Source of the DNA: an uncultured SAR324 cluster bacterium | GTDB lineage: Bacteria; SAR324; NAC60-12 | DNA: 51,070 nt | Assembly (NCBI GenBank): GCA_902513935.1 | Contig: CABXOR010000005.1 | Location: forward strand, 1 to 51,070 | Reading direction: 5' to 3' | Notes under the pieces: generated by a model | What the model was told of the DNA's origin: nothing | Database searches by the model: none | The model's input: the letters and a program-made list of their open reading frames with translations, nothing else | Shown: piece after piece, positions 1 through 51,070 of the stretch | Layout of the letters: each line of letters opens with the position of its first letter | How positions within the stretch are numbered: the stretch's first letter is position 1 | Translations under genes and position numbers: made by a program

Positions 1-2
1 TG

Positions 3-71
3 GATGGAAAAGACTTTGTAGAAAAAGGTTTTATTTACGCAACCCTCGGAGAACCCGTACGATACCCATAA
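3..71 (+). CDS. C-terminal end of an unidentified upstream gene
   Basis: An open frame enters from the left edge and stops with TAA at 69-71. It encodes 22 residues ending in GEPVRYP. The next gene starts 14 bases later with an AAGGAG ribosome-binding site (70-75) overlapping this stop, so the two are probably co-transcribed. Too little remains to name a family. Confidence 0.45.
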   Translation, partial: DGKDFVEKGFIYATLGEPVRYP

Positions 72-85
72 GGAGAACTTAAAGG

Positions 86-952
86 ATGTTAAAACATTTA
101 TTTGAAAAATCAACCCCACCTATTCGAGTGGTAATTCTCGGTTCAGCTGGCTTTGTTGGCTCTGCTTGCTATCAGCAATTGGATACAATAGGGATTCCTA
201 TCTTGTCCTTACCTCGAACTGAGCTGGACCTGACAGATCCAGAGGCAGGAGAGCTCCTTGCAGGAATTCTTCAACCTCATGATTCTTTACTATTTGTTTC
301 AGCAAATGCTCCTGTAAAAAACGATTCTATGCTGATTGATAACTTAAAAATGGCTTCTGCCGTCTGTCATGCTGTTAGTAAATCGCCAGTTCAACATCTA
401 GTTTATATTAGTTCGGATGCAGTATATGCTGATAGTGATGGACTATTAAATGAAAATTCTTGTGCACAGCCGGACTCTCTCCATGGGGTAATGCATTTAG
501 CTCGGGAAGTGATGCTATCAAGTGCTTGGCAAGGATCTTTGTGTTTTTTGCGCTCTACTTTAATTTATGGCACTGAAGACCCACATAATGGATATGGCCC
601 CAATCGTTTTATGAGGCTGGTTAAAAAGGGAGAAGATATTCCGCTTTTTGGGAAAGGGGAAGAACAGCGTGACCATGTATGGGTTCACGATGTGGCTAAT
701 CTTACCTGTAGAGTTTTGTGTCACCAAAGCACTGGTATTTTAAATATTGCGACTGGTACGGTAGTTTCATTTCGTGAAATTGCTGAGCAGGTAGTACAGC
801 TTATTCCTAATTCATCACAAATCCATGACAGTGTGAGATCAGGCGCAATGCCACATAACGGATATCGTGCATTTGATCCAAATACAACAAGTTTGTCTTT
901 CCCTGATTTTAATTACACCTTGTTACCTGATGGTTTGATGAAAATAAAATAA
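86..952 (+). CDS. NAD-dependent epimerase/dehydratase family protein with degenerate catalytic pair
   Basis: 288 aa, extended SDR fold. The Rossmann nucleotide-binding motif GSAGFVG is at residues 19-25, followed by a typical central strand (VYISSDAVY, about 107-114) and a substrate-binding C-terminal part. The family catalyses NAD(P)-dependent epimerisation, dehydration or reduction of nucleotide sugars in the cytoplasm. The active-site YxxxK should fall in the stretch LHGVMHLAREV; there His133 takes the place of Tyr and His137 that of Lys, while a preceding Ser pair is kept. It may therefore bind cofactor without ordinary SDR catalysis, or use different chemistry. The start is set by AAGGAG at 70-75. 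The intact SDR at 18827 has the same length and a similar layout, so the two may be paralogues. Family sure; specific substrate unknown. Confidence 0.85.
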   Translation: MLKHLFEKSTPPIRVVILGSAGFVGSACYQQLDTIGIPILSLPRTELDLTDPEAGELLAGILQPHDSLLFVSANAPVKNDSMLIDNLKMASAVCHAVSKSPVQHLVYISSDAVYADSDGLLNENSCAQPDSLHGVMHLAREVMLSSAWQGSLCFLRSTLIYGTEDPHNGYGPNRFMRLVKKGEDIPLFGKGEEQRDHVWVHDVANLTCRVLCHQSTGILNIATGTVVSFREIAEQVVQLIPNSSQIHDSVRSGAMPHNGYRAFDPNTTSLSFPDFNYTLLPDGLMKIK

Positions 953-1096
953 AATTAGGATTTTCTATTTCCCACTCCTTATTATCTTCTAAAAAATAAA
1001 GGCGGAGACTTGAAAATCATTTCTTGCCATTACAACTAAATTTCGTGAATGTGATCAATCCAAATAGGTATTAAAAATAAGCAAAAGGACTGTTAT

Positions 1097-1777
1097 ATGT
1101 TAGATTATCTTACAAACTACGGCCAGCAAACTATTTCATTAGTATCTTTGGCACTATCAATAGTAATAGCATTATTCATTAGCCTCTTGATCGTATGGGT
1201 CTATAAATACACACACAAAATCATGGCATATGATAAATCATTTCTCGTAACAATACTTCTAATGGCACCGATCATATCTTTGATCATTACGGTGATAGGT
1301 AATAATATTGCTCTCTCTATCGGACTGGTTGGTTCTTTGTCTATTATACGATTTAGAACGGTCATAAAAGATTCAAGAGATCTAATCTTTTTGCTTTGGG
1401 CAATAGGAGTGGGGCTAGGGGCCGGGACAGAGGCATGGCTACCTACTTTAGTGGCTAGCCTTATTATTGGTATTGTATGCTTGCTGGCAGATAAACTCAG
1501 TTATGCTATAAAAACAGGAAAAAATAATTTTGTTTTAGTACTTGTCGGTTCTGACAGGAAAATAGAGAAGCATGCGATTGAACTGATTGAAATTGAGGGA
1601 TTTGCATACAGTCTTAGAAGTATGGATATGAGTGCTGAGGGCTGGCAAATTGTTTTTGAAATACGGCTTTTAAAAGAAAATGAATTCGACCGACAAACGC
1701 TCATGGAAAAGCTTGAGGTTATCCCAAATATTGAGCGGGTATCGCTTCTAGCACCCAATCTATCTCTACCTGTGTGA
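1097..1777 (+). CDS. DUF4956 domain membrane protein
   Basis: 226 aa. Three or four hydrophobic segments fill the first 135 residues (about 10-38, 48-66, 70-85 and 92-132). They contain the family signature around residues 78-105: GLVGSLSIIRFRT followed by KDSRDLIFLLWAIGVGLG. A soluble tail of about 90 residues follows. The function of DUF4956 is not established, but the family is often encoded beside CotH-type kinases and VTC-type polyphosphate polymerases. Here a CotH-type gene is the next intact gene, which supports a shared role in a membrane-associated phosphorylation or surface process. The 144-base gap upstream holds no clear promoter that I can defend. Confidence 0.85.
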   Translation: MLDYLTNYGQQTISLVSLALSIVIALFISLLIVWVYKYTHKIMAYDKSFLVTILLMAPIISLIITVIGNNIALSIGLVGSLSIIRFRTVIKDSRDLIFLLWAIGVGLGAGTEAWLPTLVASLIIGIVCLLADKLSYAIKTGKNNFVLVLVGSDRKIEKHAIELIEIEGFAYSLRSMDMSAEGWQIVFEIRLLKENEFDRQTLMEKLEVIPNIERVSLLAPNLSLPV

Positions 1778-1801
1778 CTTTTAAATACCATCATTAATGC
1801 A

Positions 1802-2086
1802 TACACCAAAAGTCAAAGTCAGGACAAATTATAAATTTATAATTCAGTTTGTACTGTTATCAGTTACTCCTTTTATGCCTCTTCATATTATGCGATTGGA
1901 CAATATGGATTGAATAAGATCATTTTTACTGTTCCTTTTGTTTTTTATGGTGTGTTTCGATATTTGCCCCTTTCTGGCTTAAACAAGTTCAATGAAGATC
2001 CTACAAATACAGTCCTGAAAGAGCAAGGACTTATTATTTGTATCATAATGTGGATGTTATTCTGTATTTTATTCATCTATGTCTAA
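1802..2086 (+). pseudogene. Relic of UbiA-type decaprenyl-phosphate phosphoribosyltransferase (C-terminus only)
   Basis: There is no start codon and an in-frame TAA at 1832-1834, but the frame from 1802 to the TAA at 2084-2086 reads as the C-terminal third of a UbiA-superfamily polyprenyl-phosphate phosphoribosyltransferase. Diagnostic pieces are a hydrophobic segment containing VISYSFYAS, then TVPFVFYGVFRYLPL, then DPTNTVLKEQGLII and a final hydrophobic helix ending in LFIYV. In intact family members the central strings correspond to the conserved IPFV.YGIFRYLYL and DPTE.LLKD.PL segments. The relic begins just after DUF4956, so the N-terminal two thirds were probably lost in a deletion whose left edge lies at the end of that gene. 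Confidence 0.7.
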
Positions 2087-2349
2087 TTACCTCTGTTCTT
2101 ACATTTCTTAAATACTTCTCCTAAAAGTATACATTTGAATGAGCGTATATGGAACTTATGCTGTTTAATAAAAAGGGACATTTAAAATTAAAGCTTTGGG
2201 TCTAATTCAGGGCCCCTTGGGGCGTATGAAAAGAATTAATCCAATGAATACCTCGTTTGCCCGACAAAGTCGTAGAAAATTTTGCATTCAGTGAAAACGT
2301 TTGTGGAGCGGATTTATATTTTTAAAGATTACTTAATTAAGTTCTAGTT

Positions 2350-5310
2350 ATGAAAAGCCTATTTAAAAATAAACAAAATTTAGATGGAAAGTGGCTGTAT
2401 AGAACCCTTCTTATTGGTTTTATATTGGTTCCAACAATTATTATTTTCGATATGGGTCAGGAAAAAATTATTACAACCGCAAGAAAAATATATTATGGGA
2501 AATTATATATAAAAGAACATCTAAAGATTCAACTACACAAATTTCGCAATGATGTCGCATTATTATTTGATTCTAATCCTTCATCTTTGCCTGTTGCTGA
2601 CCTATTTATAGCACCCGCTGATTTGCGAAGGATTGAAGTAATCACTAAACAACTGGGCGAAAAAGGAGTGCTTCGGAGTTCTGCAAAGAGATGGCTCCCC
2701 GCAACTTTCGTCAAAGACAACACTTCTTACTCAGCGAAAGTCCGTATTCGAGGAGATCAAGCAGTCCATTGGCTGAATAAGAAAAAATCTTGGAGAATTA
2801 AGTTTCAAAAAGATCATCTTTTTGAAGGAAGGAGATCTTTGAATCTTATTATTTCTAAGGATAAATATTTGGAAATTGAACAAGCCGCATATCTCATCGC
2901 ACGTCAACTCGGTCTTCTTGTACCGGACTCCGGATTTATGTTAGTTAAGCAAAATAGTCGTAATATGGGGTTATATTTTTGGATTGAGCAATGGGATAAA
3001 AACCAGCTTGAACGCCGCCAATTACCGGATGGAGAGATTTTTGGCTTAGACGATGTTTTTATGGATAAAATGCAACCAGCAGGCTTGCCTAAAGGGCCGG
3101 AAACCTTCTACCCTGCTTCATATAAAACGTTTATTCATAAAAATGATGGAATTACCGGATTTGCAGCGGAACGTTGGAAACGATTTTTGGAATTATTAGC
3201 AACTAAAGATAGCATTTTAATCAATGATGAAATTGAAAATTATTTAGAAGTTAATAAATTTGCAAAATGGCTATCAATGGTTTACCTATTTGGAAATTCA
3301 CATGCACAATCACAAGATAATCTGAAATGGTTTTTCAATACGATGACAGGTAAATTTGAACCTATACTTTATGATGTTGCCTTGGCTGGGGAAGGTCTTT
3401 TAGATTTGCCCTTGTATAACCCAATAGTTAATTCAATTTTACTGAGTGAAAAAGTTATAATCAAACGGAATGAATCATTATATGATATTGTCTTTAATAA
3501 AAGTGAGGCTATTTTAGATATCATTAAATCGGTGTCAGAAGTTACTGATAAATATATTTATATGGGGATTGAATCTGTTGGTATCGACTTGCCAGGAGTT
3601 GGAGTTACTAGCTTAGAAGATTTGTATTTTACGTCTGAGAATAGGCTCAATATGGTGAAAAAAAACATCAGTGAACTCAAAAAATCGATAACTAATCAGC
3701 GGGTATTTATATCATCTTCCCAAAAAGTACAAAAGGACAGCACACAAATTGAGATGGAGATATTGCCTCAAGGTGTTTCTCCGTTTGTTTTGAAAAGTCT
3801 TTCCCTAAAACCTATATCTAAATTCGATCAAAATATTAAAGATGTGGAATTCATGTTAATTTCATCGTCCGGTCAAAAAGTAAAAATTATCCCTAAAAAA
3901 AGTGAACTTACCCAAGATGAATGGGCGTTTGGTTTTAGTAATCTGGAGTTAAGAACAGGGTGGTCAGGCAATTTAGTAAAGGATGATAGTAAGAAATGGG
4001 TGTTAGCTGCCTATGCGAATGGACTAAGTACTCGATCATCTGCACTGCCGGCAACCCTCTCCATGGTTTTTTCTAATGGCCTTACAGGAGAATTTATTCC
4101 TTCTGACTTAGTCCGTACAAGTATCATAGCAACAAAATATAGTCCAGAGACAGATTTTATAGAAAAAGAAATTTCTAACGAATTACCGGGGGAGATTGAA
4201 GATCGAATCACTTCGGTTTCTTTAAACAAGGAAATCGCTAGTTTTGTCGATCAGATACAAATCACCGTTCAATTGGATGGCTATAGAATTATCATACCAA
4301 AAGGTGAGTATGAGATTCGCAATAATATAGTGATTCCTAAAAACTATTCACTCGTTGTTGAAGCTGGAACACACCTTATGTTCGGTCCAAACGTTAGCAT
4401 GCTGAGCTACAATGCTATTCAGATGAAAGGAACCCTTTTAGAACCAGTTGTGATTGATCGGTTGAATCCAAAGTCCGCATGGGGGGTCATAGGAATCATC
4501 TCAGCAAAAGAAAAATCCGTTCTTAAATTTGTAAAAATTAGTGGAGGTGGTGCTGGAACAAAAAAAATTATTAATGGAATCTATTTCACAGGACAATTAA
4601 GTTTCCATTATTCTGATGTTGAACTAGTAAATTGTGAGATCCTTAATAGCGAGGGTGAGGATGGTCTAAATGTGAAGAAAGGGAATATAGTAGTAACTGA
4701 TTCATTATTTCTTAATAATAAATCGGACGCATTAGATGGTGACTGGGTTTCTGGTAAAATTTCTAGGAGCCATTTTTTAAATAATGGAAATGATGGAATT
4801 GATATTTCTGGTTCTAGAATGGTAATTGTTGATACCGTATTTTCTGGCATGGGTGACAAAGCTGTCAGCATTGGGGAGCAAAGCCAAGCTGATTTACTTA
4901 ATAATCGGATACAAAATTCAACATATGGTATTGTGATAAAAGACTTAAGCAGAGTTCGTATTTATTCAACGGTTATTCAAAAAAATCAATATGGTATTGG
5001 AGCTTATCGTAAAAAACCGCTTTTTGGAGGAGGATCCGTAAAAGTCATCGGGGGACTTTTACTAGGAAATAAATATGATTTCATGACAGATCAATTTTCA
5101 AATATTTCTTTAAATGGGGTTGGATTGAGCCAAACTCCAAAACTAAAGAGGATTATGGTGAGTGACCAACGCCTAGGGAAACTGACTGAATGGTTTAAAA
5201 ATGATCAAAACGATAATCCAATTCCAACTTCAGATTCTAAATTACCGATTGAATTTCAACGAGGACCGATGACCAATGGTGTCCTCCTTGATGGAACACG
5301 AACAATTTGA
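2350..5310 (+). CDS. CotH kinase family protein with C-terminal parallel beta-helix
   Basis: 986 aa, far longer than Bacillus CotH. Residues 17-34 form a single hydrophobic segment (signal anchor), so most of the protein probably lies outside the cytoplasm. Residues about 128-350 are CotH-like: VRIRGDQ, the MGLYFWIEQWDKNQLE motif and, near the end, GKFEPILYDVALAG with the expected Asp. CotH proteins are atypical kinases that phosphorylate proteins. Residues about 636-908 are a right-handed beta-helix of short NG/DG-containing rungs, typical of carbohydrate-binding or -processing folds. With the DUF4956 protein upstream it may form a surface-modification pair. The last 20 or so residues look like the start of a DegT aminotransferase read before a frameshift (see findings), so the natural C-terminus may be shorter. 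Confidence 0.85.
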   Translation: MKSLFKNKQNLDGKWLYRTLLIGFILVPTIIIFDMGQEKIITTARKIYYGKLYIKEHLKIQLHKFRNDVALLFDSNPSSLPVADLFIAPADLRRIEVITKQLGEKGVLRSSAKRWLPATFVKDNTSYSAKVRIRGDQAVHWLNKKKSWRIKFQKDHLFEGRRSLNLIISKDKYLEIEQAAYLIARQLGLLVPDSGFMLVKQNSRNMGLYFWIEQWDKNQLERRQLPDGEIFGLDDVFMDKMQPAGLPKGPETFYPASYKTFIHKNDGITGFAAERWKRFLELLATKDSILINDEIENYLEVNKFAKWLSMVYLFGNSHAQSQDNLKWFFNTMTGKFEPILYDVALAGEGLLDLPLYNPIVNSILLSEKVIIKRNESLYDIVFNKSEAILDIIKSVSEVTDKYIYMGIESVGIDLPGVGVTSLEDLYFTSENRLNMVKKNISELKKSITNQRVFISSSQKVQKDSTQIEMEILPQGVSPFVLKSLSLKPISKFDQNIKDVEFMLISSSGQKVKIIPKKSELTQDEWAFGFSNLELRTGWSGNLVKDDSKKWVLAAYANGLSTRSSALPATLSMVFSNGLTGEFIPSDLVRTSIIATKYSPETDFIEKEISNELPGEIEDRITSVSLNKEIASFVDQIQITVQLDGYRIIIPKGEYEIRNNIVIPKNYSLVVEAGTHLMFGPNVSMLSYNAIQMKGTLLEPVVIDRLNPKSAWGVIGIISAKEKSVLKFVKISGGGAGTKKIINGIYFTGQLSFHYSDVELVNCEILNSEGEDGLNVKKGNIVVTDSLFLNNKSDALDGDWVSGKISRSHFLNNGNDGIDISGSRMVIVDTVFSGMGDKAVSIGEQSQADLLNNRIQNSTYGIVIKDLSRVRIYSTVIQKNQYGIGAYRKKPLFGGGSVKVIGGLLLGNKYDFMTDQFSNISLNGVGLSQTPKLKRIMVSDQRLGKLTEWFKNDQNDNPIPTSDSKLPIEFQRGPMTNGVLLDGTRTI

Positions 5311-6280
5311 AAAAGAAATCGCAGAATATTGTCAGACTCAGTACGCGGTAGGTGTTAGCTCAGGAACGGATGCGCTTTATTTTGCACTTAGATGTTTGAA
5401 TCTCGGTCCAGGAGATGAAGTCATTTTGACTCCACTTTCCTGGGTGGCTTCTCTCAATACCGTCGTTTTGTGTGGAGCAACTCCTGTCTTTGTTGATATT
5501 ACAGAAGATTTAAACATCAATGCAGATTTAATTACTGAAGTAATTACTTCAAAAACAAAAGCCATTTTACCGATCCATTTTACAGGCAAGTTATGTGATA
5601 TAAAAAAGATAAATTGCATTGCTGAAGAACATGAATTGCTAGTAGTTGAAGATGCTGCTCAATCTTTTGGTGCTGAATTGGATGGGAAAAAAGCTGGATC
5701 ATTTGGAACCTTAGGATGCTTCAGTATGAATCCAATGAAACTTTTGTGTGCTTATGGTGAAGCTGGTGTGGTGGTGACTGATAACGAACAATATGCCCAA
5801 AGAATAAAGTCTTTGAGGCATGCGGGGACGATTAACAAAGGTGATTGTAATGAGCCTAGTTTCAATGGCCGTTTAGATACAATACAAGCCGGGATGTTAA
5901 GCATCAATATTAAATATCTTCAATCTAAATTAGATAGATTGAGAGTGATTGCTGCTCGTTATAATGAAAGTTTGAGGCATTTAGTTATTTGCCCACAAGA
6001 ACCATCTGCCAACCATGTCTATTATACCTATACGATTCTGACGGATCAAAGAGATGAATTGAAAGAGTACCTATCATCTAAAAATATTGAAACCCAAATT
6101 CAACACCAGATATTAATGCCAAATCAGACGGCTTACCGCCATCTTCCTAGATATAATATCCCCGTAGCAGAAAAAGTGGTGGATCAAATTTTATGCCTTC
6201 CTAATCATGAGCACCTGAGTGATGAGCAAGTGGAGTATGTGATTTACTGTATCAAAGAGTTTTTAGGAAAAGGGCAATGA
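5276..6280 (+). CDS. DegT/DnrJ/EryC1/StrS sugar aminotransferase, N-terminus out of frame
   Basis: 334 aa PLP-dependent aminotransferase of the family that aminates keto-sugar nucleotides at C3 or C4. Visible motifs are SSGTDALYFAL (about 28-38), GPGDEVILTP, the Asp-containing VVEDAAQSFGA (about 123-133) and the Schiff-base lysine K155 in SMNPMKLL. Compared with the two paralogues at 11845 and 12961 (366 and 369 aa), about 32 N-terminal residues are missing. The expected sequence before FEKEIAEYC instead appears in the overlapping CotH frame as RGPMTNGVLL. The gene overlaps CotH by 35 bases and ends in an ATGA overlap with the WbuC cupin gene. Loss of the first helix may weaken dimer or active-site packing, so activity is uncertain. 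Confidence 0.85.
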   Translation: MVSSLMEHEQFEKEIAEYCQTQYAVGVSSGTDALYFALRCLNLGPGDEVILTPLSWVASLNTVVLCGATPVFVDITEDLNINADLITEVITSKTKAILPIHFTGKLCDIKKINCIAEEHELLVVEDAAQSFGAELDGKKAGSFGTLGCFSMNPMKLLCAYGEAGVVVTDNEQYAQRIKSLRHAGTINKGDCNEPSFNGRLDTIQAGMLSINIKYLQSKLDRLRVIAARYNESLRHLVICPQEPSANHVYYTYTILTDQRDELKEYLSSKNIETQIQHQILMPNQTAYRHLPRYNIPVAEKVVDQILCLPNHEHLSDEQVEYVIYCIKEFLGKGQ

Positions 6281-6810
6281 ATTTTGAAGAATTCAACGAA
6301 GAAGTCTTTTACAGCAAAGAGCCGATCACTTGTGTTAACCAACAAAGTATCGATTTTCTCAAATTGAAGGCAAAGAATAATCTTAGAAAAAGAGCCAGAC
6401 TCTGCACTCATCTAGGAGTCAATGAGTTATTGCATGAAATGTTGATTGTACATTTTAAAGGACTCTATGTTCAGCCACATAAGCATATAGGAAAAAGTGA
6501 GTCATTTCATATAATTGAGGGGTCATTAGGAATTATTATTTTTGATGACTCAGGAAAAGTAATCCAAGTAATCCACATGGGAGAAGTCTCATCTGACTTG
6601 ATATTTTATTATAGGCTTTCAGAGGGCTATTTTCATTCTATAGTTCCTTTAACAGAAACTGTAGTATTTCATGAAACCACCAATGGCCCTTTCAAAAGAG
6701 AGGATACTATATGGGCACCATGGGCTCCTGAAGAAGAAGAAGAAGAAGAGGCTAGTCGTTATTTCAAAAAAATAATGCCGCAATTGGGACCAATCACCTC
6801 ATTAATATAA
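6277..6810 (+). CDS. wbuC: WbuC family cupin fold metalloprotein
   Basis: 177 aa. Single cupin domain with probable metal ligands H68, H70 and E75 in PHKHIGKSE and H120 in YFHSIVP. The flanking FHETTNGPF and WAPWAPEE strings are typical of WbuC proteins found in O-antigen loci. The exact reaction of WbuC is not established; a role in modifying a sugar residue is assumed. It is translationally coupled to the aminotransferase by ATGA. A run of seven glutamates (residues 152-158) is encoded by a GAA microsatellite. A second cupin of the same type lies at 11186. Confidence 0.8.
   Translation: MNFEEFNEEVFYSKEPITCVNQQSIDFLKLKAKNNLRKRARLCTHLGVNELLHEMLIVHFKGLYVQPHKHIGKSESFHIIEGSLGIIIFDDSGKVIQVIHMGEVSSDLIFYYRLSEGYFHSIVPLTETVVFHETTNGPFKREDTIWAPWAPEEEEEEEASRYFKKIMPQLGPITSLI
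6730..6750 (+). repeat. (GAA)n microsatellite inside the cupin gene
   Basis: Consecutive GAA codons, with one GAG, encode a Glu run. Gain or loss of units would keep the frame, so this alters only the length of an acidic linker near the C-terminus. Confidence 0.8.
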
Positions 6811-6843
6811 TTTTTAACGACAAGAATTAGCGGCCGTAATTTC

Positions 6844-7950
6844 ATGCAATGTTCTTTCTGTCAAAGTTGTGAATCCGAACTCATTAATATTGAAATGACG
6901 ACATTCACTCATCTTGATTTTAGCGATTACGGGGAAAGTGAACAAATTCTCAGGTGCTTAAATTGCCAATCCCTAAGAAATTTTCAGGCGCTGAATAAAA
7001 TCTATCAAATTGAGTCTCTTTATCAACAGTCGGAGTATGTCCTCTCCAATCAAACCTCACAAACATTTAACGTACCGGATGAGCCTAAGCCTGTCACTCG
7101 CTCTTTTTTGCAGGCAAAAATTTTACAATCCTACCTAAAAAAGAATGCCCAACCCCATGTGTTAGACATTGGGTGTTTCGATGGCCAATTACTCTTGGAA
7201 CTTTCAAGTTACTTTCCTCAAGGTCAGTTTAGAGGCTTTGACGTTAATGAGAAACTTCAAGGACTATTTCCATCTAAAAGTAATTTTCATCTGTGGATTT
7301 CCGACCTAAAGCAAATTGAAGGGCAATTTGACATGATATGTCTTTCTCATTCGATCTTGTACATTGAGGATCTTCCCAATTTACTACAATTAATCTCAGA
7401 GTTATTGCGGCCTAACGGTCTTTTGTTTATTCAGGCGCCTAACATTATATTAAATCCCTACCAATTATTACTTTCAGACCAGTATCATTATTTTTCTCCT
7501 ACCAGTTTAAAAAATGTTCTACAGCGCTTTGGTTTTGAATCAGATTTTATAAATTATGAATATTTCCCGAGAGATTTGTTGGTGTTTGCAAAACCGAATC
7601 CGGCTATTGTTAGCCAGTCCTTTAAAAAAGATACAAGTGTTTATCAATCGATACAAATTCTTAAGGAAAATCGAGATAAACTGAATGAACTTCCTTATAA
7701 CTATGATTTATGTGTGTTAGGAACAACTTCTACTGCGGCATTTGCCGATAGTGTTTTAAAACAAAAAAACAGATTCTTTGTTGATGAAAATAAGGATAGC
7801 GCTAACAGGACGTTCAGGGGTAAATCAATCGTCCATCCAGATTCCGTAGATAAGTCGGTCTATTTGGTATTGCCTTTTAGCCATTCGAATATAAGAATAA
7901 GAAGCAGATTTATTAAGCAGTATAAGTTAGAAAATTTTATCTTAATTTAG
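6844..7950 (+). CDS. Class I SAM-dependent methyltransferase with N-terminal zinc-ribbon-like part (C-methyltransferase type)
   Basis: 368 aa. The N-terminal 45 residues hold paired cysteines (CSFCQSCESE, then CLNCQS) like the zinc-binding head of sugar C-methyltransferases. The SAM-binding motif I, VLDIGCFDGQLL, is at about residues 104-115. The C-terminal part (LCVLGTTSTAAF, about 290-301) resembles the second Rossmann-like lobe of the same enzymes. The likely role is to methylate a nucleotide-linked deoxysugar in the cytoplasm. There is no strong Shine-Dalgarno; the ATG at 6844 is the first in frame and starts the Cys head. Confidence 0.8.
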   Translation: MQCSFCQSCESELINIEMTTFTHLDFSDYGESEQILRCLNCQSLRNFQALNKIYQIESLYQQSEYVLSNQTSQTFNVPDEPKPVTRSFLQAKILQSYLKKNAQPHVLDIGCFDGQLLLELSSYFPQGQFRGFDVNEKLQGLFPSKSNFHLWISDLKQIEGQFDMICLSHSILYIEDLPNLLQLISELLRPNGLLFIQAPNIILNPYQLLLSDQYHYFSPTSLKNVLQRFGFESDFINYEYFPRDLLVFAKPNPAIVSQSFKKDTSVYQSIQILKENRDKLNELPYNYDLCVLGTTSTAAFADSVLKQKNRFFVDENKDSANRTFRGKSIVHPDSVDKSVYLVLPFSHSNIRIRSRFIKQYKLENFILI

Positions 7951-8005
7951 CCATTAGCGACTCAAATGATCGGGATAAGACCTTTGGGTTTCATTTAGAA
8001 TAATT

Positions 8006-9031
8006 TTGTTGAGCAAGTTTTTGAAAATTGCCTTTTATATAGTCCTGAAAAATTTTCGCAACCCTATTATTTTTATTGGTCGTTCAATAATAACTTATTG
8101 GCAAAAAACATTGCGTATGATGTCTAAAGGATTGTCTGGACTTGCTTTGATCACTAATCAACATACTTACCTCCATGGCTTTTTAAATAGTTATAGTGGC
8201 AATGTTCATTCCAATAAAAATCACACTAAGATAATTCAAAAAATTCTCCATGACAAAAAAATATTTCACCTGGATGTTGGGGCACGGGATGGTTTGCATG
8301 ACGTTCTGAAGAAATATACCTCCTTTCTTGATATTATTATGTGTGAACCGGAACAAAAGGAGGCAGCTCTTCTGAAAAAAAAGGGTTATAGAGTCATTGC
8401 TAAAGGCTTATCAGACACGATTGGTGAAGCTACTTTTTTTCAAACTCGCATGCCTCATGCTTCTTCAATAAAACGTCCCCGAGGACCCTTTATGGATTTT
8501 TATAATGCAGATCCAAATTATTTAGCTTTATATGAAACGGTACAAGAACAGACCATTGATTGCACTACCATCTCTCGTGCACTTTCTGACTTTAAAGTGC
8601 CTGAATTAGATTTATTAAAGTTGGATACTCAAGGATCAGAGTTGGAAATATTAACGGGAATGGGAGAATATGCGCCCTTGTTGATTATATGTGAGTTGCA
8701 ATATTTGCCACTATATCATGATGCTCCTACAGCGTATGAAATATGTCAGTATCTTTTTGATTTGGGATATATCCCCTTCGATTTACCGATGATCAGAATG
8801 GAAGGGAACTGTCCGATTGAAGGTGATGGTTACTTTATGCCAAGCTGGGGGCATCCTTTAGGTAAAAAATTAATTCAGGGTCGGGAAGAAAAATATATTG
8901 CCTTGATGATTATGTTCGATCAAAAATACGTCCTTGATTTTGCCGCAAAGAAATTGGAATTTAAAGAAAAAGTTCCTCCAATAGGTTTATCCCAGAGGCT
9001 TAACTCAATTTTCCTTGGATCTGCAGTGTGA
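8006..9031 (+). CDS. FkbM family methyltransferase
   Basis: 341 aa, TTG start. SAM-binding motif FHLDVGARDG at about residues 89-98, then an acidic MCEPEQKE after strand 2 and the family hallmark LLKLDTQGSELEIL at about 206-219. FkbM-type enzymes O-methylate hydroxyls, including sugars. A basic, partly hydrophobic leader of about 40 residues precedes the domain. It belongs with the preceding methyltransferase and following glycosyltransferase-like gene, all within short spacers. Acceptor unknown. A second FkbM protein is at 32253. Confidence 0.85.
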   Translation: MLSKFLKIAFYIVLKNFRNPIIFIGRSIITYWQKTLRMMSKGLSGLALITNQHTYLHGFLNSYSGNVHSNKNHTKIIQKILHDKKIFHLDVGARDGLHDVLKKYTSFLDIIMCEPEQKEAALLKKKGYRVIAKGLSDTIGEATFFQTRMPHASSIKRPRGPFMDFYNADPNYLALYETVQEQTIDCTTISRALSDFKVPELDLLKLDTQGSELEILTGMGEYAPLLIICELQYLPLYHDAPTAYEICQYLFDLGYIPFDLPMIRMEGNCPIEGDGYFMPSWGHPLGKKLIQGREEKYIALMIMFDQKYVLDFAAKKLEFKEKVPPIGLSQRLNSIFLGSAV

Positions 9032-9073
9032 CGAAATATTACATTCTAAAATTAAAGGATTTTTGCAAAAAAA

Positions 9074-10651
9074 ATGATTATTAGTAGTTATATTAAAAAG
9101 ATTCGAAGAGCTAAAAAACAAGGTAAGTTTCCTTTATTATTTAATATATACTACTTAATTCGGTATCGTTCCAAAATTTTATTTTTGGAATGGATCTGTT
9201 TTGCATCAGCAACGGTAAATTTACCTTGGGCTTTTGCATACTTCCAAATGGGAGATAAATTTCGACTAAAACTTTTCCATGCTATTGATTCGGATGACTA
9301 TCAAAAGGAGAAGGCTGATTATATCTATGATAAAGCTTATGATTTTTTAGAAAAAGCCTGTAAATTAAGACCTAATTATGTTGAAGCGGCACAAAAAATG
9401 GCATTTATTGCCTATCTAACCGCTAGACATGATTCATGGATCGCAGCTCAGTGCCGTTCTATTGAATATCAGGAGGAATTGGCAAAAAAAGCGGGAGTAG
9501 ATCAATATAATTTTCGTTTTATGCATGCCGAACCACTTTTTAGTACCATTGGACATACTGCGGATCTAGATGCTTGGATAAAATATGGAATATTAGGACT
9601 TAGACCTTCTTGGAAATCCTTAATTCTAGTAGAACCTTATCTAAAAGATAATGCTATCAATCAATGTTTGCTTGATTATTTTACACCTTATGTAGATTTT
9701 GTTGAGGACCCTGTTAAACTGTCTCAACTAAGACCCTTGGCCAGGGACCTTCTTGCACATCGTGATTTTTCTCCTTACTATCGTGACAAAAAGGTTATCC
9801 CCTATTCTCATTCTGCGATAGTCTGGATTCAATCAGAGTGGGAAAAACAAGGAAGGAAACCTCTTGTTCAGCTCACAGATGAACATAAACTAAGGGGATG
9901 GGAAATGCTTGATAAAATAGGAATACCCAACGATGCCTGGTTCGTAACTATTCACGTAAGAGAAAGTGGATTTAAAGGGAAAGAGGCATATCGTGATTCA
10001 GACATTGTTACCTATTTAAAAGCTGTTGAAGAAGTAACATCAAGAGGCGGATGGGTCATCAGAGTTGGTGATGCTTCAATGAGCCCACTTCCAGCGATGG
10101 AAAATGTTTTTGACTACGCTTTGAGTTCGGCCAAAAACGATTGGATGGATGTCTTTTTGTTGGCTGCTGCTCGCTTCATGATCGGATCTTCATCTGGTCC
10201 AACGACGTTGAGTTATGTCTTTGGGGTTCCAATCGCTATGACTAATAATCTTCCTACAGCGGCTACTTATTTAAGCCAACAAGATCTTTTTTTGCCTCGG
10301 TTGATGCGCCGTATCGATGATCAACGATTTCTTAATTTAGAGGAACTGATGACAAAGCCCTACAATATGGCAGCATGGGATACGGTATTCACAAATGTTT
10401 TAGGGGTGGACCCCATTCCGAATACATCCGAAGAGATTGCTGACTTGGTGAGAGAAATGCTAGATAAGTTAGATGGAAATATTTCTTATACTGAAGAGGA
10501 GGAATCCTTACAGCAAAGATTTAAGTCATTAACCGCAGAACGTGAGGTCATGATCGGTTTACCTGGATTTAATGTTCAGTGTCGGCTTGGTCGCCATTTT
10601 TTGAATCAACATCAACATTTACTAGGGCAATCAGCAGAGTCATTAACATGA
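9074..10651 (+). CDS. TIGR04372 family putative glycosyltransferase
   Basis: 525 aa. An N-terminal helical region contains a TPR-like stretch (FLEKACKLRPNYVEAA, about 91-106). The C-terminal half carries the family core: WFVTIHVRESGFKG, then GGWVIRVGD, then FMIGSSSGPTTLSYVFGVP (about 375-393), a nucleotide-sugar-binding style segment with a glycine/serine loop. Proteins of this type occur almost only in surface polysaccharide loci and are assumed to be glycosyltransferases. The stop overlaps the NUDIX start as ATGA, showing translational coupling. A divergent relative, missing most of the N-terminal part, is at 23629. Confidence 0.8.
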   Translation: MIISSYIKKIRRAKKQGKFPLLFNIYYLIRYRSKILFLEWICFASATVNLPWAFAYFQMGDKFRLKLFHAIDSDDYQKEKADYIYDKAYDFLEKACKLRPNYVEAAQKMAFIAYLTARHDSWIAAQCRSIEYQEELAKKAGVDQYNFRFMHAEPLFSTIGHTADLDAWIKYGILGLRPSWKSLILVEPYLKDNAINQCLLDYFTPYVDFVEDPVKLSQLRPLARDLLAHRDFSPYYRDKKVIPYSHSAIVWIQSEWEKQGRKPLVQLTDEHKLRGWEMLDKIGIPNDAWFVTIHVRESGFKGKEAYRDSDIVTYLKAVEEVTSRGGWVIRVGDASMSPLPAMENVFDYALSSAKNDWMDVFLLAAARFMIGSSSGPTTLSYVFGVPIAMTNNLPTAATYLSQQDLFLPRLMRRIDDQRFLNLEELMTKPYNMAAWDTVFTNVLGVDPIPNTSEEIADLVREMLDKLDGNISYTEEEESLQQRFKSLTAEREVMIGLPGFNVQCRLGRHFLNQHQHLLGQSAESLT

Positions 10652-11122
10652 AAACAACATTTGATAATAGCAAAGCTCGTCTTAGACTGGAAGGTGAAAA
10701 AATAATTCAGAGCGATAATATTGCTACGGTATTTTTATTGAGAAAAGATGGTGCTGCCTTATTGCAACTTCGGGATGACAAACCTGGTCTTCGAGAAGCT
10801 GGCAAGTGGGTTCCTCCTGGGGGGGGGGATAGAACCAGATGAAAGTCTGGAAGTGGCTGCAAAGCGCGAACTACTTGAAGAAACTGAATACAACTGTGAT
10901 GAACTTCACTTGTTAACTTCATTCGATCACCAATTAGAAGGCTGGTCTCCATATAAATTGTCCGTATTCTGGGGAATCTATGATGGGAAGCAATCCCTAC
11001 AATGTCATGAAGGCCAAGATTTACGTTTTGTAGAACGTCAACATGCTCCTCAATATGATATTTCTACTAAACTCCTTTCTTTGTGGGATCAAGCCTTAAA
11101 AGATGCAAAATACTTGCTGTAA
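10648..11122 (+). pseudogene. NUDIX hydrolase, frameshifted in a G10 tract (possibly phase-variable)
   Basis: The reading frame begins with the ATG overlapping the previous stop and runs through KWVPPGG, then is lost in ten consecutive G residues at 10819-10828. The rest, from IEPDESLE to the TAA at 11120-11122, lies one base out of frame. With nine Gs the gene would be one open frame of about 157 aa containing the NUDIX box (PPGGG-IEPDE-SLEVAAKRELLEET), complete with its metal-binding REL.EE core. NUDIX enzymes hydrolyse nucleoside diphosphates linked to other groups, such as GDP-mannose. As read here the product stops just after the tract. Real slippage, a fixed mutation or a sequencing error are all possible. 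Confidence 0.85.
10819..10828 (+). repeat. Homopolymer G10 tract
   Basis: Ten Gs lie exactly where the NUDIX frame breaks. I saw no other G or C run of this length in this AT-rich window. Runs of this kind are classic slipped-strand sites for on/off switching. Confidence 0.9.
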
Positions 11123-11185
11123 ATTAGAAACTAAGCAAACTGATAACAAGTAGCTCATGTTCGAATCCAGATATATGATTTTCTT

Positions 11186-11767
11186 ATGAATGAAATTATT
11201 TCTAATGATTTATTGCAACCCCTAAATGCTTCGGTGTTAGCTGAGGCGGAATTTAATATAGAAAAATATCGTTTAATAGGAACGCAAGATATTGCTCATC
11301 TCAAAAAGATGGCACTTAAATCGCCACAGAATCGCTATCGACTTTGTCTTCATCCTGACCACAATGACCCAACTCAAGAGATGATTATCTGCTTGAAAGG
11401 TTTTAGTTATTTCCACCCTCATTTCCACCCTGCTAATCACAGTGAGTCTTATCATATGATTGAGGGGAAATTAGATGTTTATTTGCTTGATGAAAAGGGA
11501 GAACTCATTGATAAGGTACGGTTAGGGGCACCCAATTCCATTGATGCTGAGTCACGATCTTTTATGTATCGTTTATCTGACTCTATGTATCATCTGACCA
11601 TTCCGCGTTCAGAATGGACCATTTATCATGAAGTTTTTACTGGTCCATGGAGTAAGACCGAAGCTGTTCACTATGCCCCCTTTGCTCCTTCAAACAACGA
11701 ATGGAAAAAGGTGCAAGCATTTGTTCATCAGATAACAGGTCTGACCATTGAAGAACTCATCAAATAA
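11186..11767 (+). CDS. WbuC-like cupin fold metalloprotein
   Basis: 193 aa single cupin. Candidate metal ligands are the histidines of FHPHFHPANHSE (H77, H79, H81) with E87, and H136 in MYHLTIP. The downstream YHEVFTGPWSK and YAPFAPSNNEW strings match the cupin at 6277 in position and character, so the two are paralogues. The sheet strands around GKLDVYLLDEKGEL are well kept. It precedes two DegT aminotransferases, just as the other copy follows one, hinting that cupin and aminotransferase act on the same amino-sugar pathway. Reaction unknown. Confidence 0.75.
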   Translation: MNEIISNDLLQPLNASVLAEAEFNIEKYRLIGTQDIAHLKKMALKSPQNRYRLCLHPDHNDPTQEMIICLKGFSYFHPHFHPANHSESYHMIEGKLDVYLLDEKGELIDKVRLGAPNSIDAESRSFMYRLSDSMYHLTIPRSEWTIYHEVFTGPWSKTEAVHYAPFAPSNNEWKKVQAFVHQITGLTIEELIK

Positions 11768-11844
11768 CAAAATGAAGACTTCTACAAACTTTTATCCACT
11801 GTTTAAAAACAATATCTTTCATCATAATTATTAAACGAAATTTT

Positions 11845-12945
11845 ATGGAAAATTTAGTCCCTTATGTCGCTTTTCCAGAGCAGGTTGCCAAACTCAAAAA
11901 AGAATTAATGCATGCGTTTGAAGCCGTTCTTATTAGCGGACAGTATGTATTAGGAGAAAAAGGTAAGCAGTTTGAAGAAGAGTTCGCTACTTATTGTGAA
12001 TCTGAATATTCCATCGGAGTGGCCAATGGAACAGATGCATTGTATTTAGCTCTTAAATGTATTGGAGTTGAGCCTGGAGATGAAGTCATTACCGCACCCA
12101 ACTCATTTATTGCTTCAGCAGGAGCCATTGGTGTCTTAGTGGCAAATCCTGTTTTTGCAGACATTGCTGCCGACATGAATATTGATCCAAATCAACTGGA
12201 AAAAGTCATTACTCCGAAAACGAAAGCGATCATGCCGGTTCACCTAACAGGACGTCCAGCAAAAATGGATGAAATTTTGGAAATTGCTCAACATCATAAA
12301 ATTGCAGTGATTGAAGATGCAGCACAGGCCGCTGGTGCCAAATACAAAGGGAAAAAAGTAGGAAGCCTAGGAGATGCCGCAGGTTACAGTTTACATCCAT
12401 TAAAAAACCTTCATGCATTTGGAGATGGAGGAATGGTAACAACCAGTGATTCAGGTCTTTATGAAAAGATGCTTCAGGCAAGGAATCATGGATTGATTAA
12501 TAGAGAGCAATGCGGATTTTGGAGTTATAATTCTCGTTTGGATGAAGTTCAAGCCGCTATGTTGCTGGTTCAATTACCATTATTAGATACTTGGACTGAA
12601 GAACGACGACGTTTAGCGTTGAGATATAATGATTTACTTCGGCCTTACGCCACTGTCCCGGATGAGGGTGCAGAGGAGTTTTGTGTATTTCAAACTTATG
12701 TAGTTCAGGTGGATAATCGAGATGAATTGCAAACCTATTTAAAAAGCAATGGGGTGCAGGCTTTAGTACATTATCCTATGCCATTGCATTTACAACCAGC
12801 TGCAAAATCTTTGGGGTACACAGAGAAAGACTTTCCCAAAACGATGGAACTGTCTTCACGAATTTTAAGCCTCCCACTTTATCCTGAATTAAAAGAAGAA
12901 CAACAGGATTATGTAGCAGGTTTATTTGAAAAATTTTATAAATAA
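11845..12945 (+). CDS. DegT/DnrJ/EryC1/StrS sugar aminotransferase
   Basis: 366 aa, full length for the family. Motifs: SGQYVLGEKGKQFEEEFA (about 31-48), ANGTDALYLAL (60-70), PGDEVITAPNSFIA, IEDAAQAAGA (156-165) and PLP lysine K187 in SLHPLKNLHAFGDGG. It should transfer an amino group from glutamate to a 3- or 4-keto nucleotide sugar. It is followed after 15 bases by a second aminotransferase that is clearly homologous but not a recent copy, so the locus may make a diamino sugar or two different amino sugars. Exact regiochemistry cannot be read from sequence alone. Confidence 0.92.
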   Translation: MENLVPYVAFPEQVAKLKKELMHAFEAVLISGQYVLGEKGKQFEEEFATYCESEYSIGVANGTDALYLALKCIGVEPGDEVITAPNSFIASAGAIGVLVANPVFADIAADMNIDPNQLEKVITPKTKAIMPVHLTGRPAKMDEILEIAQHHKIAVIEDAAQAAGAKYKGKKVGSLGDAAGYSLHPLKNLHAFGDGGMVTTSDSGLYEKMLQARNHGLINREQCGFWSYNSRLDEVQAAMLLVQLPLLDTWTEERRRLALRYNDLLRPYATVPDEGAEEFCVFQTYVVQVDNRDELQTYLKSNGVQALVHYPMPLHLQPAAKSLGYTEKDFPKTMELSSRILSLPLYPELKEEQQDYVAGLFEKFYK

Positions 12946-12960
12946 AGAATTAAATAAGGA

Positions 12961-14070
12961 ATGAATATGTTAGTCAATTATGGATATTTACATCAGCAGT
13001 TTTCAGACGTAGAGGATTACTTTGATGATTTACGTAAGTGGGTTCCCACAGGCGAATTTACACTGGGAACTATCGTAGAAAAATTTGAAAAGAAATTTGC
13101 AGATTATATTGGTGTAAAACATGTCATCTCGACCAACACAGGGACCGATGCTTTGATTTTATCTCTTAGAGCTTCTGGTATCAAGAGTGGAGATGAAGTC
13201 ATTTCAGTCCCCAATACTTTTTATGCCACGATAGGAGCGATTGTTGCTATTGGAGCAAAACCTGTCTTTGTGGATTGTGATGAACGGATGCAAATCAATC
13301 CTGATTTGATTGCGCAGGCAATTACTCCAAAAACCAAAGGAATCCTTCCGGTGCATTGGATGGGGTGTCCAGCAGATATGGATAAAATTATGGCAATTGC
13401 AAATAAGCACAATCTTCTTGTGATTGAGGATGCCTGTCCTGCGGTTGGAGCTGAGATTAATGGAAAACGTTGTGGCTCTTTTGGCAAGGCCAGTGGGTTT
13501 AGTTTTCATCCCTTAAAACCACTCAATGTCTGGGGTGATGGCGGTTCGATTGCTACCAATGATGATGATGTCGCAGATTATCTTAATCTTTATCGAAATC
13601 ATGGAATGAGTGATCGGGATCATATCGATGTGTGGGGCATTAATAGTCGAATCCAACCTTTTCAAGCGATCATTGCTAATAGAGTTTTGGATACGGTTGA
13701 TGATTCAAATAATATTCGTATTCGGAATGCTCAACTTCTTGATGAAGGATTAATGGACTTAAATGAGTTTATTAATATTCCAGAAAGATCTTCACAGTAT
13801 AAAGATGTGTATCAGCTATATGTAGTTCGAGCACAAAAAAGAGATCAATTAGTTGAATACCTACAATCGAAAGAAATTGAATGTCGAGTTCATTATCCTC
13901 TTCCTCTTCATCTTCAGACGGCAGCAAAAGGATTGGGGTATTCAAAAGGAGACTTCCCTGAATGTGAGCGACAGGCAGACGAAATTATAACTTTTCCGGC
14001 CCATCAGTATATTTACCCAGAACAAATAGAATATATAATTGAACATACTCGAAAATTTTATTTGTCTTAA
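12961..14070 (+). CDS. DegT/DnrJ/EryC1/StrS sugar aminotransferase (second of tandem pair)
   Basis: 369 aa. GEFTLGTIVEKFEKKFADY (about 31-49), NTGTDALILSL, SGDEVISVPNTFYATIGA, VIEDACPAVGA (154-164) and PLP lysine K186 in SFHPLKPLNVWGDGG. Compared with the upstream gene, the segments around the PLP lysine and the substrate loop differ, suggesting another substrate. ATG 12961 is followed by a second ATG two codons later; either gives the same domain. It is likely co-transcribed with the transketolase subunits, which start 35 bases downstream. Confidence 0.92.
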   Translation: MNMLVNYGYLHQQFSDVEDYFDDLRKWVPTGEFTLGTIVEKFEKKFADYIGVKHVISTNTGTDALILSLRASGIKSGDEVISVPNTFYATIGAIVAIGAKPVFVDCDERMQINPDLIAQAITPKTKGILPVHWMGCPADMDKIMAIANKHNLLVIEDACPAVGAEINGKRCGSFGKASGFSFHPLKPLNVWGDGGSIATNDDDVADYLNLYRNHGMSDRDHIDVWGINSRIQPFQAIIANRVLDTVDDSNNIRIRNAQLLDEGLMDLNEFINIPERSSQYKDVYQLYVVRAQKRDQLVEYLQSKEIECRVHYPLPLHLQTAAKGLGYSKGDFPECERQADEIITFPAHQYIYPEQIEYIIEHTRKFYLS

Positions 14071-14105
14071 AACAATAGGAATACTCATTCTAATGAAGGA
14101 ATAAA

Positions 14106-14936
14106 ATGGCATTAGTTCTTCAACCTCTTCCTGAATCTTTTGATATAGAAGCTGGTCAAAAAAGATGTCGACAGATTCGTCGGAGAATTCTAGAGACATC
14201 CCAAAAACATGGAGCTATCCACATTGGTGGTTCCTTTTCTTGTTTAGAAATGGTCGATACAATTTACAATGGTTTGATGTGTAAAACGACAGATAATGAA
14301 TATTGGGATACCTTCGTGCTTTCTAAAGGGCATGGCTCAATGGTGTTGTATGTGATCTTAGAGCATTTAGGGATCATGCCAACTGAAGAGATAGAAAAAT
14401 ATTGCACTCGTGAAGGCCGCCTTGGGATGCATCCAGATCGGGGGACGCCCGGGATCATTACTTCGACGGGATCCTTAGGACATGGACTAGGGATGGGAGC
14501 CGGGATGGCTCTATATGAAAAAGTATTCAAAAAAAATCAAATGATTTATGTGGTGATGAGTGATGGTGAGTTGCAGGAAGGCTCCGTTTGGGAAATTTTT
14601 CTACAGGCTCCCGCACTGGGACTTACTTCATTAGTTGGATTTGTTGATAATAATAATCTTCAATCTATGGATTTTACTGATCACAGCCATCCGAATTTTT
14701 ATCCCCTTGTCGAAAAGATCGAAGCTTTTGGGTGGGAAGTGGTTGAATTGGATGGTCATGATCAGAAAGCTATTTTTCAGGCGGTTAGATCTCGCTCGGG
14801 AGAAAAGCCACTTTTTATTATTGGAAAAACTGTCAAAGGGAAAGGGGTTAGTTATATGGAGAATGTGCCAATGTGGCATTATCGTTCTCCAAACCCTGAG
14901 GAATATCAACAAGCATTATCAGAATTATCGGAATAG
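14106..14936 (+). CDS. Transketolase-like N-terminal (TPP-binding) subunit
   Basis: 276 aa. This is the first half of a split transketolase. It has FVLSKGHGSMVLY (about 70-82), TGSLGHGLGMGAGMAL (121-136) and the thiamine-diphosphate/metal motif SDGELQEGSVWE with NNNLQ (152-186). Together with the next gene it should form a heterotetramer that transfers a two-carbon ketol unit. Split transketolases in glycan loci, next to sugar aminotransferases, are probably specialised for making higher-carbon or branched sugars and not for central metabolism. The gap to the partner is four bases. Confidence 0.92.
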   Translation: MALVLQPLPESFDIEAGQKRCRQIRRRILETSQKHGAIHIGGSFSCLEMVDTIYNGLMCKTTDNEYWDTFVLSKGHGSMVLYVILEHLGIMPTEEIEKYCTREGRLGMHPDRGTPGIITSTGSLGHGLGMGAGMALYEKVFKKNQMIYVVMSDGELQEGSVWEIFLQAPALGLTSLVGFVDNNNLQSMDFTDHSHPNFYPLVEKIEAFGWEVVELDGHDQKAIFQAVRSRSGEKPLFIIGKTVKGKGVSYMENVPMWHYRSPNPEEYQQALSELSE

Positions 14937-14940
14937 TGTC

Positions 14941-15864
14941 ATGAGAGATACATTTTCTAGAACACTTTATGAAGTTGCTAAGGCAGAGCCCAAAGTTTTT
15001 ATTATTGTTGCCGATATTTCACCAGCAGCAAGCATGGTTCCTTACCGGGAAGACTTTCCAGAACGTTTTATCAATGTAGGTGTTTCAGAACAAAGTATGA
15101 TTTCCCTTTGTACAGGATTAGCTCTACGGGGGTGTAGACCCTTTGCTTATACTATTGCGCCATTTACGATTTATCGTCCCTTTGAACATATTCGGGTAGA
15201 GCTTTGCTATCAAAATCTTCCCGTTACACTCGTTGGCGTTGGCGCTGGGGCTGCTTACTCAGTTGCTGGGAGTACTCATAATGCGATTGAAGATATTGCG
15301 GTTATGAGTGCCCTCCCTAATATGAGCATAATCGCACCATGTGATCCGTTGGAGTTACAAGATGCTGTTTGGTCTATTGTAAAGCATACAGGCCCTGTAT
15401 ATTTGCGACTAGGTAAAGCCGGAGAACCAAATTTAACAGAAAATGCTCCAGAACCTTTTGAATTTAATAAAGTTCGAAAGATAAGAGAGGGATATGGAGA
15501 AACCTGCATTATTGGATATGGACCTATTCTCTCCATGGCATTTGATGCCTCCAAGCAACAATATCATAAAACAGGAGAAGAAGTAGCTATTTTTTCAGCT
15601 CACACTCTTAAACCTATAGACATTGAAGGCATTAACAATATCTTGAGCTCCTATAAAAATGTTATTGTCTTAGAAGAGCATACCAGTATAGGAGGATTAG
15701 GAGGGCAAGTAAAACAGATTGCTTGGGACCATCAATGTTCATGTAAAGTAAAGACAATCAGCCTAAAGGATGAATTTATTCATTGTTATGGAACGAAATC
15801 GGAATTGCTAGAGGTACATGGGATTACCGTAAAAGCAATTTTGGAAATTATTGGGATGAATTAA
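14941..15864 (+). CDS. Transketolase-like C-terminal subunit
   Basis: 307 aa from ATG 14941. A longer in-frame extension upstream overlaps the partner gene and is not used because 14941 gives the standard MRDTFSRTLYE start. The pyrimidine-binding domain carries the catalytic Glu (E50 in INVGVSEQSM), a GAGAAYSVAGSTHNAIEDIA loop near 102-121 and a C-terminal transketolase domain with VIVLEEHTSIGGLGGQV. It acts with the 14106 product as a thiamine-dependent ketol transferase. No key residue appears lost. Confidence 0.92.
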   Translation: MRDTFSRTLYEVAKAEPKVFIIVADISPAASMVPYREDFPERFINVGVSEQSMISLCTGLALRGCRPFAYTIAPFTIYRPFEHIRVELCYQNLPVTLVGVGAGAAYSVAGSTHNAIEDIAVMSALPNMSIIAPCDPLELQDAVWSIVKHTGPVYLRLGKAGEPNLTENAPEPFEFNKVRKIREGYGETCIIGYGPILSMAFDASKQQYHKTGEEVAIFSAHTLKPIDIEGINNILSSYKNVIVLEEHTSIGGLGGQVKQIAWDHQCSCKVKTISLKDEFIHCYGTKSELLEVHGITVKAILEIIGMN

Positions 15865-15930
15865 ATTACTTTATTCTCCTTTGTTTCATTACTCACTATC
15901 TTTAACATTATAATTATCAAGGAAGGTATT

Positions 15931-16593
15931 ATGCCTGAAATTAATTTCATGGAAACTCTCCACAAAAGTACCAAAAGAGATTATACCGCAAGAGTTTGCG
16001 AATCAGATAAAGTCCATTGTACAGAAGTATCTTGTCAGTTTGGAAAAGATTATTGGGATGGAGATAGAAAATATGGATATGGTGGTTACAGTTACGATGG
16101 TCGTTGGCTACAGATTGCAAAAAATATGGTGCAACATTATGGATTAAAGGATGATGCTAAAATTTTAGATATCGGTTGTGGAAAGGGCTTCTTACTCTAT
16201 GAGTTCACACAAGTTCTTCCAAACGCTGAAGTTGCCGGTTTAGATATTTCTGAATATGCAGTTAGTAATTCAAAGGAAGAAGTGGGACCATTTATTCAAG
16301 TAGGAAATGCAGCTAAATTACCTTATGAAGATAATTATTTTGACTATGTTTATGCTTTGGGAACGATCCATAACCTTTATAATTTTGAATTATATTCAGC
16401 TCTTAAAGAGATTGAACGTGTCAGTAAACAGAACAAATATGTGATGCAAGAAGCTTATCGGAATGAACGAGAAAAAGTAAATATGCTGAATTGGCAATTG
16501 ACGCAGCATTCTTTTTATAGCAAGGATGAGTGGGAATGGTTTTTTAAGTTAGCTGGGTATAAAGGGGATTATGGATATATCTTTTTTGAATAA
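15931..16593 (+). CDS. Class I SAM-dependent methyltransferase
   Basis: 220 aa. Motif I, ILDIGCGKGFLLYEF (about 79-93), the acidic GLDISEYAV after strand 2, and the post-motif segment PYEDNYFDYVYALGTIHNL all match a typical Methyltransf_11/25 fold. The N-terminal part includes a conserved-looking YGYGGYSYDGRW that may bind the acceptor. It sits between the transketolase pair and a formyltransferase, so it probably methylates a sugar or its amino group. Acceptor unknown. An AAGGA-type ribosome-binding site lies 5 bases before the start. Confidence 0.85.
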   Translation: MPEINFMETLHKSTKRDYTARVCESDKVHCTEVSCQFGKDYWDGDRKYGYGGYSYDGRWLQIAKNMVQHYGLKDDAKILDIGCGKGFLLYEFTQVLPNAEVAGLDISEYAVSNSKEEVGPFIQVGNAAKLPYEDNYFDYVYALGTIHNLYNFELYSALKEIERVSKQNKYVMQEAYRNEREKVNMLNWQLTQHSFYSKDEWEWFFKLAGYKGDYGYIFFE

Positions 16594-16741
16594 AGATCTT
16601 CTTTTTCCCTTCTAAGCCTTCTTAATATTTTCTCTTTGAGCATTTTTAGTGATTGTACACTTAAACTTATCACAATACAAGTTTCCTGAAAAATTAGACC
16701 ATTTACATTGAGGAATTAATTTAACGTTAATAAAGGATTTT

Positions 16742-17398
16742 ATGAAGCTAAATGTCGCATTGTGTATTCACCCGCAAGTTGAACATTATAATGTTGTGAA
16801 AATGGCCATAGAGGAAGAAGGAGACCTAGTGAAGGTATATAGTCAGGAAACACAAGTTGAACAATTAGAGAGTGATAAAATTGATTTTATTGTTAGTTAT
16901 GGATACCGCTACCTGCTTAAAGGCAATATACTAGATAGATATGATAAGAAAAGTGTTAATTTCCATCCATCATTTTTACCATGGGGAAGAGGGTATAACC
17001 CTAATCTCTGGAGTCAAGTGTTTGATTTCCCCACCGGCGTTACTCTTCATAATATCAATTCTGGAATAGATACTGGAGATATATTATGTAAGAGGCAGCA
17101 TGTTTTTGACGAATCAGAAACGTTAAGAACTTCTTATTACAACCTCCAAACAAGCATGTTAAGTCTCTTTGCTAAATCCTGGAGAGATATTCGTATCAAT
17201 AAAATCATTCGTGAAGTCCAAAACCTGGATGATGGAAACCTTTTCTATAAAAAACATGGTGAGGCAATTTTTCATCTTTTAGAAAAGGGATGGGACACGA
17301 GTCTTAAAGAACTATACTCTCTCAGAGGAAGGATAAAAGAGGAGCTTGATAAACAAGGGTATGGCCCTAGAAAATCACCCCCAATGCCTACTACATAA
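16742..17398 (+). CDS. Sugar N-formyltransferase (methionyl-tRNA formyltransferase fold)
   Basis: 218 aa. The formyltransferase catalytic triad is visible as N73 and H75 in VNFHPSFLPWGRG and D110 in NSGIDTGDI. The family uses N10-formyl-tetrahydrofolate to formylate the amino group of sugars such as dTDP-4-amino-4,6-dideoxyglucose. It is shorter than Fmt (about 315 aa) and lacks its tRNA-binding C-terminal domain, as expected for sugar enzymes. With three aminotransferases upstream and another downstream, an N-formylated amino sugar in the glycan is a good prediction. Confidence 0.88.
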   Translation: MKLNVALCIHPQVEHYNVVKMAIEEEGDLVKVYSQETQVEQLESDKIDFIVSYGYRYLLKGNILDRYDKKSVNFHPSFLPWGRGYNPNLWSQVFDFPTGVTLHNINSGIDTGDILCKRQHVFDESETLRTSYYNLQTSMLSLFAKSWRDIRINKIIREVQNLDDGNLFYKKHGEAIFHLLEKGWDTSLKELYSLRGRIKEELDKQGYGPRKSPPMPTT

Positions 17399-17508
17399 TT
17401 TAAAGCAATCAAAAAGAATAGTTTGAAACCATCCTTATTTTATATCCTTTAGATTATTAATCCTGTAAATGAAAAATTGGAATTACAACCTAATTTACCA
17501 AGTGTAAT

Positions 17509-18834
17509 ATGGATCATGTTTTTTATAGCTTTCTAAAAGAAAAACCAATTGAATCAATTGTTGAAGGAGAAGGAATGTATCTACATGCTAGTAACGGGAA
17601 TAGATACTTGGACTTTACCTCAGGATCTGTTCAAAACAGTATCCTTGGATTCAACAACCAATTTGTTTTAGAAAAAATTTCAAAACAGTTAAACAAAGTT
17701 TCTAGTATTGACTATAAAAGTTGGATCGATGAAAATCGAACAGAATTAGCAGCATTGATAGTAGAACAAGCACCTAATGGACTAAATAAAGTATTTTTCT
17801 CGGGTCAAAGTGGAAGTGAAGCATGTGAAGCTGCTCTACAGCTTAGCTTTCAATCACACTTTGAAAGTGGCTTCAAAGATAAAATCTATTTTATTTCGAG
17901 GAAGGAATCCTATCATGGTTCAACAATAAATTCCATGGTTTGTGGGGATAGAAAACATCTGAACTATATGGAGAAACTTTGGCCTACTAATCACATTAAA
18001 GTGTCTGCACATGATCCTATTCATGGAACTGAAGCGGGTGAGTCTTCAGATTCATATTTAGAAAGAAGTCTGTCTGAATTTCAAGCGGTGATTGATCGTC
18101 TTAGTGCGAACAAAATTTCTGCTTTTATTGGAGAACCCATAATGGGAGCTCTTCAAGGAGATATTCCTCCCCATCCTGATTATTGGAGAAGAATGTCAGA
18201 AATATGCAAAAAGAATGATATTCATTTAATTCTAGACGAAATATATACTGGTACAGGAATATCTGGCAAATATTTTTGTTGTGATTGGGATAAAGGTGTT
18301 ACACCAGACTTTATTCTAATGTGCAAAACACTCGGTGCTGGTTACGCACCTTTAAGCATTGTGTTGACATCTGATGAAATTGAAAATTCAATTATGTCTG
18401 GAACAGGTCGGGTATCTTATAGTTCTACTCATCAAGGTCATACCCTTTGCAGTGCTGCAGCTTTGGCCGTACAAACATATATTCTAGAGAATGGATTGAT
18501 TCAGCATGCGAATTCCCTTGGCCATTATATGAGGAATGTGATCAAAAATGAGTTACGAGAAAATGTCTTTTTTACAAGTGTTCATGGTAGGGGATTGAGA
18601 TTTTCTTTAGAATATGGTTCTACAGATAATTATAACTTTGGTGAAGAAATCAGATTTCGCTTAAAAGAAGATTTTAAGCTTCTTATCGATTCAAAATGGC
18701 ACAGAATAGGATTTAGACCTGCAATGATTTGTTCACAAGAACAGGCTGATGAAACACTCGAAAAAGTACTCGAGACCTTTAAAAAAGTTTCTAGTAAATA
18801 TCAACCTAGTTTTAAAGCAAAGCTTTATGTTTGA
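17509..18834 (+). CDS. Class III PLP-dependent aminotransferase
   Basis: 441 aa. Class III (glutamate-1-semialdehyde/omega-aminotransferase) features: SGQSGSEACEAAL (about 98-110), YHGST, IGEPIMGALQGDIPPH, ILDEIYTGTG (about 241-250) and the Schiff-base K273 in MCKTLGAGYAPLS. Unlike the DegT enzymes, class III members usually act on small amines or semialdehydes, so this one may make an amino-acid-like substituent of the glycan instead of aminating a sugar ring. Its 3' end overlaps the start of the next SDR by 8 bases. Confidence 0.9.
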   Translation: MDHVFYSFLKEKPIESIVEGEGMYLHASNGNRYLDFTSGSVQNSILGFNNQFVLEKISKQLNKVSSIDYKSWIDENRTELAALIVEQAPNGLNKVFFSGQSGSEACEAALQLSFQSHFESGFKDKIYFISRKESYHGSTINSMVCGDRKHLNYMEKLWPTNHIKVSAHDPIHGTEAGESSDSYLERSLSEFQAVIDRLSANKISAFIGEPIMGALQGDIPPHPDYWRRMSEICKKNDIHLILDEIYTGTGISGKYFCCDWDKGVTPDFILMCKTLGAGYAPLSIVLTSDEIENSIMSGTGRVSYSSTHQGHTLCSAAALAVQTYILENGLIQHANSLGHYMRNVIKNELRENVFFTSVHGRGLRFSLEYGSTDNYNFGEEIRFRLKEDFKLLIDSKWHRIGFRPAMICSQEQADETLEKVLETFKKVSSKYQPSFKAKLYV

Positions 18835-19693
18835 AAAGGTGGTTGTTATTGGTGCAACAGGATTTGTCGGGCAAGAACTTATGAAAGAGCTTAAATCCTC
18901 AAAAATGGAGTCCATTGGATTTTCTCGAAAGGATTGCGATTTTTTAAACCAAGCAGAAGTTGTACATAAGATTTCTCCGGAACTCAAAAATGCAACTTTA
19001 GTCTATACTGCAGGAAAACATAGACAATATGGGGACACTCTAGAATTTTATGCTAATAACAATAAATCTGTACTAAATATACTAGTTGCAGCAGAAAAAA
19101 ATATACCCAAAAGAATTGTCTTTTTAAGTACCATAGAAGTTTATGGTTCTATTGAGAAGGGCATAAAGATTACAGAGTCTACAAACCTATCGCCTAATTA
19201 TCTTTATGCCGCAGGAAAAATTTCACATGAATGCCTTATCCGTGCTTGGGCATATAATCATAATGTTCCCTGTTCTATGTTACGTTTGCCAGGAATTTAT
19301 GGGATCGAGGATAATCAGACCAGTATTATATCAACACTATTTTCTGCTGGAATGAATGATACTGTATTTAATCTCCATACCGATGGCAGTGAGTTGCGAG
19401 ATTATATTTCGGTGGAGGACCTCGTTTCTTGTATCGTTAAGATCATTTCAATAAAGTCTGTTCCTGCAATAATAAATATTGGATCCGGTATGTCCGTTTC
19501 GATAAGTCGTATCATTAAGTTGGTAGAAAAGGGATTATGTAAATCTATTAATGTCCACTATAGTAATCCTCCACGTCAAAGTTTTGATATATTAATTGAT
19601 AATTCTTTGCTAAAAAGTACTCTTAACGATTTTTATTTTAAATCTCTTGAGCGTGGAATAAACTTGTACGCCAAGTCATTTAATACAATTTAG
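18827..19693 (+). CDS. NAD-dependent epimerase/dehydratase (extended SDR)
   Basis: 288 aa from ATG 18827, which directly precedes the nucleotide-binding strand (MFEKVVVIGATGFVG). An upstream in-frame ATG would only add residues inside the previous gene. GATGFVG is at 9-15, FLSTIEVYG at 99-107 and the intact catalytic YAAGK at Y127/K131. It probably epimerises, reduces or dehydrates a nucleotide sugar. It overlaps the class III aminotransferase by 8 bases, so the two are likely co-translated. A weak hairpin (CTATCT/AGATAG) follows the stop. Confidence 0.88.
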   Translation: MFEKVVVIGATGFVGQELMKELKSSKMESIGFSRKDCDFLNQAEVVHKISPELKNATLVYTAGKHRQYGDTLEFYANNNKSVLNILVAAEKNIPKRIVFLSTIEVYGSIEKGIKITESTNLSPNYLYAAGKISHECLIRAWAYNHNVPCSMLRLPGIYGIEDNQTSIISTLFSAGMNDTVFNLHTDGSELRDYISVEDLVSCIVKIISIKSVPAIINIGSGMSVSISRIIKLVEKGLCKSINVHYSNPPRQSFDILIDNSLLKSTLNDFYFKSLERGINLYAKSFNTI

Positions 19694-19828
19694 ACTATCT
19701 TTGAGATAGATTTAGGGTTTTTAGAAAATCCCTCATTTGACTTTAATGGGTTCAAGGTTCTATAAAATCCAGTAATTTAAATGTAGTGAAATTAATTTTG
19801 AAAAAAGGAATATAGAGATTTAAATATA

Positions 19829-20908
19829 ATGAACAACTACAAAAAATTAACAAGGAAATTACTATTAATACCCAATAGGATAAAAGAAAAAGGTCTGATG
19901 TGGACTTTGAACCAAGCAAAAGATTATATTTTGTATGGATCTGTTCTTCATGCTAACCCTACAATACCTGGAATTCATCTTGAAGTAACATCATACTGTA
20001 ACTTAAGATGTGATGGATGTTCTAGGACAATTAGTGTTAATGCTGGGAGTTGGAAAAACAAGCATATGAGTATTACTGATTTTCAAAAACTTGTGGATGG
20101 ACTTCCTACTATAGGCACAGTTTTTTTATATGGTTTAGGAGAATCTTCATTACACCCTGACCTTCCTAAGCTGATTAGAATAGCACATACTTCAAAAAAA
20201 ATTAATAAAGTTGCACTAACCCTCAATCTACAATCTAGAAATCATAATTATTATCTAGATTTATTTAAGCAAGGCCTAGACTATGCCTATGTATCTGTTG
20301 ATTCATTAGACCCTGAAATTGCTAATAAAATGAGGGCCGGAACCAAAGTAGAGATACTTAAGGACCGCCTTAAATTTTTGTCAAGCCACCTCAACAAGGG
20401 GAGCCGTCAGAGAATTACGATTCGTATGGTTGTAGGACCGGAAAACTATGGATCTTTTTCTTACACCTTAAAAGAATTGAACCGATTAGGTAGATTTGAT
20501 GTCCACATCATCTTTTTTTTGGATTGGGGTGGATCTTACAAAGCTTTTTCTTCAGAGGAAAAGGTTTCCTTTACTGAGAAGTTACCAAGCTTAATTGAAC
20601 CACTTCATAATCTTGTTGTTGATTTGGAAAAATCAGAAGATGGCTCAACTCCTTGTTCTTCTCCTTGGAATGCTCCAGCAATTAGAGTAGATGGTTACTT
20701 ATCTTGTTGTCCAGTTTCTTGGGAAAAGAGCTATTATAATTTTCAGACCATCGAAACTCCATTAATAGATTACCTAAACTCGGGAAAACTAGAGGAAAAA
20801 TGGCAAAAATTTAAAGAAGGATACCCATCTTTTTGTACTGGTTGTCCCAGTGCGCACTCTATACCTGGCCCTTCAGGAGGAATAAATATTACTGAACCGA
20901 GGTCCTGA
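19829..20908 (+). CDS. Radical SAM/SPASM domain protein
   Basis: 359 aa. The [4Fe-4S]/SAM motif CX3CX2C is at C57, C61 and C64 (SYCNLRCDGCSRT). A SPASM-type C-terminal cluster of cysteines follows (CSSPW, LSCCPVSWEK and FCTGCPSA). These enzymes use a 5'-deoxyadenosyl radical to modify peptides or, in glycan loci, carbohydrates. The N-terminal 45 residues are basic and may be membrane-facing. A T8 run at 20513-20520 lies in frame. It pairs by position with the unrecognised three-repeat protein 35 bases downstream, which may be its partner or substrate carrier. Confidence 0.85.
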   Translation: MNNYKKLTRKLLLIPNRIKEKGLMWTLNQAKDYILYGSVLHANPTIPGIHLEVTSYCNLRCDGCSRTISVNAGSWKNKHMSITDFQKLVDGLPTIGTVFLYGLGESSLHPDLPKLIRIAHTSKKINKVALTLNLQSRNHNYYLDLFKQGLDYAYVSVDSLDPEIANKMRAGTKVEILKDRLKFLSSHLNKGSRQRITIRMVVGPENYGSFSYTLKELNRLGRFDVHIIFFLDWGGSYKAFSSEEKVSFTEKLPSLIEPLHNLVVDLEKSEDGSTPCSSPWNAPAIRVDGYLSCCPVSWEKSYYNFQTIETPLIDYLNSGKLEEKWQKFKEGYPSFCTGCPSAHSIPGPSGGINITEPRS

Positions 20909-20942
20909 TTTAGGAAGGATCTCACAATCAACTGAAACGCAA

Positions 20943-22541
20943 ATGGGATTAAAAAATACAAGTTTTACTGTTTTTAGAAAAATTGCGGGTGAAACTATTG
21001 CTCAAAAAGTGGCTGAAACCTATTTAGGGCGTAAAAAGATTTTTGATTCAAGGCATATTGAAAAAGCATATCTTGAAAAATTTCCTTTCTCTAAAGTTAT
21101 TCCTGTTAATAACCTTTTATCAGAACTATTCAGTGTCTATTATGGCGTAAAAACGGTAGATCAAATTAACCCTGAAATTGGCACTCCCTGTGCTTTTGCG
21201 TATGTTCCATATTACCAGGGAAAAACTAAGTTGCTTATGTTTAATTTTTTTAACAGGAATTATGGAATCCGTGATCCGATTTTGATTCGCATATCCTTGA
21301 TCAATAGGACAAATGTCTATCCTATAAAACAATCAATTTTTATCCCTGACCAAGTCTATCTAGAAGATTTTATGGCTAGTGACAGTGATGATATCGGTCA
21401 ATATGGAACTGCATTGGTAGAAGTATTTCACCCTCGCATAAAAACTAGCATGGATCAATTTCGCTTCTTTGGGATATATCGTGATCAAAATGAAGGCAAA
21501 GTCTCTGGTGTACATTCAGTCGGATTTAACAAAGAAGCACTACATCAAAAAAAACTAAATACTGGTTCTAGAGCGTATACACCACTACGAACACAAGCAC
21601 ACTATTTTGATTTGACAGAGCCTCGCCTACCACTTGTTTCGGACACTAAACAAAACGAAAAGCTATTATTACATTCTAGCCTGGAACACCCTTATTACAC
21701 CTTGGGGTTTTGTTGTCTGGAAGATAGTGGGAATTCACCTGCTGGAATCTGGCATGATAATATGTCAAACAATACCGTGAATGTTCATTCTAACAAAATT
21801 CTGTCAGAAACCAATATTCCTTGTATGGCAGCTTTCTATGTTCCTGATTTCCAACAAAATGCGCCAATAGCCTTGATCAACACCAATGAAATTGGTTTTC
21901 GACCTGAACACCTTTTAATTCGAGCATTTTTTGAATCGGGAGAGTTTATTACAGAGCGTTCTGTAAAGATAAAGAATGAACATGATTCTATTGATCTGGC
22001 AAAAGTGTTTTCAGAAGATTTAATTGCGGGGAGTACTTTTTTTATAGTAGATTTTGGGAGATCACTGATGGAATTTGAGGTTGAACCACCTTGCTACCTC
22101 AATCTTTATTATAGATGTGGCAAACACTTTGCCGACCAAGTTCACTCTCATCCAACCCATGCCTATGGATATCAACAAGCATTACTCCCAAAACTAAAAT
22201 CCTATCGGATGAGAAAAATGGCTCCATTCCTTAAAGAGGAAGGACTAAAATTCGTTTATTCCATAGTAACGGCTAGTGGGTTAAGTAAAATTTCAAATGA
22301 AGCTGTAACTTTAAGAGTATTTACTGATACGGGGACAGAACACGTCGTCAATAACTATCCATTACTCAATAATGGTGTAGCTGTAATTCATGGTGATTCT
22401 ATTATGGAAGAGATAGATTCTCATATTAAAATTTCAGCCGTAATATGGTTTGAGCATCAGACCATTAATTTTAACGGGACTTGGTTTGCAGTAGATACAA
22501 ATACAGGACACGTCGGTATCGATCACTTCACAGGCTGCTAA
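20943..22541 (+). CDS. Unrecognised protein with three similar beta-rich repeats
   Basis: 532 aa, not recognised. No signal peptide or membrane segment is evident. After an N-terminal helical region (1-75) there are three divergent copies of a beta-rich module at about residues 82-194, 293-408 and 435-531. Each starts with an aromatic/hydrophobic strand (AFAYVPYY, MAAFYVPDF, KFVYSIV), has a middle LIRISLI / LLIRAFF / VTLRVFT strand, and ends in a His/Gly motif (GVHSVGF, VHSHPTHAYG, GHVGIDHFTG). The repeated terminal His suggests a ligand or metal site. Neighbours are a radical SAM/SPASM protein and a methyltransferase, so a role in handling a modified glycan or lipid-linked precursor is possible but unproven. 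Confidence 0.8.
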   Translation: MGLKNTSFTVFRKIAGETIAQKVAETYLGRKKIFDSRHIEKAYLEKFPFSKVIPVNNLLSELFSVYYGVKTVDQINPEIGTPCAFAYVPYYQGKTKLLMFNFFNRNYGIRDPILIRISLINRTNVYPIKQSIFIPDQVYLEDFMASDSDDIGQYGTALVEVFHPRIKTSMDQFRFFGIYRDQNEGKVSGVHSVGFNKEALHQKKLNTGSRAYTPLRTQAHYFDLTEPRLPLVSDTKQNEKLLLHSSLEHPYYTLGFCCLEDSGNSPAGIWHDNMSNNTVNVHSNKILSETNIPCMAAFYVPDFQQNAPIALINTNEIGFRPEHLLIRAFFESGEFITERSVKIKNEHDSIDLAKVFSEDLIAGSTFFIVDFGRSLMEFEVEPPCYLNLYYRCGKHFADQVHSHPTHAYGYQQALLPKLKSYRMRKMAPFLKEEGLKFVYSIVTASGLSKISNEAVTLRVFTDTGTEHVVNNYPLLNNGVAVIHGDSIMEEIDSHIKISAVIWFEHQTINFNGTWFAVDTNTGHVGIDHFTGC

Positions 22542-22605
22542 TTCTGAGTATCCTAATACAATTTAGACCTTATCTAATACAAACAACCAAAAAAAAGTTT
22601 TTAAT

Positions 22606-23481
22606 ATGGCTAAAGTAACAGTTAATACCCATTCAAAGTATTATTCCCAAAATTTAAATAATGTATGGTCACCCAAAGTGTATCCAAAGTATAAAAGTGG
22701 TGAATGGTTCTGGTATAATTTGCCATTTATGGATAACTACACGTCCAAAAATATTAAGACTAGTCGCTTTTATTCTATTTCTAAGTCCGTAGAAAAAAAG
22801 AGTATCCTTGAGGTCGGTTCTGCAATGGGGCAAGGGTATAATTTCTTAAAACAATCTCCTTTGATTGATGTTAGTGATTATACAGGAATTGATGTATCTA
22901 ATACAGGGCACAATTACTCTAAAGAAACATTTCCAGAGACTAATTGGATCCAAGCAGATTTTACGCAATATGAATTGGATCGCAAATATGACTATGCCTT
23001 TGAACGACATGCTATTCACCACATGCCAGATCCAATTGCACAATATAAGAAACTTTTGCGTCATGTAAATTTAGGGATGTCAACAACTTTTCGTGGTTGT
23101 ATTGAAGGAAAAACTATTTCAGATTTAGATAAGGGTTTTTTTAGACATGAGGATTCTAATGATTACTTTTATTTAAATGTTATTAATATTTTTGAATTTG
23201 TAAAAATTGCTCTCGATGAAGGTTTCAATCATATTCGGGTTGAATATTCAGGTCCTCATGAACCTATTCCAACAGATCCAAAAGGAAACTGCTATCTTGC
23301 ACCAGAATTACAATCAAATCATTTGATGACAAAATTTCGTGTACGCATCAATCGTTGCCTCGAATTAGATAGACCTCTTGTATATGCAGTCCCTTCGGGT
23401 CCCAGACTTTTAATAACCCAACCGCGGAGTTTTATTAAACTAATTTTAGGACTTAAAATTATAAAATTATTTCCTTTTTGA
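22606..23481 (+). CDS. Class I SAM-dependent methyltransferase
   Basis: 291 aa. Motif I is SILEVGSAMGQGYNFL (about 65-80), then TGIDVSNTG and FERHAIHHMPDP, all typical of the class I fold. The motif I pattern EVGSAMGQG is less common than DxGxGxG but compatible with SAM binding. The C-terminal 90 residues are basic and may contact membrane or substrate. The acceptor is unknown; it follows the three-repeat protein after 64 bases and probably shares its transcript. Confidence 0.8.
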   Translation: MAKVTVNTHSKYYSQNLNNVWSPKVYPKYKSGEWFWYNLPFMDNYTSKNIKTSRFYSISKSVEKKSILEVGSAMGQGYNFLKQSPLIDVSDYTGIDVSNTGHNYSKETFPETNWIQADFTQYELDRKYDYAFERHAIHHMPDPIAQYKKLLRHVNLGMSTTFRGCIEGKTISDLDKGFFRHEDSNDYFYLNVINIFEFVKIALDEGFNHIRVEYSGPHEPIPTDPKGNCYLAPELQSNHLMTKFRVRINRCLELDRPLVYAVPSGPRLLITQPRSFIKLILGLKIIKLFPF

Positions 23482-23628
23482 GTCCTATTTTTTCTCCCCA
23501 TTTGGTATCTCGGTTTGATTGAGAATGCATCTTAGCACATTGTCTCATTTATGGGGCACACTATACTATCTCTAATAAAAAGATTGCATTTAAAGTTTAA
23601 AAAATTTTAAATAATACAAAATATATTA

Positions 23629-24855
23629 GTGCTTTATTATAAAAAAATAATTAGTTTTTTAAAAAAATTATTCAAGAAATTCTTAACTTTAGTAGGATTT
23701 ATTGTTTCTACTCCCATTGTATTATTAATTATTATTATTCGTCCATTTATTCTAATACGATTTGGGAGTTTATATAGTTATAGAATTGGACATTTTGCTG
23801 CTGACACCGAAGCATATCTTTGTAATTTAGATGAAAAACCACATAAAGCACAAATTGATATTATTAGTTGCCCAAAAATAGTCTGTAATAAGCATCTCAA
23901 AAAAATGTGGGCAAGAACTTTTAGGATTTTTCCTGGATCGTCGCTGTGGGAAATATTAGATCGATCTTGCCAGTTTTGGACACGTGGGGATAGGCATCAT
24001 ATAAAATTAGCTGGTTTAAGTTCCGATTATAAGTATTTTTTAAACACTTCAGCACACCTAAATTTTACGCATGAAGAAGAAAAACGTGGGCAAAAGCTGT
24101 TGAAGCAACTCGGAATTCCAACGGGGAGTAACTGGATTTGTATTCATAATCGAGATAGTGCATATTTAGACCAAGTATTACCCAGTCAATGGGCATATCA
24201 TGATTACCGAAATTTTAGTATTCAGAGTATGGTCAGCGCAGCAGACGAACTAACCAAACGAGGGTACTATGTTATCAGAATAGGATCCATTCAGAGTGAG
24301 AAATTATCCACTCCTAATCAAATGATTATTGATTATTCTTCAAGCAAATATCAATCAGAGTTTGGTGATATATATCTATGTTCAGGTTGTTCAACTTATA
24401 TAGGTAGTGACTCAGGGATATCTGATATTCCACATATTTTTCGTAAACCTCTTTGCAAAGTAAACTTTTCATTGACCATTGCTGATTTACTTCCTGAGAG
24501 AGGTAGTGGATATTCATTAACTTTCATCACTAAACACTTGTTTCACAAAGAAAAACAACGTTTCCTGAGTCTTCGTGAAATGTTCGCATCCGATTTATAC
24601 TCCGTTGGTCTGTCTGAAAAGTTTGAAGAGGCAGGCGTAGAAGTCATTTCCAATACCGCAGAAGAAATTCGCGATTTAGCTATCGAAGTGGACCAGCGAT
24701 TAAAAGGTCTGTGGCAACCCCATCCAGAAGATGAAGAGTTACAAAAGAGTTTCTGGGATATTTATCGTCAGAATGGTTCTCGTATTGTCAAAAACAATAA
24801 AATATCTCCAATTGGATCAGAATTTCTAAGACAACATCGATATTTATTAGATTAA
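23629..24855 (+). CDS. TIGR04372 family putative glycosyltransferase (short form)
   Basis: 408 aa, GTG start. A hydrophobic segment at about residues 20-40 may anchor it to the membrane. Core motifs match the 9074 protein: GHFAADTEAYL, WICIHNRDSAYLD, GYYVIRIGS, YIGSDSGISDIPHIF and the C-terminal FLRQHRYLLD. The large helical N-terminal region of the 9074 protein is absent, so the two probably recognise different acceptors. Upstream genes are a methyltransferase and a radical SAM protein. The donor sugar cannot be deduced. Confidence 0.8.
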   Translation: MLYYKKIISFLKKLFKKFLTLVGFIVSTPIVLLIIIIRPFILIRFGSLYSYRIGHFAADTEAYLCNLDEKPHKAQIDIISCPKIVCNKHLKKMWARTFRIFPGSSLWEILDRSCQFWTRGDRHHIKLAGLSSDYKYFLNTSAHLNFTHEEEKRGQKLLKQLGIPTGSNWICIHNRDSAYLDQVLPSQWAYHDYRNFSIQSMVSAADELTKRGYYVIRIGSIQSEKLSTPNQMIIDYSSSKYQSEFGDIYLCSGCSTYIGSDSGISDIPHIFRKPLCKVNFSLTIADLLPERGSGYSLTFITKHLFHKEKQRFLSLREMFASDLYSVGLSEKFEEAGVEVISNTAEEIRDLAIEVDQRLKGLWQPHPEDEELQKSFWDIYRQNGSRIVKNNKISPIGSEFLRQHRYLLD

Positions 24856-25533
24856 AGACTAGTTATGATGATCCTACTCTAATAGGTAATTAATTATTAA
24901 TCATATTATTCGAATTGACTAGAATAGAACATTTCAAGTTATAATTATAAATTGTTGCTGCTGTTATTTCCATATAATATTTGTGTTTTTATAATAAAAT
25001 AAATTAATAAACTTTTTTATATATGGTGTTTTTAGATTAGTTAGAAATTATACAGATTACAGTGCTATCGAGTTTAAAATAAAGGATTATATCTGATTAA
25101 GTTTCCTAGTTATACAATTTTATCCACTTTTCTTCCGCATAATTGGGTTATAACTTTCCCATCTTTATCTAAGAATAAATGTTATATTAATAAGGTTTCA
25201 TGATACAGTTATAGTTTAATTTAATTAAATACTAATTAATTTAATTAAATACTAATTATTTTAAACTATACTAGTATTTGGCAAATATATTATTTTTATT
25301 TTAATCGAACTATTTAACTGTATTAACATTATGTATTATCAAGTATATTTTTATATTATGACTATTATCAAGTAAATATTTAATCTTGTATTATTCTCTT
25401 AAGGCTAATCTATAGCAACTAAATATTAGATATTACTTTAACAATATATTTAGTATTTCCAAGCAAGATTTCCCGTTTTTCGACGATAAAATTACTAATA
25501 ATTTAAATAAATGTACAGATATATTATTTTCAA
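24856..25533. other. AT-rich non-coding gap with tandem and inverted repeats
   Basis: A 678-base gap, extremely AT-rich, with no open frame I can defend. It holds two identical 20-bp tandem units (25217-25256) bracketed by a 10-bp inverted repeat (25210-25219 and 25261-25270), and a short direct repeat TATTATCAAGTA near 25335 and 25363. It could contain a promoter for the following gene, but no -35/-10 pair stands out against the background. Confidence 0.6.
25217..25256. repeat. Two perfect 20-bp tandem units
   Basis: Two adjacent identical copies of a 20-bp AT-only unit apart from one C each, containing the palindrome TTTAATTAAA. Flanked by the 10-bp inverted repeat TATAGTTTAA / TTAAACTATA, so the whole block could form a cruciform. 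Confidence 0.85.
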
Positions 25534-27114
25534 GTGATTAAAAAACTAATTAGAAAAACTTATTTCCTAAAACTACTCAACCAACTCCGCGGTGCAAAAA
25601 AACTTCGCTGTAATAATAAACCATTTTTTGTGGCCAATACACTCGGTGATCTAGCAGAAATACATCTTGGTATTGAGGAAGCTGGTTTCCCCAAAATAAT
25701 GGTAGGATCTCACTCTGCAGAATCAGAAACAATACTTAGACAAATATTATTAGAAAATTATACTGGAATGTGCTCAACTGTGATGCAATCTATTGGGAAT
25801 AATACTAGAATTGCTCTGCCAATTCCCTCAGAATGGGTCTCTCATCTACAAGCAAATGGAATCAAATGCTCTTTCTTTTACAGTCGTTTACTTTTATTAA
25901 CAAAATCATTAAAAAGATTGGTTTTTGGTTTAGTTAAATTTTTTATTCTGGTTTCACAAGTAAAAAATACGAGATATTCTGGTCCTTATGTAGCCTTTCT
26001 CGGTCTTAATCAAGAAAATATACCCTCATATTCTGATCAAAAAAGACCAAATCTTATTTCTTGGTATAAATGTTCAAAATTTAGACATTCACAAATAAAA
26101 AAAATATGGGCGCAGGCATCTGTGGACAAAAATTTTGTTACACAAGATGATATAGAAATCAGCACTCAAATATTTCCTAAATTTAGTAGTCTCTTTGAAT
26201 TAGCTCATTTTATTGTATTTGCTTTAGCAACTTTCATTGTCTGTTTTTTAGGAACTATAATTGGTAAATGGTGGTATGGAATATTTTATTTTGAATCTTT
26301 ACAATTACATTACATTAAATCTATAAATTCAGAAAAACTAGCTAGAGAATACTTTTTTAATAATTCTGCTTGGTACAAAAAACCCCTATGGACTTATGAA
26401 ACAGAATCTAGAGGTTCCTCGGTAACTTTATACTTCTACTCAACAAACATTGAACCTATACATTATACTAAATCTATATATAACGATTCCTATGGGTTGA
26501 AAATAATGTCATGGAATCGTTTTATTGTCTGGAACAAGCAACAGGAAGATTATTTAAAACAATTTTCTCCAAATGCTCTTTACATCAGAGTTGGATATCT
26601 TGATTTCGTTGGCAGTACTTTTTGCCAAAGAGATGTAAAAAACAAAAAGATTTTGTCAATATTTGACGTTACACCAACACGTCCTATTAAATTTACAGAA
26701 TTAGGCTATGCTATCCCTCCGTATTATAGCGAGAAATTAAACCTTAAATTTATTGAAGACATTAAAACCATTTTTAATGATGAAAAATGGACAATACTTT
26801 GGAAAGCAAAACGTATCACTAAAAATACCTTTATTTCAGAAGTATTTAAGAAAAAACAATCAAAACTAATTGGAGGTAATTTTGTCCGAGTTGCCACGAA
26901 TATCTCGCCGAGTTCCCTTGTTGAGGCTTCAGATGCTGTTATATCAATTCCATTTTCATCCCCTTCCGTCATAGCGAAATTTAAAAATGTGCCTTGTGTA
27001 TTTTATGATTCTTCTGGATGTGTGAGAAATGAAAGTAGCCATGGCATTCCTTTATTAAAAAGTAAGGTGGAATTGAAAGAATGGTTCGCATCATTAACGA
27101 AAGAAATAAATTAA
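25534..27114 (+). CDS. Polysaccharide biosynthesis PFTS-motif-like protein (putative glycosyltransferase)
   Basis: 526 aa, GTG start. Two internal hydrophobic stretches (around 130-150 and 230-250) may be membrane-associated. Near residue 470 it has ISIPFSSPSVIAKFKNVP, a close variant of the PFTS motif (PFSS here) that names a family of putative glycosyltransferases known mainly from O-antigen loci including Leptospira. The region WTILWKAKR about 50 residues earlier fits the second Rossmann lobe of a GT-B-like fold. It stands alone between two long gaps. Role as transferase is inferred; donor and acceptor are unknown. Confidence 0.7.
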   Translation: MIKKLIRKTYFLKLLNQLRGAKKLRCNNKPFFVANTLGDLAEIHLGIEEAGFPKIMVGSHSAESETILRQILLENYTGMCSTVMQSIGNNTRIALPIPSEWVSHLQANGIKCSFFYSRLLLLTKSLKRLVFGLVKFFILVSQVKNTRYSGPYVAFLGLNQENIPSYSDQKRPNLISWYKCSKFRHSQIKKIWAQASVDKNFVTQDDIEISTQIFPKFSSLFELAHFIVFALATFIVCFLGTIIGKWWYGIFYFESLQLHYIKSINSEKLAREYFFNNSAWYKKPLWTYETESRGSSVTLYFYSTNIEPIHYTKSIYNDSYGLKIMSWNRFIVWNKQQEDYLKQFSPNALYIRVGYLDFVGSTFCQRDVKNKKILSIFDVTPTRPIKFTELGYAIPPYYSEKLNLKFIEDIKTIFNDEKWTILWKAKRITKNTFISEVFKKKQSKLIGGNFVRVATNISPSSLVEASDAVISIPFSSPSVIAKFKNVPCVFYDSSGCVRNESSHGIPLLKSKVELKEWFASLTKEIN

Positions 27115-27487
27115 TAATATATTGTTGATAAAACTTAAAAAAATCGTAAAACCTTTTGCTGAATTTGGGTAGGATCACTACTAGGAATAGCGCAAAGTAA
27201 AATCTTGGAGAACTCGTTGTCAGATATAACAAACTACATGGAGAAAGCAGGAAAAATTTTCATGTGTCCAGACTAAAAAGGAAACATACTGTTCTCAGAG
27301 ATGAGATCATACTAAACAAACTTTAATATAAATTGACGAGTCAAAAGTTGTACTCTTAACGATTATAAAAGCCCTTCAGGTTTCGGGGTATTCCTAATGA
27401 ACCACAACATATTGCACTCATAGTCATGATTTATGTTAAATCTAAAATGTTTTCTAATTATTTAAATTATTATTATTAAAAACAAAT
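27115..27487. other. Gap carrying one copy of a dispersed repeat
   Basis: 373 bases with no supportable gene. Most of it is the repeat described at 27211-27410. The remainder is AT-rich and reaches the transaldolase start without a clear Shine-Dalgarno. Confidence 0.6.
27211..27410. repeat. Dispersed intergenic repeat, copy A
   Basis: About 200 bases that align almost without gaps to 49622-49820 in the same orientation. The strongest shared stretch is GTTCTCAGA..AGAGATCA..CTAAACAAAC (27291 onwards, matching 49703 onwards). No transposase motif or terminal inverted repeat is apparent. The minus strand of both copies can be read, with stops in this copy, as a hydrophobic peptide with an SLRT..FLF / FLRT..YLF pattern, so it may be a decayed membrane gene. 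Confidence 0.7.
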
Positions 27488-28189
27488 ATGTCTAATATTA
27501 AACTATTCGCAGATGGAGCTGATAAAAGAGGCATCCTTGAAATGTACAAGAATCCACGAATTGACGGTTTCACCACCAATCCCACTTTAATGCGTAAAGC
27601 AGGAATTACTGACTACGCCTCTTTTGCCAAAGATCTTCTCAGGGAAATCCCTGACAAGCCTATTTCATTTGAGGTGTTTGCGGATGAATTTAACGAGATG
27701 GAACATCAGGCTTTGGACATTGCTGGATGGGGTAAGAATGTTTATGTTAAAATTCCTGTAATGAATACAAAAAGGCAAACTTCATATGATTTGGTACAGA
27801 AATTATCTCAAGCTGGTGTTCAGTTGAACATAACGGCCATAATGACTTTAGAGCAAGTTAATAAGGTTACAGAAGCAGTACAAGGTGGAGCTTCTTGTTT
27901 TGTTTCTGTTTTTGCAGGACGAATTGCGGATACAGGTATTGATCCTGTTCCATTGATGCAAGAGGCATTGGAATTGCTCAAAGAATCTCTGAACGCAGAA
28001 TTGCTTTGGGCTAGCCCCAGAGAAGTTTTGAATGTTTATCAGGCGCAATCCATTGGTTGCCATATTATTACGGCTACAAATGACATTTTGAAAAAATTAG
28101 AATTTAAAGGCAAGGATTTGACAGATTTCTCACAAGAAACAGTTCAAATGTTTTTTAATGATGCTCAGTTGGCGGGATTTAAATTATGA
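27488..28189 (+). CDS. Transaldolase family protein
   Basis: 233 aa, the short TalC/fructose-6-phosphate-aldolase-like length. TIM-barrel motifs: FADGADKRGIL, GFTTNPTLMRKAG (about 27-39), the Schiff-base lysine K88 in VYVKIPVMNTK, NITAIMTLEQV and ASPREVLNVYQAQ. It transfers a dihydroxyacetone unit or performs a related aldol reaction between sugar phosphates. In this setting it may build a heptulose or longer ketose for the glycan, together with the GmhA- and GmhB-like genes that follow. Its stop overlaps the ATG of an epimerase relic (ATGA). Confidence 0.9.
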   Translation: MSNIKLFADGADKRGILEMYKNPRIDGFTTNPTLMRKAGITDYASFAKDLLREIPDKPISFEVFADEFNEMEHQALDIAGWGKNVYVKIPVMNTKRQTSYDLVQKLSQAGVQLNITAIMTLEQVNKVTEAVQGGASCFVSVFAGRIADTGIDPVPLMQEALELLKESLNAELLWASPREVLNVYQAQSIGCHIITATNDILKKLEFKGKDLTDFSQETVQMFFNDAQLAGFKL

Positions 28190-28284
28190 AGTACTTTTTC
28201 ACCGGAGGAACTAGATATATCGGCCTCATACTAAACACTTCCACTCCTTTGTCTGGCATGCTCTGGTTTCCTTCCCAAAATTGA
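28186..28284 (+). pseudogene. Truncated NAD-dependent epimerase remnant (N-terminus)
   Basis: An ATG overlapping the transaldolase stop opens a 32-codon frame that begins MKYFFTGGTRYIGLIL, a recognisable SDR Rossmann start in which GGTGFIG has become GGTRYIG. The frame then degenerates and stops with TGA. Transaldolase genes in similar sugar clusters are often followed by an intact epimerase, so most of that gene appears deleted here. Confidence 0.6.
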
Positions 28285-28300
28285 AAATATTAGATACCAA

Positions 28301-28849
28301 ATGGGAGTCAGCCTTCTGGGTAACAAAGCTGTTTTTTTAGATCGGGATGGAGTCATTAACCGTGCAGTAGTTCGTAACAGGAAACCATATCCTCCGGATA
28401 CATTACAAGACCTAGAAATTCTTCCTGATGTACCAGAAGCCCTGAGCTTATTAAAAGAAAGTGGGTTTCTACTGATAGTTGTTACTAACCAGCCAGATGT
28501 AGGGCGTGGGACACAGAAACAGGAAACGGTTGAAGAAATGCATCTATTTCTCAAGAAGAACCTTCCTTTGGATGACATTTATGTCTGTTGGCACGGACAA
28601 GACGGTGAGTGCAAGTGTCGTAAACCGTTATCAGGGCTATTATATCAGGCAGCAGAGAGATACGGAGTTGACTTACAGCAAAGTTACCTAATAGGTGACC
28701 GTTGGAAAGATATTGATGCAGGCAAAGCTTCAGGGTGCAAAACTATCTTTCTTGATTACCAATATGATGAATTACTTAATGCTCAGCCTGACTTCACAAC
28801 AACATCTACGATAAGAGGATCCGAGTGGATTATCAGTCAAAGTAATTAA
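28301..28849 (+). CDS. HAD-IIIA phosphatase, GmhB-like (heptose bisphosphate phosphatase type)
   Basis: 182 aa. Catalytic DRDGVIN with D14 and D16, the VVTNQPDVGRG segment, and a zinc-loop pattern CWHGQDGECKCRKP (Cys-His-Cys-Cys) characteristic of GmhB, then GDRWKDIDAG for the last acidic residue. GmhB removes the C7 phosphate from D-glycero-D-manno-heptose 1,7-bisphosphate. A closely related histidinol-phosphatase role is less likely in this locus. It lies between a transaldolase and a GmhA-like isomerase, which supports heptose-type sugar synthesis, although no heptose kinase/nucleotidyltransferase is in the window. Confidence 0.85.
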   Translation: MGVSLLGNKAVFLDRDGVINRAVVRNRKPYPPDTLQDLEILPDVPEALSLLKESGFLLIVVTNQPDVGRGTQKQETVEEMHLFLKKNLPLDDIYVCWHGQDGECKCRKPLSGLLYQAAERYGVDLQQSYLIGDRWKDIDAGKASGCKTIFLDYQYDELLNAQPDFTTTSTIRGSEWIISQSN

Positions 28850-29442
28850 TTCGTCTTCTGTTATCTATGGATTACTGATTGATAATATTGTTTTATATTA
28901 TCAATATATTAAGCTTAATATTGTTTATCATATAGGCAAACAAAATTTAAATATTGTTTCAAAACTATTGTATTTGTTCTATTATGCATACACATGATTT
29001 CCGATGAAAATAACCTTCTGGATTCATTTTACCCGGTAACGAAAGAACAATGAGAGCGTCGTAACATTTAACAAGCTAGTTATGGTTTGCATGATCAGTT
29101 AGACCTTAGAAAAAATCAAACAGGCGCCGGGCCGATAGCCGACGATTTGAAACAATTCTATAAAAAATACCAGACGAGTCGATTATGTCATATAGAACTG
29201 TGTACTCAAACTAAAACTATATGTTCGGGAAAAATAATCCTGCCTAAACTGTAATGGGTAAAGTTGTTAATACCATGGCAAGGTCTTGTTTGTTGCGTCT
29301 AGATTTGCGAATTTCTACCCAACCACTGGGTATATGGAGTATCCATCAAAAAACCCCTTCCTGGCACAGAGTTTTACCTGTTCAATTCCATGTTTGAATC
29401 GACAAAAAAACTTACAAAGGGACTGATCTTCAAGCTATTTAA
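28850..29442. other. Long gap with AT-rich hairpins and a GC-richer decayed stretch
   Basis: About 590 bases. The left 150 bases hold two AT-rich dyads (28878-28905 and 28906-28921). From roughly 29050 the composition rises in GC and short open stretches appear (for example 29072-29254) without a recognisable family. It leads into the methyltransferase relic and is probably decayed coding DNA of the same foreign origin. Confidence 0.5.
28878..28905. terminator. Perfect 11-bp stem-loop after the HAD gene
   Basis: ATTGATAATAT, loop TGTTTT, ATATTATCAAT, 28 bases after the stop. A 16-bp palindrome centred on AAGCTT follows at once (28906-28921). The stem is AT-only except one pair and no T-run follows, so it is a weak terminator candidate. 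Confidence 0.3.
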
Positions 29443-29700
29443 CAGGTTCAGGATGCTTCCTTTGACGCGGCCCAACTGTTTGAGGCTCTTAACCGGGCTG
29501 TTTATATCCGGGAGCCGCTAGCGAGTTTTAAGAATACGTTGAAACCCGGCGACCTTATGTTTTGTTACCTGTCTCCTGGCAAACGTATTTGAGGTGCAAG
29601 TACTGGGGAGAATGGTCCGGCATTGGTGGAATCCTTTCAGGATTTCCTACAGCTTAATCGTCTAGGCACCTTTGACCTGCTGGTGTTGAGAAAACAATAA
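29443..29700 (+). pseudogene. Remnant of a SAM-dependent methyltransferase
   Basis: One frame runs from after the TAA at 29440 to the TAA at 29698-29700, interrupted by a TGA at 29590-29592. The first part (FDAAQLFEALNRAVYIREPL, then TLKPGDLMFCYL) resembles the D..E.L..PL....LKPGG.L segment downstream of the SAM site. The second part (ALVESFQDFLQLNRL to the end VLRKQ) resembles the extreme C-terminus of the same enzymes. The SAM-binding half and the middle are missing. GC content is clearly higher than in the flanking genes and like that of the SIS gene next to it. Confidence 0.55.
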
Positions 29701-29718
29701 AACAAAAAGGAGACAATC

Positions 29719-30318
29719 ATGGATTACGCTAAACGTTATTTTGAAGAAGTTCAGGTCATAGCCAAGACCATCGATCTGGATTTGATTGAAAAAATGGTAC
29801 AAATCATTGCTGATGTGAAGGAAATGCAGGGGCGCTTGTTCTTTATCGGTGTGGGAGGCAGCGCCGCTAACTGTACCCATGCCGTGAATGACTTTCGCAA
29901 GATCGGCGGTATTGAGTGCTACACTCCTAACGACAACGTGGCCGAGCTCACCGCCCGCACCAACGACGAAGGCTGGGACACGGTGTATGCACCCTGGCTG
30001 GAATGCAGCCATCTCAATGAAAAAGATGCCGTCTTCGTTTTCAGCGTTGGTGGCGGCAGCAAGGAGAAAAATGTCAGCGTCAATTTGACCCACGCCCTTG
30101 ATCACGCCAAAAAAGTCGGCGCTTGTATCCTCGGAATCACCGGTCGGGACGGTGGTTACACCGGACAGGTAGCAGATGCCTGCCTAATCATTCCTACTCA
30201 AAGCTCCAACACCATTACGCCCCACGCTGAAGCCTGGCAGGCCGTGGTCTGGCACATGCTCGTCACCGATCCACGCATCATGGCGATGTCCAATAAGTGG
30301 GAGTCTTTTAGATCTTAA
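29719..30318 (+). CDS. SIS domain sugar isomerase, GmhA-like (sedoheptulose-7-phosphate isomerase type)
   Basis: 199 aa. SIS phosphosugar-binding core LFFIGVGGSAANCTHA (about 40-55), then VFVFSVGGGSKEKNVS and the GITGRDGG loop, with a C-terminal NTITPHAEAWQAVVWH helix carrying the GmhA-type His/Glu pair. GmhA converts sedoheptulose 7-phosphate to D-glycero-D-manno-heptose 7-phosphate, the step before GmhB chemistry; a GmhB-like gene is 870 bases upstream. It has a clear Shine-Dalgarno, AAGGAG, 6 bases before the ATG. GC content and codon use are much richer than in neighbours, a sign of horizontal origin. Confidence 0.88.
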   Translation: MDYAKRYFEEVQVIAKTIDLDLIEKMVQIIADVKEMQGRLFFIGVGGSAANCTHAVNDFRKIGGIECYTPNDNVAELTARTNDEGWDTVYAPWLECSHLNEKDAVFVFSVGGGSKEKNVSVNLTHALDHAKKVGACILGITGRDGGYTGQVADACLIIPTQSSNTITPHAEAWQAVVWHMLVTDPRIMAMSNKWESFRS

Positions 30319-30700
30319 AAGTGTCTTGTTCAAACATATAAACGTTATATACATTTTATTGAGTAATAAAGTTTATAAAATATATGGAATTATTTTGGAT
30401 AACATATAAATAGGACATTCAGGAAGGTTGTATGAATTAGCACTTTACAACTAGTTATTCAGACCATGTATAAAACTTCTTTCAATGACTTCTATCAATT
30501 AATGATTTACTTCGAAAAAATAAATAATTCGTTCAAAAAATGATATACTTGTTTTGTGCTGAACTATAATCAATCTTTTGATGATGATGTGTTGAAAAAA
30601 TAGTTTAACTAGCTAAAAGATATATAATTTCAGATAAAAACAGTAACAAATCTATTTACTCAGAAAACACATCTAAATCAGAGTAATTTTAGCAATTATT
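30319..30700. other. AT-rich non-coding gap
   Basis: 382 bases. I see no gene, repeat or convincing terminator. The composition drops abruptly back to very AT-rich after the GC-rich SIS gene. A promoter for the compact run starting at 30701 is expected here, but no well-spaced -35/-10 pair can be distinguished. Confidence 0.5.
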
Positions 30701-31588
30701 ATGATAATTCTTGTCTTAGGCGGTTCGGGGTTTCTAGGATCACACGTATGTGATCAGCTAAGCGAAGCAGGTCATAAAGTACGCATTTTTGACTGTGTTG
30801 AATCCCCATGGTTGCGTCCTGACCAGGACATGATTGTAGGAGATTTATTGGATGAAATATTGCTTAGAAAAGCTATAGCTGGTTGTGATGTAGTCTATAA
30901 TTTTGCTGGGATCGCTGATTTAGATTATGCTCTGGAAAAACCTGTTGAAACCGCCAGGGTGAATGTACTTGGTAATGTACTGCTACTAGACTCATGCCGA
31001 ATAGCAAATGTTCAAAGATATATATATGCCAGCACGGTCTATGTTTACAGTAGACACGGAGGATTTTACCGTTGCAGTAAGCAAGCTTCAGAACAATATT
31101 TAGAAGAGTATCAACGTACTTTTGGACTTGAATATACTATCCTACGTTACGGTTCACTTTATGGTCCTCGATCAGACGAAAGAAATGGGCTTTGGCGAAT
31201 TGTAAAAAATGCCATCGATAAAGGCATAGTCTCCTATGAAGGTAGCCCCGAGTCCATGAGAGAATATATTCACGTCGAAGATGCCGCCCGCGCAAGTGTC
31301 ACTGTCTTAGGTGATGATTTTATTAACCAGCATGTTGTACTGACGGGACAAGAGCCGATGCGGGTGGTCGATTTACTTAAAATGTTGGCGGAAATATTAG
31401 GTATTTCTCATGAAGACCCACAATTCTTTAAGACAAAACATTCTGGCCACTATATTCACACTCCATATTCGTATCAGCCCAAGCTTGGAAGAAAATATAT
31501 GTTACCTGTCCATGTGGACCTCGGGCAGGGAATTTTGCAACTTATTGAAGAGGTGCAAAAACAATCAATAAAACAAATAAACATCTAA
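30701..31588 (+). CDS. NAD-dependent epimerase/dehydratase (extended SDR)
   Basis: 295 aa. Rossmann motif GGSGFLGSH at 7-15, YASTVYVYS strand and catalytic FYRCSK (Tyr and Lys three apart), followed by LRYGSLYGPRSD and the C-terminal substrate domain. Probably epimerises or reduces a nucleotide sugar. It opens a run of six genes with gaps of nine bases or fewer except one of 33, so it likely heads an operon. Substrate may be the same sugar that the downstream cytidylyltransferase activates. Confidence 0.88.
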   Translation: MIILVLGGSGFLGSHVCDQLSEAGHKVRIFDCVESPWLRPDQDMIVGDLLDEILLRKAIAGCDVVYNFAGIADLDYALEKPVETARVNVLGNVLLLDSCRIANVQRYIYASTVYVYSRHGGFYRCSKQASEQYLEEYQRTFGLEYTILRYGSLYGPRSDERNGLWRIVKNAIDKGIVSYEGSPESMREYIHVEDAARASVTVLGDDFINQHVVLTGQEPMRVVDLLKMLAEILGISHEDPQFFKTKHSGHYIHTPYSYQPKLGRKYMLPVHVDLGQGILQLIEEVQKQSIKQINI

Positions 31589-31597
31589 TAATGAAGA

Positions 31598-32251
31598 ATG
31601 CACAACTACCGTTTTGATGCAATTGTCTTTGATTTTGACGGAACACTCATAGCATCTAACGAGATCAAAACCTGGGCATTTGGTGAATTGTATAAAGAAT
31701 ATGGAGATAACATTGTTCAGCAAATAATCACCTATAATCATGAACATGAAGGAGTATCTCGTTTTATTAAATTCCGTTACTGGCATGAAAATTTTTTAGA
31801 TCAACCTTATACTAAAGAAATCGGTAAATACCTTTCCGGAAGTTTTTCAAAGCTAGTTTTTGATGCTGTCGTTCAAGTTCCATTTGTTGAAGGTGCTATG
31901 GAATTCTTAGAGAAACATTTCCGACATATTCCCTTGTTTGTAGCATCCGGAACTCCTGAATTAGAACTGATCAAAATCATTAAACACCGCTCAATTATTC
32001 ATTTTTTTCAGGGTATTTATGGGGCTCCTTCAACAAAAACTGAAATCTTGCAAGGGATTCTTAAAGAGAACCAATTACAACCTGAAAAGATCCTAATGTT
32101 AGGGGACGCACTTACAGATTGGGAAGGGGCTCAAGGTGTGGGAGCTGAATTCATAGGGATAAAATCAGGGAAGAGTTCGAATATCTTTCCATCCTCAAAT
32201 ATTTTGCTAAATAATTTTACTGAATTGGATAAATTTGTTTACCAAAACTAA
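31598..32251 (+). CDS. HAD-IA family hydrolase (phosphatase, beta-phosphoglucomutase-like)
   Basis: 217 aa. Nucleophile motif VFDFDGTL with D12 and D14, motif II VASGTPE and motif IV LMLGDALTDWEGA. The cap domain between motifs I and II is helical, as in phosphoglucomutase and phosphoglycolate phosphatase-like enzymes. In this compact operon it probably dephosphorylates a sugar acid phosphate before CMP activation, as KdsC or NeuB-pathway phosphatases do. It lies 9 bases after the SDR, and the next ATG is 1 base after its stop. Confidence 0.85.
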   Translation: MHNYRFDAIVFDFDGTLIASNEIKTWAFGELYKEYGDNIVQQIITYNHEHEGVSRFIKFRYWHENFLDQPYTKEIGKYLSGSFSKLVFDAVVQVPFVEGAMEFLEKHFRHIPLFVASGTPELELIKIIKHRSIIHFFQGIYGAPSTKTEILQGILKENQLQPEKILMLGDALTDWEGAQGVGAEFIGIKSGKSSNIFPSSNILLNNFTELDKFVYQN

Positions 32252-32252
32252 T

Positions 32253-33095
32253 ATGAAAGAGTTTTTAAAAAACACAATTAAAAAAAATATTCAAAGTTTA
32301 ACGACGTTGCTTTCATCAACTAAAGTAGGAAGACTTTTCAATGAAGTTATAGTCAATGATGTAATGAACCGCGTTCTAGAGATGGAACATAAAGGTGTAC
32401 GCATGAAGTTCACAGTTCCAAATTCTCTCAACCGTTTCAGGGTTGAAAGCTTCTCCACGAAGGAACCTGAAACCTTGAAATGGATCGACTGTTTCCCTAA
32501 GAACGCAGTACTCTGGGACATCGGAGCGAACATAGGTTTATATTCGATTTATGCAGCAAAGAAGAAGAACTGCAGGGTGGTAGCTTTCGAACCTTCAGTT
32601 TTTAATCTTGAGTTGTTGGCCCGCAATCTGTACATGAATAATTTGCAGGATCTGGTTACCGTTGCGCCATTTGCCTTAAGTGATGGATTGGGCACAAGTC
32701 TTATGCGAATGACCACTACTGAGTGGGGAGGAGCTCTCTCAACTTTTGGTAAGGAAGTCGGATGGGACGGTGGATCTATCAAAGAGGTTTTTGCCTTTCA
32801 AACGTTTGGAGTTAATATGGATCTGGCAGTTTCTGTTCTACATCTTCCTTCTCCAGATTTCATCAAGATGGACGTTGACGGTATAGAACACTTTATACTA
32901 CAAAACGGTCCAGATGTTTTGAGCAATATACAAGGTATCCTCGTTGAAATTAATGATAAATTCATAGAACAATCAGACAAATCTAAGGAAGCACTAGAAC
33001 GCGCAGGGCTAACCTTCAAGGAAAAACTACACAGTGAAATGCTTGAAGACTCAACATTCAGTAGTACCTACAATCAAATATGGATTCGGAAATGA
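32253..33095 (+). CDS. FkbM family methyltransferase
   Basis: 280 aa from ATG 32253; an in-frame TTG at 32235 lies inside the HAD gene and is less likely. SAM motif LWDIGANIGLYSIYAAKK (about 87-104), VVAFEPS and the FkbM hallmark FIKMDVDGIEHFIL. Predicted O-methyltransferase for the sugar or lipid-linked unit built by this operon. More typical of the family than the 8006 protein, with which it shares only the core motifs. Confidence 0.88.
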   Translation: MKEFLKNTIKKNIQSLTTLLSSTKVGRLFNEVIVNDVMNRVLEMEHKGVRMKFTVPNSLNRFRVESFSTKEPETLKWIDCFPKNAVLWDIGANIGLYSIYAAKKKNCRVVAFEPSVFNLELLARNLYMNNLQDLVTVAPFALSDGLGTSLMRMTTTEWGGALSTFGKEVGWDGGSIKEVFAFQTFGVNMDLAVSVLHLPSPDFIKMDVDGIEHFILQNGPDVLSNIQGILVEINDKFIEQSDKSKEALERAGLTFKEKLHSEMLEDSTFSSTYNQIWIRK

Positions 33096-33128
33096 GTAAA
33101 TCGAAAAAAGTATCAATTAGAGATTAAA

Positions 33129-33869
33129 ATGATTGCAGCACTTCTTCTGGGGCGCAAGGGAAGTCAGGGATTCCCTGGAAAAAATACAATACCAATTCTA
33201 GGTCACCCTTTGGCGTGGTATCCGATGCAAACAGCGTTGGCTGTAAATGAAATTGATCGGATTTATTTATCCACCGATGATCCTAAGTTAATGCAGATTG
33301 CCTCCGAAATTAAGATTAATATCATTGAACGCCCAGAATATTTGGCTAATAACGAAGCCCTTGGTGAAGACGCCTATGTACATGGTTATGAGGAAATATG
33401 TAACCGTGAGAAACAAAAAATTGAACTGATGGTGCTTTTGTTCTGCAATGCAGCCACAATTTCAGTCCAGGCGATACAGGAGGGAATTAGAAAGCTTCGG
33501 GAAGATCAGTCCTTAGATTCTGCAGTAACTGTGTCGAGGTACAATATGTGGTCACCTTTGAGAGCCAGAAAACTAAACCGCGAAGGGTGTCTACGGCCTT
33601 TTATCCCGTTTGAGGTTTTTGGGGACCCCAAGACATTGAATTGCGACAGAGATTCACAGGGAGATATCTGGTATGCGGATATGGGATGTTCCATTGTCCG
33701 ACCGCAATGTTTGGAAAATATGGAAACAGGTCTTCTTCCTCAAAAGTGGATGGGAGAAAAAATATCCCCAATTTATCAGGAAGCAGGGTGTGACGTTGAT
33801 TACGAATGGCAGGTACCAGTAGTGGAATGGTGGATCAAGAAATATTGGGATGTTACTGCAAAGGATTAG
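33129..33869 (+). CDS. Cytidylyltransferase of the NeuA/KdsB (CMP-sugar synthetase) type
   Basis: 246 aa. N-terminal nucleotide-binding signature ALLLGRKGSQGFPGKN (3-18), YLSTDD (about 46-51) for the base and ribose, and DPKTLNCDRDSQ later on. CMP-sugar synthetases join CMP to 2-keto sugar acids such as sialic, pseudaminic or KDO-like acids. No NeuB-type synthase is in the window, so the acid may be made elsewhere or by an unusual route (the transaldolase and transketolase genes are candidates). It ends one base before the radical SAM gene begins, a strong sign of coupling. Confidence 0.85.
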   Translation: MIAALLLGRKGSQGFPGKNTIPILGHPLAWYPMQTALAVNEIDRIYLSTDDPKLMQIASEIKINIIERPEYLANNEALGEDAYVHGYEEICNREKQKIELMVLLFCNAATISVQAIQEGIRKLREDQSLDSAVTVSRYNMWSPLRARKLNREGCLRPFIPFEVFGDPKTLNCDRDSQGDIWYADMGCSIVRPQCLENMETGLLPQKWMGEKISPIYQEAGCDVDYEWQVPVVEWWIKKYWDVTAKD

Positions 33870-35018
33870 ATGGAGACAACGACAAAAATTTATAAAAAAC
33901 ATAACAGCTTCCATGAAATGCATATTGCTAAAGGGGAAACTTCTCCTCTGGAACAGACTCAAAGGGCACTCATTGTCTTGAAGGGGAATGATAATTGGCC
34001 TGAAAACTGGACAGAGTTACTAGGGAAGGTATGTGCTGATTTAGAGGATTTGTCCTCTTCAAAAGAATTGTTTCAGATTACACCATTTGTCGCTGACGAA
34101 ATGTTTCTTTTGTCTGACGAAGAACTACCCCGTTATCTTTTCCATCGATACCGCTATGAAATTTTCCCCACAGCCCATCTACTGGATAATTATCCACCCT
34201 ACCTGCAAATAGAACCCTCATCCATCTGTAATTATCGTTGTGTGTTTTGTTACCAGACAGATGAAAAATTTAGTGAAAAAAAATCTGTTCACATGGGATC
34301 AATGGGGCTAGACTTGTACAAAAATATTATTGATGAATCCAAGGGGAACATAGAGTTCCTTTCGCTGGCTTCCCGTGGTGAGCCATTGGTTTGCAAGGAT
34401 TTTACTAAAATGATGGAATACAGTATTGGCAAATTCCTGAACCTGAAAGTCAACACCAATGCCTCACTCATGACGGAAGCCCATTGTCATGCGTTACTCT
34501 GTGGAGGGGCCCGAACGATTGTCTTCTCTGCGGATGCTGCTGAGGAACCCCTTTACAGTCAACTTCGTGTAAATGGGAAATTGGAACGTGTGCTAAGGAA
34601 CATTGATAGGTTTCAAAAAATTCGTCAAACTCAGTATAGTTCCTCGCCCATCATTTCGAGGGTTTCTGGTGTTTTGGTTGATGATTCCCAAAACATGGCA
34701 TCCATGAAAAGCCTGTGGGGGGGACTGGTTGATCAGATCAGCTTTGTCAAATATAACCCATGGGAGAATGTTTATGATTCGCCGTTGTCACAAGTCAGCG
34801 AACCCTGTTCCGACCTTTGGCGCAGGATGTTTGTCTGGTACGATGGTAAAGTTAATCCTTGTGACACAGATTACAAATCCTTCCTGCAGGTAGGTAGTGT
34901 TAAAAATCAAACCTTAACCAAGCTTTGGCGGAATAGGGGCTATGATTTGCTCCGCGAAACACATCTTTCCAAGCAACGAAATAATGCATTTCCTTGTAAC
35001 CGATGCGTAGTGGTTTGA
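33870..35018 (+). CDS. Radical SAM/SPASM domain protein
   Basis: 382 aa. CX3CX2C at C120, C124 and C127 (SSICNYRCVFCYQ), FLSLASRGEPL with the GE motif for SAM, and a C-terminal SPASM-like region with VNPCDTDYKS and PCNRCVVV supplying cysteines for auxiliary clusters. About 110 residues precede the radical SAM core, longer than usual, and could bind the partner. Placed directly between a CMP-sugar synthetase and an SDR, it may epimerise, dehydrate or deoxygenate a sugar-linked substrate by radical chemistry. Confidence 0.88.
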   Translation: METTTKIYKKHNSFHEMHIAKGETSPLEQTQRALIVLKGNDNWPENWTELLGKVCADLEDLSSSKELFQITPFVADEMFLLSDEELPRYLFHRYRYEIFPTAHLLDNYPPYLQIEPSSICNYRCVFCYQTDEKFSEKKSVHMGSMGLDLYKNIIDESKGNIEFLSLASRGEPLVCKDFTKMMEYSIGKFLNLKVNTNASLMTEAHCHALLCGGARTIVFSADAAEEPLYSQLRVNGKLERVLRNIDRFQKIRQTQYSSSPIISRVSGVLVDDSQNMASMKSLWGGLVDQISFVKYNPWENVYDSPLSQVSEPCSDLWRRMFVWYDGKVNPCDTDYKSFLQVGSVKNQTLTKLWRNRGYDLLRETHLSKQRNNAFPCNRCVVV

Positions 35019-35025
35019 AAACAAA

Positions 35026-35739
35026 ATGGCTAATTTTTTAATTACCGGCGCGAACTCAAATATAGGGGTTGCCTGTATTCAAAATATAGTCAATTCTGGA
35101 GGTTCTGTGATCGCAATTCACAGGAAACTTGGAGATGAACTGTCCAGTCTTTGTCGTAAACATCCTTCTAAAATTGAATTGGTAAAGTTAGATTTTACTT
35201 ATCACAATCAAGTCGACAGTCTACTGGATTTAGTTGAGGTGAAAAAAAAGGAAATTGATTCATTCATAGCTTTAGCAGCACTTAGAGAAGAAAAACCTTA
35301 TGAAAAGACTTCTAGGAAAGACCTGATGAAACACTTTGAAGTCAATGTTGTTCCTACTGTTTTTATCGTTCAAAAACTTGGTGAAAGCATGTCTCAAAGG
35401 GATTGGGGGCGTATTGTAATAGGCAGTAGCATTGGTGTAAAATTTGGAGGTGGTCCTTCTTCGTTTTGTTACTCGTTAACTAAGCATTGTTCTGAATTTA
35501 TTCCAAACATTGCAAAAAAATGGTCTCGGAACAATGTGTTATACAATGTGCTAAGGATCGGGGTTACCAACACCTCTGCAATGCAGAAAAGTGGAACAGA
35601 TTTGAAACATAGAACAAAACTTATTCCAATGCAGCGTTTAGCTAAACCAGAAGAGATTGCAAAACAGATTTATTGGCTTGCATCTGAAGAAAATACTTTT
35701 GTAACGAACCAGGTAATCGAAATATCTGGAGGTGAGTGA
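35026..35739 (+). CDS. Classical short-chain dehydrogenase/reductase
   Basis: 237 aa. Cofactor motif TGANSNIG at 7-14, the NNAG-equivalent ALAAL, catalytic Ser in IVIGSSIGVKFGG, and YSLTK with Tyr and Lys, ending in the usual VTNQVIEISGG. An NAD(P)H-dependent reductase, probably for a keto group created by the upstream radical SAM enzyme or SDR. It is the last gene of the tight operon; a gap of 208 bases follows. Confidence 0.9.
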   Translation: MANFLITGANSNIGVACIQNIVNSGGSVIAIHRKLGDELSSLCRKHPSKIELVKLDFTYHNQVDSLLDLVEVKKKEIDSFIALAALREEKPYEKTSRKDLMKHFEVNVVPTVFIVQKLGESMSQRDWGRIVIGSSIGVKFGGGPSSFCYSLTKHCSEFIPNIAKKWSRNNVLYNVLRIGVTNTSAMQKSGTDLKHRTKLIPMQRLAKPEEIAKQIYWLASEENTFVTNQVIEISGGE

Positions 35740-35947
35740 AAAAGATTATTTTATGAAGAAGAGATGTGTACTGAAAACATAACGAAAGAATGCTATGTCA
35801 ACATGACTCAATCTATTGGAATTTTGTTTGTCTTTCTTGGCAGAGCTTTCGGATGAAGTCAACTAATAAGTATGGAGGAAATTCTACTAAATCCATATGA
35901 AGTGATACACAAAGCAGTTTTAATTTTAACTATAATTAGAGTTCAAA

Positions 35948-37501
35948 ATGAAAGTTTTATTTGTCTATCCAAACCACAAAGGAATGAACATGCTTCCTCC
36001 TGCAGTTGGATTGCTCTCGGCATGTTTAAAAAGAGAAGGGCATGAAGTTTCTTTATTCGATACAACCCACTACAATTCTGTCACCATTGAAGGCGAAGAA
36101 GACCAAACTGACTCAGATGAGTCAAAAAGTGACCGACTGATGGCCAGGCCATATAATATGCCTCAAGAAGTGCAGTTGAGATACACCAATGTGTTTGATG
36201 ACTTCAGAAGTAACGTAGAATCATTCAAGCCCGATCTGCTGGCTTTGTCTACCACAGAAGACATGTTCCATCTGGGACTTCAGTTGCTCAAAACAGTGGA
36301 AGATTTTAATATATTGACTATTGCTGGTGGAGTGTTTCCCACATTTGCAGCTGAATTAGTGCTTGGATTTCCATGTATCGATATTGTTTGCAAAGGTGAA
36401 GGAGAAGATGCCCTTGTGGAATTGTGCCGAAGAGTTGAACAACAAAAGCCATATGTTGATATTAAAAATTTATGGGTGAAGAAAAAAAACGGAGATATCA
36501 CAAAAAACCCAACGGGAATGGTCAACATGGACAACAACCCACTCATCGATATGAGTTTGTTTGAAGAAGCAAGATTCTATCGACCTATGGGAGGGAAAGT
36601 TTACAGAATGTTTCCTGTGGAAACTCATAGAGGGTGTCCATTCAAATGCGCTTTCTGCAATTCCCCTTCACAAATGCAAATGTATAAAGAGGAAGAAGGG
36701 AAATCATACCTCAGGAGAAAATCGTTTGACAACATTCACCAAGAGTTATTGTTTTACAAAAATGAAATGAAAGCGGAGTATCTCTATTTTTGGGCAGACA
36801 CTTTCTTTTCATGGAAACAAAGTGAATTTGAAGAATTTGCCGAATTGTATCAAGAAATAAAATTGCCTTTTTGGTGTCAAACCAGACCTGAAACTGTAAA
36901 CAAAAAAAGGCTTACCATACTCAAAAACATGGGCTGTGCGAGAATTTCTTTCGGATTGGAGCATGGTAACGAAGAATTTAGAAAAATATATTTGAATAGA
37001 ATGATGTCAAATAGCGTGATTACCAAGGCATTAAATCTGGTATCGAGTTTTGAAATCCCTTTCAGCGTGAATAACATTATTGGCTTCCCGAATGAAACAC
37101 GCGAATTAGTTTTTGATACGATCAAGCTTAATCAAACCTTTAAGGCTAATGATAGGAATGCGTATCCATTCACGCCTTTTACAGGAACTCCACTTAGGAA
37201 AGTTTGCGAAGAGTTAGGCTTTGTAGAAAAAACGGACATAGTTAAGTCGATGGTTGCTAACGGCTCGGTTTTAGATATGCCACAATTTAGAAGAAGTGAT
37301 GTGAACTCGTTGTGTAAAACTTTTAACATGTATGTCAATTTTTCTAAAGATCGATGGCCTATCATTAAAAAAGCTGAAGCAGATACTCCAGAAGGAAATA
37401 AAATATTTAAAAAGCTGAAAAAAGAATTTGAAGAAGAATTTTGGGAAGAAGACTCTAGCTTTGAAAGTTCTGCATCTGCTGAAGTAAGTCCATTGGGATA
37501 G
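35948..37501 (+). CDS. B12-binding-domain-type radical SAM protein
   Basis: 517 aa. Residues about 1-190 have the Rossmann-like B12-binding fold (VLFVYPN, GLLSACLKREGHEVSLFD, LTIAGGVFPTFAAE, VCKGEGEDALVEL). I see no DxHxxG cobalamin-ligating histidine, as in many family members. The radical SAM CX3CX2C is C230, C234 and C237 in RGCPFKCAFC, followed by the barrel (RISFGLEHGNEEFRK, NNIIGFPNET). Relatives methylate unactivated carbons or make thioether and ring changes. The C-terminus is acidic and unstructured. Not obviously coupled to either neighbour. Confidence 0.85.
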   Translation: MKVLFVYPNHKGMNMLPPAVGLLSACLKREGHEVSLFDTTHYNSVTIEGEEDQTDSDESKSDRLMARPYNMPQEVQLRYTNVFDDFRSNVESFKPDLLALSTTEDMFHLGLQLLKTVEDFNILTIAGGVFPTFAAELVLGFPCIDIVCKGEGEDALVELCRRVEQQKPYVDIKNLWVKKKNGDITKNPTGMVNMDNNPLIDMSLFEEARFYRPMGGKVYRMFPVETHRGCPFKCAFCNSPSQMQMYKEEEGKSYLRRKSFDNIHQELLFYKNEMKAEYLYFWADTFFSWKQSEFEEFAELYQEIKLPFWCQTRPETVNKKRLTILKNMGCARISFGLEHGNEEFRKIYLNRMMSNSVITKALNLVSSFEIPFSVNNIIGFPNETRELVFDTIKLNQTFKANDRNAYPFTPFTGTPLRKVCEELGFVEKTDIVKSMVANGSVLDMPQFRRSDVNSLCKTFNMYVNFSKDRWPIIKKAEADTPEGNKIFKKLKKEFEEEFWEEDSSFESSASAEVSPLG

Positions 37502-37993
37502 TCAAATAATCCGATTTAGTTGTATTCTAACCAATTATGGCAAACCCCCTATTTTTTTAACTTCTTATAAACCACGACAAAACTATTATATTAGACAGGA
37601 TTCAATGGTTTGTTCAGTTGGATTTATCCTAAAAATCTTTACGGCTCCATTCAGACATTTACCAGTTTAATTAGGTTCCATAACAAAATCACAAAAATAC
37701 CTTTGATAAGTTCATTCTCAGCGACTTCGGTACCTTGTATATTTTGTAATACACATGATCGCAACCAGGTGTCGATACCGGCTCATTTCAGATAAATCTT
37801 TTAGAACATTCATTAATTCTCTTCCAAACAAAAAATTTTCAAATGTAAAGTACCATTACACTTTAGCAAAAACATCATATATCCGTTATTTTGACCAATC
37901 CATTCTACTTAAGAGTCCATAAACGGAAATAATTGCTTAACAATTTTCAATTGATTGACATCATTCGAAAATTTACTTTTTTAGAAAAAACCA
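37502..37993. other. AT-rich non-coding gap
   Basis: 492 bases. Several short open stretches (for example 37610-37795 and about 37780-37923) carry no motif I can match and have no ribosome-binding site. They may be decayed coding DNA. Nothing else identifiable. Confidence 0.5.
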
Positions 37994-39781
37994 ATGAAGC
38001 CAAATATCATTATAACAAACAAACTATCAAGGGGATTAATTAATAGTAATTATGTATACACTTTTATTAGCACGCGTGATTTGTTATCCAGTGAATTAAA
38101 TGTAGCCAAAGATAATAATATAAACAGGTATTTATTAAAACAGCTCAATGAGTTCGATAAAAAAGAATTCTTCAAGAAATTAGATATTTTTTGGAATGAA
38201 TTAATAACACGATTTGACAAACAACATCCGTTCTGGAGAAATGCAGTTTCCACAAAAATGCAACAGTGGGAAAAGTCTCCTATATATTTAATGCTAATAT
38301 TATATTCTTTGTTCAAATCATACCATATCAATCCATGTTCGAAATTAATATTCATTTGTAAAAATATAGAAGAGTATGCTGTATGCGTAAATTGGTCTAA
38401 AAAAAATAACTGGCTTATAACAGATAATTATTTTGTTGGAATTCCACATAATTTTGTAAAAGGTCTACAATTAATTAAATATATATTTAGCTTTTGGATA
38501 GTGTCAACAAGATTAATACTTATGATAATAAGTACTAAAAATGCAAATCTATTTAATGGTAAAAATAATAGAAAGATATTAATTTCTACCGCATTTTACC
38601 CTAATAATATAGCTAATAGTAAATATATTGATCCTTTTTTTGGCAATCTAGGTGAATTATTTAAAAAAGAAAATTATGAGGTCCATTACGTAGCTAGACC
38701 ACTTATGAAATTCCGCACTGCTCGTGCCAAGTCTCAGTTATTAGACTCATTTTTCATTCTTCACTCAGTAGTAACATTTATTGATTTGGTAAAACTAATA
38801 TTTCGTTTATTTTTTCCTAAACTAAGAATTAATAGATTAATTTTTGAAAATTGTGATTTTTCTAAATATTTAGAGTGGAGTTATAAATATGATTGTATTG
38901 ATCAAAACTTTGAATCTGAGTTAGTTTACTTGGCAATAAAAAATTTGTGTAAAGCAAATACATATGAAAGATTATTACACTTATACGAAGGCAATAATAC
39001 AGATAATGCGTCTGTTCAGGCGTTTAGGGAATATAGCAAAGGTAAAATATTGGGATACAGTCATGGTGTTGTATTCCCAATTAATCTTAAGTTATTTAAA
39101 TCTTCATTAGAAAATAATCATTCACCTGAATCGGACTTGTTGGTCTCGTCTGGAAAAGAAATAACAAATCTATTATCTCATTATTTTGGCATTTATAATC
39201 AAGACTCAATTATCACAGGGTGCTCATTCCGAGAAATACCTAAAACAGAATGTTTTATTCAAGACTCTCGTTTATATAATGGCACTATTTTGGTCGGACT
39301 AGACGGCATGTGGTCCAGTGTAAATTTGTTAGACTGGTTGTTCAATAATTATAATAACTTAAATTTGGAATATAACATTATATTGAGAGGACACCCTAAC
39401 TTACCAGTAAAATTATTGCTTAAAAAGACCATAAATAATTTGCCAGAAAATATCAGTATTTCATCTAACACTCTTGAATATGATCTATGCCATTGTTTTT
39501 GTGTATTGTATAGACATAGTTCAGTAGGGCTACAATCTATAATAAATGGACTTCCAGCCATTCACTTAAACATTGATTTGCCAATAAATGGAGACCCAAT
39601 TAGTAATTATATGAACGCAAATTATGTAGTTAATGATGTTAATGAATTAAATTTAGCTTTACTTAAAATTAAGACTTTAACTCATTCCGAATTATATTCT
39701 CTTAAGTTAAAATCAATTGAATATTCAAATACATATTTCACTCCTCCTAATCGAAAATCGCATAAAAAGTTTTTATCCTAA
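37994..39781 (+). CDS. Putative surface-carbohydrate glycosyltransferase (capsule/LIC-type family)
   Basis: 595 aa, very AT-rich codon use. One or two hydrophobic stretches (about 155-185 and 255-285) suggest membrane association. The C-terminal half looks like a GT-B-like surface polysaccharide transferase: LYEGNNTDNASVQAF, GKILGYSHGVVFP, a LRGHPN turn and YRHSSVGLQSIINGLPAIHL (about 505-524), comparable to the donor-binding region of KDO- and PFTS-type transferases. It does not match a named family exactly. Flanked by two gaps full of relics; its composition is like that of the genes at 25534 and 48069, perhaps a shared source. Confidence 0.6.
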   Translation: MKPNIIITNKLSRGLINSNYVYTFISTRDLLSSELNVAKDNNINRYLLKQLNEFDKKEFFKKLDIFWNELITRFDKQHPFWRNAVSTKMQQWEKSPIYLMLILYSLFKSYHINPCSKLIFICKNIEEYAVCVNWSKKNNWLITDNYFVGIPHNFVKGLQLIKYIFSFWIVSTRLILMIISTKNANLFNGKNNRKILISTAFYPNNIANSKYIDPFFGNLGELFKKENYEVHYVARPLMKFRTARAKSQLLDSFFILHSVVTFIDLVKLIFRLFFPKLRINRLIFENCDFSKYLEWSYKYDCIDQNFESELVYLAIKNLCKANTYERLLHLYEGNNTDNASVQAFREYSKGKILGYSHGVVFPINLKLFKSSLENNHSPESDLLVSSGKEITNLLSHYFGIYNQDSIITGCSFREIPKTECFIQDSRLYNGTILVGLDGMWSSVNLLDWLFNNYNNLNLEYNIILRGHPNLPVKLLLKKTINNLPENISISSNTLEYDLCHCFCVLYRHSSVGLQSIINGLPAIHLNIDLPINGDPISNYMNANYVVNDVNELNLALLKIKTLTHSELYSLKLKSIEYSNTYFTPPNRKSHKKFLS

Positions 39782-39974
39782 TATAATAGTATCTCCATTT
39801 AAAAGATTGAATTACTAAAGTGGAGCGCAATGAAAACTAGAGAACCTAGAGGTGACTCTTGAATTAGAACATCAAAAAAACATCCGAGTTAATGTGACAA
39901 CTATGATGAGTACTCATCATAGTTGTCATGCTCAGATGAATGATGTAACCAGACTTTCTATTTCTTGAGAACAT
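39782..39974. other. Gap holding a perfect 34-bp palindrome
   Basis: 193 bases between the transferase gene and a dehydrogenase relic. No gene is seen, but the exact palindrome at 39895-39928 lies here. Confidence 0.6.
39895..39928. repeat. Perfect 34-bp palindrome
   Basis: Left arm TGACAACTATGATGAGT is followed with no spacer by its exact reverse complement ACTCATCATAGTTGTCA. The next outward pairs are G-T only. No T-run follows, so it is not a standard terminator. It may be an operator-like site or a fold-back scar at a recombination breakpoint. Confidence 0.9.
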
Positions 39975-40178
39975 TTGAACAACATGGGATATAATACCGG
40001 GGCAGCAATGGATGTCTATGATTCTGAGCCTCCAGATGACTTGGGATTCATTTATATTCCGAACTTGATGGCTACTCCTCAAATTGAAGGTAATGCAGTT
40101 GAAGCCGTTCTAGCAATGGGACGTTCAGCAATTAATCATATTAAAGAATTTTTTTCAAATGCAAGAAGTAAACGATAA
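39975..40178 (+). pseudogene. C-terminal remnant of a D-2-hydroxyacid dehydrogenase (SerA-like)
   Basis: A 67-codon frame reading MNNMGYNTGAAMDVYDSEP, then LMATPQIEGNAVEAVLAMGR, then AINHIKEFF. This is the end of the catalytic/NAD lobe of D-isomer-specific 2-hydroxyacid dehydrogenases (GAALDVF..EPP...L..PN...TPHIGG.T.EA...MG). The catalytic His of TPHIGG is Gln here, and everything upstream is missing. It overlaps the start of the GT2 gene by 20 bases. Confidence 0.75.
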
Positions 40179-41136
40179 CAAAAACACTAGGACTCACTAT
40201 GTTAGTAAAGATTTGGTGATTATTATTCCAACCAAAGATCGTCCAAAAGAAGTAGGTCGTTTGTTACAATCCATTAAGGAATTAGATTGCGAAGTCGGGC
40301 GGGTTATCGTTGTGGCCAGCGGGCAGGATATTAGCGATGTGGTTTTAGAATTTTCAAAAATACTACCTGTAGAATATTATTCCAGTGAATCGGGTCAAAT
40401 AAAACAGAGAAACAAAGGGATATCTTTGTTAAATGATTCCACTAAGCTCGTGGCTACAATCGATGATGATATGTTTTTCTACAAAACAGCAGTTCTCGAA
40501 ATGATCAAGTTCTGGAATAGCATTGAACTGGATACCGCAGGGGTAGGCTTTAATATTGTTAACAAGCCTAGTCACCGACATACCTGGTTAAGGGGACTGT
40601 TTTGCGTAAGCGTTCCCGGGCCGGGCAGAGTTCTCAAATCGGGTTCTAACACATCGATTTGCAATGTGAAACAAAACATCCGAAGTGAATGGCTCACCGG
40701 AGGTGCAACGGTATGGCGTCAGGACATTCTGAAAAATCATCCGCACCGAGAAATTATTTCCCGCTGGGCTGCGTATGAAGATATGATTTTCAGTTATCCC
40801 ATTGGGCTTGTCCATCCACTTTACATCTGTGCGAAAGCAACCATCAAGACTGAAGATGTTCAGTTGGCAAAGGAAAGTCCTAAATTGAGCCTTTACCGAG
40901 GCAGAGCCAATTTCCTCTGGGGAATATATTTTGTCCAAATCAACCCCCAACTCTCTATTGCACAATTTTATTACAAAAAATTCCTTGAAATTCTTGTATT
41001 TCTAATAAAAGGTCTATTTCGGCAAGAATTCCACCGGTTCTATTTAGTCATGGGTATGCTCTCAGGTTTTTTTCTTAGTTTGAACTGCATCATCCGAAAA
41101 CAAAACACATTAGAACTGATTGAAGCGAAAACTTGA
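40159..41136 (+). CDS. Family 2 glycosyltransferase
   Basis: 325 aa. GT-A start VIIIPTKDRPKEVGRLLQSI (about 16-35), the metal-binding ATIDDDMFF with DDD (about 96-104), and WLTGGATVWRQDIL as acceptor loop. Two hydrophobic stretches near the C-terminus (about 270-300) suggest association with the inner membrane, as for enzymes acting on undecaprenyl-linked sugars. It uses a nucleotide-diphospho-sugar donor; which one is unknown. The start overlaps the dehydrogenase relic. Confidence 0.9.
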   Translation: MQEVNDNKNTRTHYVSKDLVIIIPTKDRPKEVGRLLQSIKELDCEVGRVIVVASGQDISDVVLEFSKILPVEYYSSESGQIKQRNKGISLLNDSTKLVATIDDDMFFYKTAVLEMIKFWNSIELDTAGVGFNIVNKPSHRHTWLRGLFCVSVPGPGRVLKSGSNTSICNVKQNIRSEWLTGGATVWRQDILKNHPHREIISRWAAYEDMIFSYPIGLVHPLYICAKATIKTEDVQLAKESPKLSLYRGRANFLWGIYFVQINPQLSIAQFYYKKFLEILVFLIKGLFRQEFHRFYLVMGMLSGFFLSLNCIIRKQNTLELIEAKT

Positions 41137-41281
41137 GTTTAGAGTTCAAATTTTAGTTGGGAAAGACCTAGTATCACTGTATAAACTATCCCTGACTTGG
41201 TATCCACTTTATAGTTCTTGACGAATTTCAACATAAAAAACTTTATTTATTTCTAAAACAACTTTTAATATTACTAATTCT

Positions 41282-42844
41282 GTGCCAGCCTCCCTCCTTA
41301 AAACCCGTGTAGTTTGTATCAATCCTAATTTAGTTCTTCAAAGGAATGATTTGTTTACAACCGGAGTTGTTTATATGCCCATAGGACTGGCGAATTTTGC
41401 AAGTACTCTTCAAACAATAGGATATTCCTGTAAAGTCGTTGATGCTTTCGGAGAGAATCCCAACCAGTATTGGGAAGAAGGTGATTTTATATTTCGTGGC
41501 CTTCTCCCCTCGGAAATCGTTGCACAAATTAATAATAATGCTGGTGAGACACCTCTAAAGATAATTTTTGTTTATGCTATAAATTTAACATATCACCAAT
41601 CAACCATTAATATCATTAAACAGATTAGGGAATCGTTCCCCAATATCTCCATTGCTGTTTTAGAAAATACACAAGCTGTGACGGCTTATGCCCTTGAAGA
41701 TATTCAGAATGAATTTTACGATGCCGGTGCAAATTATGTTGTCCTTGGAGAACCGGAACTACGAGGTACAGCCCTTATAAAACATATTGACGGTCAATGT
41801 GAAGATGATGATTTGCTAAATATAGATGGAATTGGGTTTAAACAAGAAAATGGAAGTGGGTATACTACTGCTGTAAAAAAAATCAATGATCTTGATTCTT
41901 TACCGTTTCCTGCTTGGGATCTTTTCCCATTACATAATTATTGGAAATTGAAATACGCTCATGGTCCGTTATCAGCTAAGCGTTATTTACCTATACTAAC
42001 CTCACGTGGTTGCCCGTATGCTTGTCGATTTTGTGTCATCCCAAAAACAAATAACCTCAAATGGAGGGCGCGTTCAGCAACTAATGTTGTCGATGAGATG
42101 GAACATTGGGTTAAAAAACTGGATATTAGAGAGTTTCATCTTGAAGATGTAGACCCGACAGTCAAGGACAAACGAACTCAGGAAATTTGTCTTGAAATTA
42201 TTAAAAGAAAATTAAAAATTCGGTGGAAAATTTGCTCCGGGACTAAAGTCGAAACAATTAAAAACGAGAAAACGATTGAACTAATGGCACAAGCGGGATG
42301 CTGTTATATTTCTATCTCTCCGGAAAGTGGATCACCAAGAATAATGAAAAAGTTAAATAAACCTTTTAATTATGAACATGCTGTAAACTTAATCAAAAAA
42401 ATGAATGATGTAGGTATATTTAGTCAAGCATGCTTCGTACTAGGTTTTCCCGGAGAAGAAGATGAGGACCGTGAATTAACTCGAAAAATGGTTTTTGATC
42501 TTGCTAAAGTAGGTGTCAGCGAAATCGCTCAGTTTATAATAACACCTGTTCCTGGTTCTGATATTTACTCAGAATTTTCCGGTTATTCTGATTTTTCTCA
42601 GTTGAATTTTTCACCTACATGGAGAAAAGATTATGAAAAATTAAATCGGTTTAGAATGAAACTATATGGTGAATTTTTGTGGTGGAAATTGCGATATTAC
42701 CCATTTTCTATCTTAAAACAATCGTTTAATTTTTTGTTCCGCAAGTTTAATACTAAGATGGAAATGACCCCATATCGGGCTTTGCACATGGCATTAATGC
42801 TGAAAGGTTTCATTGGGCATAAAATTCAACGCGAAAATCATTAA
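41282..42844 (+). CDS. B12-binding-domain-type radical SAM protein
   Basis: 520 aa, GTG start; the B12-binding-like domain spans about 1-190 (VVCINPN, MPIGLANFASTLQTIGYSCKVVD is the Rossmann lead-in) and again lacks an obvious DxHxxG. Radical SAM cysteines are C244, C248 and C251 in SRGCPYACRFC. Later barrel motifs are CYISISPESGSPRIMKKLNK (split around the ESGS turn) and CFVLGFPGEEDED. Predicted to carry out radical methylation or rearrangement on a sugar or lipid. A 145-base gap upstream and a methyltransferase 13 bases downstream suggest it heads a new transcription unit with 42858. Confidence 0.85.
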   Translation: MPASLLKTRVVCINPNLVLQRNDLFTTGVVYMPIGLANFASTLQTIGYSCKVVDAFGENPNQYWEEGDFIFRGLLPSEIVAQINNNAGETPLKIIFVYAINLTYHQSTINIIKQIRESFPNISIAVLENTQAVTAYALEDIQNEFYDAGANYVVLGEPELRGTALIKHIDGQCEDDDLLNIDGIGFKQENGSGYTTAVKKINDLDSLPFPAWDLFPLHNYWKLKYAHGPLSAKRYLPILTSRGCPYACRFCVIPKTNNLKWRARSATNVVDEMEHWVKKLDIREFHLEDVDPTVKDKRTQEICLEIIKRKLKIRWKICSGTKVETIKNEKTIELMAQAGCCYISISPESGSPRIMKKLNKPFNYEHAVNLIKKMNDVGIFSQACFVLGFPGEEDEDRELTRKMVFDLAKVGVSEIAQFIITPVPGSDIYSEFSGYSDFSQLNFSPTWRKDYEKLNRFRMKLYGEFLWWKLRYYPFSILKQSFNFLFRKFNTKMEMTPYRALHMALMLKGFIGHKIQRENH

Positions 42845-42857
42845 AAGTAAATTATAA

Positions 42858-43787
42858 ATGGTCTCAGAACAGTATTTGGAAACAATTGATTGTCCTATTT
42901 GTGATAGTAGAGAGTATCGTGTTCTCCGTAAAGCAAGATATTTTGAGAATATAACCCGACAAGAGTTATTAAAAATATACAAATCCTCAAGTGATACAGA
43001 GTTAAGCGACCAGCTAGTAAAGTGTTTAGGATGCGGTTTGGTTTATATTAATCCTCAGATAAATTCAGAAGTTATTCTAGAGTCCTATACAAAAGCAACT
43101 GATCCAAAATTTACCTCTCAGAACCCATTAAGAATTCGAACTTTTCGTAAATTTTTTTATCATTGGATAAAACGAGCTCAAATAAAACCTACAGTAAAAA
43201 AGAAAATCCTTGATGTTGGTTGTGCAGCTGGATCTTTCCCGAAAGTGGTAAAAGACATGGGATTTAGTGTTGTTGGAGTTGAGCCAAGCAAGTACCTATG
43301 TAATTTCGGTCAGAGGGAGTATGGTTTAGATTTGCGACAAGGAACACTTCATGAGCAGAACTTTTCTGAAGAGGAATTCAATATCGTCAGTATGTTTGAT
43401 GTAATTGAGCACTTGGACCAGCCTGGATATGTCTTAGAAGAAATCAAGAGGATTCTTCTTTCAGATGGCCATTTGATTGTTAATTATCCTGATTATGATT
43501 CTTGGCCTCGAAAATTCATGGGCACAAAATGGCCCTTTTTTCTGAGTGTACATTTATTTTATTTCACGCCACAGAGTATTCAGCAAATACTAGAAAAACA
43601 TGGGTTTCAGGTTGTTCGAATTGAGCCTTATTTTCAGACTCTCGAATTGGGATATGTGTTAGAAAGAGCTGGTCAAATATTTTACTTTGCCAAATGGGTT
43701 GAAAAGGCAGTTAAAACTCTTGGCTTGGGACAAATTCCTTTCAAGTATTATTTAGGCCAGACTTTGGTAACAGCTAAGAAAGCTTAG
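42858..43787 (+). CDS. Class I SAM-dependent methyltransferase with N-terminal Cys motif
   Basis: 309 aa. N-terminal zinc-ribbon-like CPICDSREYRVL and CLGCGLVY, then motif I ILDVGCAAGSFPKVVKD (about 115-131), GVEPSKYL and VSMFDVIEHLDQPG, ending with the typical HLFYFTPQSIQQILEKHGF. Such enzymes methylate nucleotide-sugars or glycan hydroxyls. It follows the B12-type radical SAM gene by 13 bases and precedes the HAD gene by 2, so it links two blocks transcriptionally. Confidence 0.88.
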   Translation: MVSEQYLETIDCPICDSREYRVLRKARYFENITRQELLKIYKSSSDTELSDQLVKCLGCGLVYINPQINSEVILESYTKATDPKFTSQNPLRIRTFRKFFYHWIKRAQIKPTVKKKILDVGCAAGSFPKVVKDMGFSVVGVEPSKYLCNFGQREYGLDLRQGTLHEQNFSEEEFNIVSMFDVIEHLDQPGYVLEEIKRILLSDGHLIVNYPDYDSWPRKFMGTKWPFFLSVHLFYFTPQSIQQILEKHGFQVVRIEPYFQTLELGYVLERAGQIFYFAKWVEKAVKTLGLGQIPFKYYLGQTLVTAKKA

Positions 43788-43789
43788 TT

Positions 43790-44458
43790 TTGATTCCTGA
43801 AAAAATAGGATGCATTTTTGATATGGACGGTGTGCTATTTTTAAGTAGTGAAATTCATTATCAGGCATACTGTGAGGCCTTAGCCGCGGAACCTGTTGAA
43901 GTCTTGGATTATCGTGAATTGTCTGGAATGAGAACGGATTCTGCAATCAAAAAGATTTTTAAAAAATCGGGAATCGTTTTAAATCCTGAAAAGCTGCAAG
44001 AGCTAGTTTCAAGAAAGAGAGGATCTGCATCAGAGATGCTTCGGAAACAACCACCAGTTGCTCCGGATTGTAAAAAAGTTATTGCTGAATTTTACAGAAG
44101 AGGTATTCCGCTGGCACTTGCAAGTTCTTCTTCGTCTCAAAATGTTCAATTGTTTTTGGAATCAAGCGGAACTCGCAATTATTTTTCTGTCATTCTTTCA
44201 GGTGATGATGTTAAAAATGCAAAACCAGACCAGGAAATTTTCCGGACATCCCGAAACTGTTTGGGGATTAAACCCGAATTCTGCTTTGTTGTTGAAGATT
44301 CTGAAAATGGTATCCTAGGTGCCAAAGCTGATGGAATGAAAGTAATCGGGGTTATCGGCCAACACACTAAAAAAGAACTTCAAATCTTTGGCACAGTAGC
44401 AACAATTTCACGTCTAGATGATCTTTTACAGTTAAGTGAATTTCAAAGTAACATATGA
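43790..44458 (+). CDS. HAD-IA family phosphatase (beta-phosphoglucomutase-like)
   Basis: 222 aa, TTG start. CIFDMDGVLF with D11 and D13, LASSSSSQNVQLFL as motif II, DDVKNAKPDQEIF with the Lys of motif III, and FVVEDSENGILGAKADG as motif IV. Its stop overlaps the nucleotidyltransferase start as ATGA. In this block it may dephosphorylate or mutate the substrate that the next enzyme activates. Confidence 0.88.
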   Translation: MIPEKIGCIFDMDGVLFLSSEIHYQAYCEALAAEPVEVLDYRELSGMRTDSAIKKIFKKSGIVLNPEKLQELVSRKRGSASEMLRKQPPVAPDCKKVIAEFYRRGIPLALASSSSSQNVQLFLESSGTRNYFSVILSGDDVKNAKPDQEIFRTSRNCLGIKPEFCFVVEDSENGILGAKADGMKVIGVIGQHTKKELQIFGTVATISRLDDLLQLSEFQSNI

Positions 44459-45273
44459 GCAGAATTTTTACTCAAGCAGATTTGCGAAAATTGTTTGTCT
44501 TGAATTTAAACAACGTTGATCCTTCTCGCTGGACTTGTGTTATTCCGGCAGCCGGTAAGGGTACTCGTTTAGGATATGGCTTACCTAAAATTTTGTATCC
44601 GATTTTAGGGCAACCTGTTCTTCAACATTTAATCAACTTATTCCACGAATTTTGCAGTAGTTTCGTAGTAGTTGCTTCTCCGAACGGTGCGGAAGAAATC
44701 CAGAAAGAGTTCGAAAACTGTTGTCAATCAACCGACTTTCGAATCGTAATTCAAGCAGAACCAAAGGGTATGGCTCATGCGGTTTGGCAGGCAAGGGATT
44801 CTATTGAGACTCCTAATACAGTAGTCGTTTGGGGTGACCAGATTTGTCTTAGAGATGAAACCATTTCAAGTACTTTAGCCTATCATCAGAGTGATACAGC
44901 AAACGTTTTGACTTTTCCTACAGTCATGAAAAAAAACCCATACATTCATTTCCATCGAGATAACACGGGTAAAATAATAAAGGTTTTACAAAAAAGAGAG
45001 AATGAAATTAAGACGGAAGTTGGTGAAAATGATTGTGGTTTTTTTTGTTTTTCAACTAATTCGCTGTTTTATTTATTAAAAAACAGTTTATCTTCACCGG
45101 GCAATTTAGGTTCTCAAACAAAAGAAAAAAACCTTCTTCAACTTTTTCCTCAATTCGAAATGATAGACGGTCAAGTCAATACTCTTCGTATTGCTCATTT
45201 TGAAGAAACTTTGGGAATTAACACGGTAGAAGAGGCAAAAACCGCTGAGTCCATTTTGAGGATTAGAAATTAA
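44455..45273 (+). CDS. NTP transferase domain nucleotidyltransferase (GlmU/MobA-like)
   Basis: 272 aa. Nucleotide-binding loop VIPAAGKGTRLGYGLPKIL (about 29-47), metal Asp in VVVWGDQICL, and NDCGFFCFS late in the fold. The family transfers NMP from an NTP to a phosphorylated sugar or small acid. It has no C-terminal hexapeptide acetyltransferase domain, so it is not full GlmU. CofC/FbiD of coenzyme F420 synthesis belongs to the same superfamily, which matters because a CofD-like domain is encoded next, 5 bases downstream. Confidence 0.88.
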   Translation: MSRIFTQADLRKLFVLNLNNVDPSRWTCVIPAAGKGTRLGYGLPKILYPILGQPVLQHLINLFHEFCSSFVVVASPNGAEEIQKEFENCCQSTDFRIVIQAEPKGMAHAVWQARDSIETPNTVVVWGDQICLRDETISSTLAYHQSDTANVLTFPTVMKKNPYIHFHRDNTGKIIKVLQKRENEIKTEVGENDCGFFCFSTNSLFYLLKNSLSSPGNLGSQTKEKNLLQLFPQFEMIDGQVNTLRIAHFEETLGINTVEEAKTAESILRIRN

Positions 45274-45278
45274 GAAAG

Positions 45279-47294
45279 TTGGATAATCATAAAATTAAAA
45301 TTGGGATGTTTTCGGGTGGGCGTGGAACGGAATCGCTTACGGAAGCTTTTGTCTCCCATCCTCAAATTGATCTGTTTTTACTAGTGAATGCATATGATGA
45401 CGGATTATCAACTGGCCGCTTAAGACGATTTATCCCAGGACTGTTAGGTCCCTCTGATTTTAGAAAAAATATTGTTCATCTGATACCGGCATTGGATGAA
45501 ACCGGCCGGTCTATCAAGCGTTTATTGGAGTATCGTTTCCCAAAAACACTGAAGGTTGAAAGTGCAAATCAGATTTTATCCGGGCTCTACAATACAGAAT
45601 TTGATCGAGATAATTCCGGATTGGATCCGCAATTCTGGAAAGACCTAGAATCTGTGAGTTACAAGCAAGCCCGCTATATAGAAACACAAGTAATTTCATT
45701 TTTGACATATTGCCTTCAAGAAGCTAATAACGGTAAAGTATTTGAATTTGGTGATTGCTCGTTTGGGAATCTAATTTTTGCAGGAGTTTTTTTACGCTTA
45801 GGATATGACTTCAATAGAACGATTGCAGATTTGGAAAGAGAGTTTAAACCTGCAGGAAGAGTGGTGAACGTTACTCAAGGTGATAATTATGTTTTGGTTG
45901 GCTTAAAATCAGATGGAACTTTTCTTTGCGGTGAAGCGGAAATCGTATCACCACAAAATTCTCAAGTGTTAGAAGAAATCTATCTGTTGGAGAATTATCT
46001 AACCGAAAATGAAATCCAAAAGTTGAATGATTTAAACGACTTGAAGTCGAAGAAGAATTTTTTTAAAAACAAAATTAGGGAACCTATAATTTCAGTTGAA
46101 GCACAGTCGGTTTTGGAAACAGCGGACTTAATCATTTTTGGTCCGGGAACTCAGCATTCATCGCTTTTTCCTTCTTATCTGTCCAAAGGAGTTGGGGAAG
46201 CAATCTCAACAAATAAAACTGCTGAAAAAGTGTTTCTTGCTAATACACGTAAAGATCATGAAATACAAGGTGAGACAATGTCGTCTTTGTGCAGCAAACT
46301 GCATTACTATTTGAATCGTAAAGGAGAGATAAATCATCCGCCAGAAAGTTATGTGACACGGTATTTCTTTCAAGAACCCACGGGACTCCAAAAAAAAGGC
46401 AAAGATTACTTGGAACTTGAATCCTATTTTGCCTTTCCTTCAAGACAAACTATAATCACAGACTGGGAGTCTGATTCAGGGAAGCATTCTGGGAATCGGG
46501 TGCTCGATGAGCTAATTGCAATTGTAAATGAGCGTGCGAAAATTTCTTTGAAGACGTTTTCGTACATGGTTTCTATCGTGGTACCGGTCTTAAATGAAGA
46601 GAGAACATTGGAAATTGTCTTAAATAAGTTAAATTTATTGAATTTCCAGCCATACGGACTTTCGAAAGAAATAATTGTTGTTGATGGAGGGTCACAGGAT
46701 GGTTCTAAAGAAGTTGTTAAAAACAAGGGATACATTCGTTATTTTAATTTGCCTAAAGAAATGAATGGCAGAGGGGCAGCTTTACGATATGGATCGAGAC
46801 AAGCTCGCGGAAACATTGTAGTGTTTTTTCATTCTGACGGTGAGTATGAACCTGGAAACATCATTGATTTAGTCCGATTCCTTCAGAAAGACGAATATGA
46901 GGCTGTTTTCGGGAGCAGATCGATAAAGTGTTTGAATCTTGATGATAGAATAAAAACGATTTATCGAGGGAATAAAATTTCATACCTTATCTCAAAATAT
47001 GGTGGTTTATCACTAAGTGTTTTATGTTTATTCCTTTTTAATCGTTATGTTACAGATCCGTTGACAGGTCTAAAAGCATTTGATAGAAGGCTTTTGAAAA
47101 AGCTTGATTTGAAGTCTGATGGTGTGGAACTAGAAACAGAAATTATCGCCAAACTATCCAGGAATCAAAAATTTATTCTCGAAGTTCCTGTTGATTACCG
47201 TCCGCGCCTTAAATCTGAGGGTAAAAAGATTACAGTTCTTGATGGCTTTAAAGCCTTAATAACACTTGTTAGGATACGTTTTTCACGGGATTAA
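45279..47294 (+). CDS. Fusion: YvcK/CofD-like domain with C-terminal GT2 domain
   Basis: 671 aa, TTG start. Residues 1-about 420 are a YvcK/CofD superfamily fold: FSGGRGTESLTEAF (about 11-24), NAYDDGLSTGRLRRF with the DDG..S.GRLR pattern (about 38-52), LGPSDFRKNIV (56-66), SFGNLIFAGVF and LIIFGPGTQHSSLFP. Residues about 428-671 are a GT2 domain with VSIVVPVLNEERTLEIVL, IIVVDGGSQDGS, HSDGEYEP and VTDPLTGLKAF. CofD transfers a phospholactyl-type group from a GDP-activated donor; YvcK binds UDP-sugars. This domain pair could activate, phosphorylate or transfer a unit within the glycan. The GT2 part is a divergent tandem relative of the next gene. Confidence 0.85.
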   Translation: MDNHKIKIGMFSGGRGTESLTEAFVSHPQIDLFLLVNAYDDGLSTGRLRRFIPGLLGPSDFRKNIVHLIPALDETGRSIKRLLEYRFPKTLKVESANQILSGLYNTEFDRDNSGLDPQFWKDLESVSYKQARYIETQVISFLTYCLQEANNGKVFEFGDCSFGNLIFAGVFLRLGYDFNRTIADLEREFKPAGRVVNVTQGDNYVLVGLKSDGTFLCGEAEIVSPQNSQVLEEIYLLENYLTENEIQKLNDLNDLKSKKNFFKNKIREPIISVEAQSVLETADLIIFGPGTQHSSLFPSYLSKGVGEAISTNKTAEKVFLANTRKDHEIQGETMSSLCSKLHYYLNRKGEINHPPESYVTRYFFQEPTGLQKKGKDYLELESYFAFPSRQTIITDWESDSGKHSGNRVLDELIAIVNERAKISLKTFSYMVSIVVPVLNEERTLEIVLNKLNLLNFQPYGLSKEIIVVDGGSQDGSKEVVKNKGYIRYFNLPKEMNGRGAALRYGSRQARGNIVVFFHSDGEYEPGNIIDLVRFLQKDEYEAVFGSRSIKCLNLDDRIKTIYRGNKISYLISKYGGLSLSVLCLFLFNRYVTDPLTGLKAFDRRLLKKLDLKSDGVELETEIIAKLSRNQKFILEVPVDYRPRLKSEGKKITVLDGFKALITLVRIRFSRD

Positions 47295-47302
47295 ACCTTT
47301 AT

Positions 47303-48061
47303 ATGAAAATACTTTCTATCATCATTCCTGCATACAATGAAGAAAAGTATATTTCCCAACTTTTGGTTCAGATTCAATCCGTAGATACGGAAATTATTGG
47401 TTTCATGAAGGAAATCATCGTAGTTGATGACGGTTCTACGGACCAGACACGAGACTTAGCCCATAAAGTAGCAATTGGCCAACCAGGTACTACCGTAATT
47501 CATCAAGACAATCAAGGAAAAGGGAATGCCGTGCAAAGAGGGGTTCAAGAAGCTAAAGGTGATTTTGTACTTGTTCAAGATGCTGATTTGGAATACAATC
47601 CCAACGATTATATTCCGATGCTAAAGTGCTTAATAAATTCTCGCACCTCAGTGTATGGCAGTCGTATATTGGGGCAGATCAAGTTTTATAACAGGAAGTT
47701 TCCTTTTTTTGGGAAACATCCTGGTCAAGATTTTGGGCCATGGCTTGCTGGAGTATTTTTGACAATTTGGGTATTTATACTCTTTGGTCGCTGGATAACT
47801 GATACATTAACAGCGTACAAAATTTACCCGATTGACGTGATCCGAGGAATGGATATTGTAACACATGGATTTGAAACAGATCATGAGATTACTGCAAAAC
47901 TGATAAATAATGGAATACAAATAGTAGAAGTACCTATTAAGTACTACCCCCGCTCGTTTGAAGAAGGGAAGAAAATTAAAATGCGAGATGGCTTTGTGGC
48001 TATTTGGACATTTGTACGTTTTCGATTTAAAAAATCAATTATTATTACAAATAATAACTAA
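47303..48061 (+). CDS. Family 2 glycosyltransferase (polyprenyl-phosphate sugar synthase-like)
   Basis: 252 aa. LSIIIPAYNEEKYISQLL (4-21), IIVVDDGSTDQTRDLA, QDADLEYNPNDY (metal-binding DAD) and YGSRIL. The C-terminal EVPIKYYPRSFEEGKKIKMRDGF is shared in pattern with the end of the upstream fusion (VPVDYRPRLKSEGKKITVLDGF), so the two arose by duplication. Enzymes of this type often make dolichyl/undecaprenyl-phosphate-linked sugars. A hydrophobic segment near 150-165 may be membrane-embedded. Confidence 0.9.
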   Translation: MKILSIIIPAYNEEKYISQLLVQIQSVDTEIIGFMKEIIVVDDGSTDQTRDLAHKVAIGQPGTTVIHQDNQGKGNAVQRGVQEAKGDFVLVQDADLEYNPNDYIPMLKCLINSRTSVYGSRILGQIKFYNRKFPFFGKHPGQDFGPWLAGVFLTIWVFILFGRWITDTLTAYKIYPIDVIRGMDIVTHGFETDHEITAKLINNGIQIVEVPIKYYPRSFEEGKKIKMRDGFVAIWTFVRFRFKKSIIITNNN

Positions 48062-48068
48062 TATAAAA

Positions 48069-49328
48069 ATGGATTTAGATTTTTTGATGTTTACTAATAT
48101 TGTTTTTCCAATATTGTGTATTATTGGATTTTGTCACAGTAATAAAGGAATCATAATTGATCATGTGTTTATCATAAGTGTAGGGTATTTATTTTATTGG
48201 ATGATGCCTCTCGTTACTTATCACTATGGTTTCCTAGAAAATATATTTAATGAAGAAAAATATGCAATAAATTTTGGAATTGAAAACTATATAATTAAGT
48301 ATGATATGAAAATAAAATATTTAATTATAGCATTCGGTATTTATGTTTCCTTTATTATTGGACATGCTTTATCAATTAGAATAAAAATAAATTATTACAA
48401 AATATACCCTTTTTCATTAAAACCATTAAAATACATATCATATATATTTTTAGTATTATTGATTTTAATTACTGTAGCAAACTATGAGTATCATTTAAGA
48501 GGTTACACTAGGACAATATTTACATTAAAGGGTAATATCATTGCTTTAAATTTATTTTTTCTAACCTTACTAATTATGTATTTTACCTTATCTAATAAAT
48601 CATACAAATACACAAATGTATTCAAAAATAACATTTTTTATATTTATGCAATATCTTCAATATTATTAGCATCCTTAGGAAATAGAACATGGATAATATG
48701 CGGAATTATATCATTCTTTATTATTTATACTAATTATTACAAAAGATTACCAATAAAATATCTAACACTTTTATGTGTCTCTCTTATCATAGTACTTGCT
48801 GTTTTTGCGCGATACAGGACGGGTAATTTTGATTCTATTACAATATACAGAATAATACAATTAGGAATCTTTGACACTTATGCAATCCATAATGGGTTGA
48901 AAGCCTACTTGGTAAATAACGAAATACAAAATTTTAATATCCCAATAGTATTGTTGAGTAAGTTATATAACATTATTCCAACACTGATTATTCCAAATAA
49001 GGAAGAGTTGTACACAACGTATTCCGAGATTGGTGTAAATTTCAAATCAATACAATCTGCATGGCACTCATTCGCATCACTGATGGTCCATTTTGGTGCG
49101 GGAGGATCAATGCTACTCTCATTTTTCTTACCGTTTATGCTTAACTATTTAAGAAAATCTATATATTTAAAGGCTTCATATGTTGTTATTACAGCTCATT
49201 TTGCTGCACCATTATTTAGAGATTTCGACAACTTCGCAATAAAGATATTTTTGCAAATATGTATTATAATGCCTTTAATATATTTGTTAATTTGTAATAT
49301 ATATCCAAGAGTAGCTGAAAGAAAATGA
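48069..49328 (+). CDS. wzy: O-antigen polymerase-like multi-spanning membrane protein (Wzy type)
   Basis: 419 aa from ATG 48069, 8 bases after the GT2 stop; a longer in-frame start at 47958 lies within the GT2 gene and would add a soluble tail, so I reject it. About ten hydrophobic segments span nearly the whole protein, with a large polar loop near residues 270-325 (containing ARYRTGNFDS and NAKE-like NKEELYTTYS), the usual Wzy layout with a periplasmic loop between late helices. Wzy joins lipid-linked repeat units on the periplasmic face. Family sequence is poorly conserved, so this rests on topology and on the neighbouring wzz and glycosyltransferases. Very AT-rich. Confidence 0.7.
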   Translation: MDLDFLMFTNIVFPILCIIGFCHSNKGIIIDHVFIISVGYLFYWMMPLVTYHYGFLENIFNEEKYAINFGIENYIIKYDMKIKYLIIAFGIYVSFIIGHALSIRIKINYYKIYPFSLKPLKYISYIFLVLLILITVANYEYHLRGYTRTIFTLKGNIIALNLFFLTLLIMYFTLSNKSYKYTNVFKNNIFYIYAISSILLASLGNRTWIICGIISFFIIYTNYYKRLPIKYLTLLCVSLIIVLAVFARYRTGNFDSITIYRIIQLGIFDTYAIHNGLKAYLVNNEIQNFNIPIVLLSKLYNIIPTLIIPNKEELYTTYSEIGVNFKSIQSAWHSFASLMVHFGAGGSMLLSFFLPFMLNYLRKSIYLKASYVVITAHFAAPLFRDFDNFAIKIFLQICIIMPLIYLLICNIYPRVAERK

Positions 49329-50022
49329 GGTGACCATTTTCAGTAAGCTGCTTTAGAAATAATCCAGGCTTTCATCCGCGTTATTTTACCGATAAATGGA
49401 AACAGTTTAAATGAATATTATTTAAATATATCAAACTAACACGAACTAACTCTTATGAATACTTCTCCTTAATATCGACATAATAACTAGAAAGAGGAAT
49501 GCATTCGGGAAAACAACTTTACTCAATCAGGGTTATGCTAAAATAATCATTGGTACTTATATCTCACTCTATAACAATCAATAGCTGTATAGTGCCAATG
49601 CCCACATCGAACACGCGGATCAACTCGCTGGCAGAGATAACAAAATACATGAAGATAATGAAGAAAAAGATTAATGTGGTCAGATTAAATAGATAACATA
49701 ATGTTCTCAGAAAAGAGATCACCCTAAACAAACATGTATAAATTAACAACTCAAAAGAAATACTATTTACAATTATAAATGAATTCCTGTTTATTGGGAT
49801 AGCTAATGAACAGCAAATGTTTTTGTTATTTTAAAATCGTATTACACTGTTCTTCATGTATAAATACGAATCTAAGACATTATATTGTTATATTATAAGT
49901 ATTAATATAATAACGTAATCAATCAGGGGAATGCTCCTATGTAATCCTATTCTATTTGAATAGTTTCAGGAAGTGGTTCAAAATATTTAATTTATAAACT
50001 ACAAAAGTTCATCAAATATAAT
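49329..50022. other. Long gap with the second copy of the dispersed repeat
   Basis: 694 bases. A 7-bp stem-loop overlaps the wzy stop (GAAAATG..CATTTTC, 49321-49341). A short open stretch at about 49350-49411 (NPGFHPRYFTDKWKQF) looks like the end of a lost gene but is unidentified. Then the dispersed repeat at 49622-49820 follows, and an AT-rich stretch leads to wzz. Confidence 0.6.
49622..49820. repeat. Dispersed intergenic repeat, copy B
   Basis: Aligns with 27211-27410 in direct orientation at a nearly constant offset of about 22,411 bases, so almost no indels. The minus strand here is open for 61 codons of hydrophobic residues (about 49564-49749) and may preserve more of an ancestral membrane gene than copy A does. 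Confidence 0.7.
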
Positions 50023-51070
50023 ATGCCAGAAACAGAAACTAAAACAAAACATAAAAAATCTAATTTAGCTCCTATTTACCTTTCCGACGAAGATGATACA
50101 ATTGATTTATTGGAGATGTTGAAAATATTGTGGAAAAAAAGGTATTTGGTTATTGTATTCACCATTGTTGGATTCTTCGGTTCTTTCAGTTATTTATTCC
50201 TTCAACCTTCTTATTACAAAATAGAGACTGTATTTGATCCTCTGGATAACAATAATTATCAAATTCTAAATGATCGACTTACTAAGATATTGAAAGAAGT
50301 TAGTGAAGATAATACAGACCCTACTATAGAAATGATTGAACAATTAAAATCTAATTCGGTTTCTAGTACACTGCATGGATTATTAAATAATTTAGCAGCT
50401 AATAATAATATACAATTAAGATCAAATTTAGTTTCTAGTACACTGCAAAATGAATTTATGAACACAGAAGGTGTGAAAGAATTATGGGGTTCTGAAAAAA
50501 ATCTAGGAACAGATGATATAAATATTATATCTGGATTGTTAAATAAGTTAGTTGTTAATAATAATAAAATCTCTTTAGTATCGAATAACCCTGAAATTGC
50601 AACAAAGGTGTTTAATAATTATGTTAAATTTATTCAATCAATAACAAGCAGTCAGTTAGTTGATAATGTGGGTAAATCCTTTACAGAAAAAATTAATCAA
50701 ACAGAAAAGAAGATTAAAGTTGAAATGCAACATATAATTAGTCATCAAAAATACCAAAATAATTTACGTGAAAACAAAATTAATGAATATGAAGAAGCAA
50801 TTATTATTGCATCGAAATTAGGTATTAAAGAGAATAATATAAAATCCAATAACAGCGTGCAAAATTTACCACTCTATATGCGAGGAACGATGGCACTTGA
50901 AGCAGAATTAGATGTAATACGCAAAAGAAAATACAAAGGGTATTCGAATTCAAAAGAAAAATATACTAAATTAGAAAACCACAATAAATTACTTGAAGAA
51001 AAAATTAATGAATATGAAGAAGCAATTATTATTGCATCAAAATTAGGAATTGTTGAAATTAATGAGCATG
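50023..51070 (+). CDS. wzz: Wzz/chain-length determinant family protein, 3' end beyond the window
   Basis: 349 codons visible and still open. After a polar N-terminus comes the Wzz start: DDTIDLLEMLKILWKKRY then a transmembrane helix YLVIVFTIVGFFGSFSYLFL (about 44-63) and the periplasmic PSYYKIETVFDP strand. Later parts are coiled-coil-like with the family's EEAIIIASKLGI pattern. Wzz proteins sit in the inner membrane and set O-antigen chain length with Wzy. Two in-frame duplications are visible (see repeats). The coding density of the region and the 694-base gap suggest it starts its own transcript. Confidence 0.85.
   Translation, partial: MPETETKTKHKKSNLAPIYLSDEDDTIDLLEMLKILWKKRYLVIVFTIVGFFGSFSYLFLQPSYYKIETVFDPLDNNNYQILNDRLTKILKEVSEDNTDPTIEMIEQLKSNSVSSTLHGLLNNLAANNNIQLRSNLVSSTLQNEFMNTEGVKELWGSEKNLGTDDINIISGLLNKLVVNNNKISLVSNNPEIATKVFNNYVKFIQSITSSQLVDNVGKSFTEKINQTEKKIKVEMQHIISHQKYQNNLRENKINEYEEAIIIASKLGIKENNIKSNNSVQNLPLYMRGTMALEAELDVIRKRKYKGYSNSKEKYTKLENHNKLLEEKINEYEEAIIIASKLGIVEINEH
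50359..50447 (+). repeat. In-frame 72-bp-offset repeat in wzz
   Basis: GTTTCTAGTACACTGCA occurs at 50359-50375 and again at 50431-50447, 24 codons apart, giving VSSTLHGLLNNLAANNN followed by VSSTLQNE. Similar LLNKLVVNNN appears further on, so an ancestral module was probably duplicated. Confidence 0.75.
50776..51051 (+). repeat. Duplicated 51-bp segment in wzz (KINEYEEAIIIASKLGI twice)
   Basis: Copies at 50776-50826 and 51001-51051 differ at two positions, both silent, and start 225 bases (75 codons) apart. This places the family's conserved 'AIIIASKLGI' element twice in one chain, which would lengthen the periplasmic coiled coil. Confidence 0.9.

Follow-up and report, generated by a model that had tools for sequence, protein, structure and literature searches.

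The window, by which we mean the whole stretch of 51,070 nucleotides that was analysed, contains a run of plus-strand genes in which four lie almost end to end. The features on which the analysis draws are the following.

41282-42844, plus strand: B12/radical SAM gene, an upstream member of the module's gene run
42858-43787, plus strand: SAM methyltransferase gene (Methyltransf_23), product with a Cys-rich N-terminus
43790-44458, plus strand: HAD gene with a TTG start (Pfam HAD_2, 105 bits)
44455-45273, plus strand: nucleotidyltransferase gene (Pfam NTP_transf_3, 62 bits)
45279-47294, plus strand: fused gene, 671-aa protein (Pfam CofD, PF01933, and Glycos_transf_2)
45279-46538, plus strand: YvcK/GlmR-like domain of UPF0052/CofD fold, residues 1-420 of the fused protein
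45540-45743, plus strand: extra helical insert, about residues 88-155 of the fused protein
46554-47294, plus strand: GT-A/GT2 domain of the fused protein, nearest by fold to dolichyl-phosphate-mannose synthase, GpgS and ArnC
47303-48061, plus strand: separate GT2 gene (Pfam Glycos_transf_2, 101 bits), of the polyprenyl-phosphate glycosyltransferase kind (AglJ/DPMS-like)
48069-49328, plus strand: gene for a polytopic membrane protein, 419 aa from the ATG at 48069, with about eight hydrophobic segments

Open reading frames and Pfam matches bear out the preliminary description of four packed plus-strand genes encoding a HAD protein, a nucleotidyltransferase, a CofD-fold/GT2 fusion and a further GT2, with intergenic gaps of -4, 5 and 8 bases. 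The gene set given there was nevertheless incomplete, as it missed the upstream radical SAM and methyltransferase genes, which recur in related loci and are set apart from each other by 13 bases and from the HAD gene by 2. The ATG of the membrane protein gene follows the separate GT2 gene after 7 bases; the longer ORF containing it (47958-49328) has no Pfam or NCBIfam match at E <= 0.01. Within the fused protein, PF01933 covers residues 10-345 (84 bits) and Glycos_transf_2 residues 432-591 (85 bits), and the proposed kinship of the two GT2 domains is confirmed by 31.7% identity over 243 aa. Promoter and terminator scans remained close to shuffle level (35 vs 32.7, sd 7.1, and 8 vs 5.3, sd 2.6, respectively).

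Other glycan genes lie farther upstream in the window. Positions 30701-35739 hold a putative sugar pathway with a LegB/GalE-like SDR, a PseF-like cytidylyltransferase, an FkbM methyltransferase, a radical SAM/SPASM-like protein and a second SDR, most of these matches being below their cut-offs, and a transaldolase gene within the glycan region occupies 27488-28189 (TIGR02134, 332 bits, above cut-off).

Recurrence of the gene grouping

Related loci were found through the peptide patterns GPGTQ[HN]SSL and N[AT]YDDG[LH]ST, and the best 80 of 89 confirmed stretches gave a set of 79 loci. Neighbours were counted by six-frame profile search (E <= 1e-5) within 7 kb of the fused gene, because antisense ORFs hide genes from ORF-based counts in GC-rich loci. 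Counting was confined to the 43 loci with at least 4 kb upstream and at least 5 kb downstream, comprising 25 of group A, in which the donor-nucleotide motif of the fused GT2 is intact, and 18 of group B, a clade in which it is lost. Two loci (L045 and L065) were assigned to group B by gene order, their fused genes being absent from the alignment of 76 core proteins, and four (L074, L075, L078 and L079) were excluded from both groups.

The gene-context survey that the preliminary description had proposed shows that the grouping recurs. With profiles that were built from these very loci and that score any GT2 or SDR relative, a nucleotidyltransferase was found in 40 of the 43 loci, a HAD protein in 33 and a separate GT2 in 35. 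Group A (n=25) has the nucleotidyltransferase in 22 loci, the HAD protein and the separate GT2 in 20 each, the methyltransferase in 19, radical SAM in 15 and an SDR in 7; the corresponding figures for group B (n=18) are nucleotidyltransferase 18, SDR 16, separate GT2 15, HAD 13 and radical SAM 1. Of the three group A loci in which no nucleotidyltransferase was found inside 7 kb, two (L014 and L019) have one farther downstream. By simple hydropathy, 21 of the 25 loci of group A and 9 of the 18 of group B encode a polytopic protein of 350 aa or more, a kind common in glycan loci, inside the same 7 kb.

Gene fusions point in the same direction. Nucleotidyltransferase, YvcK-like domain and GT2 form one polypeptide in 7 of the 120 homologues listed and in six loci (L004, L009, L018, L027, L028 and L039, the fused proteins of L027 and L028 being identical), which upholds the earlier view that the nucleotidyltransferase and its adjacent UPF0052/CofD-fold partner belong together. 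The HAD protein and the nucleotidyltransferase are fused in L005, L017, L023 and L036. The case for association beyond chance thus rests on recurrence in many phyla and on gene fusions rather than on a random-locus baseline. Against reading the genes as a module stand the 10 of 43 loci with no HAD found within 7 kb, two Pyrinomonadaceae loci (L074 and L075) in which the six-frame search found no nucleotidyltransferase relative within 7 kb, and the compatibility of the conserved neighbours with many glycan pathways. These two loci also have a divergent fused protein and three methyltransferase-like genes directly downstream of it.

Some neighbours are more particular. Six of the 18 group B loci encode a TPR-GT41 protein (SPINDLY/O-GlcNAc-transferase-like) inside 5 kb. 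Across the locus set, its gene precedes the fused gene by about 3 kb in L054, L055, L057, L059, L060, L063, L064, L066 and L067 and lies downstream in L016 and L032; these neighbours occur in alphaproteobacterial and Magnetococcales loci and hint at protein glycosylation. At L070 (11976-14207), the separate GT2 is fused to a stretch of about eight hydrophobic segments (743 aa), as if joined to a membrane partner.

Altogether, the module is a small, rare gene set scattered over many bacterial phyla, and it seems to serve the activation of a sugar phosphate and its incorporation into a surface glycan by means of the GlmR-like/glycosyltransferase protein. Its distribution is patchy, with 15 phylum-level labels in the tree; in one phylum it was found in 1 of 58 genomes searched, the centre genome itself (E <= 1e-60). 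In a Bryobacterales strain it is borne on a plasmid (pF-183-2, AP025254.1), consistent with patchy spread. Homologues of the fused protein number 2966 at E <= 0.001 among 7997 scored candidates, not all of them necessarily fused. A literature search of partial scope, mostly without subscription journals, found no description of the fusion or of the gene quartet.

Conserved residues and nearest relatives

The best matches of the HAD protein are mostly beta-phosphoglucomutases, although it falls short of the curated cut-offs (TIGR01990, 104.7 of 189.4 bits; TIGR02009, 120.2 of 153.35 bits). We take the relevant residues of Lactococcus lactis beta-phosphoglucomutase to be D8, D10, H20, K76, K145, E169, D170 and R49, for which the HAD equivalents would be D11, D13, H23, K76, K145, E169, D170 and R48. 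Among 41 aligned module HADs (48 proteins matched the profile), D11, H23, K76, K145, E169 and D170 are present in all and D13 in 40, while the position of R49, in a loop one residue shorter, is Arg in 24. In beta-phosphoglucomutase, the His20/Lys76 pair would favour mutase over phosphatase activity; a literature search on this pair found no useful paper. A mutase is the preferred assignment, because a mutase followed by a nucleotidyltransferase yields an NDP-sugar, with a phosphatase as the less favoured alternative.

The nucleotidyltransferase had been likened to CofC, but the protein encoded from 44455 clusters with GlmU, an enzyme acting on sugar 1-phosphates that is also its best relative in NCBIfam (99.9 bits, below the cut-off of 450) and in the PDB. 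The family's profile score is 203 to seven GlmU sequences and 40 to five CofC, an eighth GlmU having been dropped when no frame passed the length and motif filter, and PF01983 (CofC) is not among the protein's three Pfam matches at E <= 0.01. Residues were counted in 60 module sequences, after short or distant ones were dropped from 63 matching the profile. Mapped from the PDB alignment, the equivalents of GlmU K25, Q76, D105 and N227 are K45 (60/60), Q100 (57/60), D128 (60/60) and N256 (57/60, with three gaps); N227 is presumably the fourth catalytic residue of GlmU. The first three are named as catalytic in the GlmU passages of PMC10128056. The module enzyme thus resembles the N-terminal uridyltransferase of GlmU in its K, Q, D and N; it differs in having no acetyltransferase half and in a signature of its own, W126, Y163 and D193 in 60/60 and R181 in 59/60, at some of which positions GlmU differs. 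This conserved signature suggests one specific substrate. FbiD is described with three metal-binding Asp, D116, D188 and D190 (PMC8764529, in part); the module family departs from that pattern, with D128 and N256 following GlmU, in a comparison by described residues rather than by alignment.

Equally informative is the N-terminal domain of the fused protein, which the preliminary description had treated as CofD. Both sequence and fold comparison group it with YvcK/GlmR instead, and the YvcK/GlmR fold is present, although the TIGR01826 score (72 bits) lies below the 196-bit cut-off. The best NCBIfam match is the GAK system CofD-like protein (TIGR04357), at 91.6 bits far below its 340-bit cut-off. 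In 15 genomes of one class, this family has two matches (99.8 and 81.4 bits, both below cut-off), one being the fused gene of the centre genome and the other a 965-aa frame; the phrase 'GAK system' was not found in the literature searched. TIGR01819 (CofD/FbiA) is not among the fused protein's 20 NCBIfam matches at E <= 0.01. A sequence search of solved structures did not find CofD/FbiA, which proves nothing alone, and FbiA does appear in the fold comparison of the domain. The CofD-specific motifs SPDxDT, GDRD and PSNPxxSI are absent; in an alignment with six CofD the window reads GPSDxRK, DCSxGN and GPGTQxSS there.

An F420-related origin was rejected. No fused protein in 34 module genomes passes the CofD cut-off (one, in G034, scores 24 bits), whereas six separate CofD genes do; 28 of the 34 genomes lack any CofD above cut-off, and 9 have some match at E <= 0.001. 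CofC exceeds its cut-off in 6 of 34 (one marginal, 22 bits), and none of the ten PF01983 matches in these genomes lies on the module's contig. A separate YvcK above cut-off is present in 9 of 34.

These results bear on the idea that a three-carbon phospho-acid, phosphoglycerate or phospholactate, is activated in CofC style and transferred in CofD style onto the glycan. According to PMC8764529, CofC and CofD proceed only as a combined reaction, and the module follows the same logic of a nucleotidyltransferase acting as a pair with a UPF0052-fold partner, the combined reaction being echoed by the triple fusions. The earlier reasoning, activation by the nucleotidyltransferase and then use by that partner, is well founded in this respect. 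Both module members, however, belong to other subfamilies, and phospho-acid activation was rejected as the leading idea because the domain groups with GlmR and the nucleotidyltransferase with GlmU; both groupings count against it under the conditions set in the preliminary description itself, apart from the clause there on missing transferase residues. Nothing specific for lactate or glycerate was found, and a sugar is also indicated by the SDR genes that accompany 16 of the 18 group B loci, of which the one tested is GalE-like (160.9 bits against a cut-off of 262). We regard a phospho-acid as very improbable.

Conservation within the domain was assessed in an alignment of 78 rows, from which triple fusions and truncated genes were left out and in which 56 rows are the window or come from a protein search that requires shared 5-residue words. 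Invariant in all 78 are N37, Y39, D40, D41, S44, R49, P58, D60, R62, K63, R86, N164, N179, E219, Q292, Y300, N322, D326 and H403, the invariance of N37-T45 and G288-L296 being partly built in by the locus-finding patterns that cover them; D60, R62, K63, R86, N164, N179, E219, N322, D326 and H403 lie outside these patterns. The three Asp (D40, D41 and D60) are found in 71/71 core proteins with letters there, 5 of 76 being gapped. Of the CofD residues to be checked, those for the metal are thus retained even though the GDRD and PSNPxxSI motifs are not: D40 and D60 correspond, by alignment and spacing rather than by superposed ligands, to D45 and D57, reported as the metal ligands of FbiA (PMC7253369, in part). 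The helical insert separates the second metal Asp from the GN motif; these are spaced 85-99 residues apart in 18 of the 23 fused rows that were measured (the pattern did not fit in five), compared with 30-34 in nine YvcK and 43-44 in six CofD.

Grouping with YvcK does not make the domain a regulator devoid of transferase residues, the counter-case envisaged in the preliminary description, for GlmR is itself reported to be an enzyme. UDP-sugar binding and the synthesis of UDP-GlcNAc are both reported for it (PMC5482804, PMC10128056), D38/D39 being needed in Bacillus subtilis (PMC13046274) and D40/D41 in Listeria monocytogenes, where a triple mutant including N198 lost activity about 100-fold (PMC10128056). 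Compared with YvcK/GlmR, the module protein is distinguished by its GT2 fusion, an insert of about 60 residues, Ser (74 rows) or Thr (4 rows) at the N198 position, and a variable R301 position (window K402; R 22, K 17, V 15, A 12, other 12 of 78).

A regulatory role, in which the domain would detect an NDP-sugar in the way that GlmR detects UDP-GlcNAc and adjust the fused glycosyltransferase accordingly, would fit the fusion itself, the report that UDP-GlcNAc binding moderates GlmR function (PMC13046274, in part) and the Arg or Lys found at the R301 position in 39 rows. Y265 and R301 are the UDP-GlcNAc residues named for B. subtilis YvcK in PMC5482804, yet the eight fused rows printed have no Tyr opposite Y265, in a stretch that aligns poorly, and where the R301 position is neither Arg nor Lys it holds V, A or another residue. 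Moreover, the active site stays invariant even though the fused GT2 has decayed in group B, the opposite of the pattern expected of a regulator of that GT2, and we consider this role improbable.

The GT2 domains complete the picture. Compared with dolichyl-phosphate mannose synthase, ArnC and GpgS, the fused GT2 is distinctive in its YvcK-like partner and in the loss of its donor motif in group B. The donor motif DGGSxD and the DxD-like site are present in the window and in 67 of the 78 rows and lost in 11 group B rows; the clade comprises 26 fused genes between L046 and L076, 11 of them in the alignment. In group B, D520, R547 and D593 are kept, as is the GT-A fold in the one protein modelled. 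The separate GT2 has its donor and DxD motifs intact in the window; across its family, the DGS motif is led by D or N and DxD is found in 46/48.

Proposed sugar activation and the step that may follow

Taking the genes together with their predicted folds, their conserved residues and the neighbourhood that recurs around them, we infer reactions, substrates and a phosphodiester as follows: the grouping would be a sugar-activation and transfer module, with CofD-type sugar-phosphate transfer by the YvcK/GlmR-like domain, a reading to which we give a probability of roughly 0.38. Within it, we commit ourselves to activation as an NDP-sugar that the YvcK-like site would then use. The HAD protein would act as a beta-phosphoglucomutase-type mutase, converting a sugar 6-phosphate to the 1-phosphate, and the GlmU-like enzyme, judging by its kept catalytic residues, would combine this with an NTP to give an NDP-sugar, which SDRs of NDP-sugar type probably modify in many related loci. 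The YvcK/GlmR-like domain, the presumed catalytic heart, would bind the NDP-sugar through a metal held by D40/D60; most likely in CofD fashion, an acceptor hydroxyl (or a lipid phosphate) would attack the beta-phosphate, NMP would leave and sugar phosphate would be transferred. The helical insert and the GT-A domain may hold the glycan- or lipid-linked acceptor, and the separate GT2 may supply that glycan with a sugar carried on polyprenyl phosphate, a membrane enzyme following downstream.

A plainer route is only slightly less probable: the nucleotidyltransferase or a GlmR-like action makes the NDP-sugar, which the YvcK-like domain binds and hands to its own or the neighbouring GT2, and no phosphodiester is formed. 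The UDP-sugar binding and UDP-GlcNAc synthesis reported for GlmR, the nearest relative (PMC5482804, PMC10128056, both in part), agree with it, as do the retained D40 and D41, the conserved motifs of the separate GT2 and the triple fusions, which suggest channelling. Since group B fused proteins have no donor-nucleotide motif of their own, however, hand-over to the fused GT2 cannot be a shared function; the GlmU-like enzyme would leave a second nucleotidyltransferase activity superfluous (GlmU and GlmR are nevertheless said to occur together), and the N198 position is S or T throughout the alignment.

Sugar-phosphate transfer of CofD type faces difficulties as well. The domain is nearer to GlmR, whose reported reaction is nucleotidyl transfer, than to CofD; GDRD and PSNPxxSI are absent; and the fused GT2 is intact in group A, so that ordinary glycosyl transfer without a phosphotransfer step suffices there. 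Three features nonetheless tip the balance a little towards CofD-type transfer and away from plain hand-over or chemistry of GlmR type: the nucleotidyltransferase is a constant partner, the insert lies on the acceptor side, and the donor motif of the fused GT2 has decayed in group B.

In a wider sense, it is conceivable, though we think it unlikely, that the module represents a third UPF0052-fold activation-transfer pair beside GlmU/GlmR and CofC/CofD, in which a GlmU-like maker of NDP-sugar is joined by a GlmR-like domain fused to an acceptor-positioning GT-A, transferring sugar phosphate. If true, surface glycans would contain a glycosyl-phosphodiester (or lipid pyrophosphate) link made by a phosphoglycosyltransferase that is soluble and differs from the known membrane and Stealth types. 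GlmR is important for cell-wall homeostasis, and reports of its chemistry are recent; CofD, a remote relative, catalyses a different reaction. A branch of the GlmR fold with its own adjoining nucleotidyltransferase, a glycosyltransferase fusion and a spread over many phyla offers a natural test of what this fold can do, and the group B clade, whose GT half has lost its donor motif, brings that question within reach of a single purified protein.
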